From contig NZ_WOCA01000001.1 in NCBI RefSeq assembly GCF_009728145.1, forward strand, positions 434,001 through 498,000: 64,000 nt of DNA, in the 5' to 3' direction. The notes under the pieces were generated by a model. The model saw only the letters and a list, made by a program, of their open reading frames with translations. It was not told the origin of the DNA and searched no databases. Both the position numbers and the translations under genes were made by a program. Below, piece after piece: positions 1 through 64,000 of the stretch (position 1 is its first letter; each line of letters opens with the position of its first letter). Source of the stretch: Ornithinibacillus caprae (lineage in GTDB: Bacteria > Bacillota > Bacilli > Bacillales > Amphibacillaceae).

Positions 1-278
1 CTGGAACAGTAGCTTCTATTATAGCCGATCAAATTGGTACAGCTGCTATGATGTTAGGAGCAGGTAGGGCAACGAAGGAATCGAAAATAGACCTATCCGT
101 TGGAATAGTTTTACATAAGAAAATTGGCGATAAAGTTGAAAAAGATGAGCCGTTGTTAACTATTCATGCAAATAACGATGACTTGGATACGGTCATGAAT
201 AAGTTATATGAAAGTATACAAATAACAGAAGAAGTGGTAAAAGCTCCATCGCTAATTTATGATGTAATCACAGGGTAA
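1..278 (+). CDS. pdp: Pyrimidine-nucleoside phosphorylase, C-terminal end (partial)
   Basis: The gene enters from the left edge (reading frame begins at base 3) and ends at the TAA at 276-278, so only about 91 C-terminal residues are present. The visible part contains GAGRATKES followed by a GIVLHKKIGDKV stretch, which is the C-terminal alpha/beta domain typical of thymidine/pyrimidine-nucleoside phosphorylases. The family splits uridine and thymidine with phosphate to base plus (deoxy)ribose-1-phosphate in the cytosol. In B. subtilis pupG (with drm) lies just before dacF; pdp in this position is a variant of nucleoside salvage. The assignment rests on the C-terminal domain only. A strong terminator follows. 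Confidence 0.8.
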   Translation, partial: GTVASIIADQIGTAAMMLGAGRATKESKIDLSVGIVLHKKIGDKVEKDEPLLTIHANNDDLDTVMNKLYESIQITEEVVKAPSLIYDVITG

Positions 279-285
279 TGGTAAT

Positions 286-315
286 AAAGCACATGAATCT
301 TCATGTGCTTTTTTT
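286..315 (+). terminator. Rho-independent terminator after pdp
   Basis: AAAGCACATGA and TCATGTGCTTT form an 11-bp stem with a very short loop, followed by a run of seven T. It ends the pdp transcript before dacF. Confidence 0.85.
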
Positions 316-350
316 GATTGTATCTAAGAAATATTTCTACCCAGTACTAA

Positions 351-399
351 GTGGAACTAATGGCTTTGCTTTAAAGGTATGCTGAAGCCAAGTTTTCTC
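351..399 (+). repeat. Dispersed intergenic repeat, copy 1
   Basis: This stretch aligns with the copies at 9505, 22167 and 25986: a GAACTAATGGC block matches CAACTAAGGC, then TTTAAAGG, then GAAGCCAAGTTTTC matches the AAAAGC..GTTTTC end of the other copies. It lies in the gap between pdp and the dacF promoter region. It is the most diverged of the + copies, and the alignment was made by eye. Confidence 0.5.
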
Positions 400-410
400 C
401 ATATATTTTG

Positions 411-440
411 TTATAAAATACACGTATCATGGCAATCCTA
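411..440 (+). promoter_or_regulatory. Candidate SigF promoter of dacF
   Basis: TTATA at 411-415 and GGCAATCCTA at 431-440 are 15 bp apart. They match the known SigF pattern (GYWTA, then GGNRANANTW) at 4 of 5 and nearly all defined positions. dacF is SigF-dependent in B. subtilis, which supports the reading. It is a by-eye match only. Confidence 0.4.
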
Positions 441-469
441 AAATTATATTGATTGCTGGAGGTATAAGT

Positions 470-1654
470 ATGAAAAAATATGCTCTAATGATAAGTGTTT
501 TATTTTTGGCGATGTCTTTCATCAATCTTTCCGTTTATGCTGAGGAAAATAAGGAAGCGGAGAGTAAGGACTCTTTAAATCTTGCACCAGATGCTAAGTC
601 AGCTATATTAATGGAGCGGGATACCGGCAAGATACTTTATGACAAAAATGCAAACGAAAAATTGCCACCCGCTAGTATGACGAAGGTAATGACTCTTTTA
701 TTAATTATGGAAGAGTTTGAAAAAGGAAATTTGAAAAAAGATGAAGTTATAAGAATTAGTGAAAACGCAGCTTCTATGGGTGGTTCGCAGATATTTTTAG
801 AGGCTGGAGAAGAAATGTCAGTTAATGACTTGCTAAAAGGCATTGCCATCGCTTCTGGAAATGATGCTAGTGTTGCATTAGCAGAAAGAATTGCAGGAAG
901 TGAAGAAGCATTTGTCGAAAGAATGAACCAAAAAGTAAAAGAACTAAAATTAAAGAATACGAAATTTCAAAATGTAACGGGATTACCAGCAGATGATCAC
1001 TATAGTACTTCCCATGATATGGCAGTTATTGCAAAAGAACTTTTGAAATACGAATCGATTACAGAGTATACATCGATCTATGAAGATTATTTACGAAAAG
1101 GTCAAAAGGATGAATTTTGGCTTGTTAACACAAATAAATTAGTTCGTTTCTATCCTGGGGTAGATGGATTAAAAACAGGATTTACAAATGATGCAAAATA
1201 TTGTTTAACTGCAACAGCAAAGAAAAATGATATGCGTGTTATCGCTGTGGTTATGGGTGTAGATTCACCAAAAGAGCGTAATGCAACTGTATCCAAGATG
1301 TTAGATTATGCCTTTAATACGTACGATACCAAGAAATTATTTGATAAAGGTGAATTAATCACAAGCTTACAACTGTTAAAGGCTGAACAAAAAAATATTG
1401 AAATTGTAGCTTCACAATCGATAAGTACGATCTTCAAAAAAGGTGAGTCAGTAGAAAACATAACTACGACTGTGGACTTAGAAAGTGATTTAGAAGCACC
1501 GTTAAAAAAAGGTGATCAGGTTGGCACCTTAACTGTCAAAAATGAGGATAAAATATTATCTGAGACACCGTTAATTGTTGAAAAAGATATTGATCGAGCA
1601 TCATTTATGACATTATTTAAGAGATCTTTAGAAAGCTTGTCGAAACATCGGTGA
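470..1654 (+). CDS. dacF: D-alanyl-D-alanine carboxypeptidase DacF (sporulation PBP)
   Basis: A serine DD-carboxypeptidase that trims the terminal D-Ala of peptidoglycan stem peptides; in B. subtilis it adjusts cross-linking of forespore-side peptidoglycan. The 394-residue protein has a signal peptide (about residues 1-24, ending VYA), the catalytic tetrad SMTK at 69-72, SGN at 129-131 and KTG at 235-237, plus the C-terminal beta domain of the S11 family. An in-frame TTG lies at 449, but the ATG at 470 is preceded by GGAGG at a spacing of seven, so 470 is chosen. The position directly before spoIIAA matches B. subtilis dacF rather than dacA or dacB; a second paralogue is dacB at 11076. Confidence 0.93.
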   Translation: MKKYALMISVLFLAMSFINLSVYAEENKEAESKDSLNLAPDAKSAILMERDTGKILYDKNANEKLPPASMTKVMTLLLIMEEFEKGNLKKDEVIRISENAASMGGSQIFLEAGEEMSVNDLLKGIAIASGNDASVALAERIAGSEEAFVERMNQKVKELKLKNTKFQNVTGLPADDHYSTSHDMAVIAKELLKYESITEYTSIYEDYLRKGQKDEFWLVNTNKLVRFYPGVDGLKTGFTNDAKYCLTATAKKNDMRVIAVVMGVDSPKERNATVSKMLDYAFNTYDTKKLFDKGELITSLQLLKAEQKNIEIVASQSISTIFKKGESVENITTTVDLESDLEAPLKKGDQVGTLTVKNEDKILSETPLIVEKDIDRASFMTLFKRSLESLSKHR

Positions 1655-1696
1655 TTTGAAATGAATACCACGAAATTCTTCTAGTTTTGTCAAGAG

Positions 1697-1724
1697 GCAG
1701 GAATTTGCCCATATTATCAAGAAT
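1697..1724 (+). promoter_or_regulatory. Candidate SigH promoter of the spoIIA operon
   Basis: GCAGGAATTT at 1697-1706 matches the SigH -35 pattern RNAGGAWWW. GAAT at 1721-1724 matches the core of the -10 pattern RNNGAAT at normal spacing. The spoIIA operon is SigH/Spo0A-dependent in B. subtilis. A weak 0A-box-like TGTCAAG lies just upstream near 1689, which is not convincing alone. Confidence 0.5.
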
Positions 1725-1758
1725 CAGTACTTACAAGGAATTGTAAGGAGGAAAATAA

Positions 1759-2112
1759 ATGGGCTTAAGTTACACTTTTGACGTAAGAGAAGATGTGCTG
1801 ATTGTTCGATTAGCTGGTGAAATAGATCACCATGAATCTGAAAGCTTACGAGAAAAATGGAAAGAAACAATGTATACCAATTCAGTTAAGCATGTAATTT
1901 TAAATCTAGAAGCTGTCTCCTTCATGGACAGTTCAGGTTTAGGTGTCGTTTTAGGAAGGTATAAGGAAGTTCTACAACTGGGAGGCGAAATGGTTGTATG
2001 CGAAGTTCCTCCTTCAATCAAACGTTTGTTTGAAATGTCTGGTCTGTTTAAGATCGTTCGTTTAGAGGAGAGCGAGGAATTTGCTTTAGAAACATTGGGG
2101 GTGGCTTCATGA
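1759..2112 (+). CDS. spoIIAA: Anti-sigma F factor antagonist SpoIIAA
   Basis: A STAS-domain anti-anti-sigma factor (117 residues). In its unphosphorylated state it pulls SpoIIAB off SigF and so switches on the first forespore sigma factor. The phospho-acceptor region [10 protein letters not shown] is present, and Ser58 is the residue equivalent to the one phosphorylated by SpoIIAB and dephosphorylated by SpoIIE in B. subtilis. The ATG follows AAGGAGG at a spacing of seven. It is the first gene of the spoIIA operon and overlaps spoIIAB by 4 bp (ATGA), which suggests translational coupling. Confidence 0.97.
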
Positions 2113-2549
2113 AAAATGAAATGTCTATTGAGTTTTCAAGTGTAAGTCAAAACGAATCATTCGCAAGAGTAACTGTTGCAGCATTTGTAACACAATTGGA
2201 TCCAACAATGGATGAATTAACTGAAATTAAAACAGTAGTATCTGAAGCGGTAACGAATGCCATTATTCATGGCTATAATAATGAGCCAAATCATAAAATA
2301 TCTATTTCATGTGTACTTTATGATGGTGAAGTTGAAATTACAATTAGGGATTATGGAATAGGAATTGAAAATGTTGATGAAGCTCGACAACCGTTATACA
2401 CGTCTAAACCTGATTTGGAAAGGTCTGGTATGGGTTTTACCATCATTGAAAACTTTATGGATTCTGTAGAAGTTATATCAAAGCCAGAACAGGGTACTAC
2501 CGTTCATATGAAGAAGCAGTTAACTAAAAGTAAAACGGTTTATAATTAG
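2109..2549 (+). CDS. spoIIAB: Anti-sigma F factor / serine kinase SpoIIAB
   Basis: A GHKL-type ATPase that binds and inhibits SigF and phosphorylates SpoIIAA on serine in the predivisional cell and mother cell. The 146-residue protein shows the N-box ([12 protein letters not shown]), a G1 box (DYGIGI) and a G2 box (SGMGFTI), in the right order. Length equals the B. subtilis protein. Its start overlaps the spoIIAA stop by 4 bp. sigF starts 12 bp downstream, so kinase, antagonist and sigma factor are made from one transcript. Confidence 0.97.
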
Positions 2550-2561
2550 GATGTGCTGCTT

Positions 2562-3317
2562 ATGGATGTAAACGTAAAGCATGATAAGCAGAAAGAATCC
2601 TTAACAGACGAGCAAGTCAAAGAATATATTGCTAGAAGTCAACAAGGTGATAAGCATGCGAGAGATATACTAGTTGAAAAAAATATTCGATTAGTTTGGT
2701 CTGTTGTTCAACGATTTATGAATAGAGGGTATGACCCAGATGACCTTTTCCAAATAGGAAGCATTGGCTTAATTAAATCTATTGATAAGTTCGATCTTTC
2801 CTATGATGTACGATTTTCAACCTATGCGGTACCAATGATCATTGGTGAAATTCAACGATTTTTACGTGACGATGGTAGTGTCAAAGTAAGTCGATCATTA
2901 AAGGAAATAGGAAATAAAATTCGTAAGAAAAAAGACGAACTAACCAAACAAAATGGACGCTCACCAACTGTTAATGAAATAGCAGAAGCACTAGAGATAA
3001 CACCAGAGGAAGTGGTACATGCTCAAGAGGCAGCAAAAGCTCCACATTCTATTCATGAAACAGTATTTGAAAATGATGGGGATCCAATAACGCTTCTGGA
3101 TCAAATAGCCGATCAAGACTCTAATTGGTTTGACAAGCTATCGTTACAGGAAGCAATTAGAGGTTTAAATGAAAGAGAAAGATTAATATTGTATTTGAGG
3201 TACTACAAGGATAAAACCCAATCGGAAGTTGCTGAAAGGTTAGGTATTTCACAAGTCCAAGTATCTCGATTAGAAAAGAAAATATTATATGAAATGAAGG
3301 ATAAGATGGATATGTAA
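2562..3317 (+). CDS. sigF: RNA polymerase sigma factor SigF
   Basis: The first forespore-specific sigma factor (SpoIIAC). Region 2 reads RLVWSVVQRFMNRGYDPDDL and is followed by STYAVPMIIGEIQRFLRDDG, characteristic of the SigF/SigG/SigB group. The C-terminal helix-turn-helix EVAERLGISQVQVSRLE is region 4.2. The open frame begins at a GTG at 2553, but the ATG at 2562 gives MDVNVK, which lines up with the B. subtilis MDVEVK start and has AGGATG eight bases upstream, so 2562 is preferred (251 residues). A terminator overlaps the stop codon and separates it from spoVAA. Confidence 0.96.
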   Translation: MDVNVKHDKQKESLTDEQVKEYIARSQQGDKHARDILVEKNIRLVWSVVQRFMNRGYDPDDLFQIGSIGLIKSIDKFDLSYDVRFSTYAVPMIIGEIQRFLRDDGSVKVSRSLKEIGNKIRKKKDELTKQNGRSPTVNEIAEALEITPEEVVHAQEAAKAPHSIHETVFENDGDPITLLDQIADQDSNWFDKLSLQEAIRGLNERERLILYLRYYKDKTQSEVAERLGISQVQVSRLEKKILYEMKDKMDM

Positions 3318-3347
3318 AAAATCACCACATTGAGTGGTGATTTTTTT
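3316..3347 (+). terminator. Terminator after sigF
   Basis: ATCACCAC and GTGGTGAT form an 8-bp stem with an ATTGA loop, preceded by A residues and followed by seven T. It begins within the sigF stop codon, so spoVAA needs its own promoter. Confidence 0.9.
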
Positions 3348-3377
3348 ATTATAATTATTCCTTTTCTACAGATACTA
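3348..3377 (+). promoter_or_regulatory. Candidate SigG promoter of spoVA
   Basis: ATTATA at 3348-3353 (SigG -35 pattern TGMATA, strong ATA core) lies 17 bp before GATACTA at 3371-3377 (pattern CATNMTA, all but the first base). The spoVA operon is SigG-dependent in B. subtilis, and a terminator lies immediately upstream. Confidence 0.4.
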
Positions 3378-3410
3378 ATTAGTATCGAACGGGAAAAGGT
3401 GGAATACGCT

Positions 3411-4028
3411 GTGGCTGAAATTGTTTATTTAAGAATGAAAAAAAATCTTGAATTAGACCGTATGCAAGAGCTTCAGTTAAAACATATCGCCTTCATTACA
3501 ACGCAATCTAAACGAAAGAGAGAATTAGAAAATGCACGAATTTATCGTATAACTGAAAAAGACCAAGACTTAGTTGTAATAGATAGTTTTTTAGTAATAG
3601 ATCACTTAAATCGCTTATATCCAAACTTGGAAATTCAGTTAATTGGACCTACTCATACAATTGTAAGAATCTATAGGAGAAAAAAACTACCTTCTACACT
3701 CATTGCTAGTGTCGTTTGGATTCTACTGTTTATAGGCACTGCGATGACTATTATGAACTTTCATTATGATGTAAGCATGCAGGAAGTCCAACAAAAACTA
3801 CATTTCTTACTAACTGGAGAAGAAAATGAGTATCCATTATGGATACAGATCCCATACTCCATTGGACTTGGATTAGGAATGTTGTTATTTTTTAACCATT
3901 GGTTTAACAAACGCTTTAATGAAGAACCCAGTCCTCTAGAAGTGGAAATATTTAATTACCAGCAAGCCCTCGATCAATATATTAGTCATCATGAGAATAA
4001 GCTAAATGATCCAGACCATACTCGTTAA
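3411..4028 (+). CDS. spoVAA: Stage V sporulation protein SpoVAA
   Basis: A membrane component of the SpoVA system that loads and releases calcium-dipicolinate across the spore inner membrane. The 205-residue protein has a soluble N-terminal half and two predicted membrane segments (near LIASVVWILLFIGTA and YSIGLGLGMLLFF). The frame is open back to 3330, but that start lies inside the sigF terminator loop. The GTG at 3411 has AAAGGTGG nine bases upstream and gives the family length (about 206), so it is chosen. It overlaps spoVAB by 23 bp. Confidence 0.88.
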   Translation: MAEIVYLRMKKNLELDRMQELQLKHIAFITTQSKRKRELENARIYRITEKDQDLVVIDSFLVIDHLNRLYPNLEIQLIGPTHTIVRIYRRKKLPSTLIASVVWILLFIGTAMTIMNFHYDVSMQEVQQKLHFLLTGEENEYPLWIQIPYSIGLGLGMLLFFNHWFNKRFNEEPSPLEVEIFNYQQALDQYISHHENKLNDPDHTR

Positions 4029-4434
4029 TATAATTCAAATTTTAATAGGGTTTGCGGGAGGGCTTGCAGTCGGTAGTGGGTTTGTTGCCTTTTTAACCGT
4101 CTTGGGGATTATTCCAAGATTAATTCAGATTGCGAAAGGGAATCATTTAATCAAGGTATTAATTGGGTGTGTAATAGGAGGTTCCATCTTTGGGACTTAT
4201 TTGTCGTTTACAGGGGTATCATGGAATCAACCGATCATCCTTCTTGTTATTTGGGGATTATTTCACGGGATTTTTAACGGTATGCTGGCTGCTGCTCTTA
4301 CTGAGGTATTAAATGTCTTCCCAATTATAACAAAACGGATTGGGCTTGAGCAGTATTTATTATGGTTATTAATGGCAGTAGTTTTTGGGAAAATAGCAGG
4401 ATCACTATTCCAATGGCTTGTCCTAGTAAAATAA
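4006..4434 (+). CDS. spoVAB: Stage V sporulation protein SpoVAB
   Basis: A small integral membrane protein (142 residues, four to five hydrophobic segments) of the SpoVA dipicolinate channel system. The GFAGGLAVGSGFVAFLTVLG start is the family signature. The ATG lies inside the spoVAA coding end and has no obvious Shine-Dalgarno sequence, so expression probably depends on coupling to spoVAA. In B. subtilis it is followed by spoVAC, spoVAD and spoVAE. Here the next gene is spoVAF. Confidence 0.87.
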   Translation: MIQTILVNIIQILIGFAGGLAVGSGFVAFLTVLGIIPRLIQIAKGNHLIKVLIGCVIGGSIFGTYLSFTGVSWNQPIILLVIWGLFHGIFNGMLAAALTEVLNVFPIITKRIGLEQYLLWLLMAVVFGKIAGSLFQWLVLVK

Positions 4435-4473
4435 CTGGATACAGTATCAAAAATGTATGAACAATTGGAGTGA

Positions 4474-5946
4474 ATGAATTTGAGTAAAAGTCCAATATCT
4501 GCGAAGATCGATGATACATTGGCATATATGAAAGAAAGAGTTGGCGTCGAAACCTCTTATGACGTTGGCTATCGAGAAGTAACTATATTAAAAAAGAGAA
4601 TTCAATTATATTATCTTACAGGGTTAGTTGATAGCTTGATTGTTCAGGAATTGATTAAAGAACTTGTCAATATGAATGATCACGAAACTAATAAACGAAA
4701 AGTTCCAGAAATTATTGAAAATAGACTCATCCATCAACAAGTAGAGACAGTTAAAACTATGGATGAAGCAGTAGATCAAATCTTATCAGGACTTATCGTT
4801 GTATTTATTGATGGGGAACGCTATGCGAAAGTAATCGATACAAGAAGTTATCCAGGTAGATCACCCGAAGAACCGGATACAGAGAGGGTAGTACGTGGCT
4901 CTCGGGACGGGTTCACAGAAAACATTGTGGAAAATACCGCTTTAACTAGACGTCGAATTCGTGATACACGATTACGACATGAAATGTTAAAAGTTGGAGA
5001 AAGGTCCAAGACGGATGTTTGTATAAGTTATGTAAAGGATATTGCAGATGAAGGGCTTGTTCAGTTAATAAAAGATAAGATTAATGATATTGAAATCGAC
5101 GGTATTTCAATGGCCGAAAAGACACTGGAAGAATATATCGTGGAACGCAACTGGAATCCATTTCCATTAGTGCGATATACCGAAAGGCCTGACGTTGCTG
5201 CAAGCCATTTATTAGAAGGTCATGTATTAATAATGGTTGATACATCGCCGAGTGTCATTATTTTACCAACCACTTATTTCCATCATGTACAACATGCAGA
5301 GGAACATCGACAAGTACCAATGATAGGGACGTTTATTCGGTGGACTAGATTCTTGGCAATTTTTGCATCTTTGTTTTTATTACCATTATGGCTTTTGTTT
5401 GTTATGGATCCGAGTTTATTACCGAAGGCATTATCATTTATCGGGCCAAATGAAGAAGGAAACGTTCCAGTAGTAATTCAAATCATATTAGGCGTGATTG
5501 GAATTGAGTTCTTAAGGATGGCAGCAATTCATACGCCTACAGCATTATCAACAGCTATGGGTTTAATTGCTGCAGTTTTGATTGGACAAATAGCAATTGA
5601 TGTTGGAATGTTCAGCCCCGAGGTGATTTTATATATTTCAATAAGTGCAATTGGTTCTTATGTTACTCCAAGTTATGAATTAAGTGTTGCTAATAAAATT
5701 GCCAACCTATTTTTAGTAATTGCCACTGCAGTATTTGGCCTAATAGGCTTCATCATTAGCTTTACAGTATTTATCTTGTTCTTAGCAAGTATACGTTCCA
5801 TAAGGACACCATATTTATGGCCGTTCATTCCCTTCAATGCCACAGCATTATTTAACATTCTATTTCGAGTTCCAGTACCATTTACAAACAGCAGGCCAAG
5901 CATTGTTCATCCGAAAAATAATTATCGTCAACCAGCTAATAAATAA
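4474..5946 (+). CDS. spoVAF: Spore germination protein SpoVAF (GerA-family)
   Basis: A 490-residue homologue of the GerA-type A subunits. It has a soluble N-terminal region (about residues 1-290), an FIRWTRFLAIFASLFLLPLW first membrane segment and five to six helices in the C-terminal half, ending in a polar tail. In B. subtilis SpoVAF sits in the spore inner membrane and speeds germination. ATG 4474 is only three bases from GGAG. TTG 4480 would have better spacing, so the true start may be two codons later. It directly follows spoVAB and precedes a terminator and lysA. Confidence 0.9.
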   Translation: MNLSKSPISAKIDDTLAYMKERVGVETSYDVGYREVTILKKRIQLYYLTGLVDSLIVQELIKELVNMNDHETNKRKVPEIIENRLIHQQVETVKTMDEAVDQILSGLIVVFIDGERYAKVIDTRSYPGRSPEEPDTERVVRGSRDGFTENIVENTALTRRRIRDTRLRHEMLKVGERSKTDVCISYVKDIADEGLVQLIKDKINDIEIDGISMAEKTLEEYIVERNWNPFPLVRYTERPDVAASHLLEGHVLIMVDTSPSVIILPTTYFHHVQHAEEHRQVPMIGTFIRWTRFLAIFASLFLLPLWLLFVMDPSLLPKALSFIGPNEEGNVPVVIQIILGVIGIEFLRMAAIHTPTALSTAMGLIAAVLIGQIAIDVGMFSPEVILYISISAIGSYVTPSYELSVANKIANLFLVIATAVFGLIGFIISFTVFILFLASIRSIRTPYLWPFIPFNATALFNILFRVPVPFTNSRPSIVHPKNNYRQPANK

Positions 5947-5971
5947 TGAAATCACCGAAAATATTATACCG

Positions 5972-6008
5972 AAAACCTCGTTCAAGTGTGATTAAACGGG
6001 GTTTTTTC
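5972..6008 (+). terminator. Terminator after spoVAF
   Basis: AAAACCTCGTT pairs with AACGGGGTTTT (11 bp including one T-G pair) and is followed by a T run. It ends the spoVA transcript before lysA. Confidence 0.85.
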
Positions 6009-6178
6009 TTTTGTTTTCTTATTTGTTATGATAAAGTATGTATGATTTAGACAATATGCGAGAAATTTTGCATGCTTTAAAAAGTTTCATTTTTCCCTTG
6101 TATAATTGGGAATAGAGTATTTACTAGTAATAGTTAATTCATAAATGAAAGTTTTTAACAAGATGGAGGATTAAAGAA

Positions 6179-7486
6179 ATGAAAATAGATGATCATCCTT
6201 TTCAAATTAATGAAAAAGGCCATTTAGAAATTGGTGGATTGGATACTATTGAGTTAGCCGAAAAATATGGAACACCTCTATATGTTTATGATGTTTCTAT
6301 GATTCGTGAAAATTGCCGAGCATTTGTCCAAACGTTTCAAGAACTAGGAGTGCGTGCGCAGGTAGCCTATGCTAGTAAAGCATTTTCTTCTATTGCTATT
6401 TTACAGGTCATGAAACAGGAAGGATTATCGGTTGACGTTGTTTCTGAAGGTGAGCTGTATACCGCATTACAAGCAGGTATCCCTGCAGGTAAGATCCATT
6501 TACATGGTAATAATAAAAGTATTGATGAGCTAGCATTGGCAATCAAAAATGATATTGGGTGTATTGTAGTCGATAACTTCTATGAAATTGATTTATTAGA
6601 GAAGTTATTAGCTGAGCATAACAAAGAAATCGATGTATTGATACGTGTTACCCCAGGGATCAATTCCAAAACACATCAATATATTATGACGGGAAATGAA
6701 GACTCTAAATTTGGCTTTAACATGCACAATGGTCAAGCAGAAAAAGCATTTCAACAATTACAAAATCATGATCGAATTCGTTTTAAAGGCTTACATTGCC
6801 ATATCGGATCACAAATCTTTGAAACTGACCGTTTTATAAAGGCTGTTGATATCTTATTTAAGGAATTAGCTGAATGGAAAAATCAATATAACTATACACC
6901 AGAAGTATTAAATTTTGGTGGAGGCTTTGGAATTAAATATACGAATGAAGACTCTCCAATACCATTAAACCTATATGTTGAAGAATTAGTTAACTCGATA
7001 ACTTTCCATATACAAAAATTAAACATGCCTATGCCTGAAATTTGGATTGAACCTGGAAGATCTATTGTTGGAAATGCTGGAATAACATTGTATACAGTTG
7101 GCTCGACAAAGGAAATTCCCGGGGTACGTAATTATATTGCGGTGGATGGTGGAATGACTGATAATTTACGACCTGCACTATATCAAGCGAAATATCATGG
7201 GGTTATAGCTAATAAAGCGGGACTACCAAATACAAAGGAAGTATCTGTTGCAGGAAAGTGCTGTGAATCTGGGGATATGCTTATTTGGGATTTGGCCACT
7301 CCAGAAATTGATCATGGAGATATCCTTGCTGTATTCTCAACTGGTGCTTATGGTTATTCAATGGCAAATAATTATAATCGTTTTTCCAAAGCAGCGGTTG
7401 TGTTTGTTGAAGATGAAGTAGATAAGCTTATTGTTAAACGCGAGACGTATAAGGATATTTTAAGAAACGATTTATCCTATGAGTAA
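6179..7486 (+). CDS. lysA: Diaminopimelate decarboxylase
   Basis: Catalyses the last step of lysine synthesis, meso-diaminopimelate to L-lysine plus CO2, using PLP (fold-type III, alanine-racemase-like barrel). Visible hallmarks of the 435-residue protein are AYASKAF with the PLP lysine at about 67, HCHIGSQI, the glycine-rich GGGFGI phosphate site, EPGRSIVGNAG and the CCESGD catalytic motif near the C terminus. The ATG has TGGAGGA eight bases upstream. A TATAAT at 6101-6106 could be its -10 box, but no good -35 is visible. No lysine riboswitch is seen in the leader. Confidence 0.96.
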   Translation: MKIDDHPFQINEKGHLEIGGLDTIELAEKYGTPLYVYDVSMIRENCRAFVQTFQELGVRAQVAYASKAFSSIAILQVMKQEGLSVDVVSEGELYTALQAGIPAGKIHLHGNNKSIDELALAIKNDIGCIVVDNFYEIDLLEKLLAEHNKEIDVLIRVTPGINSKTHQYIMTGNEDSKFGFNMHNGQAEKAFQQLQNHDRIRFKGLHCHIGSQIFETDRFIKAVDILFKELAEWKNQYNYTPEVLNFGGGFGIKYTNEDSPIPLNLYVEELVNSITFHIQKLNMPMPEIWIEPGRSIVGNAGITLYTVGSTKEIPGVRNYIAVDGGMTDNLRPALYQAKYHGVIANKAGLPNTKEVSVAGKCCESGDMLIWDLATPEIDHGDILAVFSTGAYGYSMANNYNRFSKAAVVFVEDEVDKLIVKRETYKDILRNDLSYE

Positions 7487-7586
7487 TTATTCTATTTGAC
7501 TTCCGTCTTTAAAATTTAAATCATCCATGATAACATGAAATAAATGTAAACTTATTAGAACACAATTAGTTAGGAGATTGAAAAAG

Positions 7587-8024
7587 ATGACAAAAAAAGG
7601 TTATTTTGAAATGGAAAATGGAAATAAAATTGAATTTGAGCTTTATCCAAATGAAGCACCGAATACGGTAGCAAATTTTGAAAAACTTGCGAATGATGAC
7701 TTTTATGATGGGTTAACTTTCCACCGTGTAATAGATGGGTTTGTTAGCCAGGGTGGATGTCCAGTTGGAAATGGAACAGGCTCAGCTGGATACACAATCA
7801 ACTGTGAAACAGACGGCAACCCTCATAGACATGTAGAAGGTAGTTTGTCTATGGCTCATGCTGGAAAAGATACAGGAAGCTGTCAGTTTTTTATTGTTCA
7901 TGAACCACAGCCACATTTAGATGGTGTTCATACCGTGTTTGGACAGGTTACATCAGGCATGGAACATGTTAAGGCTATGAAAAATGGAGATATGATGAAG
8001 GAAGTTAAAGTAATTTCTGAGTAA
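7587..8024 (+). CDS. ppiB: Peptidyl-prolyl cis-trans isomerase B (cyclophilin)
   Basis: A cytosolic cyclophilin that catalyses proline cis-trans isomerisation during folding. The compact 145-residue protein carries the cyclophilin core: [29 protein letters not shown] and [12 protein letters not shown]. An in-frame TTG at 7578 lies one base from the TAGGAG ribosome site, while the ATG at 7587 has ten-base spacing and matches the B. subtilis start, so 7587 is used. Its place after lysA is conserved. Confidence 0.95.
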
Positions 8025-8049
8025 AATGAATAGTATTTGAGGTAAATAA

Positions 8050-8505
8050 ATGGATATTTACTTATTATTATACTTATTTTTAATTGCTGCTCCGTTTAGT
8101 ACTATAATTCATGAATTAGGTCATTTGGTCGGTGCCACAATAGTAAAGGCCGACCAAATCACCTTGTCTATTGGTACAGGGAAAAATGCATATACCTTCA
8201 GTAAAGACAACATACGTATTTCATTTCAGCCCAGCTTTTTACTAACCGGACTAACAAAAAGTGAACGAAGTAAACCCTATAATTCATTGGAAGTTGCTTT
8301 TATTACGTTTTGTGGTCCATTATTTAATATTCTATCCTTTATTCTATTTACTGGCTTACATAACTTTGTCCATGAAAACTCGTATTTTTTCCTATTAATG
8401 CTTTTAAACGGTTGGATAGCTACTGTTAATATGGTTCCGTTTAAAGTAAACAACAAGGAATCAGACGGGTATATTATATTTAAACAGCTTTTTAAAAATG
8501 AATAA
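8050..8505 (+). CDS. Putative membrane metalloprotease-like protein (HExxH)
   Basis: A 151-residue membrane protein not recognised as a named gene. It has a hydrophobic N terminus containing IIHELGHLVG (HELGH at 20-24, a zinc-type HExxH), two further hydrophobic segments (about residues 83-105 and 111-128) and a C-terminal NMVPFKVNNKESDG that resembles the second zinc motif (N-P-x-x-D-G type) of site-2 proteases (M50). Compared with true S2P proteins it is short and lacks a PDZ domain. It may be a minimal M50 peptidase or an inactive relative. It sits 25 bp after ppiB with a weak TGAGG ribosome site. Confidence 0.6.
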   Translation: MDIYLLLYLFLIAAPFSTIIHELGHLVGATIVKADQITLSIGTGKNAYTFSKDNIRISFQPSFLLTGLTKSERSKPYNSLEVAFITFCGPLFNILSFILFTGLHNFVHENSYFFLLMLLNGWIATVNMVPFKVNNKESDGYIIFKQLFKNE

Positions 8506-8564
8506 TGTAAATAAAACGTATGTTTTAAAGTTAATTAGTTTATACTTATTAAGGATGATTATGC

Positions 8565-8663
8565 TTGAATAAACAAAAAAAGAAAAATCTTATTTTATTT
8601 TTAACCTTATTAACCATTGGTATGGTATGGGGATTTGTTTATTGGTTTTTTATTGTTCTGTAA
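8565..8663 (+). CDS. Small single-pass membrane peptide (32 aa)
   Basis: A short frame starting with TTG at 8565, nine bases after AAGGA (8551-8555). It encodes a basic start (NKQKKKN), then one hydrophobic helix rich in Leu, Trp and Phe, and ends at TAA 8661-8663. Positive-inside topology suggests a single membrane helix. I do not recognise the family. It lies between the HExxH membrane protein and the ribT promoter. A good ribosome site and clear topology support it, but the length leaves doubt. Confidence 0.5.
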   Translation: MNKQKKKNLILFLTLLTIGMVWGFVYWFFIVL

Positions 8664-8674
8664 AAAAATCATGT

Positions 8675-8703
8675 TTGACAAATAGGACAGAATAAGGCAT
8701 AAA
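8675..8703 (+). promoter_or_regulatory. Candidate SigA promoter of ribT
   Basis: A perfect -35 TTGACA (8675-8680) is followed after 17 bp by CATAAA (8698-8703, four of six to TATAAT) in an A/T-rich stretch. It is placed about 85 bp before ribT. No FMN riboswitch fold is apparent in this leader. Confidence 0.45.
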
Positions 8704-8787
8704 TATATATACAATCTCTTACAGTTGTGTCGTAATGAGTTTGTGTTACATATTCTATGATAGATAAGTTTTTAATGAGGGATATCT

Positions 8788-9162
8788 ATGTTGATACGAT
8801 ATAAAAAGAATTTAGAAAAGATTGCAATGGGTTTACTGTCTTTTATGCCGGAAGAAAAAGATGTAAAGAAATTGCAACAAACGATAAAAGAATACGAGAC
8901 TAATCCAGATTGGCATCTTTACCTTTGGAAGGAAGTAGATGACGTACTAGGTGCTATCGGAGTTAGAATTGAAGATGAAATAACTGCAGTTATTCAGCAT
9001 ATTTCTGTTAATCCATCACACCGTAATTTAGGTATCGGTAAAAAAATGGTAAACGAAGCAACAAAGATTTATGAAGGTAAATATTCTGTTTGCGGAGACG
9101 ATATGACCGAACAATTTTTCAATAAATGTGGAGAACAGACAAATCAGAGTGAAAACCCGTAA
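8788..9162 (+). CDS. ribT: GNAT acetyltransferase RibT
   Basis: A GNAT-fold N-acetyltransferase of 124 residues. The start MLIRYKKNLEKIAMGLLSFM and the acetyl-CoA loop HISVNPSHRNLGIGKKM match B. subtilis RibT, the last gene of the riboflavin operon; its substrate is not settled. Here it stands alone, with no ribD, ribE, ribA or ribH upstream, with its own promoter-like sequence and its own terminator. The ATG at 8788 has a GAGGGA ribosome site. Confidence 0.88.
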   Translation: MLIRYKKNLEKIAMGLLSFMPEEKDVKKLQQTIKEYETNPDWHLYLWKEVDDVLGAIGVRIEDEITAVIQHISVNPSHRNLGIGKKMVNEATKIYEGKYSVCGDDMTEQFFNKCGEQTNQSENP

Positions 9163-9200
9163 ACAAAAACCAGCCCTATATGGATAGGGCTGATTTTTGT
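9163..9200 (+). terminator. Terminator after ribT
   Basis: AGCCCTAT and ATAGGGCT form the stem core, extended by AACAAAAA/TTTTTGTT outside, with a TGG loop. It lies immediately after the ribT stop and also faces the - strand yjcZ gene. Confidence 0.75.
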
Positions 9201-9249
9201 TCTACTTTTTATGGCCATTTTGTAATCGTAGCTACTGTATCTAACTATC

Positions 9250-9339
9250 TTATAACCAAGCAGCACCAACGATAATTAAAAGAATGAATAATACTACGAT
9301 TAACGCAAAGCCTCCACCATAACCATAAGTTGCACCCAT
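9250..9339 (-). CDS. YjcZ-family sporulation peptide (29 aa)
   Basis: A tiny - strand gene: ATG at 9339, stop at 9250, with a perfect AAGGAGG nine bases upstream of the start (complement of 9349-9355). The 29-residue peptide begins MGATYGYGGGFALIVVLFIL and continues as one hydrophobic helix ending AAWL. A Gly/Tyr-rich head followed by a single membrane helix is the hallmark of the YjcZ/SscA-type tiny sporulation proteins of Bacillaceae. It lies alone between ribT and scpA, transcribed against both. A SigK-like promoter is seen upstream. Confidence 0.85.
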   Translation of the reverse strand: MGATYGYGGGFALIVVLFILLIIVGAAWL

Positions 9340-9401
9340 GATTAAATTCCTCCTTTTTTTCTTCCGATAAATGTTTTGTGGTAACATTTATCTTTCGTTA
9401 A

Positions 9402-9428
9402 TAACTTATGTCAAAATTAAAATCGTGT
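9402..9428 (-). promoter_or_regulatory. Candidate SigK promoter of the yjcZ-family gene
   Basis: Read on the - strand, AC (9428-9427) lies 16 bp before CATAAGTTA (9410-9402), an exact match to the SigK pattern AC-N16/17-CATANNNTA. It is about 63 bp upstream of the start codon. SigE patterns overlap with this -10, so SigE cannot be excluded. Confidence 0.42.
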
Positions 9429-9504
9429 ATAGGCGTTTATGACACAAGATAATTTTTTTATCATTTTTTTACTAAGCAAGTCTAAGCTTTCTTATGCTGC
9501 ATAA

Positions 9505-9552
9505 ATGCAACTAAGGCTTTTTCTATAAAAGTTTGGCAAAAGCAGAGTTTTC
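9505..9552 (+). repeat. Dispersed intergenic repeat, copy 2
   Basis: This 48-bp element begins with ATGCAACTAAGGC and ends with GGCAAAAGCAGAGTTTTC. It shares the exact 16-mer TAAATGCAACTAAGGC with the copy at 22167. It ends about 17 bp before the scpA ribosome binding site. Confidence 0.7.
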
Positions 9553-9582
9553 TAAAGTTGATTTTTGGAAAGGAAGATGACA

Positions 9583-10323
9583 ATGAATCAAGCATATAAA
9601 GTTAAATTGGATACGTTTGAGGGGCCGCTTGATTTATTATTGCATCTGATCAATCGTTATGAAATAGATATTTATGATATCCCTGTTGCACAGATTACAG
9701 AACAATACATGGAATATATTCATACCATGCAACGCTTGGAGTTAAATATAGCAAGTGAGTATTTAGTAATGGCTGCAACGCTTCTTGCTATTAAAAGTCA
9801 AATGCTCCTACCTAAGCAAGAAATAACCGATGAATCTGATGAATATGAGGAAGATCCACGTGAGGAATTAATGCAACGTTTGATTGAATATCGAAAGTAT
9901 AAGCAGGCAGCAGAGCAGTTGAAGGAAAAAGAAGTTGATTCCAATCAAATTTTTACGAGGGCACCGTTATCTTTTGATACAGAGGAGTTTTCGAAGGCTC
10001 CAGTTATCGAACAAGGTGATATTTCTATTTATGATATGTTAGGTGCTTTAGGAAAAATGCTTGAACGAAAAAAATGGAAGGCTCCTTTAGAAACAAGTGT
10101 TCAACGTAGCGGGGTTCCGATTGAACAAAGAATGGTTGAAATTTTACATCTTGTAAAAGTAGCACGCGACGGGATTTATTTCGATGATATGTTTACTCAT
10201 AAAACCCGTTCACATATTGTCGTTACATTTATAGCTTTATTAGAGTTAATGAAAAAGAATGAAGTTACTTGTAAACAGAAGAATCATTTTGATTCATTAT
10301 TTGTATATTATGTGGGGGATTAA
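9583..10323 (+). CDS. scpA: Segregation and condensation protein A
   Basis: The kleisin subunit that bridges SMC heads and, with ScpB, forms the bacterial condensin used in chromosome segregation. The N-terminal TFEGPLDLLLHLINRYEIDI and ASEYLVMAATLLAIKSQMLL are the conserved SMC-binding helices. The middle carries an acidic stretch (EDPREELMQRLIEYRKYK), and the C terminus is a winged helix. Starts at 9565 (TTG), 9577 and 9583 are in frame. AAAGGA at 9569-9574 fits the ATG at 9583 best (246 residues). scpB follows 2 bp later. Confidence 0.95.
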   Translation: MNQAYKVKLDTFEGPLDLLLHLINRYEIDIYDIPVAQITEQYMEYIHTMQRLELNIASEYLVMAATLLAIKSQMLLPKQEITDESDEYEEDPREELMQRLIEYRKYKQAAEQLKEKEVDSNQIFTRAPLSFDTEEFSKAPVIEQGDISIYDMLGALGKMLERKKWKAPLETSVQRSGVPIEQRMVEILHLVKVARDGIYFDDMFTHKTRSHIVVTFIALLELMKKNEVTCKQKNHFDSLFVYYVGD

Positions 10324-10325
10324 TC

Positions 10326-10925
10326 GTGGAAATGAAGGAACTGAAGGCAGTTTTAGAAGGGCTATTATTTGCAAGCGGTGATGAGGGCATTACGGTAAAG
10401 CAAACATCTAAAATCTTGGATATTACCGAAGAAGCAGTAGAGCATTTAATTGAAGAACTGAAGTATGATTATGAGCATGTTACACGTGGTATTATGATAA
10501 TGAAATCACATGAGGTGTATCATTTAACGACGAAGCCAGAACACAGTGAGTATTTTAAAAAGTTATTAGAAACGCCACAGGCTAGCCGAATGTCACAGGC
10601 AGCACTTGAGACACTGGCAATTATTGCTTATAAGCAACCAATTACCAGAACTGAAATTGAAGAAATAAGAGGTGTGAAAAGTGATCGCCCCGTGCAAACC
10701 TTAATTGCTAGATCCCTAATAGAAGAGGTTGGGAGAAGAGAAGGTGCGGGTAGGCCAGTTTTATTTGGAACTACTAAAGATTTCTTAACGTACTTTGGCT
10801 TGACCTCCTTAGATGAGCTACCACCACTACAAGACAATTTAGACACAGAAGAATTAGAACATGAAGCAGACCTATTCTTCGAACGTTTTAATCAAATGGA
10901 AACAGATTCAACTAATCAAAATTAA
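10326..10925 (+). CDS. scpB: Segregation and condensation protein B
   Basis: A dimeric kite protein that binds the central part of ScpA in the SMC-ScpAB complex. The 199-residue frame contains two winged-helix domains, with SQAALETLAIIAYKQPITR and IEEIRGVKSDRPVQTL in the second. The GTG at 10326 follows GGGGGAT at good spacing; an ATG two codons later (10332) is possible. It is the last gene of the scpAB pair, with a terminator at 10954. Confidence 0.95.
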   Translation: MEMKELKAVLEGLLFASGDEGITVKQTSKILDITEEAVEHLIEELKYDYEHVTRGIMIMKSHEVYHLTTKPEHSEYFKKLLETPQASRMSQAALETLAIIAYKQPITRTEIEEIRGVKSDRPVQTLIARSLIEEVGRREGAGRPVLFGTTKDFLTYFGLTSLDELPPLQDNLDTEELEHEADLFFERFNQMETDSTNQN

Positions 10926-10953
10926 GATAAAAGCAACACTATTTACCTTTAAC

Positions 10954-10988
10954 AAATCCGTATCACATATGTGGGAACGGATTTTTTT
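10954..10988 (+). terminator. Terminator after scpB
   Basis: AAATCCGT and ACGGATTT pair across a 15-base loop and are followed by T residues. Confidence 0.75.
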
Positions 10989-11011
10989 ATTTGGCTTAAT
11001 GGGGAAAATAA

Positions 11012-11039
11012 TCATATCACCAGTAGACGAGCATAAAAT
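11012..11039 (+). promoter_or_regulatory. Candidate SigE promoter of dacB-spmAB
   Basis: TCATATC (11012-11018) matches the SigE -35 pattern KMATATT at six of seven positions. CATAAAAT (11032-11039) matches the -10 pattern CATACANT at all but one position. The spacing is 13 bp. The B. subtilis dacB-spmA-spmB operon is SigE-dependent. Confidence 0.55.
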
Positions 11040-11075
11040 ATATTCAGATACATAAAAACTGTAGGAGGAAAATAC

Positions 11076-12179
11076 ATGCGGTTCCTTGCAACTATTTTGA
11101 TTACGCTGTTAATCTTTACTTTTTCGTTCCCTGTAATTGGACAAGCAAGTCCAAGTGTATCTGCTCAAAATGCGATATTAATAGAGAAGAATACTGGTAG
11201 AGTACTTTTCGAAAAGCAGGCACATGAAAAAGAATTAATTGCTAGTACGACTAAAATTATGACAGCGCTTCTTGCTGTAGAATCTGGAAAACTTGATGAG
11301 ACAGTTACTGTTAGTGAGCGTGCAGTATATACAGAGGGCTCTTCCATTTATTTAAAGCCGGGAGAAAAAATAAAATTAGAGGACCTTGTGTACGGTTTAA
11401 TGCTCAGATCAGGAAATGATGCTGCTGTTGCAATAAGTGAACATATTGGAGGTAGTGTAGAAGGTTTTGTTCATTTAATGAATGAAAAAGCAAAGTGGCT
11501 AGGAATGACGAATACTAGCTTTGAAAATCCACATGGTTTAGATGGAGAAGAACATTATTCTACCGCCTATGATATGGCATTGCTCATGAGACAGGCCATG
11601 AACAATGAACATTTTCAAAAGATCACAAGTACTACATCTTATAAATCCGAGAGTAGATCATATAGCTGGCAAAACAAAAACAAGTTACTTACGATGTTCT
11701 ATGAATATTGTACTGGTGGAAAGACAGGATTTACGAAAGCAGCTGGTAGAACGTTAGTTTCTAGTGCAAGTAAGGATGGCATGGAATTAATTGCTGTTAC
11801 ATTTAATGCGCCTGATGACTGGCGTGATCATATGAAGATGTTTGATTGGGGATTTGACAATTATGAGATGGAATCGATTGCATCTGAAGGAGAAATACAG
11901 TTTAAGGTAGAAGAATCAGATGAACCTGTTGTAGGTTATATTCATTCAGATAGGTTGTATCCATTAACAGAAGAGGAAAAAGGTAAGCTAGATAAAAAAC
12001 GTTTTCTAGTAGAAAACAAAGTAGATTCCGGTGAAGAGATAATCGGAAAATCTATCGTTTACTTGGATTCCGAGCCAATAACAGAAGTACCTATTTTTCA
12101 CGTTGAGGTAAGTCAAGAACAAGAAACGATCTTTGATGATGTTATATCTGTACTAAAAAGATTTATTAGGTTGAGTTAA
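11076..12179 (+). CDS. dacB: D-alanyl-D-alanine carboxypeptidase DacB (PBP5*)
   Basis: A mother-cell DD-carboxypeptidase that lowers cross-linking of spore cortex peptidoglycan. The 367-residue protein has a signal peptide (about residues 1-25), catalytic STTK at 57-60, SGN at 112-114 and KTG at 216-218. The ATG follows TAGGAGGA. It heads the conserved dacB-spmA-spmB operon, which distinguishes it from the dacF paralogue at 470. spmA starts 2 bp after the stop. Confidence 0.95.
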   Translation: MRFLATILITLLIFTFSFPVIGQASPSVSAQNAILIEKNTGRVLFEKQAHEKELIASTTKIMTALLAVESGKLDETVTVSERAVYTEGSSIYLKPGEKIKLEDLVYGLMLRSGNDAAVAISEHIGGSVEGFVHLMNEKAKWLGMTNTSFENPHGLDGEEHYSTAYDMALLMRQAMNNEHFQKITSTTSYKSESRSYSWQNKNKLLTMFYEYCTGGKTGFTKAAGRTLVSSASKDGMELIAVTFNAPDDWRDHMKMFDWGFDNYEMESIASEGEIQFKVEESDEPVVGYIHSDRLYPLTEEEKGKLDKKRFLVENKVDSGEEIIGKSIVYLDSEPITEVPIFHVEVSQEQETIFDDVISVLKRFIRLS

Positions 12180-12181
12180 CT

Positions 12182-12766
12182 ATGGTAAATATAATTTGGG
12201 CTTGTATGGCAATCATTGGAATTTTTTATGCCATGATTAACGGCACAATGGATCAAGTAAATGAAGCTATTTTCGAAAGTGCGAATGATGCTGTTAATTT
12301 ATCCATTGGCCTAATCAGTGTATTGGTATTTTGGCTTGGGATTATGAAAATCGCTGAAAAAGCAGGAATTTTACGGGTGCTTTCCAAATTATTTAGACCA
12401 GTTATTGTAAAGATTTTTCCAGAAATACCAAAAGATCATCCAGCAATTGGATATATCCTGTCAAACATTACTGCAAATATCTTTGGACTTGGAAATGCTG
12501 CTACCCCTATGGGAATTAAAGCAATGGAACAAATGAAGGAGTTAAGTGGAACAGATACGGCATCAAGATCAATGATTACATTTTTAGCGTTAAACACTTC
12601 TAGTCTTACAATTATTCCTACTACTGTTATTGCAATTAGGATGCAATACAATTCGCTTTCACCTACTGAGATTGTCGGCACTACTATCATAGCTACAACC
12701 ATTTCCTCAATTAGTGCCTTATTAATAGATCGATTTTTTTACTATAAGAGTAAGTGGAGGAAATAG
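12182..12766 (+). CDS. spmA: Spore maturation protein SpmA
   Basis: A multi-pass membrane protein (194 residues) with a nucleoside-recognition/Gate domain, needed with SpmB for normal spore core dehydration in B. subtilis. The signature NITANIFGLGNAATPMGIKAM and the NTSSLTIIPTTVIAIR segment are visible, with about five hydrophobic helices. It is packed between dacB (2-bp gap) and spmB (1-bp gap), so it is almost certainly co-transcribed and coupled. Confidence 0.95.
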   Translation: MVNIIWACMAIIGIFYAMINGTMDQVNEAIFESANDAVNLSIGLISVLVFWLGIMKIAEKAGILRVLSKLFRPVIVKIFPEIPKDHPAIGYILSNITANIFGLGNAATPMGIKAMEQMKELSGTDTASRSMITFLALNTSSLTIIPTTVIAIRMQYNSLSPTEIVGTTIIATTISSISALLIDRFFYYKSKWRK

Positions 12767-12767
12767 T

Positions 12768-13298
12768 ATGGGTATCATAACAATGATTAGCACATGGCTT
12801 ATCCCTTGTTTTATTTTGCTGGTATTACTTGTTGCATCGTGGAGGAAAATACCAGCCTACGAATTATTTGTTGAAGGAGGAAAGGAGGGTGTGAAAATGG
12901 CATTCTCTTTACTTCCTTTTTTAGTAGGTATGATCGTGTCCATTTCCATCTTAAGAAGTTCTGGTGCATTAGAGGCGTTTATCAATTTAATATCCCCAAT
13001 ACTTACACTGCTCGGTATTCCGCCAGATATCATACCACTTGCACTTGTTAGGCCAATCTCAGGTACTGCTGCGCTTGGAATGACTACAGAATTAATTGAA
13101 ACACATGGGCCAGACTCTTTTATCGGAAGATTAGCATCAACTATGCAAGGAAGTACGGATACAACATTGTATATATTAACCATTTATTTTGGCGCAGTTG
13201 GAATTAGGAAAATGGGCTATGCGCTAAAGGTTGGACTATTAGCTGATATTGTTGGTATAATAGCATCAATCGTAGTTGTTACAATTGTATTTGGATAA
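12768..13298 (+). CDS. spmB: Spore maturation protein SpmB
   Basis: The partner of SpmA, also a Gate-domain membrane protein (176 residues). Typical segments are AFSLLPFLVGMIVSISILRS and RPISGTAALGM, plus a STMQGSTDTTLYILTIYFGA motif. It starts with an ATG one base after the spmA stop, with GTGGAGGAAA as ribosome site. It ends the dacB operon before a perfect hairpin. Confidence 0.95.
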   Translation: MGIITMISTWLIPCFILLVLLVASWRKIPAYELFVEGGKEGVKMAFSLLPFLVGMIVSISILRSSGALEAFINLISPILTLLGIPPDIIPLALVRPISGTAALGMTTELIETHGPDSFIGRLASTMQGSTDTTLYILTIYFGAVGIRKMGYALKVGLLADIVGIIASIVVVTIVFG

Positions 13299-13308
13299 AA
13301 CGTTAAAG

Positions 13309-13337
13309 TAGCGTTAACATAAGGTTAACGCTATTAT
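13309..13337 (+). terminator. Hairpin/terminator after spmB
   Basis: TAGCGTTAAC and GTTAACGCTA are perfect 10-bp arms around a five-base loop. The following T run is interrupted (TTATTGTG), so termination may be weaker than at other sites here. Confidence 0.65.
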
Positions 13338-13383
13338 TGTGTTTAGACATAATAGCAAAAATAAAAGATTGTATGGTGATAAT

Positions 13384-14115
13384 ATGACTAATTCATTAGA
13401 AAGATTACAAAAAGTGATTGCTCAAAGTGGAGTAACTTCAAGAAGAAAAGCGGAACAGTTAATTGTAGATGGAAAAGTAAAAGTAAACGATAAAGTTGTA
13501 ACAGAGTTAGGGACAAAGGTTTCTCCCAATGACAAGATAGAGGTAGAGGGAGTTCAATTAGAAAAGGAATTACCTGTATATTATATGTTGTATAAACCTC
13601 GTGGAGTTATTTCAAGTGTTAGTGATGATAAAGGTAGAAAGGTGGTAACAGACTTTTTCCCAGAGGTGCCTGAGAGGATTTTTCCAATAGGCAGACTTGA
13701 CTATGATACATCTGGAATCCTTCTATTAACAAATGATGGTGAATTTGCGAATCTTTTAATGCATCCTAAACATGGGGTAGAGAAAGTATATGTTGCAAAA
13801 ATAAAAGGCATCCCAAGTAAAGAGGAATTAAAAAAGCTCTTGAAAGGTGTTAAAGATAAAAATGATGTATTAAAAGTCATCCGTTATAAAGTACTCTCTA
13901 CTGATAAAAAGAAAAATTCCATGATATTGGAGTTAACGTTAAGAGAAGGAAAGAATCGACATGTGAGAAGAATGATGGAGCAATTAGGTTATCCTGTTTT
14001 AAAGCTTAAACGGGAGCGTTATGGTCTTTTGACACTAGATGGTATGACTGCAGGTGATATTCGACCATTATCACCTAAGGAAGTTAATCAGATGCGTAAT
14101 TTGGCGTCGAAATGA
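13384..14115 (+). CDS. rluB: Ribosomal large subunit pseudouridine synthase B
   Basis: An RsuA/RluB-type pseudouridine synthase acting on 23S rRNA. It begins with an S4 RNA-binding domain (LQKVIAQSGVTSRRKAEQLI, about residues 7-60) and carries the catalytic GRLDYDTSGILLLTNDG motif with its Asp. REGKNRHVRRMMEQLG is the second family block. The frame is open from 13339, but ATG 13384 has a GGTGAT site and fits the S4 domain start (243 residues). The place between spmB and resA matches B. subtilis ypuL. Confidence 0.93.
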   Translation: MTNSLERLQKVIAQSGVTSRRKAEQLIVDGKVKVNDKVVTELGTKVSPNDKIEVEGVQLEKELPVYYMLYKPRGVISSVSDDKGRKVVTDFFPEVPERIFPIGRLDYDTSGILLLTNDGEFANLLMHPKHGVEKVYVAKIKGIPSKEELKKLLKGVKDKNDVLKVIRYKVLSTDKKKNSMILELTLREGKNRHVRRMMEQLGYPVLKLKRERYGLLTLDGMTAGDIRPLSPKEVNQMRNLASK

Positions 14116-14182
14116 AATTGTTGAAGAATAGACAAATTTTACATCGTGTCTAAGTGGTATACTTGAGCAGGGAGTGATGTGT

Positions 14183-14755
14183 ATGAGTCTGGATGAAAGA
14201 AAGTCCAATAAGATAAAGAAAAAACGAAATCGTTTTATTTTTAGAACGGTCATCCTTGCTGTTATGCTTGTTGCTATTATCTATGCACTAGTTTCCAATA
14301 TGGATAAGGATAATACGATATATCGAGTCGGTGATCAAGCACCAGATTTTCAATTGGAACAAATTAATCATAATAACGAAATAGAAACGATTCGACTAAG
14401 TGATTATGAAGGAAAAGGTGTTATGCTTAACTTTTGGGGAACTTGGTGTCCACCTTGTGAAGCAGAAATGCCATATATGCAGGAACTTTACCCGAAATAT
14501 AAAGAAAAAGGCATTGAAATTATTGCTGTAGATTTAAATGATACAAGACTTAATGTTAAGCAATTTATTGATAAGTACGAACTTACATTTCCAGTTCCTT
14601 TTGACAACAAAGGAGTCGTATCCGATTTATACAAGATTGGACCAATGCCAACAACCTACTTCATTAGCCCTGACGGGGAAATTGTAGAGAAGGTTGAGGG
14701 TGGTTTAACATTAGAAAAGTTAGAGGGGTATTTCCAAGAAATATTACCAGAATAA
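14183..14755 (+). CDS. resA: Thiol-disulfide oxidoreductase ResA
   Basis: A membrane-anchored thioredoxin-like protein that reduces the haem-binding cysteines of apocytochrome c on the outer face of the membrane. The 190-residue protein has a basic N terminus, one membrane helix (about residues 22-38) and the active site WCPPC with cysteines at 89 and 92. Upstream GTG 14174 and ATG 14177 are in frame. The GGGAG at 14170-14174 places ATG 14183 at ideal spacing. It is the first gene of the resABC set. Confidence 0.93.
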   Translation: MSLDERKSNKIKKKRNRFIFRTVILAVMLVAIIYALVSNMDKDNTIYRVGDQAPDFQLEQINHNNEIETIRLSDYEGKGVMLNFWGTWCPPCEAEMPYMQELYPKYKEKGIEIIAVDLNDTRLNVKQFIDKYELTFPVPFDNKGVVSDLYKIGPMPTTYFISPDGEIVEKVEGGLTLEKLEGYFQEILPE

Positions 14756-14835
14756 GAATTGATCTTTTGAACATAAAAGCGGTCGGTTAGTAGTGTTCTC
14801 CTAGAAACAATTAAACAAACCAGTGAGGGATATTA

Positions 14836-16557
14836 ATGAAGAACATAAAGTGTGATTGTGGTCATGTGAATCCGGAAGGGACAGTCCTTTGCGAATCATG
14901 TGGGAAACCAATAGAAGGAAACCAACATATTGACGGCAATGATAATAAAAGATTATTAAATATGCGCTATGATGGTACAGCTAGACGCTCACAAACCTAT
15001 AACAAGTCCATTGTAGATAAAATATGGAGTTTTTTCTCCTCTGTTAAAGTTGGAGTATGGTTAATCGTTATAGCGCTTGTCGCTTCAGCTGTTGGTACTA
15101 TTTTTCCACAAGAACAGTACATACCTATAGATGCCGTTTCCCGTGATCCTGCCGTATATTATCAGGACGCATACGGGATTTTAGGGCAAATCTATTATCA
15201 ACTAGGATTTCATAATCTATTTAGTTCCTGGTGGTTTTTGATATTAATAGCACTAATTGGAGTATCTTTAGTAATTTGTAGCTTGGACAGGTTCGTCCCA
15301 CTATATAAAGCATTAAAAAAGCAAAAGCCACAACGACATCATTCTTTTTTAAGCAGACAACGTCTATTTAGTGAAACAGAAGAAGTTACAGAAGAAGAAA
15401 AACAAAAAGTGATTAATAGCTTGAAAGCTCAACGGTATAAAATAAATGAGGAAAATGGACATGTGCTAGCTGAAAAAGGAAGGTTTTCACGCTGGGGTCC
15501 ATATGTAAACCATATAGGCTTAATTATAATTTTATTAGCTGCATTACTTCGTTCAACACCGTTATTTTATACAAATGAATATTTATGGGTTCGTGAAGGC
15601 GAACAAAAGGTAATTCCTGGAACAAAAAGTGAATATTTTATTGAAAATAAAGGGTTCATCTTAGATTTATATGATGAAAATGACGATCGCTTTAAGGCTG
15701 CACTTGAGAAACAAGGAACCATGGTGCCGAGTAATTTCCAGACAAATGCGATTGTCTATAAACAATCAGAAGATGTGGTAACTGGAGCAGAAGCTCAATT
15801 AGAAAAAGTGACCGAAGATGAAATTCGAATGAATCACCCACTTGAATTCGAAGGTTATAAAATTTATCAATCTGGCTACCAATTAAATGAAGTAAATCAA
15901 ATGACATTTACTATACAGGAAATAGAAAATGAAGATGGTGAACCGTTGGCAGAGTTTACCATTGATGTCACTGATCCAAAAGCGGAATATGAATTAGATA
16001 ATGGTTTTAAAGTTGAGATTAATGAATTTTTCCCTGACTTCTATTTAGACAGTACAGGTCCTAAAACAGAAACACAATTTCCTAGAAATCCAACGTTTAT
16101 TTTCAAGTTATATCCTCCAAACTCGGATGAATCAGAAACAAGTTTCGTTGGTGATGTTATAAGTGCTGCAGAAGCTTTGGGAATAAATACCGAAGCGGTA
16201 GAGCTTAACCCTATGGGAGAAGTATTAGGACAGTTTGCAACGAATCTTGATGCTACAGGTGAAAATGAGTATAAAATTAGTATTCAAGACATGGATTTTC
16301 ATCGTGTAAGTGGACTATCCATACGTAAAGATCACTCACTTCCATTCTTTGGAGTAGGTGCACTGATCTTTATGATCGGTGTCGTTCAAGGTATGTATTG
16401 GCAACATCGTAGAGTTTGGATTCGACCTACAGAAAAAGGTCTAATGCTTGCTGCGCATACAAATAAAAATTGGTTTGGAATTAAAAAAGAAATCGAAAAT
16501 TCCATTGAAAATACGAATATTAAAATGGTTGATGACCAGCAGGAATTGGATGAATAA
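14836..16557 (+). CDS. resB: Cytochrome c biogenesis protein ResB
   Basis: Part of the System II (Ccs) haem export/attachment complex with ResC. The 573-residue protein opens with a four-cysteine zinc-ribbon-like segment (CDCGH ... CESCG, residues 5-22). It has two early membrane helices ([20 protein letters not shown] and a [17 protein letters not shown] segment), a third near residue 230, a large outer domain, and a final helix near 515. It is somewhat longer than the B. subtilis protein (542). resC follows 11 bp later. Confidence 0.94.
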
Positions 16558-16568
16558 GGAGGATGTAT

Positions 16569-17768
16569 ATGGGTAATCTAATAAGCTTTAGTAGTACAAT
16601 GCTTTACACAGCGTTTATACTATATTTAATTGCTACTTTCTTCTTTGGCTTTACGATCAGGGATAAACATACATCAACGAGTAAAGGCTCCAAAGGCGTA
16701 GCAGCCAAGATAGGAATTAGCTTAACTATCGCTGGGTTTATTGCTCAATTGACGTATTTTATTACAAGATGGATTGCCAGTGGACACGCACCAGTAAGTA
16801 ATCTATTCGAGTTTATGACGTTTTTCGGCATGACCATTGTACTGGCGTTTATCTTTATCTATTTTATTTATAAACTTACTGTACTTGGACTGTTTGCTTT
16901 GCCGGTAGCTTTAATTATTATTGCTTATGCAAGTATGTTTCCAACAGAAGTATCACCATTAGTACCATCGTTACAAAGCCACTGGCTATATATTCATGTA
17001 ACAACAGTATCCCTGGGGCAAGGGATATTGGCTATCAGTTTTGTAACAGGTGTCATCTATTTAATTAAACATATTGATCAAAGTCAATTAAACTGGAGAA
17101 ATTTTAGTTTAGAAGCAGTACTATATTCATTAGTTTTATTTATAGGGTTTGTTGTTATTACAACAACGTTTAATACAATGGACTATAGTGCGTCATTTGA
17201 ATACAAGAACGGTTCTAAAACATATACAACTGAATACAACTTACCAGCACTCGCAGGTCCAAATGAAGGGATTTTACTAACAGAAGGTGTTATGGAACCA
17301 TGGTTTGAAACTCCAGCATGGATGCACGGAGCAGATGCTGGGAAAAAATTTAATACTCTAGTTTGGTCCTTTATAACAGGTACAATTATCTATGGATTGG
17401 TGTTATTAATACTAAGAAAACGTATTGGTGCAGCTATTCAACCACTCCTTAAAAACGTCAAATTAGACTTATTAGATGAAATAACGTATCGTGCTGTTGC
17501 TATCGGATTTCCGGTATTTACATTAGGTGGATTAATATTTGCAGCTATCTGGGCACAAGAAGCCTGGGGTAGATTCTGGGGCTGGGATCCAAAAGAAGTA
17601 TGGGCTTTAATTACTTGGTTCTTCTATGCCGCATTTTTACACCTACGACTTTCTCGCGGATGGCATGGCGAGAAGTCTGCTTGGTTAGCAGTTGGAGGTT
17701 TTGCTATAATAATGTTTAACCTTATTGCGGTAAATCTTATTTTAGCTGGACTTCATTCCTACGCATAA
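16569..17768 (+). CDS. resC: Cytochrome c biogenesis protein ResC
   Basis: A CcsA/ResC haem handling protein (399 residues) with about eight membrane helices. It carries the tryptophan-rich haem-binding motif [18 protein letters not shown] near residue 335, with conserved histidines in flanking helices. Two in-frame ATGs (16563, 16569) exist; AAGGAGG at 16556-16562 requires the second. It works with ResB to present haem to cytochromes c such as QcrC further downstream. A terminator separates resABC from resDE. Confidence 0.95.
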
Positions 17769-17824
17769 AGATATCTTCCATCAATGTGGGGCATACACCA
17801 GTAATGTGCAGGATAAAATACTGT

Positions 17825-17864
17825 AAAAACATGACATCATTAACAATTAAGATGTCGTGTTTTT
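17825..17864 (+). terminator. Terminator between resC and resD
   Basis: AAAAACATGACATC pairs with GATGTCGTGTTTTT (one G-T pair), ending in five T. resDE therefore probably has its own promoter. Confidence 0.85.
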
Positions 17865-17924
17865 CTTATACTTATCGTATTGAATCGTATATACTATAGT
17901 TATGATGGTTAAAGGGGGATATAA

Positions 17925-18641
17925 ATGGATGCAAATGCTAAAATACTAGTTGTTGATGATGAAGAAAGAATCCGTAGATTAATTCGAATGTATTTAGAGC
18001 GAGAGGATTTTACGATTGAAGAGGCAGATAATGGAACTGATGCCTTAGAAATGGCGTTAAACAATGATTATGATGTTATATTATTAGATATAATGATGCC
18101 CGAAATGGATGGAATCGAAGTTTGTCAAGAGCTTAGAAAAGAGAAAAACACTCCAGTAGTAATGTTAACAGCAAAGGGGGAAGAGGCTAATCGTGTTCAA
18201 GGATTTGAAGTGGGAACAGATGATTACATTGTAAAGCCTTTTAGTCCAAGAGAAGTTGTTCTTCGAGTTAAAGCAATTCTTAGAAGATCAACTACTGCCT
18301 CTTTTAACGAAGCGGATGCACAAACCAAAAACCTACTTGTATTTCCTCATTTAACAATTGATCATGATGCGCATCGTGTTACGGCTGATGGGAAAGAGGT
18401 AAGTTTAACACCAAAAGAATATGAGCTTCTTTGCTTTTTAGCAAAAGCTCCAGATAAGGTCTTTAATCGGGAGCATCTATTAAAAGAAGTGTGGCAATAT
18501 GAATTTTTTGGTGATTTACGTACAGTAGATACACATGTAAAACGTTTGCGTGAAAAGCTAAATACGGTTTCTAAAGAAGCTGCCAAGATGATTGTGACGG
18601 TCTGGGGAGTTGGATATAAATTTGAGGTAGATGATGTCTAA
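17925..18641 (+). CDS. resD: Response regulator ResD
   Basis: An OmpR/PhoB-type response regulator controlling aerobic and anaerobic respiration genes in Bacillus. The receiver domain (residues 1-125) has the acidic pocket DDEER at 11-15, the phospho-acceptor Asp55 in VILLDIMMPEMDG, and the conserved Lys in IVKPFSPRE. The C-terminal winged helix (about 140-235) contains TPKEYELLCFL and RTVDTHVKRLREKL. The ATG has AAAGGGGGA upstream. Its stop overlaps the resE start by one base. Confidence 0.95.
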   Translation: MDANAKILVVDDEERIRRLIRMYLEREDFTIEEADNGTDALEMALNNDYDVILLDIMMPEMDGIEVCQELRKEKNTPVVMLTAKGEEANRVQGFEVGTDDYIVKPFSPREVVLRVKAILRRSTTASFNEADAQTKNLLVFPHLTIDHDAHRVTADGKEVSLTPKEYELLCFLAKAPDKVFNREHLLKEVWQYEFFGDLRTVDTHVKRLREKLNTVSKEAAKMIVTVWGVGYKFEVDDV

Positions 18642-20407
18642 TGTTCTGGCGTAGTGTGGTAGGGAAACTAGCAATAACCATATTTTTGCTAGTTTCTTTT
18701 GTATTATTTATTTTAACGATTTTATTACTAGAGTTCTTTGAAAATTTTCATATTCAAGAAGCAGAAAAAGATATGATGCAAACTGCTACAAAAGTTTCAG
18801 TTATGGTGGAAAATCATGAAGATCGATCATTAATATATGAAACAACGGAACGTGTAAAGGATCCTGCTAGTCAAGTTGTGATATCATTTCCGGATGATTT
18901 GATATGGTTCTCTGATACTAGCGAACCTATATTAAGCTATATGAATGAGAAGTGGCTCGAAGAACAAGGATATTTGCAGCAGGTATTAACGAATAACCAT
19001 AGTATTAGTGAACAAATTGATATTCCCGAGAACGAGCAAGGGGCAATGGTGGTAGGTACACCCATTGAAAATGAGCAAGCAGCTGTATTTGTTTATCAAT
19101 CCTTAGAGGTCGTTGATCAAACAAAGGCAGAAACAACTAAAATTATTCTACTCGCAGCTGGTATTGCTACTGTATTAACAATAATCTTTGCTTTCTTTTT
19201 ATCAACTAGGATCACTTCTCCATTAATCAAAATGAGAGAAGCAGCTTTAGATTTAACAAGGGGAGAATTTAATACAAAGGTTCCGATTCTAACCTACGAT
19301 GAAATTGGTGAATTAGCAATGGCCTTTAACCGAATGGGTAGGCAATTGAAATTCCATATAAATGCACTGCATCAGGAAAAAGAACAATTATCTAGTATTG
19401 TTAGTTCAATGGCTGATGGTGTTGTAACCTTGAGTAGAAATGGAGAAATGATTGTAACAAATCCTCCAGCAGAACGATTTTTGGAAGATTGGTATTTTGA
19501 GAACAATACGCCAATAACTGACAAGGATCATAAACTCCCTAGTGAGCTAAATAGTATTTTACAGGAAGTTATTCAAGGAGAAAAAGAAATACTAGAGGAA
19601 ATCAGTTTACAGGGAAGAAGTTATGTAATGATAATGACTCCTCTATATGATCAATCGTATGTACGCGGAGCAGTAGCAGTTATTCGGGACATGACAGAAG
19701 AAAGACGTTTAGATAAATTACGAAAAGATTTTATTGCAAATGTTTCTCATGAATTGAGAACGCCAATTTCCATGTTACAGGGCTATAGTGAAGCTATTGT
19801 AGATGATATAGCAGAATCGAAAGAAGAGAAAAATGAATTAGCGCAAATAATATATGAGGAGTCATTAAGACTTAGTCGGTTAGTGAACGAATTACTTGAT
19901 CTTGCACGGATGGAAGCAGGACATATTCAATTAAATAAAGAAACGATCGATGTCGATCCATATATCAATCGCATTATTCGAAAATTCAAAGGTGTTGCAG
20001 AAGAAAATCAAGTAAATCTAGAAATTGATAAAAATTTAATATTTCCTACGGTGAATTGTGATCCAGATCGTATCGAACAAGTCTTTACGAATTTAATTGA
20101 TAATGCCATCCGTCATACGAGTAAGGGTGGGTATGTTAAAGTCATAGTTGAGAATAAAAATGCTGAGTTAAGCGTTTCAATTGAAGATAGTGGTAGTGGA
20201 ATTCCAGAAGAAGATCTACCATTTGTGTTTGAAAGATTTTATAAGGCTGATAAATCTCGTACTCGAAATGATAAGCAAAAGGGGACTGGCCTAGGACTTG
20301 CTATTGTCAAAAATATTATTGAGGCTCACAAAGGGAAGATAACAGTTAATAGTAAAGTTAACATTGGTACCACATTTAATTTTATCGTTCCGAACAACCA
20401 AGAGTAG
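18641..20407 (+). CDS. resE: Sensor histidine kinase ResE
   Basis: The partner kinase of ResD (588 residues). Order of parts: membrane helix (about 8-32), extracytoplasmic sensor region, second membrane helix (about 168-188), HAMP (190-245), PAS (about 250-350), HisKA with His370 in FIANVSHELRTP, and HATPase_c with N, G1 and G2 boxes (LIDNAIRHT, DSGSGIP, GTGLGLAIV). It starts one base inside the resD stop, so the two are co-translated. The signal sensed by the family is tied to respiratory redox state and NO. Confidence 0.95.
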   Translation: MFWRSVVGKLAITIFLLVSFVLFILTILLLEFFENFHIQEAEKDMMQTATKVSVMVENHEDRSLIYETTERVKDPASQVVISFPDDLIWFSDTSEPILSYMNEKWLEEQGYLQQVLTNNHSISEQIDIPENEQGAMVVGTPIENEQAAVFVYQSLEVVDQTKAETTKIILLAAGIATVLTIIFAFFLSTRITSPLIKMREAALDLTRGEFNTKVPILTYDEIGELAMAFNRMGRQLKFHINALHQEKEQLSSIVSSMADGVVTLSRNGEMIVTNPPAERFLEDWYFENNTPITDKDHKLPSELNSILQEVIQGEKEILEEISLQGRSYVMIMTPLYDQSYVRGAVAVIRDMTEERRLDKLRKDFIANVSHELRTPISMLQGYSEAIVDDIAESKEEKNELAQIIYEESLRLSRLVNELLDLARMEAGHIQLNKETIDVDPYINRIIRKFKGVAEENQVNLEIDKNLIFPTVNCDPDRIEQVFTNLIDNAIRHTSKGGYVKVIVENKNAELSVSIEDSGSGIPEEDLPFVFERFYKADKSRTRNDKQKGTGLGLAIVKNIIEAHKGKITVNSKVNIGTTFNFIVPNNQE

Positions 20408-20460
20408 GTTGTAATTTAGTAATTTTATGATAATATAATAGAAGATTGAATACAATATTA

Positions 20461-20616
20461 GGAATTGGTGTTTTTCATAATAGGGAATCCAGTGAAATTC
20501 TGGAACTGTCCTCGCAACTGTAAGTGATATACGAAATAAGCATTGCCACTGTATGTGTTCATACGGGAAGGGCTTAAAGTAGGTGAAGATCACAAGTCAG
20601 TAGACCTGCCAATTTC
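20461..20616 (+). ncRNA. Cobalamin (B12) riboswitch
   Basis: All hallmarks of the adenosylcobalamin riboswitch can be read in order: a TTGGTG start of P1/P2, GGGAA followed by CCAGTG, ACTGTCCTCGCAACTGTAAG (the B12 box region), GCCACTG, GGGAAGG, and the 3' block AAGTCAGTAGACCTGCC. The arms GGAATTGG (20461-20468) and CCAATTTC (20609-20616) close P1. A terminator at 20704 gives the off state. It precedes a lipoprotein and an ECF S-component gene. Confidence 0.93.
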
Positions 20617-20703
20617 TAAATGTGTCAATGATCCCGAGGATAGGACTATTGAGACGACCGAACAACATAAAAATTTATTTTTATGCATTTGTGTCGATTG
20701 TCC

Positions 20704-20737
20704 AAAAACTAACTCTATCATTGAGTTAGTTTTTTTA
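20704..20737 (+). terminator. Riboswitch expression platform terminator
   Basis: AAAAACTAACTC and GAGTTAGTTTTT form a perfect 12-bp stem with a seven-base loop and T run. It lies between the B12 aptamer and the lipoprotein gene, so it is the likely regulated attenuator. Confidence 0.88.
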
Positions 20738-20781
20738 TTAGTACTAGAATCCTCAAATATACAAAAATAGGAGGATGCTAC

Positions 20782-21201
20782 ATGAGTAAATGGTATGTAA
20801 AATTATTTGCATTACTAATTATAATTGGTCTTGTAACAGGTTGTGGTGCAGATGGTTCAGATGACGATGCTACTACCGATTCAGCAAAGAATGAGGAAAA
20901 TAATGTATCTGAAGTAGAAGAATCAGTGGTAATAGTTCTTTCTAAGGATGAAGGGGAAGAAGTTATCGCTGAAGAAGAAATATCAATTAATGAAGGTGAC
21001 ATTTTACTTGATGTCATGAAGGAACACTTTGATGTTGAGGAAGAAGGTGGCTTCATTACCTCCATTGAAGGCATTGCTCCTGAAGAAAATGAGCAAAAGG
21101 CTTGGATGTATTTTGTAGATGGAGAGATGTCATCTGTTGGAGCGAATGAGTACGAATTAACTCCAGGAGAAGAAATTACCTTTGATTTTCAAGCGTGGTA
21201 A
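20782..21201 (+). CDS. DUF4430 lipoprotein, predicted cobalamin-binding
   Basis: A 139-residue secreted lipoprotein. The signal peptide ends in the lipobox LVTGC (Cys21), followed by an acidic linker (about 23-45) and one DUF4430 domain (about 48-139) ending in WMYFVDGEMSSVGANEYEL and a GEEITFDFQAW strand. DUF4430 is related to the C-terminal domain of intrinsic factor/transcobalamin proteins. Being under a B12 riboswitch and 5 bp before an ECF S component, it is inferred to capture cobalamin or a corrinoid outside the membrane. RBS AGGAGG is seven bases upstream. Confidence 0.82.
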   Translation: MSKWYVKLFALLIIIGLVTGCGADGSDDDATTDSAKNEENNVSEVEESVVIVLSKDEGEEVIAEEEISINEGDILLDVMKEHFDVEEEGGFITSIEGIAPEENEQKAWMYFVDGEMSSVGANEYELTPGEEITFDFQAW

Positions 21202-21206
21202 TCTAG

Positions 21207-21719
21207 GTGAATACGTATAAGTTAACCTTAATCGCTCTATTAGCAGCTATTGCAGTTGTTGGGAGGATCACCTTATCATTTATACCTAATATACAACCTG
21301 TTACAGCGATGATTATTATTTGTGGAATCTTATTAGGTCCAGTAGCAGCCATATTATTAGCCTTACTGACTACTTTTTTATCAAATATGTTACTTGGTAT
21401 GGGAATATGGACTATATGGCAAATTGTTTCATGGTCTATAATTGGAATTGCAAGTGGTGTACTAGGGAATTTTTTTAGAAATATTCCGATATATATTATT
21501 GTTATCTTTTCCATTATAAGTGGATATTTTTATGGATTCATTATCTCATTAACGCAATATCAAATTACTGGGAAGTTTCTCCCTTACTATTTAGCTGGTT
21601 TAGCATTTGACACGAACCATGCTATTGGCAATGCATTATTTATTATTTTATTTTATCCAATATTTACGTATTTCTTAAAAAGATACTCAAAAGATCGGTT
21701 CAACATACAAAGAAGCTAA
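21207..21719 (+). CDS. cbrT: ECF transporter S component, predicted cobalamin-specific (CbrT-like)
   Basis: A 170-residue integral membrane protein with five to six hydrophobic helices and the S-component layout: an N-terminal LIALLAAIAVVGR with Ala/Gly-rich helix 1 for EcfT contact, a GILLGPVAAILLALLTTFLS helix, and a GFIISL segment. No ATPase or T component is encoded nearby, so it probably shares the general EcfA/EcfA'/EcfT module. The B12 riboswitch suggests cobalamin as substrate; CbrT is the known ECF S component for B12. The GTG start has only a weak ribosome site, so translation may depend on the preceding gene. Confidence 0.78.
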   Translation: MNTYKLTLIALLAAIAVVGRITLSFIPNIQPVTAMIIICGILLGPVAAILLALLTTFLSNMLLGMGIWTIWQIVSWSIIGIASGVLGNFFRNIPIYIIVIFSIISGYFYGFIISLTQYQITGKFLPYYLAGLAFDTNHAIGNALFIILFYPIFTYFLKRYSKDRFNIQRS

Positions 21720-21741
21720 GATCATAGTGTATTATTCAATG

Positions 21742-21770
21742 AAAAATCCGAACTATTAGTTCGGATTTTT
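21742..21770 (+). terminator. Terminator after the B12 uptake pair
   Basis: AAAAATCCGAACT and AGTTCGGATTTTT are perfect 13-bp arms around ATT. It could act in both directions, serving fer on the other strand as well. The core AAATCCGAAC is also used by the terminator at 60781. Confidence 0.9.
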
Positions 21771-21882
21771 GAGTATTGCGTAAGCATGATTCAACCGTAA
21801 AATATAACACCCTAAACCTTCCACTGAACATTCGTCTGTAGAGTAGAGTGCTTTAGTTTTATACTAGGTTCTTTAATAAGAT

Positions 21883-22233
<351 letters not shown>

Positions 22234-22334
22234 TTATTGTAAAACGCTTATTCATTCATTTCAATAGCCCAAATCATGGTATGATATTAATAGAACGTAA
22301 GCACGCTAGTTATAATGGTAGAGGAGTTTGTAAA

Positions 22335-23408
22335 TTGTATATTGATAGTCTCATTTTAAAAAGTGGCTTGCATATGCAAGGTGAGCGTACATTGTCAGGA
22401 ATATTTCATTTGCTAAAAGGTAAAAAATCAATCCAGACGATTCATGATGCTAGATTATTTCACCTCGAGAATTTTTATGGAATTCATCCTACTTTACGTA
22501 AGGATTCATTTAACCTAACTATAAGAGTACTTATAAAAAGCAATTATATAGTCCTTGAATCGAATCATAAAGAGTTATTTTATGTTACCGAGATGGGAAG
22601 AAAATGGCTGGAACAACAAGAAGAAAAAATACCTTTTACGTATTATAAGGGGTTAACCTATCATGGTGTAAGTAACGTTTTCTTTGAACGGTTACTACTT
22701 TTTATCCAAACATTTGCAAATAGTAAAATGAAAAATTTTTCTTTTATTCCGATTGTAGATAAAGAATCCATCACTCAATGGGTTAAATATATCTATAAAA
22801 AAACAAAGGCTACGGAACAAATCATTTTATCAGATTTATATCATGAGTTAAGCTATGTATTAAATCAATTTAAAACAACCGAAGCATCACTTTTTGTAGA
22901 CCGAATAACAAGCTATAATTATTATGGTTTAAGTATAGAGCAATTAACACAAAAGTATGATATGTCAGTAGAAGACGTACGTCTATTATTTGAAGCAATC
23001 ATTCATCGTATCCTTACAATAGTAGAAACGAATAAAAATAGATTTCGCATTCTACCAGTATTTTTAAAAGACATATCTACACAACATTTTATTACGAATA
23101 CAGCAAAGGCAACACATCAATTATTACTTAAGCAGTATAGTATCGAACAGATTGCAGAGATAAGAGGGTTAAAAATTAATACCATTCATGATCATCTAGT
23201 TGAAATCTCCTTATATGATCGTTTCTTCCCAATTCGAACGTATGTTGACCAACAAACAGAATCGGAAATTTTAGCAGCAATTGCAAATTTAAACTCGATG
23301 AAATTAAAGGATATTAAAGACGCAGTAAGTGATGATATTAGCTATTTTCAAATCCGTCTTGTATTATCACAATCTCAAATATTTAGTAAAATGGGTGAAA
23401 TAAAATGA
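22335..23408 (+). CDS. ypbB: Helix-turn-helix protein YpbB (helicase-associated)
   Basis: A 357-residue protein of the YpbB family, always paired with the RecQ-type helicase that follows. The region GERTLSGIFHLLKGKKSIQT marks the N-terminal domain. The C-terminal part (YSIEQIAEIRGLKINTIHDHLVEI, about 270-295) is a helicase-type helix-turn-helix. An ATG at 22281 is in frame but lies inside a likely -10 box (TATGAT). The TTG at 22335 has GAGGAG eight bases upstream and gives the family length, so it is chosen. It overlaps recS by 4 bp. Confidence 0.87.
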   Translation: MYIDSLILKSGLHMQGERTLSGIFHLLKGKKSIQTIHDARLFHLENFYGIHPTLRKDSFNLTIRVLIKSNYIVLESNHKELFYVTEMGRKWLEQQEEKIPFTYYKGLTYHGVSNVFFERLLLFIQTFANSKMKNFSFIPIVDKESITQWVKYIYKKTKATEQIILSDLYHELSYVLNQFKTTEASLFVDRITSYNYYGLSIEQLTQKYDMSVEDVRLLFEAIIHRILTIVETNKNRFRILPVFLKDISTQHFITNTAKATHQLLLKQYSIEQIAEIRGLKINTIHDHLVEISLYDRFFPIRTYVDQQTESEILAAIANLNSMKLKDIKDAVSDDISYFQIRLVLSQSQIFSKMGEIK

Positions 23409-24955
23409 TAAAAGACATAGATCTTGAAGTAGAATTGCAACGATATTTTAACTACCCTTCTTTTCGAACGGGACAAAAAGAAATCATCCAGGATGTACTA
23501 AGCGAGAAGGATGTTCTTGGTGTATTACCTACTGGTTCAGGAAAGTCTATTTGTTATCAATTAACTGCAAAGCTATTAGAAGGAATAACGATCGTCGTTT
23601 CTCCGTTAATATCTTTGATGGAAGATCAAGTAAAGCAATTGAAGGCTACTAGCTTTAAGGAAGTAATAGCGCTAAATAGCTTCATGGAACCTAAGAGAAG
23701 AAGAGAAATCTATCGGAAGCTGCATAAATATAAATTAATCTATGTTTCACCTGAACTTTTGCAACAAAATGAGACAATCGTACAGTTAAAGAAGTGTGAT
23801 ATCAGCCTATTTGTAATTGATGAGGCACATTGTATTTCCCAGTGGGGACATGAGTTCCGTCCTGATTACCTAAAGCTAAGGGATGTTGTAAGGGAACTAG
23901 GGAATCCTACCTTGCTAGCTCTTAGTGCCACTGCAACTAAAACGGTTCAAGATGACATTATTAATGTGTTGGATCGGCCAAATATAGTCAAACATATACA
24001 TCCAATGGACCGGAACAATATTACTTTAGCGGTTAAAGAAGTGTCGGATAACCAAGAGAAGCAAGAAGTAATAGTAAACATTTTATCAAATAGAAGAGTT
24101 CCGACACTAATTTACTTTTCTAGTAGACAGACCACTGAACAACTTTCAATGTTCCTCTCGGAAAAGCTTCCCTATCTTCGTGTAGCATTCTATCATGGTG
24201 GGATGGAACAAATGGATCGAATTACAATTCAGCAACAATTTATGAATAATCAATTAGATGTAATTTGTTGTACGAGTGCATTTGGCATGGGAATTAATAA
24301 AAATAATATTCGTTTAGTTATTCATTATCATTTTCCTTCCCAAATTGAATCTTATATTCAGGAGATTGGAAGAGCGGGAAGAGATGGGGGTTCGAGTATC
24401 AGCCTATTGTTATATTCTAAAAGTGATGAGTATATACCTTGGCATATGGTCCAGCAAGAACTTCCTTCTGAAGATCAGCTACGTTCATTTTTTAATCTAA
24501 TTGAGAATAGTAAATTAAAGAACAATCAACCGTTAAATCTTGAACATATTTCAGAACAACTAGAATTTACCGAAACACAGTGGAGATTTCTTTACTACCA
24601 ATTGGAAAATCATGATATGATAGATAAAAATAATGTTGTTCTCTATGAAAAAGAGCGTTGGACAGACGCTTTTCATACAATAAACTGGCTTCGGAGAGAG
24701 CGAATCACGGTTAAAGAAGGAAAAATAAGAGAAATGATTTCTTGGATGAATTCAAATGGTTGTTTACGCGAAAATTTATATAGAAATTTCCAAACTAGCT
24801 ATTCCCCCCCTATAGAGCAGTGCTGTAGTAATTGCGGTTTTTCTTTTCATGATTGGAATCCGGAACAAACGACTGCTGTAGAGCAAAGGGGGCTGAACTG
24901 GGAGGAAAAGTTAAAAAAATTATTCTTAATTGGAGAAACTAATGAAACAAAGTGA
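23405..24955 (+). CDS. recS: RecQ-family ATP-dependent DNA helicase (RecS)
   Basis: A superfamily 2, 3'-5' DNA helicase of 516 residues. It shows motif I LPTGSGKSICYQ (Walker A), motif II IDEAHCISQWGHEFRPDY with the RecQ aromatic loop, SATAT (motif III), and motif VI QEIGRAGRDG. A C-terminal Cys cluster (CLREN ... CCSNCG) is the RecQ zinc site; there is no HRDC domain. It corresponds to B. subtilis RecS/YpbC. The start ATG overlaps ypbB (ATGA) and the end overlaps ypbD by 14 bp, so this is a tight operon. Confidence 0.93.
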   Translation: MIKDIDLEVELQRYFNYPSFRTGQKEIIQDVLSEKDVLGVLPTGSGKSICYQLTAKLLEGITIVVSPLISLMEDQVKQLKATSFKEVIALNSFMEPKRRREIYRKLHKYKLIYVSPELLQQNETIVQLKKCDISLFVIDEAHCISQWGHEFRPDYLKLRDVVRELGNPTLLALSATATKTVQDDIINVLDRPNIVKHIHPMDRNNITLAVKEVSDNQEKQEVIVNILSNRRVPTLIYFSSRQTTEQLSMFLSEKLPYLRVAFYHGGMEQMDRITIQQQFMNNQLDVICCTSAFGMGINKNNIRLVIHYHFPSQIESYIQEIGRAGRDGGSSISLLLYSKSDEYIPWHMVQQELPSEDQLRSFFNLIENSKLKNNQPLNLEHISEQLEFTETQWRFLYYQLENHDMIDKNNVVLYEKERWTDAFHTINWLRRERITVKEGKIREMISWMNSNGCLRENLYRNFQTSYSPPIEQCCSNCGFSFHDWNPEQTTAVEQRGLNWEEKLKKLFLIGETNETK

Positions 24956-25520
24956 ATTACTTCAGCAAATATCTGATCAAGATCTAAAGCGCTCATTAAT
25001 TTTATCTCAGCTATTGTTTATTCTGCTTGCTTTAGGATTGAGTTTATTTTTGTTTGAACATATTACAGATTGGACGAGCTATTTTAGATGGAATAGTAGA
25101 GATATTCTTTTATATGGTGTCATATCTGGTATAGTTGTGGTCATCATTGATTTGATACTCATTCGTGTTTTTCCGAGTCGAATGTATGATGATGGAGGAA
25201 TTAATAAACGACTATTCAGTAACTCATCATTTAATGAAATCCTGTTTTTTACATTACTTATTTCCGTTGCGGAAGAGCTTCTCTTTAGGGGAGTGATCCA
25301 GACTACGTTTGGATATTTAATTGCAAGTACTATATTTGCTCTCGTTCATTTTCGTTATTTAAAGAGACCTGTTTTATTAATTTCTATATTGATTTTGAGT
25401 TTTTATATCGGATATATATTTGAAATTACAGGTAATTTACTCGTTACTATAACCTGTCATTTTTTCATTGACTTTTTATTAGGATTATTTATTCGTTTTA
25501 ATGGCTGGGGGGAGGAATAA
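24942..25520 (+). CDS. ypbD: CPBP/CAAX-family intramembrane protease YpbD
   Basis: A 192-residue membrane protein with about six hydrophobic segments. The three ABI/CPBP glutamic-protease motifs are visible: AEELLFRGVIQ (the two catalytic Glu), FALVHF, and a late NLLVTITCHFFIDF with His. Its substrate is unknown. The start ATG 24942 lies within recS, after TTGGAGA; a TTG at 24930 is also in frame. ypbE follows with a 1-bp gap. Confidence 0.88.
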   Translation: MKQSELLQQISDQDLKRSLILSQLLFILLALGLSLFLFEHITDWTSYFRWNSRDILLYGVISGIVVVIIDLILIRVFPSRMYDDGGINKRLFSNSSFNEILFFTLLISVAEELLFRGVIQTTFGYLIASTIFALVHFRYLKRPVLLISILILSFYIGYIFEITGNLLVTITCHFFIDFLLGLFIRFNGWGEE

Positions 25521-25521
25521 A

Positions 25522-25899
25522 ATGAATAGAACAATAAATGATAAGGAAGACCAGGCTGAGCAGCTACGTACCCTTTTTGCAGAAGTTGAACAACAAACTG
25601 ATGAAACTACAAAAGAAGCCCAAGAAGTTAATGAAACTACAGGTGTTAAGGAAGAAGATAAGGCTGAAGAAACTATAGATGAACTTAGTACTAATAATGG
25701 TTCAGAGACAACGGAAAGAGAAAGTATTGATATTTTAAATTTACCACCTCGAAAAGAAATTCACGGTGACAAAAAGGGTAAATTTCATTTTAAAATTGGC
25801 AGACCTCTGATACGGTTGTTAATTGTATGCATAATCGTAATTGGTCTTGTTTCATGGTTCATCTGGAGTAAAGAAATCTTAGATTTTTTTAACGTTTAG
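25522..25899 (+). CDS. ypbE: YpbE-like membrane-anchored protein, short form
   Basis: A 125-residue protein with a long, highly charged and Glu/Thr-rich N-terminal region (residues 1-95, predicted disordered) and one membrane helix (about 98-118, LIRLLIVCIIVIGLVSWFIW) almost at the C terminus. Position after ypbD fits B. subtilis ypbE, but that protein carries a C-terminal LysM domain that is absent here, so the identification rests mainly on context. ATG 25522 follows GGGAGGA; an in-frame ATG at 25501 is less likely. Confidence 0.65.
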   Translation: MNRTINDKEDQAEQLRTLFAEVEQQTDETTKEAQEVNETTGVKEEDKAEETIDELSTNNGSETTERESIDILNLPPRKEIHGDKKGKFHFKIGRPLIRLLIVCIIVIGLVSWFIWSKEILDFFNV

Positions 25900-25930
25900 C
25901 ATATATTTTTTATATGTTTAATGTATGCAT

Positions 25931-25955
25931 AAGCCACATAGGTGGCTTTTTATTT
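25931..25955 (+). terminator. Terminator after ypbE
   Basis: AAGCCAC and GTGGCTT form a 7-bp stem followed by TTTATTTT. It closes the ypbB-recS-ypbD-ypbE operon. Confidence 0.8.
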
Positions 25956-25985
25956 TCAGAAAAGAACGCCGTCTATCCTGTATAA

Positions 25986-26033
25986 GTACTACTAAGCCAT
26001 TTGCAACAATGGCCAGGCAAAAGACAAATTTTC
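25986..26033 (+). repeat. Dispersed intergenic repeat, copy 4
   Basis: This 48-bp copy begins GTACTACTAAGCC and ends GGCAAAAGACAAATTTTC. It aligns without gaps to the copies at 9505 and 22167, with strongest agreement at both ends. It lies between the ypbE terminator and ypbG. Confidence 0.6.
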
Positions 26034-26066
26034 GAATATGCTGAACGCAAAAGGGAGATTAACCAA

Positions 26067-26828
26067 ATGATTATATTCCTTTTTACTGTAGTATTATTGG
26101 TGATTTTATACATGATGTATAAGGCTCATCATGATATAGTTGAATTTCGAACGATTTTAGACGATCGACTGCCTAAACCGTTTCAACAGTTTCAGATATT
26201 TTTTATTTCAGATATCCATCGACGAAAAATTAAGAATGAAACGCTTGATCAAATTAATCAAAACATTAATGTAGTAATTATAGGTGGAGACCTTACAGAG
26301 AAAAAAGTTCCTTTTTCTAGAACAAGGAAGAATGTGAAAAAACTAAAAAGATGGGGTGCCCCTATTTATTTCGTTTGGGGGAATAATGATTTTGAAGTTC
26401 AACCAGATAAATTGTCGCAATTACTCCAGGACGAGGGTGTTACAATTTTAAATAACTCTTATGTACATATACAAAAAGAAGGGCATATACTTAGTTTAAT
26501 AGGTCTTGAATACAATCCTTATATGGAAACAACTTACGACATTAACTCTATAGAGTCAAAAGGTGATTATCTTGTTTTACTAACACATCGACCAGATGAT
26601 TTCTATTTGTTAGATAGTATGTCTCAAAATAATATTCATCTTGTTCTTGCTGGCCATACTCATGGGGGACAAATTCGTATTGGTCCGATTGGGTTTTATG
26701 AAAAAGGCAGCTTTAAGGAATATCGTTCCACTAAAATTTTAATAAGTGAGGGTTATGGATATACATTACTCCCTTTTCGCTTTGGAACAAAAGCAGAATG
26801 TCATGTCTTAACTTTAGATCGTAATTAG
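26067..26828 (+). CDS. ypbG: Membrane-anchored metallophosphoesterase YpbG
   Basis: A 253-residue calcineurin-like phosphoesterase with one N-terminal membrane helix (residues 2-20). All metal-binding blocks are present in order: FISDIHRRK, GGDLTEK, WGNNDFE, LTHRPDD and LAGHTHGGQIRIG. Substrate unknown. The frame is open from 26001, but ATG 26067 follows AAGGGAG and gives a standard membrane-anchor start; the upstream extension overlaps the repeat at 25986. Same place as B. subtilis ypbG. Confidence 0.88.
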   Translation: MIIFLFTVVLLVILYMMYKAHHDIVEFRTILDDRLPKPFQQFQIFFISDIHRRKIKNETLDQINQNINVVIIGGDLTEKKVPFSRTRKNVKKLKRWGAPIYFVWGNNDFEVQPDKLSQLLQDEGVTILNNSYVHIQKEGHILSLIGLEYNPYMETTYDINSIESKGDYLVLLTHRPDDFYLLDSMSQNNIHLVLAGHTHGGQIRIGPIGFYEKGSFKEYRSTKILISEGYGYTLLPFRFGTKAECHVLTLDRN

Positions 26829-27020
26829 AAAGTAGATAACTTATAAAGGATAGCAAAAACGAATCATATTCTTAAAAATAACTAAACAACAATTAGTAGA
26901 ATTGCATATACTATAACTAAGTATGAAGCTATTTCAGGTGATTGCTATATCTTGTTATAAAAAGCGGATAAGGAAACAAGGTTTCATATAACATAAGGTC
27001 AAGTCTAAGGAGGATGCTTT

Positions 27021-27599
27021 GTGCGTATTGAAAGAATGTCCGATAACCAATTTACGATCTTTTTAACGTTTGATGATCTTGTGGAACGTGGTTTTACACA
27101 AGAGGATTTATGGTATGATGCAACAGGTGTCCGTAATTTATTTAGTGATATGATGTATGAAGCTAGTTCAGAATTAGGGTTAGAATTAGAGGGGAGACTG
27201 CTTGTAAACGTCCATTTAATGCAGGCACAAGGTCTTCACGTTACCGTAACACAAAAATTTGATAATATAGATTGGGATGAGGATTTCATTGAAATGAAGG
27301 TTACGCTTAATGAAAGTAAAGAATTAATCTTTTCTTTTGATGACATTGAAAATGTAATTCAAGTCGCTGCTTATTTATCATCATTATCTATTGACGGTGG
27401 ACGCTTATTTTATATGAACGATCGATATTACATGTTGTTACAGGCTAATGAATTAAAAAATAACAATAAAGAAGATGTAATTGCAATCATGTCGGAGTTT
27501 TCTTCACCGAGTATCGTCACGTCGTACAGGTTAATGGAATATGGTAAGGTAATTATGGACACAAACGCAGTAAAACAAATTATGCGTACATTTAATTAA
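27021..27599 (+). CDS. ypbH: Adaptor protein YpbH (MecA paralogue)
   Basis: A 192-residue paralogue of MecA, the adaptor that recruits substrates to ClpC. The N-terminal domain begins MRIERMSDNQFTIFLTFDDL, the middle is a short acidic linker, and the C-terminal ClpC-binding domain contains FDDIENVIQVAAYLS. In B. subtilis YpbH (MecB) affects competence and sporulation. The GTG start follows AAGGAGG. True MecA would be expected near spx, so the paralogue assignment depends on context. Confidence 0.88.
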   Translation: MRIERMSDNQFTIFLTFDDLVERGFTQEDLWYDATGVRNLFSDMMYEASSELGLELEGRLLVNVHLMQAQGLHVTVTQKFDNIDWDEDFIEMKVTLNESKELIFSFDDIENVIQVAAYLSSLSIDGGRLFYMNDRYYMLLQANELKNNNKEDVIAIMSEFSSPSIVTSYRLMEYGKVIMDTNAVKQIMRTFN

Positions 27600-27615
27600 A
27601 TACTTAAACGTTGTT

Positions 27616-27657
27616 ATACTAATAAAAATAGTACAATCCTTGTACTATTATTAGTAT
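27616..27657. repeat. Long hairpin downstream of ypbH
   Basis: ATACTAATA-AAA-ATAGTACAA on the left pairs with TTGTACTATTATTAGTAT on the right: 18 bp in two 9-bp blocks, with a 3-base bulge and a 3-base loop. There is no T run after it, so it is not a standard terminator. It may protect the ypbH mRNA 3' end or be a protein site. Confidence 0.6.
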
Positions 27658-27704
27658 GAAACTGTAATGGACAGGGTATAAAATTTTTAAAAAGGTGTAT
27701 TTAT

Positions 27705-27719
27705 AGTAACCGCTTACAT
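27705..27719. promoter_or_regulatory. Candidate cre (CcpA) site upstream of glutamate dehydrogenase
   Basis: The complement of 27705-27719 reads ATGTAAGCGGTTACT, which fits every defined position of the cre consensus WTGNAANCGNWNNCW. It is about 85 bp upstream of the inferred gudB transcription start. CcpA control of glutamate breakdown by a cre site is known for rocG in B. subtilis. Confidence 0.55.
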
Positions 27720-27756
27720 TTTTTTAAAAAATAATATAAAATTCGTCCTATTTTTA

Positions 27757-27784
27757 TTGCATATTTATATTGAAAGTGTATACT
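27757..27784 (+). promoter_or_regulatory. Candidate SigA promoter of glutamate dehydrogenase
   Basis: TTGCAT (27757-27762) and TATACT (27779-27784) with a 16-bp spacer, 57 bp before the start codon. Confidence 0.5.
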
Positions 27785-27840
27785 AATCTCTGAGTACTGC
27801 AATAATAAAATATTTATAAGGTATTTTAGGAGGTAAATTC

Positions 27841-29121
27841 ATGGTAGCCGATAAAGCAGCAGATTCTACCGAAATTAAAAACGAAAAAATGGATGTATTA
27901 AAATCCACACAAACTGTTGTAAAAACTGCGTTAGAAAAGTTGGGTTACCCTGATGAAGTTTTTGACTTATTAAAAGAACCGGTCCGAATGATGACGGTTA
28001 GAATTCCAGTTAGAATGGATGATGGTTCGATCAAAATCTTCACTGGATATCGTGCACAGCATAATGATGCGGTTGGTCCTACTAAGGGTGGGGTAAGATT
28101 TCACCCGGATGTAACCGAAAAAGAAGTAAAGGCTTTATCTATTTGGATGAGTTTAAAAGCTGGTATCGTTGACTTACCATATGGTGGAGGAAAGGGTGGA
28201 ATTGTTTGTGATCCACGAGAAATGTCTTTCCGCGAGCTTGAGGGATTAAGTAGAGGGTATGTACGTGCTATTAGTCAGATAGTTGGCCCTACGAAGGATA
28301 TTCCAGCACCAGATGTTTTTACAAATTCTCAAATTATGGCTTGGATGATGGATGAGTATAGCCGTATCGATGAATTTAATAGTCCAGGATTTATTACGGG
28401 TAAACCTATTGTACTTGGAGGTTCACATGGAAGAGAATCTGCAACTGCAAAAGGTGTAACAATTGCCATTAATGAAGCGGCAAAAAGAAAAGGCATTGAT
28501 GTAAAAGGTGCAAGAGTGGTTGTACAAGGTTTTGGAAATGCAGGAAGTTTCCTATCTAAATTTTTACATGATGCTGGTGCAAAAGTAGTAGGTATTTCAG
28601 ATGCCTATGGTGGATTGCATGATCCAGAAGGATTAGACATCGATTATTTATTAGATCGAAGAGATAGTTTTGGTACAGTAACAAAATTGTTTAATAATAC
28701 CATTACAAATAAGGAATTACTTGAATTAGATTGTGATATTCTTGTTCCTGCAGCTGTAGAAAATCAAATTACAGAAGAGAATGCTCATAATATAAAAGCA
28801 AGTATTGTAGTAGAAGCAGCAAATGGTCCAACAACTATGGAAGCAACCAAAATACTTAGTGAGCGTGGAATTTTATTAGTTCCAGATGTATTAGCTTCTG
28901 CAGGTGGAGTAACAGTTTCTTACTTTGAGTGGGTGCAGAATAACCAAGGGTTTTATTGGACAGAAGAAGAAATTGATCAAAAACTCCATGATAAAATGAC
29001 CAAAGCATTTGATACAATCTATCATACGGCTCAAACAAGAAGAATCGATATGCGCTTAGCTGCATATATCGTTGGTGTTAGAAAGATGGCTGAGGCTTCT
29101 CGTTTCCGTGGATGGGTTTAA
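27841..29121 (+). CDS. gudB: NAD-dependent glutamate dehydrogenase
   Basis: Converts L-glutamate to 2-oxoglutarate plus ammonia in glutamate catabolism. In the 426-residue protein the glutamate site GPTKGGVRFHPDV and LPYGGGKGGIV with the catalytic lysine are present, followed by the PAPDVFTNSQIMAWMMDEY block and the Rossmann GFGNAG at about 235. The order ypbH-gene-ypdA matches gudB (ypcA) of B. subtilis; rocG is a close paralogue. The segment EKEVKALSIWMSLKAG has no duplicated VKA, the change that inactivates gudB in laboratory B. subtilis, so it should be active. RBS AGGAGG. Confidence 0.93.
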   Translation: MVADKAADSTEIKNEKMDVLKSTQTVVKTALEKLGYPDEVFDLLKEPVRMMTVRIPVRMDDGSIKIFTGYRAQHNDAVGPTKGGVRFHPDVTEKEVKALSIWMSLKAGIVDLPYGGGKGGIVCDPREMSFRELEGLSRGYVRAISQIVGPTKDIPAPDVFTNSQIMAWMMDEYSRIDEFNSPGFITGKPIVLGGSHGRESATAKGVTIAINEAAKRKGIDVKGARVVVQGFGNAGSFLSKFLHDAGAKVVGISDAYGGLHDPEGLDIDYLLDRRDSFGTVTKLFNNTITNKELLELDCDILVPAAVENQITEENAHNIKASIVVEAANGPTTMEATKILSERGILLVPDVLASAGGVTVSYFEWVQNNQGFYWTEEEIDQKLHDKMTKAFDTIYHTAQTRRIDMRLAAYIVGVRKMAEASRFRGWV

Positions 29122-29153
29122 TAAATTTATTAAAGGATTTTTAATATATGACG

Positions 29154-29194
29154 AAAAAACTCTTATCATGTATAGTTTAGATAAGAGTTTTTTT
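29154..29194 (+). terminator. Terminator after gudB
   Basis: AAAAAACTCTTATC and GATAAGAGTTTTTTT are perfect arms with a 12-base loop. Confidence 0.9.
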
Positions 29195-29286
29195 ATGTTA
29201 GGCTTTTTCGTAGAGTTGATTGCTCTGGTATAGAAATATTCTAAAAAATAGCCTTAATGATTTTTCAGCAAAGGAAGTGCTTGTTT

Positions 29287-30264
29287 ATGGAGAGAGAGAA
29301 AGTCATCATCGTAGGTGGAGGACCGTGTGGAATGTCCTGTGCGATAGAATTGCAGAAAAAAGGGATTGATCCACTTATTATAGAAAAAGAAAATATAGTA
29401 AACACATTGTATAATTTTCCTACACATCAAACCTTTTTTAGTTCAAGTGAAAAATTAGAAATTGGTGAAATTCCATTTATTACAGAAAAGCAGAAGCCAA
29501 CTAGAAATCAAGCGCTGGCATATTATCGTTCTGTTGCAGATAGAAAGCAATTAAGGATTAGATCATTCGAAAAAGTGACACAGATCCGTAAAGAAAAAGG
29601 TGTTTTTTACCTAACAACTGAATTATCCTCAAATCAAAGCAAGCAATATCAAGCAGACCATGTAATTATCGCTACTGGTTACTATGATCAGCCAAATAGG
29701 ATGGGTGTACCAGGTGAAGAATTAGCCAAAGTTATGCATTATTTTAAAGAGGCGCACCCTTATTATAATAAAGAAGTTGTCATTATTGGTGGTAAGAATT
29801 CAGCGATTGATGCTGCACTAGAGTTAAATAAGGCAGGAGCTAATATAACGGTTTTATATCGTGGTGATCAGTATTCAAAAAGTATAAAACCATGGATCTT
29901 GCCAGATTTTGATTCGCTTGTAAGAAAAGATATCATTCAAATGGAATTTAATGCGCATGTGGAGAAAATTACAGATCATCATGTGTACTATACAGTGAAT
30001 GGGGAACAGAAGAAGATAACAAACGATTTTGTATTTGCAATGACAGGGTATAGACCTAATGTTAAGTTTTTACAAGAAATTGGAATCCGTGTTGACCCTA
30101 CTTCAGGGAAAGCAGTGTTTAACGAAGAGACGTATGAAACAAATATTAAAGACCTCTTTATCGCCGGAGTAATCGCTGCGGGATTTAATAACAATAAGAT
30201 CTTTATTGAAAATGGTAGATTTCATGGTCAGCAAATAGCAAAGGCTATAGTAGAACCTAAATAG
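29287..30264 (+). CDS. ypdA: Bacillithiol disulfide reductase YpdA (Bdr)
   Basis: An FAD/NADPH-dependent flavoprotein of the thioredoxin-reductase-like fold that reduces oxidised bacillithiol (BSSB). In the 325-residue protein the FAD dinucleotide site is VGGGPCGMSCAIEL (about 8-21, with the Cys of the family), the NADPH site is IGGKNSAIDAALEL (about 165-180), and TPYR-type residues THQTFFSSSEKLE follow the first domain. ATG 29287 matches the B. subtilis start; 29257 is an open-frame extension. bshA near 63561 makes the same cofactor system. Confidence 0.92.
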   Translation: MEREKVIIVGGGPCGMSCAIELQKKGIDPLIIEKENIVNTLYNFPTHQTFFSSSEKLEIGEIPFITEKQKPTRNQALAYYRSVADRKQLRIRSFEKVTQIRKEKGVFYLTTELSSNQSKQYQADHVIIATGYYDQPNRMGVPGEELAKVMHYFKEAHPYYNKEVVIIGGKNSAIDAALELNKAGANITVLYRGDQYSKSIKPWILPDFDSLVRKDIIQMEFNAHVEKITDHHVYYTVNGEQKKITNDFVFAMTGYRPNVKFLQEIGIRVDPTSGKAVFNEETYETNIKDLFIAGVIAAGFNNNKIFIENGRFHGQQIAKAIVEPK

Positions 30265-30303
30265 ATAACTTGCCTAGGCCAAGTCTTTATGGTTACCTTG
30301 TTG
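30264..30303 (-). repeat. Dispersed intergenic repeat, inverted copy
   Basis: On the - strand it reads CAACAAGGT, then CCATAAAGACTTGGC, then AGGCAAG. The middle block differs at one base from CCATAAAGGCTTGGC in the copy at 22167. It has small deletions relative to the others and lies in the ypdA-ansA convergent gap. Confidence 0.55.
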
Positions 30304-30346
30304 AACTTATATAGGGAATATAAAGTTTATACTTTTTATCAAAATT

Positions 30347-30372
30347 AAGATAGCAGGGATTTCTGCTATCTT
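30347..30372. terminator. Bidirectional terminator between ypdA and ansA
   Basis: AAGATAGCAG and CTGCTATCTT are perfect 10-bp arms with a six-base loop, between two converging genes. Its right arm overlaps the ansA stop codon. The T runs are short on both sides. Confidence 0.65.
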
Positions 30373-31339
30373 ATACTTCTTCCTCAAATATTTCCCTAAG
30401 GGACCCTACTGTATTTGACTCTAGCGCTATAAGTAGCTTAATTCTTGCTTTTGGTCCAGTTAAACCATTAGTAAAAATTAACCCCATTTCTTTTAATTGT
30501 TTTCCTCCACCTTCGTAGGCATATGTTGGCTGTACAACTCCCTGGTAACATCTTGAAACCAGAATAATTGGAATATCATTCTTTAATATTCTTTTCAATG
30601 CAGGTAGTGTATTTTTAGGCAAATTCCCTTGTCCCAACCCCTCAATTACAAGACCATCAGGTTTACCCATATGAATTGCATCTATAATTTGTTCATCCAT
30701 TCCTGCATATGCTTTTAATAAAAATACATTTTTACTTATTTCCTGAATAGGATAGGAGATACGGGAAATGATCGTATGATGAAAAATTACTGATTCCTTC
30801 GTAATAATCCCAATCGGCCCAAATGGTGGACTTTGAAATGTCGCAACATTACTTGTAGATGTTTTTGTAACATTTCTTGCTGCATGAATCTCATCATTCA
30901 TTACGACCAATACTCCCTTAGAAGCCGATTGCTCATGGATAGCAACTCGAACAGAGCTAATAAGATTGTATAACGCATCAGATCCAATTTCATTACTTGA
31001 GCGCATTGCTCCAGTTAAGATAACTGGCTTTTCTAGATTCAGTACTAAATCTAGGAAATAGGCAGTTTCTTCTAATGTATCTGTTCCATGGGTTACAATT
31101 ATCCCATCGTATTTATCACTAATTGTACTTATTTTCTTTGCTAACTCTAACATATGTCTTGGTGTGATCTGGGGAGATGGTAATGAGAATTCCATCTCTT
31201 CATCGATACTAGCATATTTTTTAAAGTGATAGGATAAATCCGTTAACGGGTGTTTATTGGTAGTCTGTATTTCCCCAGTATCCTTATTTTCTAGCATCGA
31301 AATAGTTCCACCTGTATGTATAATTAAAATATTTTTCAT
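30371..31339 (-). CDS. ansA: L-asparaginase
   Basis: Hydrolyses L-asparagine to aspartate and ammonia. The 322-residue protein is of the bacterial type I/II fold. The first catalytic block is IIHTGGTISM with the Thr nucleophile at about 12; the second is IVTHGTDTLEETAYFL with the Thr-Asp pair. No signal peptide is seen, which fits a cytosolic type I enzyme. A GTG at 31351 is in frame, but ATG 31339 has AAAGGTGAG at seven bases, so it is used. It is divergent from prsW. Confidence 0.9.
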   Translation of the reverse strand: MKNILIIHTGGTISMLENKDTGEIQTTNKHPLTDLSYHFKKYASIDEEMEFSLPSPQITPRHMLELAKKISTISDKYDGIIVTHGTDTLEETAYFLDLVLNLEKPVILTGAMRSSNEIGSDALYNLISSVRVAIHEQSASKGVLVVMNDEIHAARNVTKTSTSNVATFQSPPFGPIGIITKESVIFHHTIISRISYPIQEISKNVFLLKAYAGMDEQIIDAIHMGKPDGLVIEGLGQGNLPKNTLPALKRILKNDIPIILVSRCYQGVVQPTYAYEGGGKQLKEMGLIFTNGLTGPKARIKLLIALESNTVGSLREIFEEEV

Positions 31340-31407
31340 ATAAGCACTCACCTTTGCTTTGTAAATTTTATTTTTTCATAACTGAAAACACCCATACCTG
31401 GTATTTT

Positions 31408-31447
31408 CAATTTGTTACATTAATGTTACGATGAATGTAACAAATTG
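31408..31447. promoter_or_regulatory. Perfect 14-bp inverted repeat in the ansA-prsW gap
   Basis: CAATTTGTTACATT (31408-31421) and AATGTAACAAATTG (31434-31447) are exact reverse complements with a 12-base centre that holds another TGTTAC. It ends 18 bp before the prsW ATG. No T run follows on either strand, so an operator or a 5'-leader hairpin is more likely than a terminator. Confidence 0.65.
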
Positions 31448-31465
31448 GAAAGAGGCTAACCGCAT

Positions 31466-32140
31466 ATGTTAACTATATTATCTGCAGGTATTGCACCGGG
31501 ACTAGCATTGCTGTCTTTTTTTTACTTAAAAGATCATATAACTGAACCTTTCTCCTTGATTGTTCGAACGTTTGTTTTTGGATGTTTGCTTGTTTTTCCA
31601 ATTATGTTTATTCAATATGCATTTACTTCGAATGGAATTGATAATAATTTTATTCAATCCTTTATTATTATCGCATTATCTGAAGAATTTTTTAAATGGT
31701 TTATATTTTTATATGTAATTTATCATCATACACAATTTGATGCTCATTACGATGGTATTGTATATGCTGTTTCGATCAGTCTAGGTTTTGCAACGGTGGA
31801 AAACATCCTCTATTTATTAAACAATGGAATACAATATGCTTTTTCTAGAGCTATGTTTCCTGTATCCTCTCATGCTCTATTTGGTGTTATTATGGGATAT
31901 CACTTTGGAAAAGCTAAAACCAACAACCGATATGTAAAATGGAATATATTTTTAGCCCTTTTATTTCCTTTACTATTACATGGAACTTATAATTATATTT
32001 TAAAAGCCATTCCAAATAATTGGGTGTTTCTCATTGTTCCGTTTATGATTATACTATGGTTTATTGGATTAAGAAGGGTACGTACAGCACACCAATTGCA
32101 ATTGGATCCACTTCAACAATTTGAAAAGAAAAACGCCTGA
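31466..32140 (+). CDS. prsW: Intramembrane protease PrsW
   Basis: A glutamic-type membrane protease that makes the site-1 cut in the anti-sigma factor RsiW in B. subtilis, releasing SigW under envelope stress. The 224-residue protein has seven to eight hydrophobic segments. The characteristic blocks are LSEEFFKWFIF (two Glu, about 73-74), HYDGIVYAVSISLGFATVENILY, and SSHALFGVIMGYHFG with histidines. The ribosome site GAAAGAGG lies just downstream of the long inverted repeat. It ends in a strong terminator. Confidence 0.9.
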   Translation: MLTILSAGIAPGLALLSFFYLKDHITEPFSLIVRTFVFGCLLVFPIMFIQYAFTSNGIDNNFIQSFIIIALSEEFFKWFIFLYVIYHHTQFDAHYDGIVYAVSISLGFATVENILYLLNNGIQYAFSRAMFPVSSHALFGVIMGYHFGKAKTNNRYVKWNIFLALLFPLLLHGTYNYILKAIPNNWVFLIVPFMIILWFIGLRRVRTAHQLQLDPLQQFEKKNA

Positions 32141-32170
32141 AAACACTTGAAAAAGTTTCAAGTGTTTTTT
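32140..32170 (+). terminator. Terminator after prsW
   Basis: AAAACACTTGAAA and TTTCAAGTGTTTT form a perfect 13-bp stem around AAG, followed by T. It starts at the last base of the prsW stop codon. The following 250 bases up to sleB hold only the promoter described next. Confidence 0.9.
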
Positions 32171-32357
32171 CATTCTCTAAATTATAGTAATTCATGCAGT
32201 TATCTAAAAGATTGCTGCAGTTTCACCTGTGAAATCAATTACATACTATACGAAAAGAACTTTAACTTTAATCTATTTTAAGAAGCGTTACGAGGCTCTA
32301 GTTCTTACGTTCATCTTATTATTACTCGTATATATTTCAATTGGTTACATAAAAAAA

Positions 32358-32387
32358 TGCATAAAAAGCCTATTTAATCTAAAAATA
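32358..32387 (+). promoter_or_regulatory. Candidate SigG promoter of sleB-ypeB
   Basis: TGCATA (32358-32363) is a perfect SigG -35 (TGMATA). After 17 bp AAAAATA (32381-32387) agrees with CATNMTA at four of six fixed positions. sleB-ypeB is SigG-dependent in B. subtilis. Confidence 0.38.
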
Positions 32388-32424
32388 GATATTACTAGAT
32401 GAAGATTAAACAGGAGGAATTACT

Positions 32425-33468
32425 ATGACTTTTAAGAAGATGTTCCTTTTATCAATAATTATATGTTTTCTATCTATAGGACTTCAAGCAATTTATGAAC
32501 CTAAAGAAGTTGATGCATTCTCAGAACAAGTTATGCAACGAGGAGCAGTAGGAGATGACGTTATTGAATTACAGGCTAGATTACAGTATATCGGTTTTTA
32601 TCACGGGGAAATTGACGGTGTATTTGGATGGGGAACGTACTGGGCTCTAAGAAACTTTCAGAAAGAATTTGGATTAAAAAACGTAGATGGTCTAGCAGGT
32701 GCTAAGACGAAGCAAATGTTAGAAAGGGCCACGGAATATGATGAGCAGTTTGTGAAGGAACAAATAAGAAAAGGAAATAGATTTACCCATTATGGCGGGA
32801 TGGATAAAGCAAAGCAGAGTGCTCCACGAAAAAAGCAACAACAGCAACAACAACAGCAACAACAACAGCAACAACAACAACAGCAACAAGAACAACAGCA
32901 GCAACAAGAACAACAACAGCAACAACAACAAGAACAACAACAGCAACAAGAACAACAACAGCAGCAAGAACAACAACAGCAGCAAGAACAACAGCAACAG
33001 CAAGAACAACAGCAACAGCAAGAACAACCTGACACAAATGCCCAAGAAGAAGCAGATGGTGCAGAAGAGGATGAAGGTCGAGCAACAGCGGCTGTTAATG
33101 TTCCACAAGGCTTTTCTCAAAATGATATCAATCTAATGGCAAATGCTGTATACGGTGAAGCAAGAGGAGAACCGTATGAAGGACAAGTTGCGGTTGCTGC
33201 AGTTATATTAAACCGTGTTGAAAGTCCAACATTTCCTAATACAGTATCCGGTGTGATATTTGAGCCTAGAGCATTTACGGCAGTTGCTGATGGTCAAATA
33301 TGGTTAACTCCAAATGACAAAGCAAGAGAAGCTGTTTTAGACGCTATAAATGGATGGGATCCTTCTAGTAACGCTATCTATTATTTTAACCCAGATACAG
33401 CTACATCTGGATGGATTTGGGGTAGACCTCAAATTAAACGTATTGGTAAACATATTTTCTGTAAATAG
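32425..33468 (+). CDS. sleB: Spore cortex-lytic enzyme SleB with Gln/Glu linker
   Basis: A lytic transglycosylase that degrades muramic-lactam cortex during germination. The 347-residue protein has a signal peptide (about 1-31, ending VDA), a peptidoglycan-binding domain (residues 37-100, RGAVGDDVIELQARLQYIGF), an extraordinary linker of 56 Gln and 8 Glu at residues 138-201, and the catalytic hydrolase_2 domain (about 222-347, with LMANAVYGEARGEPYEGQ containing the catalytic Glu). B. subtilis SleB has about 305 residues; the extra length here is the linker. RBS AGGAGGA. ypeB follows 14 bp later. Confidence 0.94.
   Translation: MTFKKMFLLSIIICFLSIGLQAIYEPKEVDAFSEQVMQRGAVGDDVIELQARLQYIGFYHGEIDGVFGWGTYWALRNFQKEFGLKNVDGLAGAKTKQMLERATEYDEQFVKEQIRKGNRFTHYGGMDKAKQSAPRKKQQQQQQQQQQQQQQQQQQEQQQQQEQQQQQQQEQQQQQEQQQQQEQQQQQEQQQQQEQQQQQEQPDTNAQEEADGAEEDEGRATAAVNVPQGFSQNDINLMANAVYGEARGEPYEGQVAVAAVILNRVESPTFPNTVSGVIFEPRAFTAVADGQIWLTPNDKAREAVLDAINGWDPSSNAIYYFNPDTATSGWIWGRPQIKRIGKHIFCK
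32836..33027 (+). repeat. CAA/CAG microsatellite coding for the poly-Gln/Glu linker
   Basis: 192 bp made only of CAA, CAG and GAA codons: 18 Gln codons, then Glu codons at 32890, 32908, 32932, 32950, 32968, 32986, 33004 and 33022. Most spacing is exactly 18 bp (QQQQQE units), with one 24-bp unit. Mixed CAA/CAG use varies among units. Length variation between strains is expected for such a tract. Confidence 0.95.
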
Positions 33469-33482
33469 AGAGGTGTGATGAC

Positions 33483-34823
33483 ATGTTTCGATGGATATTA
33501 ATAGCTGTATTAACAATTGGTGTTGCAGGGACGGCAGTTTGGGGTTACCAAGAACACCAAGAGAAAAACGCAATACTAATTCAAGCAGAAAACACATATC
33601 AACGTTCATTCCATGATCTTTCCTATCATGTAGATTTACTGCATGATAAAATTGGAACAGCGTTAGCGATGAACTCAGATACAAGACTATCACCACAATT
33701 TGTAGAAATTTGGCGATTAACATCTGAAGCACTATCAGATGTAGGGCAATTACCTTTGACATTAATGCCTTTTAATAAAACCGAAGAATTTTTGTCAAAC
33801 ATTGGTGATTTTACTTACAGGACAGCTGTAAGGGACTTAGAAAATGAGCCTTTGTCTGACGAGGAAGCAGAAACATTGCAACAGTTGTATGAACAATCTG
33901 CAGATATTAAAGATGAACTGCGTAAGGTTCAACATGAGGTAATTGAGAACAACCTAAGATGGATGGATGTAGAATTAGCTCTTGCAACTCAAGATGAACA
34001 AGCCGATAATACGATTATCGATGGGTTTGAAACCGTGGAGAAAAAGATCGAGGGATTCTCTGAAAGTAATATGAACACCGCCTTAATCGGAACTTCATCT
34101 AACGAGCATAAATTTCAAAATTTAACAGGCGATCAAGTGAGTCAAGACGAAGCAGTTAATATAAGTAAAGAATTATTTAATGTTAAAAATGAGAATAACA
34201 TTACCATTACCGAAAGTGGAGAAGGGGCGGACATTCCACTATACAGTGTCTCTTATCGTGATGGCGACAAAAATGCATATATGGATATGTCGCAACAAGG
34301 TGGACATCCCCTCTCATTACTAGTCGATCGACCTATTAGTGAAAAACAATTAAGCCTTAACGATGGTCAACAAATAGCTGAGCAATATGTTAAGGATCAT
34401 GATTTTGATAATATGGAAATTTTTGAAACAACCGAATACAATAATACTGGCTTATATTCATTCTTGTACAGTCAAAATGGTGTGAGAGTGTACTCAGATG
34501 CAATAGAAGTAAAAGTAGGCTTAGACAATGGTGATATTTTAGGGGTGACGGCTAGAAATTACTTTATGAATCATAAAGATCGTGAAATTCCTGAACCTGG
34601 CATTAGTGAAGAAGAAGCTAGGGACATGGTGAATCCAAACGTAGAGATTCAAGAAGAATTCTTGGCTGTCATCGATAATGATATTGGTGAGGAAGTCTTA
34701 GTTTATGAGTTCCTAGGTACATTAGGTAATGATACGTATCGTATATTTATAAATGCGATGGATGGTACCGAAGAAAAAGTCGAGCGAATGGACGGAAAAG
34801 AAATAAATTTTGCAGGCATGTAA
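33483..34823 (+). CDS. ypeB: Germination protein YpeB
   Basis: Needed for localisation and stability of SleB in the spore. The 446-residue protein has an N-terminal membrane anchor (about residues 2-21, RWILIAVLTIGVAGTAVWGY), a helical region, and C-terminal PepSY-type repeats (from about 215: LTGDQVSQDEAVNISKELF, then LNDGQQIAEQYVKDH, then ISEEEARDMV). It starts 14 bp after sleB, so the pair is an operon, and it ends in a terminator that overlaps its stop codon. Confidence 0.93.
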   Translation: MFRWILIAVLTIGVAGTAVWGYQEHQEKNAILIQAENTYQRSFHDLSYHVDLLHDKIGTALAMNSDTRLSPQFVEIWRLTSEALSDVGQLPLTLMPFNKTEEFLSNIGDFTYRTAVRDLENEPLSDEEAETLQQLYEQSADIKDELRKVQHEVIENNLRWMDVELALATQDEQADNTIIDGFETVEKKIEGFSESNMNTALIGTSSNEHKFQNLTGDQVSQDEAVNISKELFNVKNENNITITESGEGADIPLYSVSYRDGDKNAYMDMSQQGGHPLSLLVDRPISEKQLSLNDGQQIAEQYVKDHDFDNMEIFETTEYNNTGLYSFLYSQNGVRVYSDAIEVKVGLDNGDILGVTARNYFMNHKDREIPEPGISEEEARDMVNPNVEIQEEFLAVIDNDIGEEVLVYEFLGTLGNDTYRIFINAMDGTEEKVERMDGKEINFAGM

Positions 34824-34854
34824 AAAGGGAATGGTCTACACCTTTCCCTTTTTT
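34822..34854 (+). terminator. Terminator after ypeB
   Basis: AAAAAGGGAA pairs with TTTCCCTTTTT around an 11-base loop and ends in T residues; it overlaps the ypeB stop. Confidence 0.85.
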
Positions 34855-34915
34855 AATTTTTCTGTAATAATAAAGATATACATAGAATTCTACGATTAGA
34901 CTACGGGGGAAAATC

Positions 34916-35560
34916 ATGAAGATTGGGACAATACTAAGGTTAGAAGAAAATAATAAGGAAAAATTCCGCTGCAAGATCATAGAAAAAAATGAGAGACACT
35001 TAATCATTGATTACCCGATTAATATAAAATCAAAAAAAACGAGGGTATTCAAAAAAGACACCATATTAACTGCTTCGTATGTAGATGAGGATAATGCTGT
35101 ATACCGCTTTAAGACAGTTGTCAAGGGTAAGCATAAATTAAATGTACCAGCACTTTCCTTACAAATTCCAGGACAAGATGAGATTGAACGGATCCAACGT
35201 AGGGAATATGTACGGATTGATACGGCAGTAGATTTGGCAGTCCATAGTAAAAACAATACATTTGCACCATTTACTACTGTATCTTCGGATATTAGTGGTG
35301 GTGGCCTTTCATTTATCATTCCTAGAGGGGTAAACTTAGAAGAAACAGAAACAGTTACTCTATTGATCGTATTACATATGAATTCAGGCGAATATCAGTA
35401 TATTGGTGTAGAAGGTGAAATTGTAAGAGTAATCAATAACCCTAACGCAGCAAATATAGCTTCATTAAAATATACGTCGATAACAAAGCCTTCACAACAA
35501 CATATTATAAGGTATTGCTTTGAAGTACAAAGGGAACAAAGACAAAAAGAGCTTCAATAA
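34916..35560 (+). CDS. ypfA: PilZ-domain flagellar brake protein (YpfA/MotI)
   Basis: A 214-residue cyclic-di-GMP receptor. The N-terminal YcgR-like beta domain (about 1-95) is followed by a PilZ domain with RREYVRID (RxxxR) and DISGGGLSF (D/NxSxxG), the two c-di-GMP contact motifs. In B. subtilis the protein (YpfA, also called MotI or DgrA) stops flagellar rotation when c-di-GMP rises. The ATG at 34916 follows ACGGGGGAAA. Position before cmk is conserved, although ypfB is not seen between them. Confidence 0.9.
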   Translation: MKIGTILRLEENNKEKFRCKIIEKNERHLIIDYPINIKSKKTRVFKKDTILTASYVDEDNAVYRFKTVVKGKHKLNVPALSLQIPGQDEIERIQRREYVRIDTAVDLAVHSKNNTFAPFTTVSSDISGGGLSFIIPRGVNLEETETVTLLIVLHMNSGEYQYIGVEGEIVRVINNPNAANIASLKYTSITKPSQQHIIRYCFEVQREQRQKELQ

Positions 35561-35653
35561 GAAAATATTCATTTAGCTAACTCTATGTGAATTTTTTTCA
35601 AGTAGATTAGACCATTATTTTTAGGATATGTTATTATTGATGAGTATTTTTTA

Positions 35654-35680
35654 ACTTGGCCAAGCTGCCAGGTTTTTTTC
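35654..35680 (+). repeat. Possible partial copy of the dispersed repeat
   Basis: ACTTGGCCAAGCTGCCAGG followed by seven T resembles the 3' half of the repeat (CTTGGC, then GCCA, then a T-rich end), with a 2-base insertion. The CAACTAAGGC half is missing. Alternatively it is only a weak terminator-like structure for ypfA. Confidence 0.3.
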
Positions 35681-35718
35681 AAGAGAGACTATAGACATTG
35701 AGAGGATTGAAAAAGGCT

Positions 35719-36393
35719 ATGGAAAATAAAAATATTGCAATAGCTATTGATGGCCCTGCGGCGGCTGGTAAAAGTACGGTTGCAAAAATCGTGGCTAGAA
35801 AATTATCTTACATATATATAGATACTGGAGCAATGTATCGAGCACTGACATTAAAAGCAACGAATAACAACGTTGAATTAAATGATGAATCGTCTTTAGC
35901 GGAATTATTAAGAGAAACTTCCATCCAACTAAAACAAAGTGATGATGGCCAGCGTGTATTATTAGATGGGGAGGATGTTACTTTAGATATCCGATCTCAA
36001 AATGTAACGAATAATGTTTCCTATGTTGCTAAGCATCCGGCTATCCGTAAAGAAATGGTTGCAAGACAACAATCACTGGCAAGTAAAAGAGGGGTAGTAA
36101 TGGATGGAAGAGATATTGGTACACATGTTCTTCCAGATGCAGAAGTCAAAATATTTCTGATCGCCTCTGTTGAAGAACGAGCAAAACGTCGTTATGAAGA
36201 AAATATTCAAAAAGGATTTCCTTCAGATTTAGAGGAACTAAAAAAGGAAATTAAGCAACGTGATCAGATTGATTCTAAAAGGGATGTAGCTCCATTGTTA
36301 AAAGCGGAAGATGCAATTGAGATTGATACAACTTCGTTAAGTATTGATGAAGTTGCACAAAAAATCTTAACGGAGGTATCTAAAAAAATATAA
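35719..36393 (+). CDS. cmk: Cytidylate kinase
   Basis: Phosphorylates CMP and dCMP with ATP. The 224-residue protein has the P-loop [14 protein letters not shown] (about 9-22), [12 protein letters not shown] and the NMP-binding region ending [17 protein letters not shown]. An upstream TTG at 35698 is in frame, but ATG 35719 corresponds to the B. subtilis start and gives the same length (224). The stop is 17 bp before the relic of plsC, and the usual downstream order cmk-plsC-ypfD is recognisable. Confidence 0.95.
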
Positions 36394-36409
36394 TAAAAGG
36401 GAAGAGCAA

Positions 36410-36630
36410 ATGAGTTCTATACAAATTCGCTAAATGGATCATCTATATTATTTTTATCCCTTATACCGAATTAATGTTGTAGGTCAGGATAATATCCCAA
36501 CAATAGGATCCGTTAACATTTGTTCAAATCATATTTCTCATATCGAGTAAACAAAAAATCACTTCAGGAAGCAGCAGATTTGATCACGATGAAAATTGGG
36601 AAATTAATGAAAAAGAATAAATTTACTTGA
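36410..36630 (+). pseudogene. plsC: Remnant of 1-acyl-glycerol-3-phosphate acyltransferase (plsC)
   Basis: No long frame exists, but pieces of one gene can be read. After AAAAGGGAAGAG and ATG 36410, the first piece (from 36417) gives LYKFAKWIIYIIFIP. A shift near 36457 continues as YRINVVGQDNIP and then VNICSNHISHIE before TAA at 36548. A third frame (from 36556) gives KSLQEAADLITMKIGKLMKK and ends at TGA 36628. The N-terminal pieces match PlsC up to the NHxxxxD catalytic motif, whose Asp is lost. About 120 internal residues are missing. An intact gene must exist elsewhere if the function is retained. Confidence 0.8.
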
Positions 36631-36740
36631 CAAATAATTGTAATTATTAGAAGTTATAAAAAGAGGGTTTTATTTGATAGAATTGTATAGCAATTATATT
36701 AATTAGTAATTTACTTGTCTTAGTCTAAGGAGGAAACAGT

Positions 36741-37865
36741 ATGAGTGAATCAACAAATGAATTTCCTGAATTAAAAATTGGTGATGTTGTAAAGGGGAAA
36801 GTTGTTAAGGTAGAAGATGACCAAGTCCTTGTCGATATTGGTTTTAAGACAGAAGGAATTGTACCTCGAAACGAACTTTCTAACTTACATATTGACACTA
36901 GTGTCGTTAAAGAAGGTGACGAATTATCATTAGTAATTAAGAAAATAAATGATGATGAAGTTATTCTATCTAAAAAAGCTGTAGATACAGACAAAGCATG
37001 GGAAAACTTACAGGAAAAGTATAATAACAATGAAGTGTTTGAAACGGAAGTAAAGGAAGTTGTAAAAGGTGGACTAGTTGCTGATGTTGGAGTACGTGGC
37101 TTTATTCCCGCTTCCTTAGTAGAAACTTACTTTGTTGATGATTTTTCTAATTATGTAAATAAGAAATTAACGGTAAAGATTGAAGATTTAGATAGAGAAA
37201 AGAACCGAGTGATTCTATCTCATCGTGCAGTGGTAGAAGAGGAAGAAACCGCAAAACGATCAAAAGTATTACAATCGATTGAAGAAGGACAGGTTATTGA
37301 AGGAACTGTTCAACGTATAACGAATTTCGGTGTATTTGTTGATATTGGCGGAATTGATGGATTAGTTCATATCTCACAATTAGCTCATGAGCATGTTGAA
37401 AAAGCTTCGGACGTTGTTTCGGAAGGGGATAAAATTAAAGTTCAAGTACTTTCAGTTGATCGTGACAATGAGCGTATATCATTATCTCGCAAAAAAGCAC
37501 TTCCAGGACCATGGTATAATATTCAGGAAAAAATTCAAAGAGGTCAAGTGATAGAGGGAACGGTTAAACGTTTGGTTAACTTTGGTGCATTTGTAGAGGT
37601 ATTACCTAATGTAGAGGGGTTAGTTCATATCTCTCAAATCGCAAATCGTCATATTGGCACTCCACAGGAGGTACTTGAAGTAGGTCAAACAGTAACAGTG
37701 AAAGTACTTGATGTGGATGAAGCAGAAGAGCGTATGTCGTTAAGTATAAAAGAGATTGAACAAGAACAAGAGGCTAAAGAATATAAGCAATATGAAAAAG
37801 AAGAAGAATCAAGCTTCCAATTTGGAGATTTAATTGGGGATAAACTGAATAAGTTTAAACAGTAA
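36741..37865 (+). CDS. ypfD: S1-domain RNA-binding protein (ribosomal S1 homologue YpfD)
   Basis: A 374-residue protein made of four S1 repeats (about residues 12-85, 103-170, 188-257 and 274-343), for example VIEGTVQRITNFGVFVDIGG and VIEGTVKRLVNFGAFVEVLP, with a short acidic tail. In low-GC Gram-positives this shortened S1 is thought to bind mRNA and is dispensable in B. subtilis. The ATG at 36741 has TAAGGAGG. TTGACA at 36627-36632 inside the plsC relic may be part of its promoter, but no well-spaced -10 was found. Confidence 0.92.
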   Translation: MSESTNEFPELKIGDVVKGKVVKVEDDQVLVDIGFKTEGIVPRNELSNLHIDTSVVKEGDELSLVIKKINDDEVILSKKAVDTDKAWENLQEKYNNNEVFETEVKEVVKGGLVADVGVRGFIPASLVETYFVDDFSNYVNKKLTVKIEDLDREKNRVILSHRAVVEEEETAKRSKVLQSIEEGQVIEGTVQRITNFGVFVDIGGIDGLVHISQLAHEHVEKASDVVSEGDKIKVQVLSVDRDNERISLSRKKALPGPWYNIQEKIQRGQVIEGTVKRLVNFGAFVEVLPNVEGLVHISQIANRHIGTPQEVLEVGQTVTVKVLDVDEAEERMSLSIKEIEQEQEAKEYKQYEKEEESSFQFGDLIGDKLNKFKQ

Positions 37866-37881
37866 TAATTAACTAAAGTGG

Positions 37882-37930
37882 CTTATCACTATTCATTCAC
37901 TCGTCTGTGAATAGTGATAAGTCTTTTTTT
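37882..37930 (+). terminator. Terminator after ypfD
   Basis: CTTATCACTATTCA and TGAATAGTGATAAG are perfect 14-bp arms followed by seven T. The 180 bases from here to yphA show no gene or clear signal. Confidence 0.92.
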
Positions 37931-38110
37931 ATCCCATAGTCCTCGCTACTGATGCATTTCAGCAAAGTAGGTTTAGTGGTGGATAAAGAAAATCCCCACT
38001 GAATAAAGAGTCACATGATTCGTTTCAGTAATAAGTTAGAGTTTCCCATCTCTAGTAGGTTTAAAAACAAGGGTGTTTAGCAATACTAAAAATGGTAGGT
38101 GGGGACATTG

Positions 38111-38728
38111 ATGGATGGAATTTATTTTTATTGGTTCAGTTGGATAATTTGGGTAGTAGTTACGTTTTTCATGAATAAAACAAAGAAAAGAACCTTCATT
38201 TCTTGTTGGATTTTACTATCGATAACTACTTCAAATGTATATGTTACAGTCTATCAATATGATATGTCATTGACGTTTGTCAGTATATTGATGGGTGGTT
38301 TTTTTCTTTTTTCTTATATACCTAGAACAACTTATCATCTGTTCTGTGCTTTTACAATGATGATAGGTTATTCCAGTATTTTAATTTGGGAAGGACAAGC
38401 GCCAATATGGCTGTTTATGCCAAGGTATATCCTAATTCCATTGATTGCGATACTAATGGTCTGCTTATTAGCGAAAGGATTATACCCAAGAATCGCAATT
38501 ATATTGGTTGGTATTTGTAGCGGAGAATTGCTCTATTGTCACATGCTATCTGACTATTATATCTCTAAAGTAATAGGTGAGATGGTATTCTTTGATACTT
38601 TATTGATCATATTGTTCGGGCTAATTTGTATTGAAGCGATTCAAACATTAAAACAAAACCTAGTATCTATAGTACAAAATTACAAACGAACACATGAGAA
38701 ACAAACAGACATTGAGGTGGCAAAATGA
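38111..38728 (+). CDS. yphA: Membrane protein YphA
   Basis: A 205-residue protein with six to seven hydrophobic segments and no soluble domain, in the position and size of B. subtilis YphA, whose function is unknown. In-frame GTG 38099 and TTG 38108 lie upstream, but the GGTGGGG at 38098-38104 serves ATG 38111. Its end overlaps the next gene by 4 bp (ATGA), so it forms one unit with the YIEGIA protein and its capping partner. Confidence 0.75.
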   Translation: MDGIYFYWFSWIIWVVVTFFMNKTKKRTFISCWILLSITTSNVYVTVYQYDMSLTFVSILMGGFFLFSYIPRTTYHLFCAFTMMIGYSSILIWEGQAPIWLFMPRYILIPLIAILMVCLLAKGLYPRIAIILVGICSGELLYCHMLSDYYISKVIGEMVFFDTLLIILFGLICIEAIQTLKQNLVSIVQNYKRTHEKQTDIEVAK

Positions 38729-39615
38729 ACGAATATATTTACCCTATTGTATTTGGGGTGATCGCAGGAACTGTAGCAAGAATGATAATGTTGAGAACAG
38801 ATTATCGACAATATCCCACATATTTACATGGGAAGGTAATTCATTTAGCGTTAGGCTTTATTGCGGCTGCATTGGGAGCAGTAGCAGTACCAGCCATATT
38901 AGAAATGGAGTTTACAGCAGTTACTTTCTTAACTGTAGCTGCAACACAATTTAGAGAAGTAAGGAATATGGAAAGAAATACGCTTACAGAAATTGATGAT
39001 TTTGAATTAGTACCGAGAGGAAAAACCTATATTGAAGGGATTGCTATTTCCTTTGAGAGTAGAAATTATCTAGTAATATTAACTGGTTTTGTCAGTACGT
39101 TATTCTATATTCTTTGGAATGTATATGCTGCTATTATAGGTGCTATCCTAAGCTTAATTATAAGTAAGTTATTTCAGAGTGGTTCTACTATTAAAGAAAT
39201 TGTCGAGATCGATCATCATCCCCTACATTTTGAAGGTGCAGGTTTATATGTAGATAACATCTATATTATGAATATCGGATTGAAAGAAAGACAGGAAGAG
39301 ATTTTAAAATATGGAATGGGATTTGTCTTAACTCCGAAAAATATGAATTCCATTACAACTATAGCGAATTTAGGGCAAAGACAGGCAATTTTGCATGATA
39401 TTTCAGTTTCATTAGGTGTTATTCGGGATTCCGGAACACCAGCATTAACTCCATTAATCAAGCGAGATTTAGATGATGGACGAATCGGGATATTTATTCT
39501 TCCACAAGTAAAGGATATAGAAAAAGCTAAAAAAATTATAGGTGCTGTACCAGTACTAGAAAATGCAATTAGGATGCCTTCCCAATCAAAGATTCATAAT
39601 AAGGAGGCTAAATAG
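38725..39615 (+). CDS. yphB: YIEGIA-family membrane protein (YphB)
   Basis: A 296-residue protein restricted to spore formers. It has four membrane segments in the first 150 residues and contains the family-naming string KTYIEGIAISFE at about residue 93. The C-terminal half is soluble (about 160-296). In B. subtilis the family member YphB is linked to spore envelope formation; the molecular role is not known. It overlaps yphA by 4 bp and is followed 3 bp later by the capping subunit gene. Confidence 0.85.
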   Translation: MNEYIYPIVFGVIAGTVARMIMLRTDYRQYPTYLHGKVIHLALGFIAAALGAVAVPAILEMEFTAVTFLTVAATQFREVRNMERNTLTEIDDFELVPRGKTYIEGIAISFESRNYLVILTGFVSTLFYILWNVYAAIIGAILSLIISKLFQSGSTIKEIVEIDHHPLHFEGAGLYVDNIYIMNIGLKERQEEILKYGMGFVLTPKNMNSITTIANLGQRQAILHDISVSLGVIRDSGTPALTPLIKRDLDDGRIGIFILPQVKDIEKAKKIIGAVPVLENAIRMPSQSKIHNKEAK

Positions 39616-39618
39616 TAT

Positions 39619-39804
39619 ATGGAAATTGAAAAAGCGATACTGGCTGTCATTACAACAAATCAATCAAGAATTTCAGGTGGAGCCCCAATATTTATTTGTG
39701 ACAGTTCTGATGAGTTACAGAAAATGGCGGCAAACTTGGAAGCGATTACTGACGGAATAGCACATGCACTGAGTGATGAATTATTTATTATCGTTAAACA
39801 CTAA
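39619..39804 (+). CDS. Capping complex subunit for YIEGIA
   Basis: A 61-residue soluble protein starting MEIEKAILAVITTNQSRISG with GAPIFICDSSDEL and ending FIIVKH. Its size, sequence and position right behind the YIEGIA gene match the small partner annotated as the capping complex subunit. The ATG at 39619 follows AAGGAGG at a spacing of ten. An overlapping 65-codon frame (39563-39760) is a shadow. Confidence 0.85.
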   Translation: MEIEKAILAVITTNQSRISGGAPIFICDSSDELQKMAANLEAITDGIAHALSDELFIIVKH

Positions 39805-39809
39805 AACAA

Positions 39810-39838
39810 TTGTTAATATCATTTACTTTTGCTAGAAT
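39810..39838 (+). promoter_or_regulatory. Candidate SigA promoter of der-gpsA
   Basis: TTGTTA (39810-39815) and TAGAAT (39833-39838) are separated by 17 bp, about 65 bp before der. Confidence 0.6.
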
Positions 39839-39903
39839 AAATAAAGTTATAAGCATGCTATCAAATAAGCATAGAAAAGTAATTGAGAAAGGATGTTCCT
39901 TTC

Positions 39904-41214
39904 ATGAGGAAATCTGTAGTTGCAATTGTCGGGAGACCGAATGTAGGAAAATCAACTATTTTTAATAGGTTGGTTGGAGAAAGAATATCAATCGTAGAAG
40001 ATATACCAGGTGTAACACGTGATCGAATTTATGCACAAGCAGAATGGTTAACTAAGACATTCAATATTATTGATACTGGCGGAATAGAAATTGGCGATGA
40101 ACCTTTATTAGTGCAAATGCGTCAGCAAGCAGAAATTGCAATAGATGAAGCTGACGTTATTATTTTTCTATTGAATGGGAAAGAGGGTATTACTGCAGCG
40201 GATGAAGAAGTCGCAAAACTCTTATTTAAATCCAATAAACCAGTTGTATTAGCGGTTAATAAAATTGATAATCCTGAAATGCGCGATGAAGTATATGAAT
40301 ATTATTCATTAGGTTTTGGACAACCTTTCCCTGTTTCCGGTGCACATGGTTTAGGGTTAGGTGATTTATTAGATGAAGTAGTAAAACACTTCCCACAAAC
40401 AGAAGAGGAAGAAATTGATGATGAAACCATTTCCTTTAGTTTGATTGGTAGGCCGAACGTAGGAAAATCTTCATTAGTTAACGCACTTTTAAATGAGGAA
40501 CGTGTCATCGTAAGTGAGATTGAAGGTACGACTAGAGATGCCATCGATACAAAATTACATAAAGATGACCAGGATTATATTATCATCGATACTGCTGGAA
40601 TGCGTAAACGTGGTAAGGTATATGAAACAACGGAAAAATATAGTGTTCTACGTGCCTTAAGAGCAATTGAACGTTCCGATGTTGTGTTAGTACTTATCGA
40701 TGCAGAAACTGGTATTCGTGAGCAGGATAAAAAGATTGCAGGATATGCACATGATGCTGGAAGAGCAATTGTAATCGTAATCAACAAGTGGGACACCGTA
40801 GAAACCAATGAAAAAACAATGAAGGAATTTGAAGAGAAGATAAGAGCTCATTTTCAATACCTTGATTATGCACCTATAGTATTCTTATCAGCCAAAACGA
40901 AAAAAAGGCTTCACACATTGCTACCGTCTATCAAAGTAGCTAGTGAAAATCATGCAAAACGAATTCCGACAAATGTATTAAATGACGTCATTATGGATGC
41001 TATTGCTATGAATCCTACACCAACGGTTAAAGGTAGACGATTAAAAGTGCTTTATGCAACTCAGGTTGCTGTGAAGCCACCTAGTTTTGTTGTATTTGTA
41101 AATGAGCCTGAACTCATGCACTTTTCATATCAACGATTCTTAGAAAATAAAATTAGGGATGCATTTGGATTTGTAGGAACACCTATAAAAATATTTGCTC
41201 GAAAACGTCAATAG
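39904..41214 (+). CDS. der: Ribosome-associated GTPase Der (EngA)
   Basis: A GTPase with two G domains in tandem, needed for 50S ribosome assembly. The first has GRPNVGKS (10-17), DTGG and NKID; the second has a repeated GRPNVGKS near residue 182, DTAG and NKWD; a KH-like domain follows (about 350-436). The length of 436 residues equals B. subtilis Der. An in-frame TTG at 39883 precedes the ribosome site AAAGGA, so ATG 39904 is used. gpsA begins 11 bp downstream, a conserved pair. Confidence 0.96.
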
Positions 41215-41225
41215 GGGGAGATATT

Positions 41226-42263
41226 ATGTCTAAAGTTGCTGTATTAGGTGCTGGTAGCTGGGGGACAGCTTTAAGTATCGTTTTAGCAGATAATGGTCAT
41301 GATGTACGATTATGGACACATTCAAAGGAACAGGCTGAAACAATTAACTCTACTCATAAAAACGAAAAGTATTTAGAGATCATGATTCCAGAAAAAATCA
41401 AAGCATATTATGATCTTGAAGCTGCATTGGATGATGTTACGGACGTTGTTTTAGTAGTTCCAACTAAGGCTATTAGAGAGGTTTGTGGACAGTTAAATAA
41501 TTTAATCACTAAGCCTATTCGCATTATCCATGCTTCTAAAGGTATTGAACCTGGAACCTTAAAAAGAGTAACTCAACTTATTGATGAAGAAATGGATAAT
41601 TATAATTACGAGGATGTTGTTGTTTTATCAGGACCTAGTCACGCGGAAGAGGTCGCAATGCGCCAACCAACAACAGTAACTGTTGCATCCATTAATGAAG
41701 ATTATGCAAAGAGTGCACAGGAGTTATTTTTTAATGAATCATTTAGAGTTTACACGAGTAATGATGTAATCGGCATTGAACTAGGAGGAGCTTTAAAAAA
41801 TATCATTGCCTTAGGAGCAGGTATATCTGATGGCCTAGGCTATGGTGATAATGCAAAGGCTGCCCTAATCACTAGAGGTCTAGCCGAAATTACTAGACTT
41901 GGCACCTCACTTGGAGCCAATCCATTAAGTTTTCTTGGATTACCTGGTGTAGGGGATTTGATCGTTACATGTACAAGTGTTCATAGTAGAAACTGGCGAG
42001 CTGGAAACTTATTAGGTAAAGGCAAGAATCTAGATGAAGTACTGGATCAAATGGGTATGGTAGTTGAAGGAGTACGTACTGCTAAAGCAGCATATCAATT
42101 TGCAACAGCAGAAAATGTAGAGATGCCAATTACTTCAGGGATTTATAGCATACTTTTCAATAATCAAAAACCAAAAGAGGTTGTTGAGCAATTAATGAAT
42201 CGTGATAAACGTGAAGAAATGGACGACCTTGCTACATTATTACGTAATCGCTATACTCGATAA
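41226..42263 (+). CDS. gpsA: Glycerol-3-phosphate dehydrogenase [NAD(P)+]
   Basis: Reduces dihydroxyacetone phosphate to sn-glycerol-3-phosphate for phospholipid synthesis. In the 345-residue protein the NAD(P) site is VLGAGSWGTALS (5-16). SGPSHAEEVA and GGALKNIIALGAGISDGLGYGDNAKAAL-type substrate residues follow; the catalytic Lys lies in GALKNI. RBS GGGGGAG. It is co-transcribed with der. Confidence 0.96.
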   Translation: MSKVAVLGAGSWGTALSIVLADNGHDVRLWTHSKEQAETINSTHKNEKYLEIMIPEKIKAYYDLEAALDDVTDVVLVVPTKAIREVCGQLNNLITKPIRIIHASKGIEPGTLKRVTQLIDEEMDNYNYEDVVVLSGPSHAEEVAMRQPTTVTVASINEDYAKSAQELFFNESFRVYTSNDVIGIELGGALKNIIALGAGISDGLGYGDNAKAALITRGLAEITRLGTSLGANPLSFLGLPGVGDLIVTCTSVHSRNWRAGNLLGKGKNLDEVLDQMGMVVEGVRTAKAAYQFATAENVEMPITSGIYSILFNNQKPKEVVEQLMNRDKREEMDDLATLLRNRYTR

Positions 42264-42321
42264 CAACAATCGCTTTTCTTGCATATACTATTTTGAATTA
42301 CTATAGCAAGGAGGCGAGCGT

Positions 42322-42582
42322 GTGAGTAACAAACACAGGAATATCTTTGACAAAATACAGAACGACACAAATATTGATCCTAAGGATATCTATAAGGTAG
42401 CAGATTCCGTGAAAAATGCGGATTTTTCCGACGAGAAGACCGTTAGAAAATTGGTTCGTCATTTATCCAAAATGGCAGGTAAACCAGTATCTAAGGAAAA
42501 GGAAGACAAAATTGTACAATCTATTACCAATAATAAAGTACCAATGGATATGAACGCGTTGAATCAGTTATTTAAAAAATAG
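42322..42582 (+). CDS. spoVIF: Stage VI sporulation protein F
   Basis: An 86-residue, charged, mainly helical protein. The blocks SVKNADFSDEKTVRKLVRHL and KEKEDKIVQSI match the SpoVIF family, a mother-cell protein needed for coat assembly together with GerE in B. subtilis. There the gene (yjcC) lies elsewhere; here it follows gpsA. The GTG start has AAGGAGG seven bases upstream. A terminator stands at 42683. Confidence 0.85.
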   Translation: MSNKHRNIFDKIQNDTNIDPKDIYKVADSVKNADFSDEKTVRKLVRHLSKMAGKPVSKEKEDKIVQSITNNKVPMDMNALNQLFKK

Positions 42583-42682
42583 ACGTTTCTGGGCAAGTGA
42601 GGATGCATCCTCGTGTCTACTCGCATAAAATGAAACGCACAAGCATTCATAGATAGGGTTGCTGTGGGTATTATTTAGTCAA

Positions 42683-42719
42683 CCGAGATGAAGATAGCCC
42701 CTCTTCATCTCGGATTTTT
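42683..42719 (+). terminator. Terminator after spoVIF
   Basis: CCGAGATGAAGA and TCTTCATCTCGG are perfect 12-bp arms with a seven-base loop, followed by ATTTTTA. A second short palindrome, GAGGATGCATCCTC, lies at 42599-42612. Confidence 0.88.
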
Positions 42720-42833
42720 ATGTGAAAACTAGAAATAACGTCTAAATTCCGCGTTTTTTAATGCTTGTTGTCAAATACATATGATATAATACCATGTGCA
42801 GTGTTTTAGCAGTTTGGTTAGGAGTGAAAAAAC

Positions 42834-43034
42834 ATGTCTCAATCGATGTTAAATATGTGGATTTCCTTTGCAGGTATGGGTTTATTAATCCTTGCAATCG
42901 GTCTTATATTACTTAGTAGGTATAAATTGAAAGGGATATTAGCGGGTATTGTCGCTTTCCTTGCATATATTTCATTATTCCTAGGGGGAATTATTATACT
43001 AATTATTGTTTTTAGTGGGCCAACATCAGGTTAA
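42834..43034 (+). CDS. yphE: DUF2768 membrane protein YphE
   Basis: A 66-residue protein with two hydrophobic helices (about 8-27 and 36-58) joined by a basic turn (SRYKLKG). Size, sequence style and position between gpsA/spoVIF and yphF match B. subtilis YphE (DUF2768), of unknown function. ATG 42834 follows TAGGAGTG. Confidence 0.8.
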   Translation: MSQSMLNMWISFAGMGLLILAIGLILLSRYKLKGILAGIVAFLAYISLFLGGIIILIIVFSGPTSG

Positions 43035-43053
43035 CCGTAGAGGAGGCTAATAA

Positions 43054-43776
43054 ATGAAATATACATATATTAGGTATTGTACGTTGTTTGTCATGCTTTT
43101 ACTATTAAGTGGTTGTCTATATCCAAATGGTGAGTTATCTAAGAATCAAGTTCCAAACGAAACGCAGCTTGAAACTGTTCAGAATGCTGTTACACAGTAT
43201 CAAGAAAGTTCGAATGGGCTGCTCCCAATTAAAACAAAGGACAATGATACACCGATTTTTGAAAAATACTTAATTGACTTTACTGCATTGAAAGAAAGGA
43301 ACCTGATTACTGAAATTCCTGGAAATGCATATGAAAATGGTGGAGTCTATCAGTATACACTGATTAATCCTGAGGAAAACCCAGAAGTAAAGTTAATTGA
43401 TTTAAGAATCACAGAAGAAATTAGAAGGATTAATGTAAAATTAGATCAGTATCGTAATAAACATATATATCCTCCTTTTGGAGAGGAAATTGCTAATGGA
43501 TTATTTCATATTGACCATGAAGCATTAGGTTTTGATGATCCATTATATATTAAAAGTCCATATTCTGCGGAAAACCTTCCCATAATAATGGATACAAATG
43601 GTACACTTTATGTGGATTATCGGATAGATTTAAATAATGCGCTAGATGAGTATGAACATAACTATTCAGAGGGCGATGATATCAGGTATTTGTTAGCTGA
43701 AAATACCCCATTTGCTCCAGCATACTCACTTCCATATACATTACAAGATGGTGAACCGATATTTATGAAAGAGTAA
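43054..43776 (+). CDS. yphF: Lipoprotein YphF
   Basis: A 240-residue lipoprotein with lipobox LLSGC (Cys at about 22) and a polar soluble domain. It corresponds to B. subtilis YphF by position before spoIVA and by length (about 244). Function unknown; B. subtilis yphF is a sporulation-period gene. RBS GAGGAGG lies 11 bases upstream of the ATG. It is 19 bp after yphE, so they are co-transcribed. Confidence 0.82.
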   Translation: MKYTYIRYCTLFVMLLLLSGCLYPNGELSKNQVPNETQLETVQNAVTQYQESSNGLLPIKTKDNDTPIFEKYLIDFTALKERNLITEIPGNAYENGGVYQYTLINPEENPEVKLIDLRITEEIRRINVKLDQYRNKHIYPPFGEEIANGLFHIDHEALGFDDPLYIKSPYSAENLPIIMDTNGTLYVDYRIDLNNALDEYEHNYSEGDDIRYLLAENTPFAPAYSLPYTLQDGEPIFMKE

Positions 43777-43821
43777 ACTAATGTACAAGAAAATCTATAA
43801 TATTTTTTTATCATATAATCT

Positions 43822-43855
43822 CCCTTGAAACATATATTGTTGCAAGGGTTTTTTT
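43822..43855 (+). terminator. Terminator after yphF
   Basis: CCCTTG and CAAGGG form the outer stem with an imperfect inner extension, followed by seven T. Confidence 0.75.
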
Positions 43856-43938
43856 AGTGCCCAGGAATAATTGGAAGAGATTATAAACTACGAATGATAA
43901 TTTTTTACCATTAATTATTTTCTTTTACACATATTAAG

Positions 43939-43968
43939 TCATATTTTGATAGGACAACATCATAGACT
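43939..43968 (+). promoter_or_regulatory. Candidate SigE promoter of spoIVA
   Basis: TCATATT (43939-43945) is a perfect SigE -35 (KMATATT). CATAGACT (43961-43968) fits CATACANT at all but one position. The spacing is 15 bp. spoIVA is SigE-dependent in B. subtilis. The promoter is bracketed by an 11-bp inverted repeat, AAACTACGAAT (43885-43895) and ATTCGTAGTTT (43982-43992). Confidence 0.65.
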
Positions 43969-44030
43969 TGTAATGTCAATTATTCGTAGTTTGTTTATTA
44001 ATATTGTTAGTGAGATCGGGAGGGGATCGT

Positions 44031-45509
44031 TTGGAAAAGGTTGATATTTTTAAAGATATTTCAAAGCGGACGGATGGAGATATTTATCTTGGGATTGTAG
44101 GAGCTGTCCGTACAGGTAAATCAACTTTTATTAAGAAATTCATGGAGTTGGTTGTACTGCCTAATATTGAAGATGAGAGTGAAAGAGTTCGCGCTCACGA
44201 TGAATTACCTCAAAGTGCTGCTGGAAAAACAATTATGACCACGGAACCTAAATTCATACCAAATCAAGCTGTAAGTGTTAATGTTGAAGATGGATTAGAT
44301 GTCAATGTTAGATTAGTAGATTGTGTAGGATATGCAGTGGAAGGGGCAAAAGGTTTTGAGGATGAAAATGGCCCACGAATGATTAATACTCCTTGGTATG
44401 AGGATCCTATTCCATTTCATGATGCTGCTGAAATCGGTACGAGGAAGGTAATTCAAGAGCATTCAACCATCGGTGTTGTTGTGACAACGGATGGAACAAT
44501 TGGTGAAATACCACGAAATGATTATGTAGAAGCAGAAGCTCGTGTCGTGGAAGAATTAAAAGAAGTAGGTAAACCATTCATTATGGTAGTTAATTCAGCC
44601 AAGCCTACAAGTCAAGAAACAGAATTATTAAGACAAGATCTAGCTGAAGAATATGACATTCCAGTACTCTCCATGAGTATAGAGCACATGACAGAGCATG
44701 ATGTCTATAATGTACTAAGAGAAGCTTTATATGAATTCCCAGTACTAGAAGTTAACGTAAATCTTCCTAGCTGGGTAATGGTCCTTCGAGAGGACCATTG
44801 GTTAAGAGAAAACTATCAAGAAGCTATCCAATCAACTGTAAAAGACATTAAACGTTTACGTGATGTTGATCAAATTGTAGGACATTTTGCAGACTATGAT
44901 TATATTGACAAAGCTAATTTAGCTGGAATGGAAATGGGAGAAGGTATTGCAGAGATTGACCTACATGCACCAGATTATTTATACGACCAGATCCTCAAAG
45001 AAATTGTTGGTGAAGAGATAAGAGGAAAGGATCACTTACTTGAATTAATGCAGGATTTTGCACATGCAAAGCGTGAATACGATCAAGTAGCTAGTGCGTT
45101 GAAAATGGTAAAGCAAACTGGATATGGAATTGCTGCTCCTGTGTTAGAGGATATGGAATTAGAAGAACCTGAAATCATTCGTCAGGGTTCAAGATTTGGA
45201 GTTCGCTTGAAAGCAGTTGCACCTTCCATTCATATGATAAAGGTTGAAGTTGAATCCGAGTTTGCCCCAATCATCGGTACTGAAAAACAGAGTGAAGAGC
45301 TTGTTAGATACTTAATGCAAGATTTTGAAGAAGATCCTTTATCTATATGGGAATCTGATATCTTCGGAAGATCATTAAGTTCGATTGTTCGTGAAGGAAT
45401 TCAAGCGAAAATTTCCTTGATGCCTGAAAATGCAAGATACAAGCTAAAAGACACACTAGAGCGTATTATAAATGAAGGTTCTGGTGGGTTGATAGCGATA
45501 ATCTTATAG
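44031..45509 (+). CDS. spoIVA: Spore coat base-layer ATPase SpoIVA
   Basis: A morphogenetic ATPase that polymerises on the forespore surface as the basement layer of the coat. The 492-residue protein has Walker A GAVRTGKS at 24-31 and the TRAFAC-type switch DCVGY and an NSAKP segment; the C terminus MPENARYKLKDTLERIINEG is the highly conserved localisation region. The frame is open from 44004, but the TTG at 44031 has GGGAGGGG upstream and gives MEKVDIFKDI, matching the B. subtilis start and length. Confidence 0.96.
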   Translation: MEKVDIFKDISKRTDGDIYLGIVGAVRTGKSTFIKKFMELVVLPNIEDESERVRAHDELPQSAAGKTIMTTEPKFIPNQAVSVNVEDGLDVNVRLVDCVGYAVEGAKGFEDENGPRMINTPWYEDPIPFHDAAEIGTRKVIQEHSTIGVVVTTDGTIGEIPRNDYVEAEARVVEELKEVGKPFIMVVNSAKPTSQETELLRQDLAEEYDIPVLSMSIEHMTEHDVYNVLREALYEFPVLEVNVNLPSWVMVLREDHWLRENYQEAIQSTVKDIKRLRDVDQIVGHFADYDYIDKANLAGMEMGEGIAEIDLHAPDYLYDQILKEIVGEEIRGKDHLLELMQDFAHAKREYDQVASALKMVKQTGYGIAAPVLEDMELEEPEIIRQGSRFGVRLKAVAPSIHMIKVEVESEFAPIIGTEKQSEELVRYLMQDFEEDPLSIWESDIFGRSLSSIVREGIQAKISLMPENARYKLKDTLERIINEGSGGLIAIIL

Positions 45510-45522
45510 AAAAACAAAAATG

Positions 45523-45560
45523 AGTAGCGGCTGTTTAAACGCAGCTGCTTTTTTGTTGTT
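45523..45560 (+). terminator. Terminator after spoIVA
   Basis: AGCGGCTG and CAGCTGCT (one G-T pair) with an A-rich left flank and a TTTTTTGTTGTTTTT tail. Confidence 0.8.
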
Positions 45561-45900
45561 TTTAAAAATTATACTGAGCGTAAAAGATGTGAATGCGGAG
45601 TAACTTGAAATGTTGGCTTGTGCTGGAAGGGAAAGCGTAGTATTCAGCCATAGCGGTATTATAGCAATCGTTTCGAAAGACGGAAGAAAATTAAAACCTA
45701 CGCTAGGGTTATTGTGCATTTTACACATAATAGCGGTAAAAAATTACGTGAAACTAGAAGGAAATCTTATACTAAGCATCGAATATAGGTATAGGATTAA
45801 CATATAATTATTCTACTAAGTTTAAAAACAAGTTACATTTTTTAAGTAGAAAACTATAACAAAATCCGAAAAAATAGTGATTTTTTGTTGAATTTTGTAG
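45561..45900. other. Intergenic region without a convincing gene
   Basis: Frames of 60-75 codons exist on both strands (45610-45807 + and 45504-45728 -), but neither has family features. The + frame has only a weak GCGGAG site. The segment around 45633-45661 (GGGAAAGCGTAGT, then CAGCC, then AGCGG) resembles, from memory, short GAAAGCGAAGT...AGCGG sequences scattered through Bacillaceae intergenic DNA. It may be a decayed copy of such an element. Confidence 0.4.
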
Positions 45901-45982
45901 CAATCTCGGTTAATATTAGCGTTGTCACTATTGAAATTAGTGACTTTATAGTATAAATAATGGTAAATTGGTAAACAAATGA

Positions 45983-45991
45983 TGATATAAT
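45983..45991 (+). promoter_or_regulatory. Candidate extended -10 promoter of hbs
   Basis: TGATATAAT is an exact extended -10 (TGN-TATAAT) 45 bp before hbs. A second possible promoter starts with TTGTCA at 45922; its spacer contains the perfect inverted repeat GTCACTA/TAGTGAC (45924-45944). Confidence 0.5.
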
Positions 45992-46035
45992 TTGTTCCAA
46001 TACGACCCGAAACTTTTTGGGAGGAGGTGAATGTC

Positions 46036-46308
46036 ATGAACAAAACAGATTTAGTAAATGCAGTTGCTGAAAAAAGCGAGCTTTCTAAAAAAGATGCAAC
46101 AAAAGCTGTTGATGCAGTATTCGAAGCTGTCATGGATTCACTTAAAAATGGTGAAAAAGTACAGTTAATCGGGTTTGGTAATTTCGAGGTACGTGAGCGT
46201 TCTGCACGTAAAGGTCGTAATCCACAAACTGGAGAAGAAATCGAAATTCCTGCAAGTAAAGTTCCTGCTTTTAAACCAGGAAAAGCCCTTAAAGATAGCG
46301 TAAAATAA
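46036..46308 (+). CDS. hbs: DNA-binding protein HU (HBsu)
   Basis: The main nucleoid protein, a histone-like homodimer. The 90-residue sequence shows [20 protein letters not shown], the [20 protein letters not shown] beta arm that inserts into the DNA minor groove, and the [11 protein letters not shown] end. A GTG at 46027 is in frame but is part of the ribosome site GGAGGAGGTG; ATG 46036 matches the family start. Its place between spoIVA and mtrB follows B. subtilis, but mtrA is missing. Confidence 0.97.
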
Positions 46309-46322
46309 TACGTACATAGGGT

Positions 46323-46354
46323 AAAAAAGGGTGCGTTTTTTCGCACCCTTTTTT
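46323..46354 (+). terminator. Terminator after hbs
   Basis: AAAAAAGGGTGCG and CGCACCCTTTTTT are perfect 13-bp arms around six T, an exceptionally strong hairpin suited to a highly expressed gene. Confidence 0.93.
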
Positions 46355-46432
46355 CATTACATAAAGTCTTTTAGTAAATATATTTAGGATATTCCTAGTG
46401 TTGACAAACGATACCTATAAGGAGGAAGGATA

Positions 46433-46648
46433 ATGGAAAATAAATACGATTACTTCGTGATTAAGGCACTTGAAAATGGCGTAAATGTTATTGGACTTAC
46501 AAGGGGTTCTGATACAAGATTCCATCATTCAGAAAAACTCGACAAAGGTGAGGTTATGATCGCTCAATTCACCGAGCATACTTCTGCTGTAAAGGTTAGA
46601 GGTAAGGCTATTATCAAAACAAGCCATGGAGAAATAAGGAATGAATAA
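46433..46648 (+). CDS. mtrB: Trp RNA-binding attenuation protein TRAP
   Basis: An 11-mer ring protein that binds tryptophan and then (G/U)AG repeats in trp mRNA leaders to cause attenuation. The 71-residue sequence shows the family core [34 protein letters not shown] and [16 protein letters not shown], with the Lys/Arg RNA-contact residues. RBS AAGGAGG. In B. subtilis it forms an operon with folE (mtrA); here it stands alone after hbs, and the trp operon it would control is not in the window. Confidence 0.95.
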
Positions 46649-46752
46649 CTAGTACACCAAAAATCTATTAGAATTAATTATCTTACATACATAAAATTAT
46701 GCTATAATAACAAATGCAAGAAGGAATGCTTGAAAGGGCTAAGGTGATTACG

Positions 46753-47511
46753 TTGCATACTACTAGAAATGAAATACAGCATCTTAAGATTTTGGTTGAA
46801 AAGCAAATAAATCATTCATATCTTAAAAAGTATATACAAAAGCCCGTTATTGATGAACAAAAAATACTTTTTTTACATACAATCTTATCTAATGCTTCCA
46901 TCCCTTCTCACAAAAAAGAACGATATTTGATTACTACGATGTTAGTACAAATTGCTCTTGATACGCATGAGCTTGTTCCTGAAAGAATTGATGTTGAAGA
47001 AGGTACAACTGAAATGATACAGGGGCAATTAAATGTATTAGCAGGGGATTATTATAGTGGCCTATATTATTTTTTATTATCCGAACTAGACGATGTTGAA
47101 ATGATTCAGATTCTAGCTACTGCTATAAAGAAAATTAATGAACTTAAAATGATTAACTATTATTTAGACACGGGTTCTTTAACGGAATATCTAAATAATA
47201 GGAAGCGAATTGAGTCATTATTAATTACAGAAGTTGCAGAGTATGTTCATGAAACGTCCTTAAATAGGTTTGCTGAAGAGTGGATAATAACGAATGTGCT
47301 TTATTGTGAAATAAACAAGCTAACGAATGGTACGACCAAGATACTAGGGAAGTTCATTCAACATATAGATGATGATCAACTACTTTCAGAGAAAGTAGAT
47401 AACATTAAACGTATGATAGAAGAGATTCCTGATCAATATAACGTGATAAAGGACTGTGTAATGGAAAAAATCACGGAGGAATTCACTAATACGACATGGG
47501 AGAATGATTAG
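46753..47511 (+). CDS. hepS: Heptaprenyl diphosphate synthase component I
   Basis: The small regulatory subunit (HepS/GerCA) that pairs with HepT to make heptaprenyl diphosphate, the menaquinone-7 side chain. The 252-residue protein contains the conserved [20 protein letters not shown] and [11 protein letters not shown] blocks. The frame is open from 46714, but a TATAAT at 46703-46708 places transcription start at about 46715. The TTG at 46753 follows AAGGTGA and aligns with the B. subtilis N terminus at equal length. menG begins 1 bp after the stop. Confidence 0.88.
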
Positions 47512-47512
47512 G

Positions 47513-48217
47513 ATGTCTGGACAATCAAAAGAAGAACGTGTACACAATGTATTTGAAAAAATATATCATAAATACGATTCCATGAATTCGATTATATCTT
47601 TTCAAAGACATAAGGCTTGGCGAAAAGATGTTATGAAACAAATGAATGTTACTCCAGGTTCTGATGCACTGGATGTTTGCTGCGGTACAGGAGACTGGTC
47701 GATAGCTTTAGCAGAAGTTACATGGAAGGATGGCAAAGTAATCGGTTTAGATTTTAGCGAAAACATGCTATCTGTAGCCAAGGACAAAAATAGGGATCTC
47801 CAATATGATCACCTTGAATTTATTCATGGGAATGCAATGGATCTTCCTTTTGAAGATAATTCATTTGATTATGTTACAATTGGATTTGGATTACGAAATG
47901 TTCCAGATTATATGACAGTTTTAAAAGAAATGTATCGGGTAGTTAAACCAAATGGCAAGGTTGTATGTCTAGAAACTTCGCAGCCGACACTTTTTGGCTT
48001 CAGACAACTGTATTACCTTTACTTTCGATTTATCATGCCTCTATTTGGTAGGTTATTTGCTAGAAGTTATAAGGAATATGCTTGGTTGCATGAGTCAGCA
48101 AAGAATTTTCCGGATAAAAATGAATTGAAAAACATGTTTTTAGAAGCAGGTTTTTCTCGTGTAGATGTGAAAAGTTATACGGGTGGAGTAGCCGCCATGC
48201 ATATGGGACATAAATAA
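47513..48217 (+). CDS. menG: Demethylmenaquinone methyltransferase
   Basis: The SAM-dependent C-methyltransferase (UbiE/MenG family) for the last step of menaquinone synthesis. In the 234-residue protein the SAM site is [17 protein letters not shown] (about 49-65), followed by GLDFSENML and [19 protein letters not shown] 47504 is also in frame but lies inside hepS; ATG 47513 has GGGAGA nine bases upstream and fits the family start. It sits between the two heptaprenyl synthase subunit genes, as in B. subtilis. Confidence 0.95.
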
Positions 48218-48255
48218 TTACAAAATAGTATTTTTAAAACTCAAAGGTGAAATTC

Positions 48256-49230
48256 ATGAAATTAGCTAAGACATACAGTTATCTGAAAAAGGATTTAGAC
48301 ATAATTGAAGAGGCATTGGCAGATGTTATTCAAGCCGAGCACCCTGTATTAAGAGAAGCTTCTACTCAATTGCTAAAGGCAGGTGGAAAACGAATTCGAC
48401 CTGTTTTTGTTTTGCTATCTGGTCAATTTGGTCAGAAGTTTGATATAGAGAAGATTAAAACGGTTGCTATTTCGTTAGAACTAATTCATATGGCGACTTT
48501 AGTCCATGATGATGTTATTGATGATGCAGAGTTACGACGGGGAAAACCAACAGTAAAGAAAAACTATGGAAATCAAGTAGCTATGTATACTGGAGACTAT
48601 ATATTAGCAAGAGCTTTAGAAAATATAACTTCCATAAAGGATTCCGCTATTCATCGTACGCTATCCAAAGCATTGGTTGAAGTTAGTCTAGGCGAAATTG
48701 AGCAAATGAAGGATAAGTTTAATTGGAATCAGAATTTCCGTACGTATTTACGTCGTATAAAGCGAAAAACCGCACTATTAATAGCGATTAGTTGTAAATT
48801 AGGAGCTATTACTTCAGGGCTATCTGACAAAGAAATAAATTATCTCTACCAATATGGCTATAATATTGGCATGTCCTATCAAATTATTGATGATATATTA
48901 GACTTTACTTCATCTCCTGAGAAATTAGGAAAACCAGCTGGAAATGATTTAATACAAGGGAATATTACATTACCAGTATTGATCGCACGGCAAGATGCTT
49001 CCTTTAATCAGTTATTATTAAAAACGTTTGATGGGAAATCATCTGTTTCTAATGATGACATGGTGGTAATAATCAATGCTCTTAAACAAACCGATGCCAT
49101 TGATAGGTCTTATGAAATTAGTGATATATATTTAAACAAAGCTATTCATAATGTAAACAAATTACCGGAGGGTAAATCAAAACAAACGTTAATAAATATA
49201 GCAAAAATTATAGGAAAAAGAACTTCATAA
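48256..49230 (+). CDS. hepT: Heptaprenyl diphosphate synthase component II
   Basis: The catalytic subunit of the trans-prenyltransferase (324 residues). The two Asp-rich motifs are visible: LVHDDVIDDAELRRG (first) and YQIIDDILDF (second), together with GGKRIRPVF near residue 47. ATG 48256 has AAAGGTGA six bases upstream; GTG 48247 is part of that site. With HepS it sets the C35 chain length of menaquinone. Confidence 0.95.
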   Translation: MKLAKTYSYLKKDLDIIEEALADVIQAEHPVLREASTQLLKAGGKRIRPVFVLLSGQFGQKFDIEKIKTVAISLELIHMATLVHDDVIDDAELRRGKPTVKKNYGNQVAMYTGDYILARALENITSIKDSAIHRTLSKALVEVSLGEIEQMKDKFNWNQNFRTYLRRIKRKTALLIAISCKLGAITSGLSDKEINYLYQYGYNIGMSYQIIDDILDFTSSPEKLGKPAGNDLIQGNITLPVLIARQDASFNQLLLKTFDGKSSVSNDDMVVIINALKQTDAIDRSYEISDIYLNKAIHNVNKLPEGKSKQTLINIAKIIGKRTS

Positions 49231-49310
49231 GCTTATTGTTATTTTTCGGAAAGTTTGATAGAATTTAAAACGGTTACAAAAAGAATCTACATAAAAAATG
49301 AGGTGTAATT

Positions 49311-49757
49311 GTGGAGAAAACATTTTTAATGGTTAAACCTGATGGCGTACAGCGCAATCTAGTAGGGGAAATAGTTAATCGTTTTGAAAAGAAGGGCTTT
49401 ACATTAGTTGGTGCAAAACTAATGCAAATATCAGATGAGTTAGCAAAGGAACATTATGGAGAGCATAAAGAAAGACCTTTCTTTGGCGAATTAGTAGATT
49501 TTATAACTTCAGGCCCAGTATTTGCTATGGTATGGGAAGGCGAGAATGTGATTAAATCTGCACGTGAAATGATGGGTAAAACTAATCCTTCTGAAGCTGC
49601 ACCTGGAACTGTTCGTGGTGATTTTGGCGTAACAGTAGGTAAAAATATTATTCACGGTTCCGATTCACCAGAAAGCGCTGAGAGAGAAATTAACCTTTTC
49701 TTTGACGCAAACGAACTTATAACATATACGAAACAAGAAAGTACTTGGATTTATTAG
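49311..49757 (+). CDS. ndk: Nucleoside diphosphate kinase
   Basis: Transfers the gamma phosphate between nucleoside triphosphates and diphosphates through a phospho-histidine. The 148-residue protein shows [18 protein letters not shown] at the start and the active-site [16 protein letters not shown] with the catalytic His at about 115. The GTG start follows GAGGTG. It comes after hepT, as in B. subtilis, and ends before a GC-rich terminator. Confidence 0.96.
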
Positions 49758-49760
49758 TAG

Positions 49761-49792
49761 AAAGCGCCTCCGTTAGAAGCGGGGGCTTTTCA
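49761..49792 (+). terminator. Terminator after ndk
   Basis: CCTCCG pairs with CGGGGG (one T-G pair), with AAAG/CTTT outside, followed by T. Transcription of the menaquinone side-chain cluster probably ends here. Confidence 0.75.
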
Positions 49793-49828
49793 TTTACAAT
49801 AACTTATGCTAAGTAAAGAGGAAGAATT

Positions 49829-50602
49829 ATGACAGATGAATATATAGAGTTTATAGCACGAATTAAATGTAAATTAGGTATTGATTTGACGTTGTACAAA
49901 GAAGCACAAATGAAACGCAGGCTCACCTCCTTAAGAGATAAACGAGGCTTCACTAATTTTGATGATTATTATAACGCAATGGAACAAGATAACGATTTAT
50001 TAGTAGAATTTGCTGATCGAATCACGATTAATGTTTCTGAATTTTTTCGTAATCCTAAACGTTGGGATGTTTTAATTCAAAAAGTAATACCGATGTTAGC
50101 AAATACAAAACGAAGTCTAACAATTTGGAGTGCTGCCTGTTCGACAGGGGAAGAACCATACAGCATAGCCCTTATTATGCGTGAGTATTTCCCACAATTA
50201 TCATTGAAGCTTATAGCAACAGATATCGATGATAATGTAATAAGTAAAGCCAAAATGGGTAAATACCAATCCTCCGCACTTAAGGATTTGCCGCTAGAAT
50301 TGAGAGATAAGTATTTTCAATTAGTTAATGGGTATTACGAGCTCGATGAGTCGATTAAAAAAATGGTACAATTCAAAAAACATAATTTACTAGAAGACGC
50401 TTATCCTAAAAATGTTGATTTAATTATTTGCAGAAATGTTTTAATCTACTTCACTGATCAGGCGAAGGATAAAATATATACTGATTTTTCAAAGGCTTTA
50501 CAATCCGATGGAGTATTGTTCGTAGGGAGTACTGAACAAATATTTTCACCGAGTAAATATGGATTGCATTTATTAGACACATTTTTTTATCAAAAAGATT
50601 AA
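49829..50602 (+). CDS. cheR: Chemotaxis protein methyltransferase CheR
   Basis: Methylates glutamates of chemoreceptors with SAM. The 257-residue protein has the N-terminal helical domain and RITINVSEFFRNPKRWDVL, followed by the SAM site WSAACSTGEEPYSIALIM and LIICRNVLIYF. The ATG follows AGAGGAAG. In B. subtilis it is the first gene of the aro supraoperon region; here a terminator separates it from aroC. Confidence 0.95.
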   Translation: MTDEYIEFIARIKCKLGIDLTLYKEAQMKRRLTSLRDKRGFTNFDDYYNAMEQDNDLLVEFADRITINVSEFFRNPKRWDVLIQKVIPMLANTKRSLTIWSAACSTGEEPYSIALIMREYFPQLSLKLIATDIDDNVISKAKMGKYQSSALKDLPLELRDKYFQLVNGYYELDESIKKMVQFKKHNLLEDAYPKNVDLIICRNVLIYFTDQAKDKIYTDFSKALQSDGVLFVGSTEQIFSPSKYGLHLLDTFFYQKD

Positions 50603-50609
50603 TTGCTTA

Positions 50610-50645
50610 ACTCTTATCCTTGTTTCGGATAAGAGTGTTTTATTT
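50610..50645 (+). terminator. Terminator after cheR
   Basis: ACTCTTATCC and GGATAAGAGT are perfect 10-bp arms followed by GTTTTATTTTT. Confidence 0.82.
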
Positions 50646-50734
50646 TTCTAATTTAGTTTGTAAAAATATGATTTCAATATAATTAGTAGAATGTGCTATA
50701 GTTAAAGCTAGATTATATCAAGGAGGTAAAACGA

Positions 50735-51901
50735 TTGAGATATTTAACTGCAGGCGAATCACACGGGAAGCAATTAACTACCATTATTGAAGGACTACCA
50801 GCACAAATGCCTCTATTACGAGAAGATATCAATGAATCTTTGTTACGAAGACAAAAGGGATATGGGCGCGGCAAAAGAATGCAAATCGAAAAAGACCTTG
50901 TTGAGATTATGAGCGGTGTTAGACATGGATATACATTAGGTTCACCGGTTTCACTTGTTATTCATAATGATGATTTTAAACATTGGACAGATATTATGGG
51001 AGAGGACCCTATTTCAGACGATACCAAATTACGAAGAATAGTAACGAAGCCTCGGCCTGGTCATGCAGATTTAAATGGAGCATTAAAGTATGGGCACCGA
51101 GATATGCGTAATGTATTAGAGCGTTCTTCGGCACGAGAAACTGCTGCACGTGTTGCAGCAGGTGCGGTTGCAAAAACGCTTTTAAGGCACTTAGACATAG
51201 AGATTTGTGGTTATGTAAAAGAGATTGCAGGAATCAAAGCAACTGATCAGCCTACTATGACAATGATAGAAAAGGTAGGGGTTTCAGAGGCTTCACCTGT
51301 ACGAACATTAGATAAAAATGTTGAACAACAGATGATGGATGCAATTGATCAAGCGAAAAAAGACGGAGACTCTATTGGTGGAGTGACGGAAGTCTGTGTG
51401 GAAGGCATGCCAGCTGGAATTGGATCATATGTACACTATGATCGGAAATTAGATAGTAGAATAGCTGGTTCCGTAGTAAGTATTAATGCCTTTAAGGGTG
51501 TTGAGTTTGGAATTGGCTTTGAAGCTGCACGAAAAAATGGAAGTGAGGTTCATGATGAAATTTTATGGGACAAAGACCATGGATATTACCGAAAGACTAA
51601 TCGTCTGGGTGGATTTGAGGGTGGCATGACCACTGGCATGCCTCTCATTATTAAAGGAATAATGAAACCAATTCCAACACTTTATAAACCATTACAAAGT
51701 GTTGATATCGAAACAAAAGAACCATTTCATGCAAGTATTGAGCGATCTGATTCCTGTGCTGTTCCAGCAGCTGCTGTTGTGATGGAGCATGTAGTAGCAT
51801 TTGAGCTTGCGAAAGCTATATTAGAGCAATTCCCACATGATCAATTTCCGAAGCTCAAGCAGGCATTAGAATCATATCGAAATGAAATAAGGTGTTTTTG
51901 A
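50735..51901 (+). CDS. aroC: Chorismate synthase
   Basis: Converts 5-enolpyruvylshikimate-3-phosphate to chorismate with reduced FMN (called AroF in B. subtilis). In the 388-residue protein the family blocks [31 protein letters not shown], and the [17 protein letters not shown] signature are clear. The TTG start follows AAGGAGGT at a spacing of six. Upstream TGCTATAGT at about 50695 could be an extended -10. Its stop overlaps aroB by one base. Confidence 0.96.
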
Positions 51902-52986
51902 TGAAAAAACTTTCCATAAAATCAAGCTCACATTCCTATCCTGTTTATATCGGAGAAAATATTCGTTTTAATTTGTCAAATCTTGTGCGGAAAAGTTATT
52001 CTTCTTTTTTGATTATTACGGATGAAAATGTAGGTGGTTTGTATTTAGATGATGTGAAACAATCGATAGGTATATCAGACAATATTCATCATGTAGTTAT
52101 ACCTGCAGGCGAACAATCAAAAAATATTCAATCATTCTATGCACTTCATACGAAAGCAATGGAATATGGATTAGATCGTAATTCGTTAATTATCGCGCTG
52201 GGTGGTGGTGTAATTGGGGACTTGGCTGGATTTGTTGCAGCTACATTTATGCGAGGGATTGATTACATCCAGGTTCCTACTACTATTTTAGCACATGATA
52301 GCAGTGTTGGTGGTAAGGTTGCAATAAATCATGAATTAGGTAAGAATTTAATTGGGAATTTCTACTCACCAAGGTCTGTAATATATGATGTTACTACGTT
52401 GCATACGTTACCTTTAAAAGAAATACGTTCTGGTTATGCAGAGTTAATTAAAGAAGCATTATTGGCAGACCAAGAATTGTTTCAGGATATACTACAAACA
52501 AATTTAGACTCCCTATCAAATAGTAAGCTAATTGAACATTTAAAGAAAGGGATTCATATCAAAGCAAAAATTGTAGAACAGGATGAGCGTGAAACAGGTA
52601 GTCGAAAGTATCTCAATCTTGGCCATACACTTGGCCATGGGTTAGAAGCGGAACTTGGATATGGAGCGATTACCCACGGTGAAGCAGTAGCAATTGGTTT
52701 ATTATTTGCACTATATGTTAGTGAAAAAGAATTTTCTAATAACTTAGCATTTGAGAACGTATTTCATTGGTTTCATAGAAATCAATATCCATTACATATT
52801 CAAAATATGGATGTCAATGCACTGTTGGACCGAATGAGATTGGATAAGAAGACTCTTATGCAAAGGATCCAGATGATTCTACTAAAAAAAATATCTGAAC
52901 CGCAAATAATGGAGTTTGATAATTATAAATTGGAACAGTACATAACAGGATTTATTTCATATTTGAATGACAGGATGACAAGTTAA
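51901..52986 (+). CDS. aroB: 3-dehydroquinate synthase
   Basis: Cyclises DAHP to 3-dehydroquinate, with NAD and a divalent metal (361 residues). The NAD/metal region shows IALGGGVIGDLAGFVAATF and VPTTILAHDSSVGGKVAIN; NLGHTLGHGLEAELGYG and HGEAVAIGL carry metal-binding histidines. ATG 51901 shares one base with the aroC stop and has AAGGTG six bases upstream; GTG 51892 is less likely. Next gene is aroA after 26 bp. Confidence 0.95.
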   Translation: MKKLSIKSSSHSYPVYIGENIRFNLSNLVRKSYSSFLIITDENVGGLYLDDVKQSIGISDNIHHVVIPAGEQSKNIQSFYALHTKAMEYGLDRNSLIIALGGGVIGDLAGFVAATFMRGIDYIQVPTTILAHDSSVGGKVAINHELGKNLIGNFYSPRSVIYDVTTLHTLPLKEIRSGYAELIKEALLADQELFQDILQTNLDSLSNSKLIEHLKKGIHIKAKIVEQDERETGSRKYLNLGHTLGHGLEAELGYGAITHGEAVAIGLLFALYVSEKEFSNNLAFENVFHWFHRNQYPLHIQNMDVNALLDRMRLDKKTLMQRIQMILLKKISEPQIMEFDNYKLEQYITGFISYLNDRMTS

Positions 52987-53012
52987 TATAGAACAATAGA
53001 AGGGTGAGATAA

Positions 53013-54305
53013 ATGGAAGAATACGCTCTGCCACTGAATAAACCTCTATATGGAGAATTAGAAGTTCCAGGTGATAAGTCCATATCACATCGTGCTGTAA
53101 TATTTGCCTCATTAGCGGAAGGAACATCACAAATTAGCCATTTTTTAGATGGTGAAGACTGTATGAGAACAGTTAATGCTTTTCAAGCAATGGGAGTATC
53201 CATTTCTAAAAATAAGACAACACTTATTGTAGAAGGAACAGGTCCATCTAATCTTAAAGAGCCTTCCATCCCGTTATATTTCGGGAATTCTGGCACAACT
53301 ACTAGATTAATGATTGGATTGCTAGCTAGTTTACCAATATTTACAACTGTTTATGGCGATGAATCGTTAAGTACTCGTCCAATGGATCGAGTGGTCAACC
53401 CATTAAAGTTAATGAAGGCTGAAATTAATGGGCGAGCAAATGGTAAACTATTGCCATTAGCCATCGATGGAAAACAACTTCATGGTTTTACCTATGAGTT
53501 ACCAGTTAAAAGTGCTCAGGTTAAATCTGCATTGTTATTAGCTGGATTATTTGCTAATGGGCCAACTACAATTATCGAGAATACACCAACAAGAAATCAC
53601 ACCGAAAATATGCTGAAAGCACTCGGTGCAACAATTACAACTCGTGACGGGAATATTACTCTAAGTCCATTAGAACAGCCTTTAGAACCTTTGAATCTAT
53701 ATGTCCCGGGAGATATCTCTTCGGCTGCATTTTTTATGGTTGCTTGTGCCATTATACCTAAAAGTAGTCTTTTAATTAGAAATGTAGGGTTAAATGAAAC
53801 CCGAACTGGAATTATTGATATATTGGAACGGATGGGAGCAAGGATTCAAACAAAGAATGAACGAGTTGTTCATGGAGAAAAAATAGGGGATGTTTCAATA
53901 AGTCAAGCTCCTCTAAGTAGTACCATAATCGAAGGAACGATCATTCCAAGATTAATTGATGAAATACCAATTATTGCACTTTTAGCTACCCAAGCAGAGG
54001 GTACAACAATTATACGTAATGCAGAAGAGTTAAAGGTTAAGGAAACCGATCGAATAAAAGCGATTGTAGATGTACTTCAAACATTAGGAGCTAAGATTGA
54101 AGGAACTGATGATGGATTGATCATTCACGGAAGAACGAACCTAACAGGTGGAAAAGTTAAATCATTCGGTGATCATCGTATTGCTATGATGAGTGTTATT
54201 GCTTCCTTAATTTCAAATGAAAAAGTGTTCATTGATGATACAAGTTCCGTTTCCATATCCTATCCATCTTTTTTCTCTGATTTAAATCATATCATTACTA
54301 CTTAA
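53013..54305 (+). CDS. aroA: 3-phosphoshikimate 1-carboxyvinyltransferase (EPSP synthase)
   Basis: Joins shikimate-3-phosphate and PEP to EPSP (AroE in B. subtilis). The 430-residue two-domain protein shows VPGDKSISHRAVIFASLA at the start, the LYFGNSGTTTRLMIGLLA signature, and the KETDRIKAI and GDHRIAMM motifs in the C-terminal half. RBS AGGGTGAG. It directly follows aroB, whereas B. subtilis has aroH, trpEDCFBA, hisC and tyrA in between. Confidence 0.95.
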   Translation: MEEYALPLNKPLYGELEVPGDKSISHRAVIFASLAEGTSQISHFLDGEDCMRTVNAFQAMGVSISKNKTTLIVEGTGPSNLKEPSIPLYFGNSGTTTRLMIGLLASLPIFTTVYGDESLSTRPMDRVVNPLKLMKAEINGRANGKLLPLAIDGKQLHGFTYELPVKSAQVKSALLLAGLFANGPTTIIENTPTRNHTENMLKALGATITTRDGNITLSPLEQPLEPLNLYVPGDISSAAFFMVACAIIPKSSLLIRNVGLNETRTGIIDILERMGARIQTKNERVVHGEKIGDVSISQAPLSSTIIEGTIIPRLIDEIPIIALLATQAEGTTIIRNAEELKVKETDRIKAIVDVLQTLGAKIEGTDDGLIIHGRTNLTGGKVKSFGDHRIAMMSVIASLISNEKVFIDDTSSVSISYPSFFSDLNHIITT

Positions 54306-54310
54306 AGAGT

Positions 54311-54344
54311 AAGAGAATCTCATGAGGAGGTTCTCTTATTTTAC
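54311..54344 (+). terminator. Terminator after aroA
   Basis: AAGAGAA and TTCTCTT with inner CTC/GAG pairing, followed by ATTTTA. Confidence 0.7.
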
Positions 54345-54403
54345 ATCAGGAGCATGAACATTTAAACTTTAGTTGAAAGTCGTGTAAGGAAAGGAATTTA
54401 AAA

Positions 54404-55657
54404 ATGGATATATTAATGAAAGCAATTAGTTTAATGGAGAATAATCAAAATGAAGCTGCTTTAGAAATGTTAAATAACTATATACCAACAGCAAATGATG
54501 AAGAACGATATGCAATTGCTGAGCTCTTCATCCAGTGGGGACTCCTAGACGAGGCGAAAGAACTACTAAATGATTTACTTCAACAATACCCAGAAGAAAA
54601 TGATTTGAAAATCATGCTTGCTGATATATATATTGAACAAGAGGATGATGTTGAGGCTATTAATCTGCTAAGTGAGATTGATGAAAATGATGAATCCTAT
54701 ACCCAAGCATTAATTCAGTTAGCAGATCTTTACCAGGCGCAAGGTTTGCATGAAGTTGCTGAACAAAAGCTATTATTAGCAAAACAACATAATCCTAATG
54801 AAATAATTATAGATTTTGCGCTCGGTGAATTATATTTCTTTATTGGAGAGAGCAATAAAGCAATTACCCATTATAAAAAGGTTGCTCTACAAACCAATGA
54901 AATCGCAACTATTTCTATTTATGAACGTTTAGCTGAAGCGTATGCTGGTATTGGTGAATATGAGATGGCTGTAAATTTTTATCAAAAAGAAGAACATGAA
55001 AATGTAGACACACTGTTTAAGTATGGTATAGCTGCATATCAGGCGAATCGAAAAGATATTGCGATACATGTATGGGAAAAGGTAATTGAAGAGGATTCCT
55101 ATTATCATACAGCATATTTCCAGCTAGCAAAAGCATATGAGGAAGAAGAAATGATCAAACAGGCATATGAAACTGCACAAAAGGGCATACAAGTCGATGA
55201 GTTTAATAAAGAGCTTTACTTATATACTGGAAGGTTGGCACATAAATTAGGTTATGACCATGAAAGTGAAAACTATGTTCGAGAATCAATAGCTCTAGAT
55301 GTTGATTATAAAGAGGCAATCTTATTTTTAATCCAAATGCTTAAAGAAAAAGATAAATATGAAGAAATCGTGGAGTTATTAATCGAAACGAAAAATATTG
55401 GAGGAGACGACCCTATTTATGAATGGGAGATTGCTCGTGCCTATAAAGAAATTGAATCGTTTGATGATGCATTAAATCACTACCAGGAAGCATATAATAG
55501 CTTACAACATGATAGTGACTTCTTAAAAGAATATGGTTATTTTCTTACAGAGGAAGGGAGGAGAAAAGAAGCAGTTGAAGTTTTTGATAAGTACTTAGTG
55601 CAACAACCTCTAGATGAAAATGTTAGTGATTATGTTGAACGGTTAAGACAAATATAA
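54404..55657 (+). CDS. ypiA: Tetratricopeptide-repeat protein YpiA
   Basis: A 417-residue soluble protein built of about ten TPR units, for example AIAELFIQWGLLDEAKELLN, QLADLYQAQGLHEVAEQKLL and the last EYGYFLTEEGRRKEAVEVFD. Function unknown; B. subtilis YpiA is of similar length and in the same place. The ATG at 54404 follows GGAAAGGAAT. It begins the conserved ypiA-ypiB-ypiF-qcrABC stretch. Confidence 0.88.
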   Translation: MDILMKAISLMENNQNEAALEMLNNYIPTANDEERYAIAELFIQWGLLDEAKELLNDLLQQYPEENDLKIMLADIYIEQEDDVEAINLLSEIDENDESYTQALIQLADLYQAQGLHEVAEQKLLLAKQHNPNEIIIDFALGELYFFIGESNKAITHYKKVALQTNEIATISIYERLAEAYAGIGEYEMAVNFYQKEEHENVDTLFKYGIAAYQANRKDIAIHVWEKVIEEDSYYHTAYFQLAKAYEEEEMIKQAYETAQKGIQVDEFNKELYLYTGRLAHKLGYDHESENYVRESIALDVDYKEAILFLIQMLKEKDKYEEIVELLIETKNIGGDDPIYEWEIARAYKEIESFDDALNHYQEAYNSLQHDSDFLKEYGYFLTEEGRRKEAVEVFDKYLVQQPLDENVSDYVERLRQI

Positions 55658-55719
55658 ATATTACTTAACGTTAATTTTCACAAGCTATACTGGATGATGA
55701 AGGAGGTAATCGTCCGAGA

Positions 55720-56280
55720 ATGCAAACTCCTATTTCCATCAAAGATAAGAAAAGTTTTATCCAATGGTTTTTGAATAATTATCAATTAAAAAAGAGAGAA
55801 AGTGTTTGGATATTAAATTATTTAATAAACCATCATGAAATTTTAACAAATGTTCATTTTGTACGTGATGCTAAATTTTGTCCACGGAGTATTATTATTT
55901 CTAGTCACTGTTCAAAAGAAGTTCCATTTCGATTTTATAAAAATCATTTAGTTACAACAGATCCGGAAAAATCCTTTCATGATATCCGTCTGAATCAGGA
56001 TGATCCATTATATATTCAACTCAATTTTAAAAATTCAAATCAATGTACGTTATATGCAGCGGTTCTAGAGGATAATCCATTTGTGCCTGATGAATACTTT
56101 ATTACTCGTAAAGATAAAGACCTAGCTCAAAAGCTTTTGGACCATTCTCTTCTAAGCTATCGAAAGCAGCATGTATTACAAGAAATAGATCTTGCTTTAG
56201 ATGAAGGAAACAAAGATAAATTTAATCAATTAGTGAAAGAGCTTAAAAATATAGACATGAATTGTTCGAATCAACCTTAA
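55720..56280 (+). CDS. ypiB: UPF0302/IDEAL-domain protein YpiB
   Basis: A 186-residue protein of the UPF0302 family with the conserved block INHHEILTNVHFVRDAKFCP. A C-terminal IDEAL-type segment (LQEIDLALDEGNKDKFNQLV, about 147-166) follows. In B. subtilis its product takes part in post-translational control of LpxC-like or qcr-related steps only by weak evidence, so no function is asserted here. AAGGAGGT lies an unusually long 13 bases before the ATG at 55720; no better in-frame start is visible. Confidence 0.83.
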   Translation: MQTPISIKDKKSFIQWFLNNYQLKKRESVWILNYLINHHEILTNVHFVRDAKFCPRSIIISSHCSKEVPFRFYKNHLVTTDPEKSFHDIRLNQDDPLYIQLNFKNSNQCTLYAAVLEDNPFVPDEYFITRKDKDLAQKLLDHSLLSYRKQHVLQEIDLALDEGNKDKFNQLVKELKNIDMNCSNQP

Positions 56281-56308
56281 TTGTGAAAGCAATAGGTTGA
56301 TTTTTTTT
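56271..56308 (+). terminator. Terminator overlapping the ypiB stop
   Basis: TCAACCT and AGGTTGA pair across a 16-base loop and are followed by eight T. The left arm lies in the last ypiB codons. Confidence 0.8.
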
Positions 56309-56385
56309 GATTATATGAGATAAGATTTAAAAGGAGTTTCATATTATACCAATATTGGTTAACAATAATAGAAAGGTGACTTCTT

Positions 56386-56844
56386 ATGAAATGGAATGAA
56401 CAGGATATTGAAAATTATGTTGGTGCTAAGGAGTACATTGATACCATAATATTGCCATTACTCCCTTTTCAACTCTCTCAAGATGCTAATACGAAAAAGG
56501 ATGCTTTTGCTTCAGAAGTACTAACAATCTTTTCGAATGAAATTGAAAAAGAATTAACTGGAAGAATCCTATTAACCCCAAGTTATTATTATTTGAAATC
56601 AGCAGATAAAGAACAAGAAGTAAAACGACTAAATGCATGGGTGGAAGATATGAAAAAACAACCATTTAAGCATATCTTTTACGTTTCATTTGACTCTTCT
56701 TGGAAAAAAAATGAAAAAGACTTAAATGGAAATTTATTATGGTTACCTGGTATCCAGTCCGGTGATGTGCATTCAGAAGAAATGCAAAAGCTTATTCGAC
56801 AACAAGTCCAACAAATTGTTGAATTAATTCGTTCTTATTGGTAA
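56386..56844 (+). CDS. ypiF: DUF2487 protein YpiF
   Basis: A 152-residue soluble protein with ENYVGAKEYIDTIILPLLPF, LTPSYYYLK and a C-terminal helix (LIRQQVQQIVELIRSYW). It matches B. subtilis YpiF (DUF2487) by sequence style, size and place directly before qcrA. Function unknown. RBS AAAGGTGA. A good SigA promoter between it and qcrA suggests separate transcription. Confidence 0.85.
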   Translation: MKWNEQDIENYVGAKEYIDTIILPLLPFQLSQDANTKKDAFASEVLTIFSNEIEKELTGRILLTPSYYYLKSADKEQEVKRLNAWVEDMKKQPFKHIFYVSFDSSWKKNEKDLNGNLLWLPGIQSGDVHSEEMQKLIRQQVQQIVELIRSYW

Positions 56845-56914
56845 ATAACTAATAGATACATATTCACATTTTTCAGCCAAAATAAGAACTTTTTGTAACA
56901 ATTTATATTATTTA

Positions 56915-56943
56915 TTGACCAAGCAGATAGTTTGCGCTATCAT
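56915..56943 (+). promoter_or_regulatory. SigA promoter of qcrABC
   Basis: TTGACC (56915-56920) and TATCAT (56938-56943), five of six each, separated by 17 bp and 64 bp before qcrA. This is one of the best SigA matches in the window. Confidence 0.7.
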
Positions 56944-57007
56944 GGTAATGTCCTAGTAATCTGAATAAAATATTTGTCCGTGATTAATGTAAAGAGGGGG
57001 GAAAATC

Positions 57008-57520
57008 ATGAGTGAAGAAAAGCAACAAGTGTCCCGTCGACAATTTCTAAATTACACTCTTACAGGTGTAGGTGGATTTATGGCAGCAGGACTATTAATT
57101 TCACCAATACGTATGGCTATTGATCCTGTATTAAAACCATCAAGTGCTGGTGAGTATGCAAATGTTGGCTTAGCTGTTGAGGATATCACAACAGAGCCAC
57201 AGCGTGTCGATTGGAAGATTGACCAGGTAGATGGATGGTATGAATCCAAAGTTAACAGATCTGCATGGGTATTTAAAAATGAGAATGATGAAATTATGGC
57301 ATTGTCTCCTACATGTACACACCTTGGTTGTGTTGTTTCTTGGGAAGGCAGTGAGGACCATCCAAATGAATTTTTCTGCCCGTGTCATGATGGACGGTAC
57401 TATAAAGATGGTACGAACATTGCGGGTACACCACCTACAAGACCATTAGATTTATATGACCATAAAGTTGAAAATGGAATGTTATACCTTGGTAAAGCAC
57501 AAGTCAGAGGGGAGGCGTAA
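57008..57520 (+). CDS. qcrA: Menaquinol-cytochrome c reductase, Rieske iron-sulfur subunit
   Basis: The [2Fe-2S] subunit of the b6c complex, electron carrier from menaquinol to the cytochrome c subunit. The 170-residue protein starts with a twin-arginine-like SRRQFLNYTLTGVGGF signal anchor (about 9-35) and carries the Rieske motifs CTHLGC and CPCHDG (about 102-107 and 123-128). First gene of the qcrABC operon; RBS GAGGGGGG. qcrB begins 6 bp after its stop. Confidence 0.96.
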   Translation: MSEEKQQVSRRQFLNYTLTGVGGFMAAGLLISPIRMAIDPVLKPSSAGEYANVGLAVEDITTEPQRVDWKIDQVDGWYESKVNRSAWVFKNENDEIMALSPTCTHLGCVVSWEGSEDHPNEFFCPCHDGRYYKDGTNIAGTPPTRPLDLYDHKVENGMLYLGKAQVRGEA

Positions 57521-57526
57521 TTATTT

Positions 57527-58201
57527 ATGTTGCAAAAAATTTATGACTGGATTGATGAACGAATAGATATTACGCCGATCTGGCGCGATATCGCAGATCA
57601 TGAGGTACCAGAACATGTTAACCCAGCACACCATTTCTCAGCTTTCGTATATTGTTTTGGTGGTTTAACGTTTTTCGTTGTTGTGATTCAAATTCTTTCT
57701 GGAATGTTTTTAACCATGTATTACGTTCCAGACATAGAAAATGCATGGAAATCAGTTTATTATTTACAAACTGAAGTAGCTCATGGTCAAATTGTTAGAG
57801 GAATGCATCACTGGGGTGCCAGTGTTGTAATTGTTATGCTATTACTACATACATTACGTGTATTTTTCCAAGGCGCATATAAAAAACCTCGTGAATTAAA
57901 CTGGATGGTCGGAGTATTAATATTCTTTGTAATGCTTGGTCTAGGATTTACTGGTTATTTATTGCCATGGGATAACAAAGCATATTTCGCAACACAAGTT
58001 GGACTTGAAATTGCAGAGCAAGTTCCATTTATTGGAGAATATTTAAAAACATTGTTAGCTGGAGATGCTGAAATCGTTGGTGCTCAAACACTGACTCGAT
58101 TCTTTGCTATCCATGTATTCTTCTTACCAGCAGCATTGTTTGGTTTAATGGCTGCTCACTTTATTCTAATACGTAGACAAGGTATTTCAGGACCACTATA
58201 A
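57527..58201 (+). CDS. qcrB: Menaquinol-cytochrome c reductase, cytochrome b subunit
   Basis: A 224-residue cytochrome b6 type protein with four membrane helices. The haem histidines lie in HHFSAFVYCFGG and RGMHHWGASVVIVMLLLHTLR (helix 2) and in FAIHVFFLPAALFGLMAAHF (helix 4). The quinol-site LLPWDNKAYFATQVG block is present. It has GGGGAGGC upstream. Subunit IV is fused with cytochrome c in qcrC, the usual Bacillus arrangement. Confidence 0.96.
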   Translation: MLQKIYDWIDERIDITPIWRDIADHEVPEHVNPAHHFSAFVYCFGGLTFFVVVIQILSGMFLTMYYVPDIENAWKSVYYLQTEVAHGQIVRGMHHWGASVVIVMLLLHTLRVFFQGAYKKPRELNWMVGVLIFFVMLGLGFTGYLLPWDNKAYFATQVGLEIAEQVPFIGEYLKTLLAGDAEIVGAQTLTRFFAIHVFFLPAALFGLMAAHFILIRRQGISGPL

Positions 58202-58216
58202 AAAGGAGGGAAAGCT

Positions 58217-58993
58217 GTGCATAAGGGTAAAGGAATGAAATTTGTAGGCGACTCTCGTGTGTCTGCCGAGCGAAAATCTCAAATACCAAAAGACTATTCT
58301 GAGTATCCTGGTAGAACAGAAGCTTTTTGGCCCAACTTTTTATTAAAAGAGTGGTTGGCTGGTTCTGTATTCTTAGTTGGATTCTTATCATTAACGTTAG
58401 CGCATCCATCACCACTTGAAGGTGTTGCTGACCCAACGAATGCAGCTTATATACCTCTACCAGACTGGTACTTCTTGTTCTTATATGAACTTTTAAAATA
58501 TGAATTTGCCAGTGGACCATATGTAATATTTGGGATATTGGTAATACCTGGACTTGCATTTGGTGCGCTTCTATTAGCACCGTTTCTAGATAATGGGCCA
58601 GGACGTAGACCACATCAACGTCCGATTGCAGTAATTATGATGATCTTAGCATTAGCTTCAACTATTTGGTTAACATATACATCTGCTGAACATGTTGATT
58701 GGGAAACTCGTGCCGAACAGAATAAACCAATTCCGGAAAGTGATGTGGAAATTGATACATCACATGAAGGTTATGCTATTTACGAAGAAAATTGTATGAC
58801 TTGTCATGGTGGAGAGTTAGAAGGTTCTCCAGCAGGTGCTCCGCTTATTGGTACAGAGCACTCTGCTGAGGAAATCGCTACGATTGCCAGAGACGGTATT
58901 GGTTCGATGCCAGCTGATCAATTTACAGGCTCTGATGAAGAATTAGAGCAACTGGTAGACTTCATCACTTCTGTAATTGAGCAAGCAGAATAA
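58217..58993 (+). CDS. qcrC: Menaquinol-cytochrome c reductase, subunit IV/cytochrome c fusion
   Basis: A 258-residue fusion. The N-terminal part corresponds to subunit IV with three membrane helices (around WLAGSVFLVGFLSLTLAHP, FGILVIPGLAFGALLLAPF and IAVIMMILALASTIWL); the C-terminal domain (about 175-258) is a class I cytochrome c with CMTCH at about 193-197 and Met ligand in GIGSMPADQF. GTG start after AAAGGAGGG. Haem attachment needs the ResABC products encoded at 14.2-17.8 kb. Confidence 0.95.
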   Translation: MHKGKGMKFVGDSRVSAERKSQIPKDYSEYPGRTEAFWPNFLLKEWLAGSVFLVGFLSLTLAHPSPLEGVADPTNAAYIPLPDWYFLFLYELLKYEFASGPYVIFGILVIPGLAFGALLLAPFLDNGPGRRPHQRPIAVIMMILALASTIWLTYTSAEHVDWETRAEQNKPIPESDVEIDTSHEGYAIYEENCMTCHGGELEGSPAGAPLIGTEHSAEEIATIARDGIGSMPADQFTGSDEELEQLVDFITSVIEQAE

Positions 58994-59008
58994 TTAATAA
59001 ACTTTGTT

Positions 59009-59050
59009 AAAAAACACCTTTGCCATATAACAATGGTAAAGGTGTTTTTA
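59009..59050 (+). terminator. Terminator after qcrC
   Basis: AAAACACCTTTGCCAT and ATGGTAAAGGTGTTTT form a 16-bp stem with one mismatch, followed by T. It ends the qcr operon. Confidence 0.88.
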
Positions 59051-59067
59051 TAAAGAGAGGATTTATT

Positions 59068-59655
59068 ATGTTTAAGTTCATTTTGACAGACAAACGTTTT
59101 CTCATTCTATTATTCATTATCAATTTATGTGGAACCATTTATGGCTACATGTGGTATGAGTCGCAATTAGCTGTTACACCTCCTAAGTTTCTAATATTTG
59201 TTCCAGATAGTCCGACAGCTAGTCTTTTCTTTACAATCTTTTTATTGTTTTTTATCTTTAAGAAAAATGTACCTTACATAGAAGCGCTTGGTATGATTAC
59301 ATTATTTAAATATGGAATATGGGCTGTAGTAATGAATCTCTTGACTCTTATAATGAATGGATCACTTAGCCCTGCAGGGTATATGTTAATGGCATCTCAC
59401 GCAGCTATGGCAATTCAAGGTCTTTTATATGCTCCGTATTATAAGATTAAATTAAGACATATTGCTGTTGCGGCTGTTTGGACATTACATAATGATGTTA
59501 TTGATTATGTTTTCGGAATGATGCCCCGGTATTCTAGCCTGTCTGAATATATGAATCAAATTGGATATTTTACCTTTTGGCTTAGTATTTTATCCATTTG
59601 GATCGCTTACTACTTAACTGTTAGAAACAATAGGGACATTCAATCCATTAAATAG
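59068..59655 (+). CDS. ypjA: DUF1405 membrane protein YpjA
   Basis: A 195-residue protein with five to six membrane helices. NLCGTIYGYMWYESQL and LFKYGIWAVVMNL are typical of DUF1405, together with WTLHNDVIDYVFGMMP near the C terminus. Function unknown; conserved position after qcrC. The frame extends upstream to 59020 through the terminator, but ATG 59068 has AGAGAGG and is the real start. Confidence 0.87.
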   Translation: MFKFILTDKRFLILLFIINLCGTIYGYMWYESQLAVTPPKFLIFVPDSPTASLFFTIFLLFFIFKKNVPYIEALGMITLFKYGIWAVVMNLLTLIMNGSLSPAGYMLMASHAAMAIQGLLYAPYYKIKLRHIAVAAVWTLHNDVIDYVFGMMPRYSSLSEYMNQIGYFTFWLSILSIWIAYYLTVRNNRDIQSIK

Positions 59656-59720
59656 AACTGTTATATATAGCCTTACTCTCACATACATTAGTAATAAACA
59701 CATGGTGAGAGGTGATCTCT

Positions 59721-59990
59721 ATGAGAAAAATACATAAATGGTCTAACATGCGTTCTATATCTATAATCATAGGGATAATATGTATGGTTCTACTATTTGA
59801 TATTTCTTCTGTATCAGCCGAAAGCGAAAGTACGAAAGGTTCAGCAGATATGATTCCCTTTTATTGGATGTTATTTATTGTTGGTGGGTGTATTGCGATT
59901 ACATTATCCTATGTAAGTTGGAGAAAATATAAAGCAGAGAAGAAAAAAGACTCTGAAGAGAAGCAGAATAAAGATAAAATGATTGACTAA
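59721..59990 (+). CDS. ypjB: Miniature YpjB-like membrane protein
   Basis: An 89-residue protein with an N-terminal signal-like helix (about 12-33, ending SVSA), a very short outer segment, one membrane helix (about 46-66, PFYWMLFIVGGCIAITLSYV) and a charged Lys/Glu tail. In B. subtilis this position is occupied by ypjB, a sporulation protein of about 260 residues with the same ends. Here the central domain seems to be missing, so this is either a natural short form or a deletion product with intact frame. ATG 59721 follows GAGAGGTG. Confidence 0.6.
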   Translation: MRKIHKWSNMRSISIIIGIICMVLLFDISSVSAESESTKGSADMIPFYWMLFIVGGCIAITLSYVSWRKYKAEKKKDSEEKQNKDKMID

Positions 59991-60052
59991 TTAACCATTT
60001 TTGACTAAAATTGACCTTAAGATAGATCATTTATAAAATGGAGGAATTGCAG

Positions 60053-60742
60053 ATGTTTAGTAGCTTAGGTGGTTATTTGATCTATATTGCATTGATATTA
60101 ATTATTCCATTATGGGCGCAGTCTAGAGTAAAGAGTACGTATCGTAAATACGCTAAAGTTCCTACATCGTCTATGATGACTGGTGCGCAGGTCGCTCGTA
60201 AGATTTTGGATGACAATGGATTATATGATGTCCAAATCGAAGAAACCAAAGGACTTTTATCGGATCATTATGATCCAAGGAAAAAGGTTGTAAGATTGTC
60301 AACTGATATTTATCATGGCCATTCCATGGCTTCATCAGCAGTTGCTGCACATGAGGTTGGACACGCTATACAGGATGATCAAGCATATGCTTTCCTTCGT
60401 TTTCGTACAGCGTTAGTTCCTGTAGCTAGTCTTGGATCAAATCTGTCATTCTTCTTAATCCTAGCTGGATTTATTATGGGTGCTATGAATTTGGTTTTAT
60501 TTGGTATCATTTTCATGGGCGCAGCGGTATTGTTCCAATTAGTAACATTACCAGTGGAATTTGATGCATCGAACCGTGCAATGACGCAAATGGTGTCTAC
60601 TGGTATCATTAGGAATAATGAGGAACGTGAAACGAAAAAAGTATTAAATGCAGCTGCAATGACATATGTAGCGGCAGCATTAGTAGCAGTTGCTGAACTA
60701 CTACGCTTTATCTTAATGTTTGTTGCAAGTAATAATGATTAA
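60053..60742 (+). CDS. yugP: Zinc metallopeptidase YugP
   Basis: A 229-residue membrane-bound neutral zinc metallopeptidase of the YugP/DUF2268-like group. It has an N-terminal helix (about 8-24), the HEVGH zinc motif in SAVAAHEVGHAIQDDQAY at about 102-106, downstream Glu in LPVEFDASNRAM, and three more helices at the C-terminal half. The frame is open from 60038, but ATG 60053 has GGAGG eight bases upstream. Substrate unknown. Confidence 0.88.
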   Translation: MFSSLGGYLIYIALILIIPLWAQSRVKSTYRKYAKVPTSSMMTGAQVARKILDDNGLYDVQIEETKGLLSDHYDPRKKVVRLSTDIYHGHSMASSAVAAHEVGHAIQDDQAYAFLRFRTALVPVASLGSNLSFFLILAGFIMGAMNLVLFGIIFMGAAVLFQLVTLPVEFDASNRAMTQMVSTGIIRNNEERETKKVLNAAAMTYVAAALVAVAELLRFILMFVASNND

Positions 60743-60780
60743 AATAAAGAAGCTAGACAAAAGTGTGTATCAATCAAAAG

Positions 60781-60808
60781 AAATCCGAACAATTAGTTCG
60801 GATTTTCA
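60781..60808. terminator. Bidirectional terminator between yugP and ypjC
   Basis: AAATCCGAAC and GTTCGGATTT are perfect 10-bp arms around AATTA, between two converging genes. The arms are the same as those at 21742-21770. Confidence 0.8.
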
Positions 60809-60874
60809 TTTTGATCCAGCCGGAATGGAGCGTTTTGTTTCTTATGTGCGATATCCTCAATCAAAGTTTTCTCC

Positions 60875-61747
60875 TTACTTTTCAATTGGATTTTTGTTTT
60901 CATCTAATGTAAAGCCTTCACCAATTACATCATGTACGGAACTAACGGCAACAAAAGCATGTGGATCAATAGAATTAATGATACTTTTTAAACGCACAAT
61001 CTCATTTCTTCCAATTACACAATATAATACATCTCTTTTTTCACCGGTAAAGCTCCCTCTACCATCTAACACCGTGACCCCTCGATCCATATCTTTTAAA
61101 ATTCTTTCAGCGATTAGATCGCTCTCTGAAGAGATAATTGTTGCTCCTCTTGCAGCATATGCACCTTCCTGAATAAAATCAATTACACGTGCCCCTATAT
61201 AAACTGCTACTAAGGTATACATTCCTTCTACTAACTCTAAAATAGTGAATACCGATGTAGCTATAACGACAAAATCAAATAAAAACATTGTTTTTCCCAT
61301 ACTCCAGCCTACGTACTTATGAACAATTCTAGCGATGATATCAACTCCACCAGTTGTACCACCATAGCGGAAAACAATACCTAGACCAACACCAATAAAT
61401 ACCCCTGCAAATAGGGAAGCAAGTGTCATATCAGATTGTAAATAAGTAGGAAAGGGATTTATTTGAAATATACTTAGGAAAAGCGAAACAGCTAATGTTC
61501 CGATAATCGTATATATAAATGTATTTCTTCCTAGAAACTTCCATCCAATAAATAGTACTGGTATATTTAAAATAATATTCGTAATTGCAGGATCCCAACG
61601 AAAAGCAAAATAAAGTAGTAAAGTAATTCCAGTAAAACCACCTTCACCTAAATTATTTTGCATATTAAAGTGAACAATTCCAAATGAAAATATTGCAGCG
61701 CCTATTATAATGAAAAAGATATTTTTTATCTTCAAACCAAAATACAT
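60875..61747 (-). CDS. ypjC: YitT-family membrane protein YpjC
   Basis: A 290-residue protein with five to six membrane helices (DUF161) and a C-terminal DUF2179 soluble domain (about 210-290, GVTVLDGRGSFTGEKRDVLYCVI). The signature GLGIVFRYGGTTGGVDIIARI is clear. Transport role suspected for the family but not proven. - strand; ATG at 61747 has GGAGGG upstream. The open frame to 61762 adds five codons without a better site. B. subtilis ypjC is in the same place. Confidence 0.88.
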   Translation of the reverse strand: MYFGLKIKNIFFIIIGAAIFSFGIVHFNMQNNLGEGGFTGITLLLYFAFRWDPAITNIILNIPVLFIGWKFLGRNTFIYTIIGTLAVSLFLSIFQINPFPTYLQSDMTLASLFAGVFIGVGLGIVFRYGGTTGGVDIIARIVHKYVGWSMGKTMFLFDFVVIATSVFTILELVEGMYTLVAVYIGARVIDFIQEGAYAARGATIISSESDLIAERILKDMDRGVTVLDGRGSFTGEKRDVLYCVIGRNEIVRLKSIINSIDPHAFVAVSSVHDVIGEGFTLDENKNPIEK

Positions 61748-61942
61748 ATTAAATCCCTCCAATTCTGCATGTCTTCCCGTAACTCATCTTGCACTTTTTC
61801 CATTATAATCAATTTATTTAGGAAGAACAATTAAATATTGAATTGTCTTACCTTCGTAATCGTTTCTTTCAGTTTAAATAATTTGTCAAAATTAATCCTA
61901 TTAGCTAACATAAAGGTAGATAAAATATTAATAAAGGAGTTT

Positions 61943-62281
61943 ATGACCATCGCGCATCCAATATATACTACAGAAGAAATACAAAAACGAGTAGATGACT
62001 ATATCTCTCAATTTAAAGAGGGATATTTTTCACCTTTAAGTTTAATGGCTAGATTAACGGAAGAGACCGGCGAACTTGCTAGGGAAGTGAACCATTATTA
62101 TGGTGAAAAACCCAAAAAATCTACAGAAAAAGAAAAAACAATGGAAGAAGAACTAGGTGACATTATTTTTGTCTTAACCTGTTTTGCAAATTCATTAAAT
62201 ATAGATCTCTCGGAAGCATTTCATCTTGCTATGTCAAAATTTGAGACGCGAGATAAAGAAAGATGGACTAGAAAAGAATGA
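61943..62281 (+). CDS. ypjD: MazG-like nucleotide pyrophosphohydrolase YpjD
   Basis: A 112-residue MazG-type all-helical NTP pyrophosphohydrolase. The metal-binding pattern EETGELAREVNHYYGEKPKK (ExxE) with EEELGDIIFVL (ExxD) is complete. It hydrolyses (d)NTPs to NMP and PPi; the physiological substrate is unknown. The frame is open from 61838, but ATG 61943 matches the B. subtilis start; AAAGGAG is only three bases upstream, shorter than normal. dapB follows 24 bp later. Confidence 0.88.
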   Translation: MTIAHPIYTTEEIQKRVDDYISQFKEGYFSPLSLMARLTEETGELAREVNHYYGEKPKKSTEKEKTMEEELGDIIFVLTCFANSLNIDLSEAFHLAMSKFETRDKERWTRKE

Positions 62282-62305
62282 TACGACAATAGGAGGAATA
62301 CATCA

Positions 62306-63106
62306 ATGACAGTAAAGGTAGTAATAGCTGGGCCAAGAGGAAGAATGGGAACGGAAGCAGTACAAATGGTAGCTAATGAGTCTAATTTTGATTTAGTGGC
62401 ATGTATTGATCGGAAAATCGAGGATGCTAAGATAAGGAATTATCCAGCTTTATCTGATTTAAAGGTACCGGTATTCGAAGATCCTGAGGAATGCTTTCAT
62501 ACCGTTGAAGCTGACGTGTTCATAGATTTAACTGTCCCTGATGCATGTTTTGTCCATGCAACAATGGCTCTACAAAATAAAATTAGAACGGTTATAGGAA
62601 CTTCAGGCCTTACGAATAATCAAATAGAAGAACTAACGATTACAGCAAAAAATAATCAAACTGGTTGTATTATTGCACCTAACTTTGCAATTGGTGCAGT
62701 ATTAATGATGCTATTTGCTAAAATGGCAGCGAACTATTTCCCAGATGTAGAAATTATTGAAAAGCATCATGATCAAAAGTTAGACGCTCCTTCGGGTACT
62801 GCAGTTAAAACGTTAGAGCTTATTAAAGAAAATAGACAACCTAAAACACAGGGCCATCCAAATGAAGAAGAAACAATGCAAGGTGCTAGAGGCGCAACGG
62901 ATGAGGGTATACATATACATAGTGTAAGACTTCCAGGTCTAGTGGCACATCAAGAAGTTATTTTTGGGGGTAGTGGACAAACGCTTTCCATTAAACATGA
63001 TTCCATTGACCGGAAATCATTTATGTCGGGAATTAAATTTGCCGTGGAGAAGGTCATGGAAATCGATGACTTAGTGTACGGACTTGAAAATATCCTTGAT
63101 AATTAA
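62306..63106 (+). CDS. dapB: 4-hydroxy-tetrahydrodipicolinate reductase
   Basis: Reduces HTPA to tetrahydrodipicolinate in DAP/lysine synthesis, upstream of LysA; the intermediates also feed spore dipicolinic acid. In the 266-residue protein the NAD(P) site is IAGPRGRMGTEAV (6-18), and the catalytic block is IIEKHHDQKLDAPSGTA with the His-His and Lys residues at about 150-157. RBS TAGGAGGA nine bases upstream. Confidence 0.96.
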   Translation: MTVKVVIAGPRGRMGTEAVQMVANESNFDLVACIDRKIEDAKIRNYPALSDLKVPVFEDPEECFHTVEADVFIDLTVPDACFVHATMALQNKIRTVIGTSGLTNNQIEELTITAKNNQTGCIIAPNFAIGAVLMMLFAKMAANYFPDVEIIEKHHDQKLDAPSGTAVKTLELIKENRQPKTQGHPNEEETMQGARGATDEGIHIHSVRLPGLVAHQEVIFGGSGQTLSIKHDSIDRKSFMSGIKFAVEKVMEIDDLVYGLENILDN

Positions 63107-63147
63107 TATTAAACGTAGCTTGATAATTGCTTAAAAGGGGGAGTAAT

Positions 63148-63564
63148 ATGAGGATCGCGTTAATTGCACATGATAAGAAAAAGCCTGAAATCATTCAATT
63201 TGCTATCGCATATAAATATGTTTTAAAGGATCATCAGTTATATGCTACAGGTACTACTGGTAAAAGAATAACAGAAGAGACAAATCTACCTATTCACCGA
63301 TTTCAATCTGGTCCACTTGGTGGAGACCAACAAATTGGTGCCATGATTGCAAATAATGAAATGGATGTCGTTATATTTTTCCGCGATCCACTGACTGCAC
63401 AACCACATGAACCAGATGTCAGTGCATTGATGAGACTTTGTGATGTCCATTTAATACCACTTGCTACAAATATCGCTGCTGCGGAAATTATCATTCGAGG
63501 ATTAGAACGAGGAGATTTTGAGTGGCGGAAAACGATAAATAAACAAAAGGAAAGTGACAAATGA
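63148..63564 (+). CDS. mgsA: Methylglyoxal synthase
   Basis: Converts dihydroxyacetone phosphate to methylglyoxal plus phosphate. The 138-residue protein begins [19 protein letters not shown], with TGTTGKRI as phosphate loop and [29 protein letters not shown] holds the catalytic Asp. ATG 63148 has GGGGGA; the upstream extension to 63127 is not needed. It overlaps bshA by 4 bp; the B. subtilis bshB1 gene is not between them. Confidence 0.95.
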
Positions 63565-64000
63565 AAATAGGAATTACATGCTATCCTACAGTGGGTGGAT
63601 CTGGCATCATTGCTACAGAATTAGGGAAATTATTAGCTGAAGCAGGACATGAAATACATTTTATTACATCTAGTCTTCCTTTTCGTCTGAATCGTATTTA
63701 TCCGTCTATTTATTATCATGAAGTGGAAGTGAATCATTATCCGGTTTTTCAATATCCTCCGTATGATTTAGCACTTGCAAGTAAAATGGCAGAAGTAATA
63801 GATCGTGAAGAATTAGATATCCTTCATGTCCATTATGCTATACCACATGCAATTTGTGCTATTTTAGCAAAAGACATCGCCAAAAGAGATGTGAAGATTG
63901 TTACAACATTACATGGTACCGATATTACCGTTTTAGGTATTGATGATACATTTAAAAAGATGATTAAATATGGGATTGAACAATCAGACGCGGTAAGTGC
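63561..64000 (+). CDS. bshA: N-acetyl-glucosaminyl-L-malate synthase BshA (partial)
   Basis: The first enzyme of bacillithiol synthesis, joining UDP-GlcNAc and L-malate. Only the N-terminal 146 residues of this GT4 glycosyltransferase (usually about 375) are in the window, and the gene runs off the right edge. Visible: [20 protein letters not shown] (glycine loop), [19 protein letters not shown] and [12 protein letters not shown]. The ATG at 63561 overlaps the mgsA stop (ATGA). Confidence 0.93.

Follow-up and report, generated by a model that had tools for sequence, protein, structure and literature searches.

Two genes that lie behind a cobalamin riboswitch, one for a lipoprotein with a DUF4430 domain and one for an ECF S component, raise the question of whether an ECF transporter can have an extracellular partner that catches its vitamin, as ECF transporters are usually contrasted with importers that use binding lipoproteins. 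Below we report the analysis of this unit in the window, by which we mean the whole 64-kb stretch of DNA analysed, together with its host genome and its relatives in other genomes and on plasmids. On the whole, we consider it likely that the unit imports cobalamin, probably together with cobinamide and other corrinoids, and that the lipoprotein captures the ligand and hands it to an S component of the CbrT kind.

The riboswitch-led gene pair

The features of the unit are collected in Table 1. The covariance model of the cobalamin riboswitch is matched over its full length (positions 1-189 of 189), and the complete riboswitch with terminator that had been proposed for this place is confirmed, with a start 12 nt further upstream than originally stated. 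The terminator hairpin has -13 kcal/mol and a z of -4.6, with 0 of 200 shuffles equalling it, and the terminator scan as such found 1 terminator against 0.6 expected. No further RNA family reaches its Rfam gathering score in the window, and the sigma-70 promoter scan found 8 promoters against 8.2 expected. Pfam also bears out that the two genes code for a lipoprotein with one DUF4430 domain and an ECF S component; there are 5 nt between the stop of the former and the latter, which starts with GTG. Directly upstream on the same strand, positions 14174-20407 of the window carry resA/resB/resC-like cytochrome c biogenesis genes and a resD/resE-like two-component pair, all named from reading the proteins.

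Table 1. Positions of the features of the unit in the window
Feature	Position	Strand	Evidence or remark
Cobalamin riboswitch aptamer RF00174	20449..20627	+	106.5 bits vs gathering score 31.5, E 1.1e-25
B12 box, AGTCAGTAGACCTGCC	20595-20610	+	Read from sequence
Intrinsic terminator hairpin, riboswitch expression platform	20704..20734	+	12 pairs, T tail
GGAGG, likely ribosome-binding site of the lipoprotein gene	20770..20774	+	Read from sequence
DUF4430 lipoprotein, proposed corrinoid-capture protein, CbrS-like	20782..21201	+	Lipobox cysteine is residue 21
DUF4430 domain, transcobalamin beta-domain fold	20995..21192	+	Pfam; predicted model
CbrT-like ECF S component, six predicted helices	21207..21719	+	Pfam, PDB sequence search, predicted model
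Hairpin with T-rich 3' arm, possible transcript end	21742..21770	+	By eye; absent from the terminator scan

The S component

The S component is a protein of 170 aa that matches PF12822 with E 5.9e-11. In a search of the PDB, its single sequence finds CbrT (6fnp_A) with E 1.8e-20 and one chance match with E 1.1, while a profile of 39 relatives finds 6fnp CbrT with E 4.3e-36 as the sole match at E<=1, leaving the thiamin, riboflavin, folate, biotin and pantothenate S components of the PDB unmatched at that threshold. A different vitamin as the ligand was considered and rejected, since the profile of relatives matches CbrT alone in the PDB. In addition, the window protein and the CbrT of Lactobacillus delbrueckii have the signature stretches PN.QPVT, SN..LG.GIWT..Q and FD..HA.GN in common. 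The predicted model, with a mean pLDDT of 94.5, shows the six helices of the S fold and aligns to 6fnp_A with Z 11.4 and rmsd 2.8 over 147 residues, other S components having Z 11.1-16.3; CbrT ranks only 19th by Z, with ThiT, RibU and FolT higher, up to 16.3, and Foldseek gives no match for the model at E<=0.001. The fold alone does not single out CbrT, and the family assignment rests on sequence. Among the Pfam models, generic S models and the riboflavin-type PF07155 (36.5 vs 26.7 bits) are over their cut-offs, and the NCBIfam matches to folate, ThiW and riboflavin models are all below theirs. Judged by its specific sequence similarity, the protein is an S component of the CbrT type, and the original prediction overlooked that it is a relative of an already characterised B12 transporter. 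According to Santos et al. (2018, PMC5997447), ECF-CbrT of L. delbrueckii carries both Cbl and Cbi, and CbrT by itself binds Cbl with a nanomolar Kd, so a lipoprotein is not strictly needed there.

The lipoprotein

The lipoprotein has 139 aa and, by motif reading, the lipobox V-T-G-C21, whose cysteine is invariant among 41 aligned lipoprotein sequences. It contains one DUF4430 domain (PF14478, E 1e-21, 77.6 bits vs a cut-off of 23.8), and PF01497 (Peripla_BP_2), the mark of a BtuF-type protein, is absent from it up to E 1. Its linker is acidic and modelled with low confidence; from residue 51 onward the domain model reaches pLDDT 94-97 per ten-residue block. The best structural match of the domain is 3u7z (Z 13.9), a bacterial entry with the title 'putative metal binding protein'; it also matches the TC, HC and IF beta domains (5np4, 4kki, 2pmv) with Z 12.5-13.8, rmsd 2.4-7.8 over 91-99 residues and an identity of 21-25%, the next other fold having Z 7.6. 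Foldseek gives E down to 5.6e-6 for the same model, and by sequence there is a weak match to haptocorrin (E 0.12 with the single sequence, E 0.0026 with a profile). The domain is thus predicted, on its model, to be the beta-domain fold of the cobalamin-binding carriers of the transcobalamin type. These carriers have an alpha6-alpha6 domain and a beta domain in one chain, whereas the lipoprotein has one DUF4430 domain only. A lone beta domain can bind corrinoids: Bloch et al. (PMC5599065) produced human TC-beta by itself and determined its structure with bound cyanocobalamin and with bound cobinamide, and separate expression of the TC domains lowered the affinity, with binding not abolished.

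Co-occurrence of the two proteins

An overall view of the pairing comes from a survey of 249 genomes of the order with the window S protein as query, in which CbrT-like means a similarity to the window protein of E 1.5e-17 or better. The query is matched in 94 of the 249 genomes, one of them (G019) only by a ThiW protein, so that CbrT-like S components occur in 93. DUF4430 is also found in 94 of the 249: all 93 genomes with a CbrT-like S component have it, and one (G053) has DUF4430 only. Fisher's test on the unpruned genome table gives P 6e-67, which overstates the association because the species are related. Among the 98 survey loci, two (L107 and L108) turned out to be weak matches to ThiW proteins and were dropped from the counts, leaving 96 CbrT-like loci; these two have neither DUF4430 nor a match of the riboswitch model R1.

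DUF4430 is present in the fetched flanks of 93 of the 96 loci, and the three misses are L098, cut by a contig end, and L047 and L049, from two genomes of one genus in which the DUF4430 gene is on another contig. RF00174 is absent from both of these genomes in a search with stricter filters, and both genes are nevertheless kept (DUF4430 at L118:2703-3176 in G035 and at G235:C9:115964-116167, the S genes in L047 and L049). The S proteins of L005, L047 and L087 were searched individually against the PDB, and 6fnp alone was matched each time.

Besides the survey, we examined the best 80 of 144 relatives as named loci, a sample that overlaps with the survey by coming partly from the same genomes. 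DUF4430 stands directly upstream of the S component in all 80, with -23 to +8 nt between the ORFs, and a lipobox-like motif occurs in 78. Natural fusions of DUF4430 with an S component are absent from the ORFs of both the survey loci and the named loci. Taken by genomes (93/93), survey loci (93/96) or named loci (80/80), the pairing of lipoprotein and S component put forward for the window is strongly supported, and such a near-constant partnership suggests a vitamin hand-over. In Virgibacillus senegalensis (L149:4579-6814), the pair is duplicated in tandem.

Locus architectures and riboswitch coverage

The survey loci concentrate in two architectures. In the short type, with 55 loci, the DUF4430 lipoprotein is followed by an S component of about 165-230 aa, neither EcfT nor a fused ATPase occurs in the fetched flanks, and a B12 riboswitch is found in 54. 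In the long type, with 35 loci, a large DUF4430 protein, a DUF4430 lipoprotein, EcfT, a fused EcfAA' and an S component of about 220-280 aa stand together; the large protein is present in 34 (missing in L096), EcfT and the fused EcfAA' in all 35, and the riboswitch in 33, one of the two misses (L101) being a stretch that ends inside its first gene. Three loci of one genus (L087, L099, L102) have the reversed gene order. The first-gene protein of L101 (genome G152) has at least 9 DUF4430 domains in an ORF that runs off the stretch, and several of these repeats have identical scores, suggesting a recent repeat expansion. Upstream of two long-type operons there are three and two tandem matches of the B12 riboswitch (L097:1109-2140 and L088:676-1224, respectively).

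Whether all such pairs sit behind B12 riboswitches had been set as a check, and the answer is that most do and some do not. A riboswitch is present within the fetched stretch in 88 of the 96 survey loci, a count that mixes Rfam matches with those of model R1 and includes the weak R1 matches L033, L065-L068, L087 and L103 as well as the RF01482 matches L062 and L063; in L062, L063, L067 and L068 its distance upstream of the lipoprotein gene is 1.3-1.5 kb. Among the named loci, R1 finds it in 67 of 80, three of them weakly, and in the remaining 13 Rfam finds no riboswitch either; 7 of these 13 have the label Oceanobacillus. Among the 21 loci without a riboswitch (8 of 96 and 13 of 80), L098, L101 and L201 are cut off upstream. 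Pairs without a riboswitch by R1 and Rfam are L138, L139, L144, L150, L153, L155, L156, L158, L166, L182, L195 and L198. One of them, L139, is labelled Roseburia, a label that may be wrong; its S component is 61% identical to that of the window.

Plasmids of lactic-acid bacteria and enterococci

With the S protein of E. durans as query, 37 plasmid records are matched, and 36 of them have DUF4430; the remaining one, the E. faecalis plasmid LR962301 (L225), has a CbrT-like S component with no DUF4430 within 5 kb of the S gene. With the window S protein as query, 44 plasmid records are matched, of which 8 are absent from the E. durans set by organism counts, most of them from Lactobacillaceae and with the long-type S component. 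Three of these 8 were examined, from L. kefiri, L. kefiranofaciens and L. brevis; taken at first as candidates for CbrT without DUF4430, they were rejected as such, each carrying DUF4430 proteins. For example, in L. kefiri pDH5 (L219:113-2458) a B12 riboswitch precedes the gene of a 781-aa protein that combines DUF5776 with a C-terminal DUF4430; an EcfT-EcfAA'-S operon runs divergently from this gene.

The genes nrdJ, pduO, DUF4430 and cbrT are together in E. durans, L. plantarum, E. faecalis (where an IS element precedes DUF4430) and L. intestinalis, where the order is nrdJ-DUF4430-cbrT-pduO and the S component matches 6fnp with E 5.9e-63. In E. gilvus the order is queG-DUF4430-cbrT, and in E. 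faecium the S component comes before DUF4430. No B12 riboswitch is found by Rfam in the cassettes L212-L216 and L218. That the pair moves with nrdJ and pduO on enterococcal and lactobacillar plasmids makes it a portable cassette for B12 use. In annotation the idea already exists, as the label 'cobalamin ECF transporter' on the DUF4430 gene of E. durans shows.

B12 genes and transporters of the host genome

The host genome (G000) has three RF00174 riboswitches, located before the unit of the window, an operon on contig 22 and nrd genes on contig 37. The operon on contig 22 (L005:8905-15330) contains a DUF4430 lipoprotein, EcfT, a fused EcfAA' and a CbrT-like S component that has 31% identity to that of the window and matches 6fnp with E 3e-17. 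Its first gene codes for a protein of 696 aa with two DUF4430 domains, a SQHop_cyclase_C-like region (E 5.2e-7) and an LPXTG anchor, and this wall-anchored transcobalamin-like protein of the same riboswitch regulon had been overlooked by the original prediction. A further module on contig 14 matches TIGR04520 with 396.9 bits vs 315, adjoined by a second ATPase and then by a CbiQ/EcfT protein. The description of the window S component as 'lone' holds in that no ECF module is beside it, but it fails for the genome as a whole, which has both a complete ECF operon with another CbrT-like S component and a separate module. An S gene with no EcfA-EcfA'-EcfT module adjoining it, in a genome that has such a module in another place, is the arrangement of group II, and the window S component would use the shared EcfA-EcfA-EcfT module in this style.

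The claimed lack of BtuFCD-type ABC genes stands for the ORFs listed around the unit and directly behind the three B12 riboswitches, where none is found. The host genome has nine FecCD matches, the ninth being a weak one (C7:18866); for the 3 binding proteins and 4 permeases of these systems that were scanned, all 7 best models are of the Fe(3+)-siderophore kind, and the 4 permeases also match BtuC models below the cut-off. A B12 role may belong to one of the FecCD systems.

Among B12-related proteins, the host has NrdJ, IcmF, methylmalonyl-CoA mutase and PduO. CbiC is not found in its genome, so synthesis of the corrin ring is very likely impossible, as far as one marker gene can tell. On contig 37, a B12 riboswitch (L009:3515-3702) precedes nrdE-nrdI-nrdF-like genes of class Ib-like type (3791-7510), named from reading the proteins, which show cross-matches to the NrdJ model. 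Together with NrdJ elsewhere in the genome, this riboswitch is a B12-dependent RNR switch; a B12-independent RNR under a B12 riboswitch in the presence of NrdJ fits a cell living on imported B12. About 740 nt interrupt nrdJ between its RRG and AQM codons (L115:3520-4272, contig 11 at about 371520-372270); by reading, the insert resembles a group I intron with a degraded endonuclease ORF, and it has no Rfam match at the gathering threshold.

Proposed capture and hand-off, and the alternatives

Cobalamin riboswitches of this family allow read-through when cobalamin is low. At low intracellular cobalamin, the riboswitch would let transcription past the terminator, and both proteins would be made. 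The lipoprotein, held outside the membrane by the lipid on C21, would present its single transcobalamin-type beta domain and bind the corrinoid, with an affinity probably weaker than that of a two-domain carrier. It would keep the vitamin at the membrane and hand it to the CbrT-like S component, which would dock on an ECF module, topple and release the vitamin inside; the separate EcfA-EcfA-EcfT module of the genome could serve here. The control element, the gene pair, the predicted folds, the co-occurrence and the genome context are all observations with which a hand-off from the lipoprotein to the S component is compatible. Capture by the former with transfer to CbrT is the most economical reading, with ligand binding by the lipoprotein, the direction of the transfer and the use of the shared ECF module as its presumed steps.

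The main rival to capture is a role of the lipoprotein as an accessory or structural part of CbrT, such as a lid, a chaperone or a tether to the ECF module, with B12 bound by the S component only. The nanomolar binding of Cbl by CbrT alone (PMC5997447) speaks for such a role, and the tight pairing of lipoprotein and S component also fits a subunit. However, the predicted fold of the lipoprotein domain is that of the human TC beta domain, which is itself a binder of CNCbl and Cbi (PMC5599065), and DUF4430 is also found in large surface-type proteins, in 34 of the 35 long-type loci and on the L. kefiri, L. kefiranofaciens and L. brevis plasmids. The large proteins with several DUF4430 copies, up to the at least 9 in L101, favour ligand capture for the domain over a role as a membrane subunit, and we regard the accessory role as unlikely.

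The corrinoid ligand class is well supported. Originally proposed as a cobalamin-class ligand, it has strong support from the CbrT-specific similarity, the riboswitch control, the co-occurrence, the beta-domain fold and the plasmid cassettes, and two further alternatives bear on what exactly is bound. S components of the CblT type import a corrinoid-related part, and the unit might in a similar way import cobinamide, alpha-ribazole or dimethylbenzimidazole in place of intact cobalamin. B12 riboswitches also precede transporters of precursors, and we know of no PDB entry for CblT, so that the PDB profile search cannot separate it. On the other side, the products of the cassette genes nrdJ, pduO and queG work with complete cobalamin or modify it, the L. 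intestinalis genes are ordered as in L. delbrueckii and include an S component very close to 6fnp, and a host without CbiC would have little use for the lower ligand alone. As the closest characterised relative is CbrT, which serves Cbl and Cbi (PMC5997447), we consider the import of such a part improbable. That the ligand of the lipoprotein is a metal or something else, and that its gene is near cbrT through co-regulation only, is suggested by the title of 3u7z, its best structural match; this is highly improbable in view of the near-perfect match of presence and absence with the CbrT-like S component over 249 genomes, even in the two genomes where the genes are unlinked, and of the absence of DUF4430 next to the two ThiW S components that the survey query also picked up.

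Beyond the capture of the vitamin by the lipoprotein, the wall protein with its two DUF4430 domains and alpha-alpha region, the second DUF4430 lipoprotein and the dedicated ECF transporter may form a relay from wall to membrane. A Gram-positive B12 relay of the transcobalamin-like kind, in which a wall carrier and a beta-domain lipoprotein deliver to an ECF S component, has in our view about even chances of being real.

If such a relay is real, one of the bulkiest substrates of ECF transporters has an extracellular binding protein of its own, and the B12 carriers of animals and a bacterial system use one beta-domain module. DUF4430, still 'unknown' by name, gains a concrete proposed function and a tie to the animal carriers, and with the lipoprotein tied to one S family in 93 of 93 sampled genomes, the hand-off is directly testable. 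In annotations of the SEED type, a predicted cobalamin ECF transporter has an additional lipoprotein component, and an earlier prediction of a lipoprotein partner in annotation resources is likely. Among the open-licence PMC papers listed by our searches, we found neither this SEED-like wording ('additional lipoprotein component') nor a paper on the role of the lipoprotein, nor a description of the near-obligate lipoprotein partner, the two architectures and the wall-anchored protein.

Comparison with known systems

B12 riboswitches, CbrT and its transport are already known, and the unit of the window is a further member. Its S component belongs to the same S family as that of ECF-CbrT of L. 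delbrueckii (PDB 6fnp). In Santos et al. (2018, PMC5997447), the L. delbrueckii cluster is given as nrdJ-cbrS-cbrT-pduO, and that text has 0 uses of 'lipoprotein' and 0 of 'riboswitch'. The L. intestinalis cassette has this same order with DUF4430 in the second place, and cbrS would by position be the DUF4430 gene. Unlike the L. delbrueckii cluster, the window has a bare pair under riboswitch control, with nrdJ and pduO not beside it. The human carriers TC, HC and IF have the same beta fold as the lipoprotein is predicted to have, while the window protein consists of one lipid-anchored beta domain and lacks an alpha domain in its chain.

The B12 importer BtuF-BtuCD works by capture outside followed by ATP-driven import, and the unit of the window is alike in its proposed job; however, its lipoprotein is of an unrelated family of binding proteins, and translocation would be by ECF instead of BtuCD. 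Closest at hand is the long operon of the same genome, which has the riboswitch, the DUF4430 lipoprotein and the CbrT-like S component in common with the window unit and differs from it by its own EcfT, fused EcfAA' and wall-anchored 696-aa protein.
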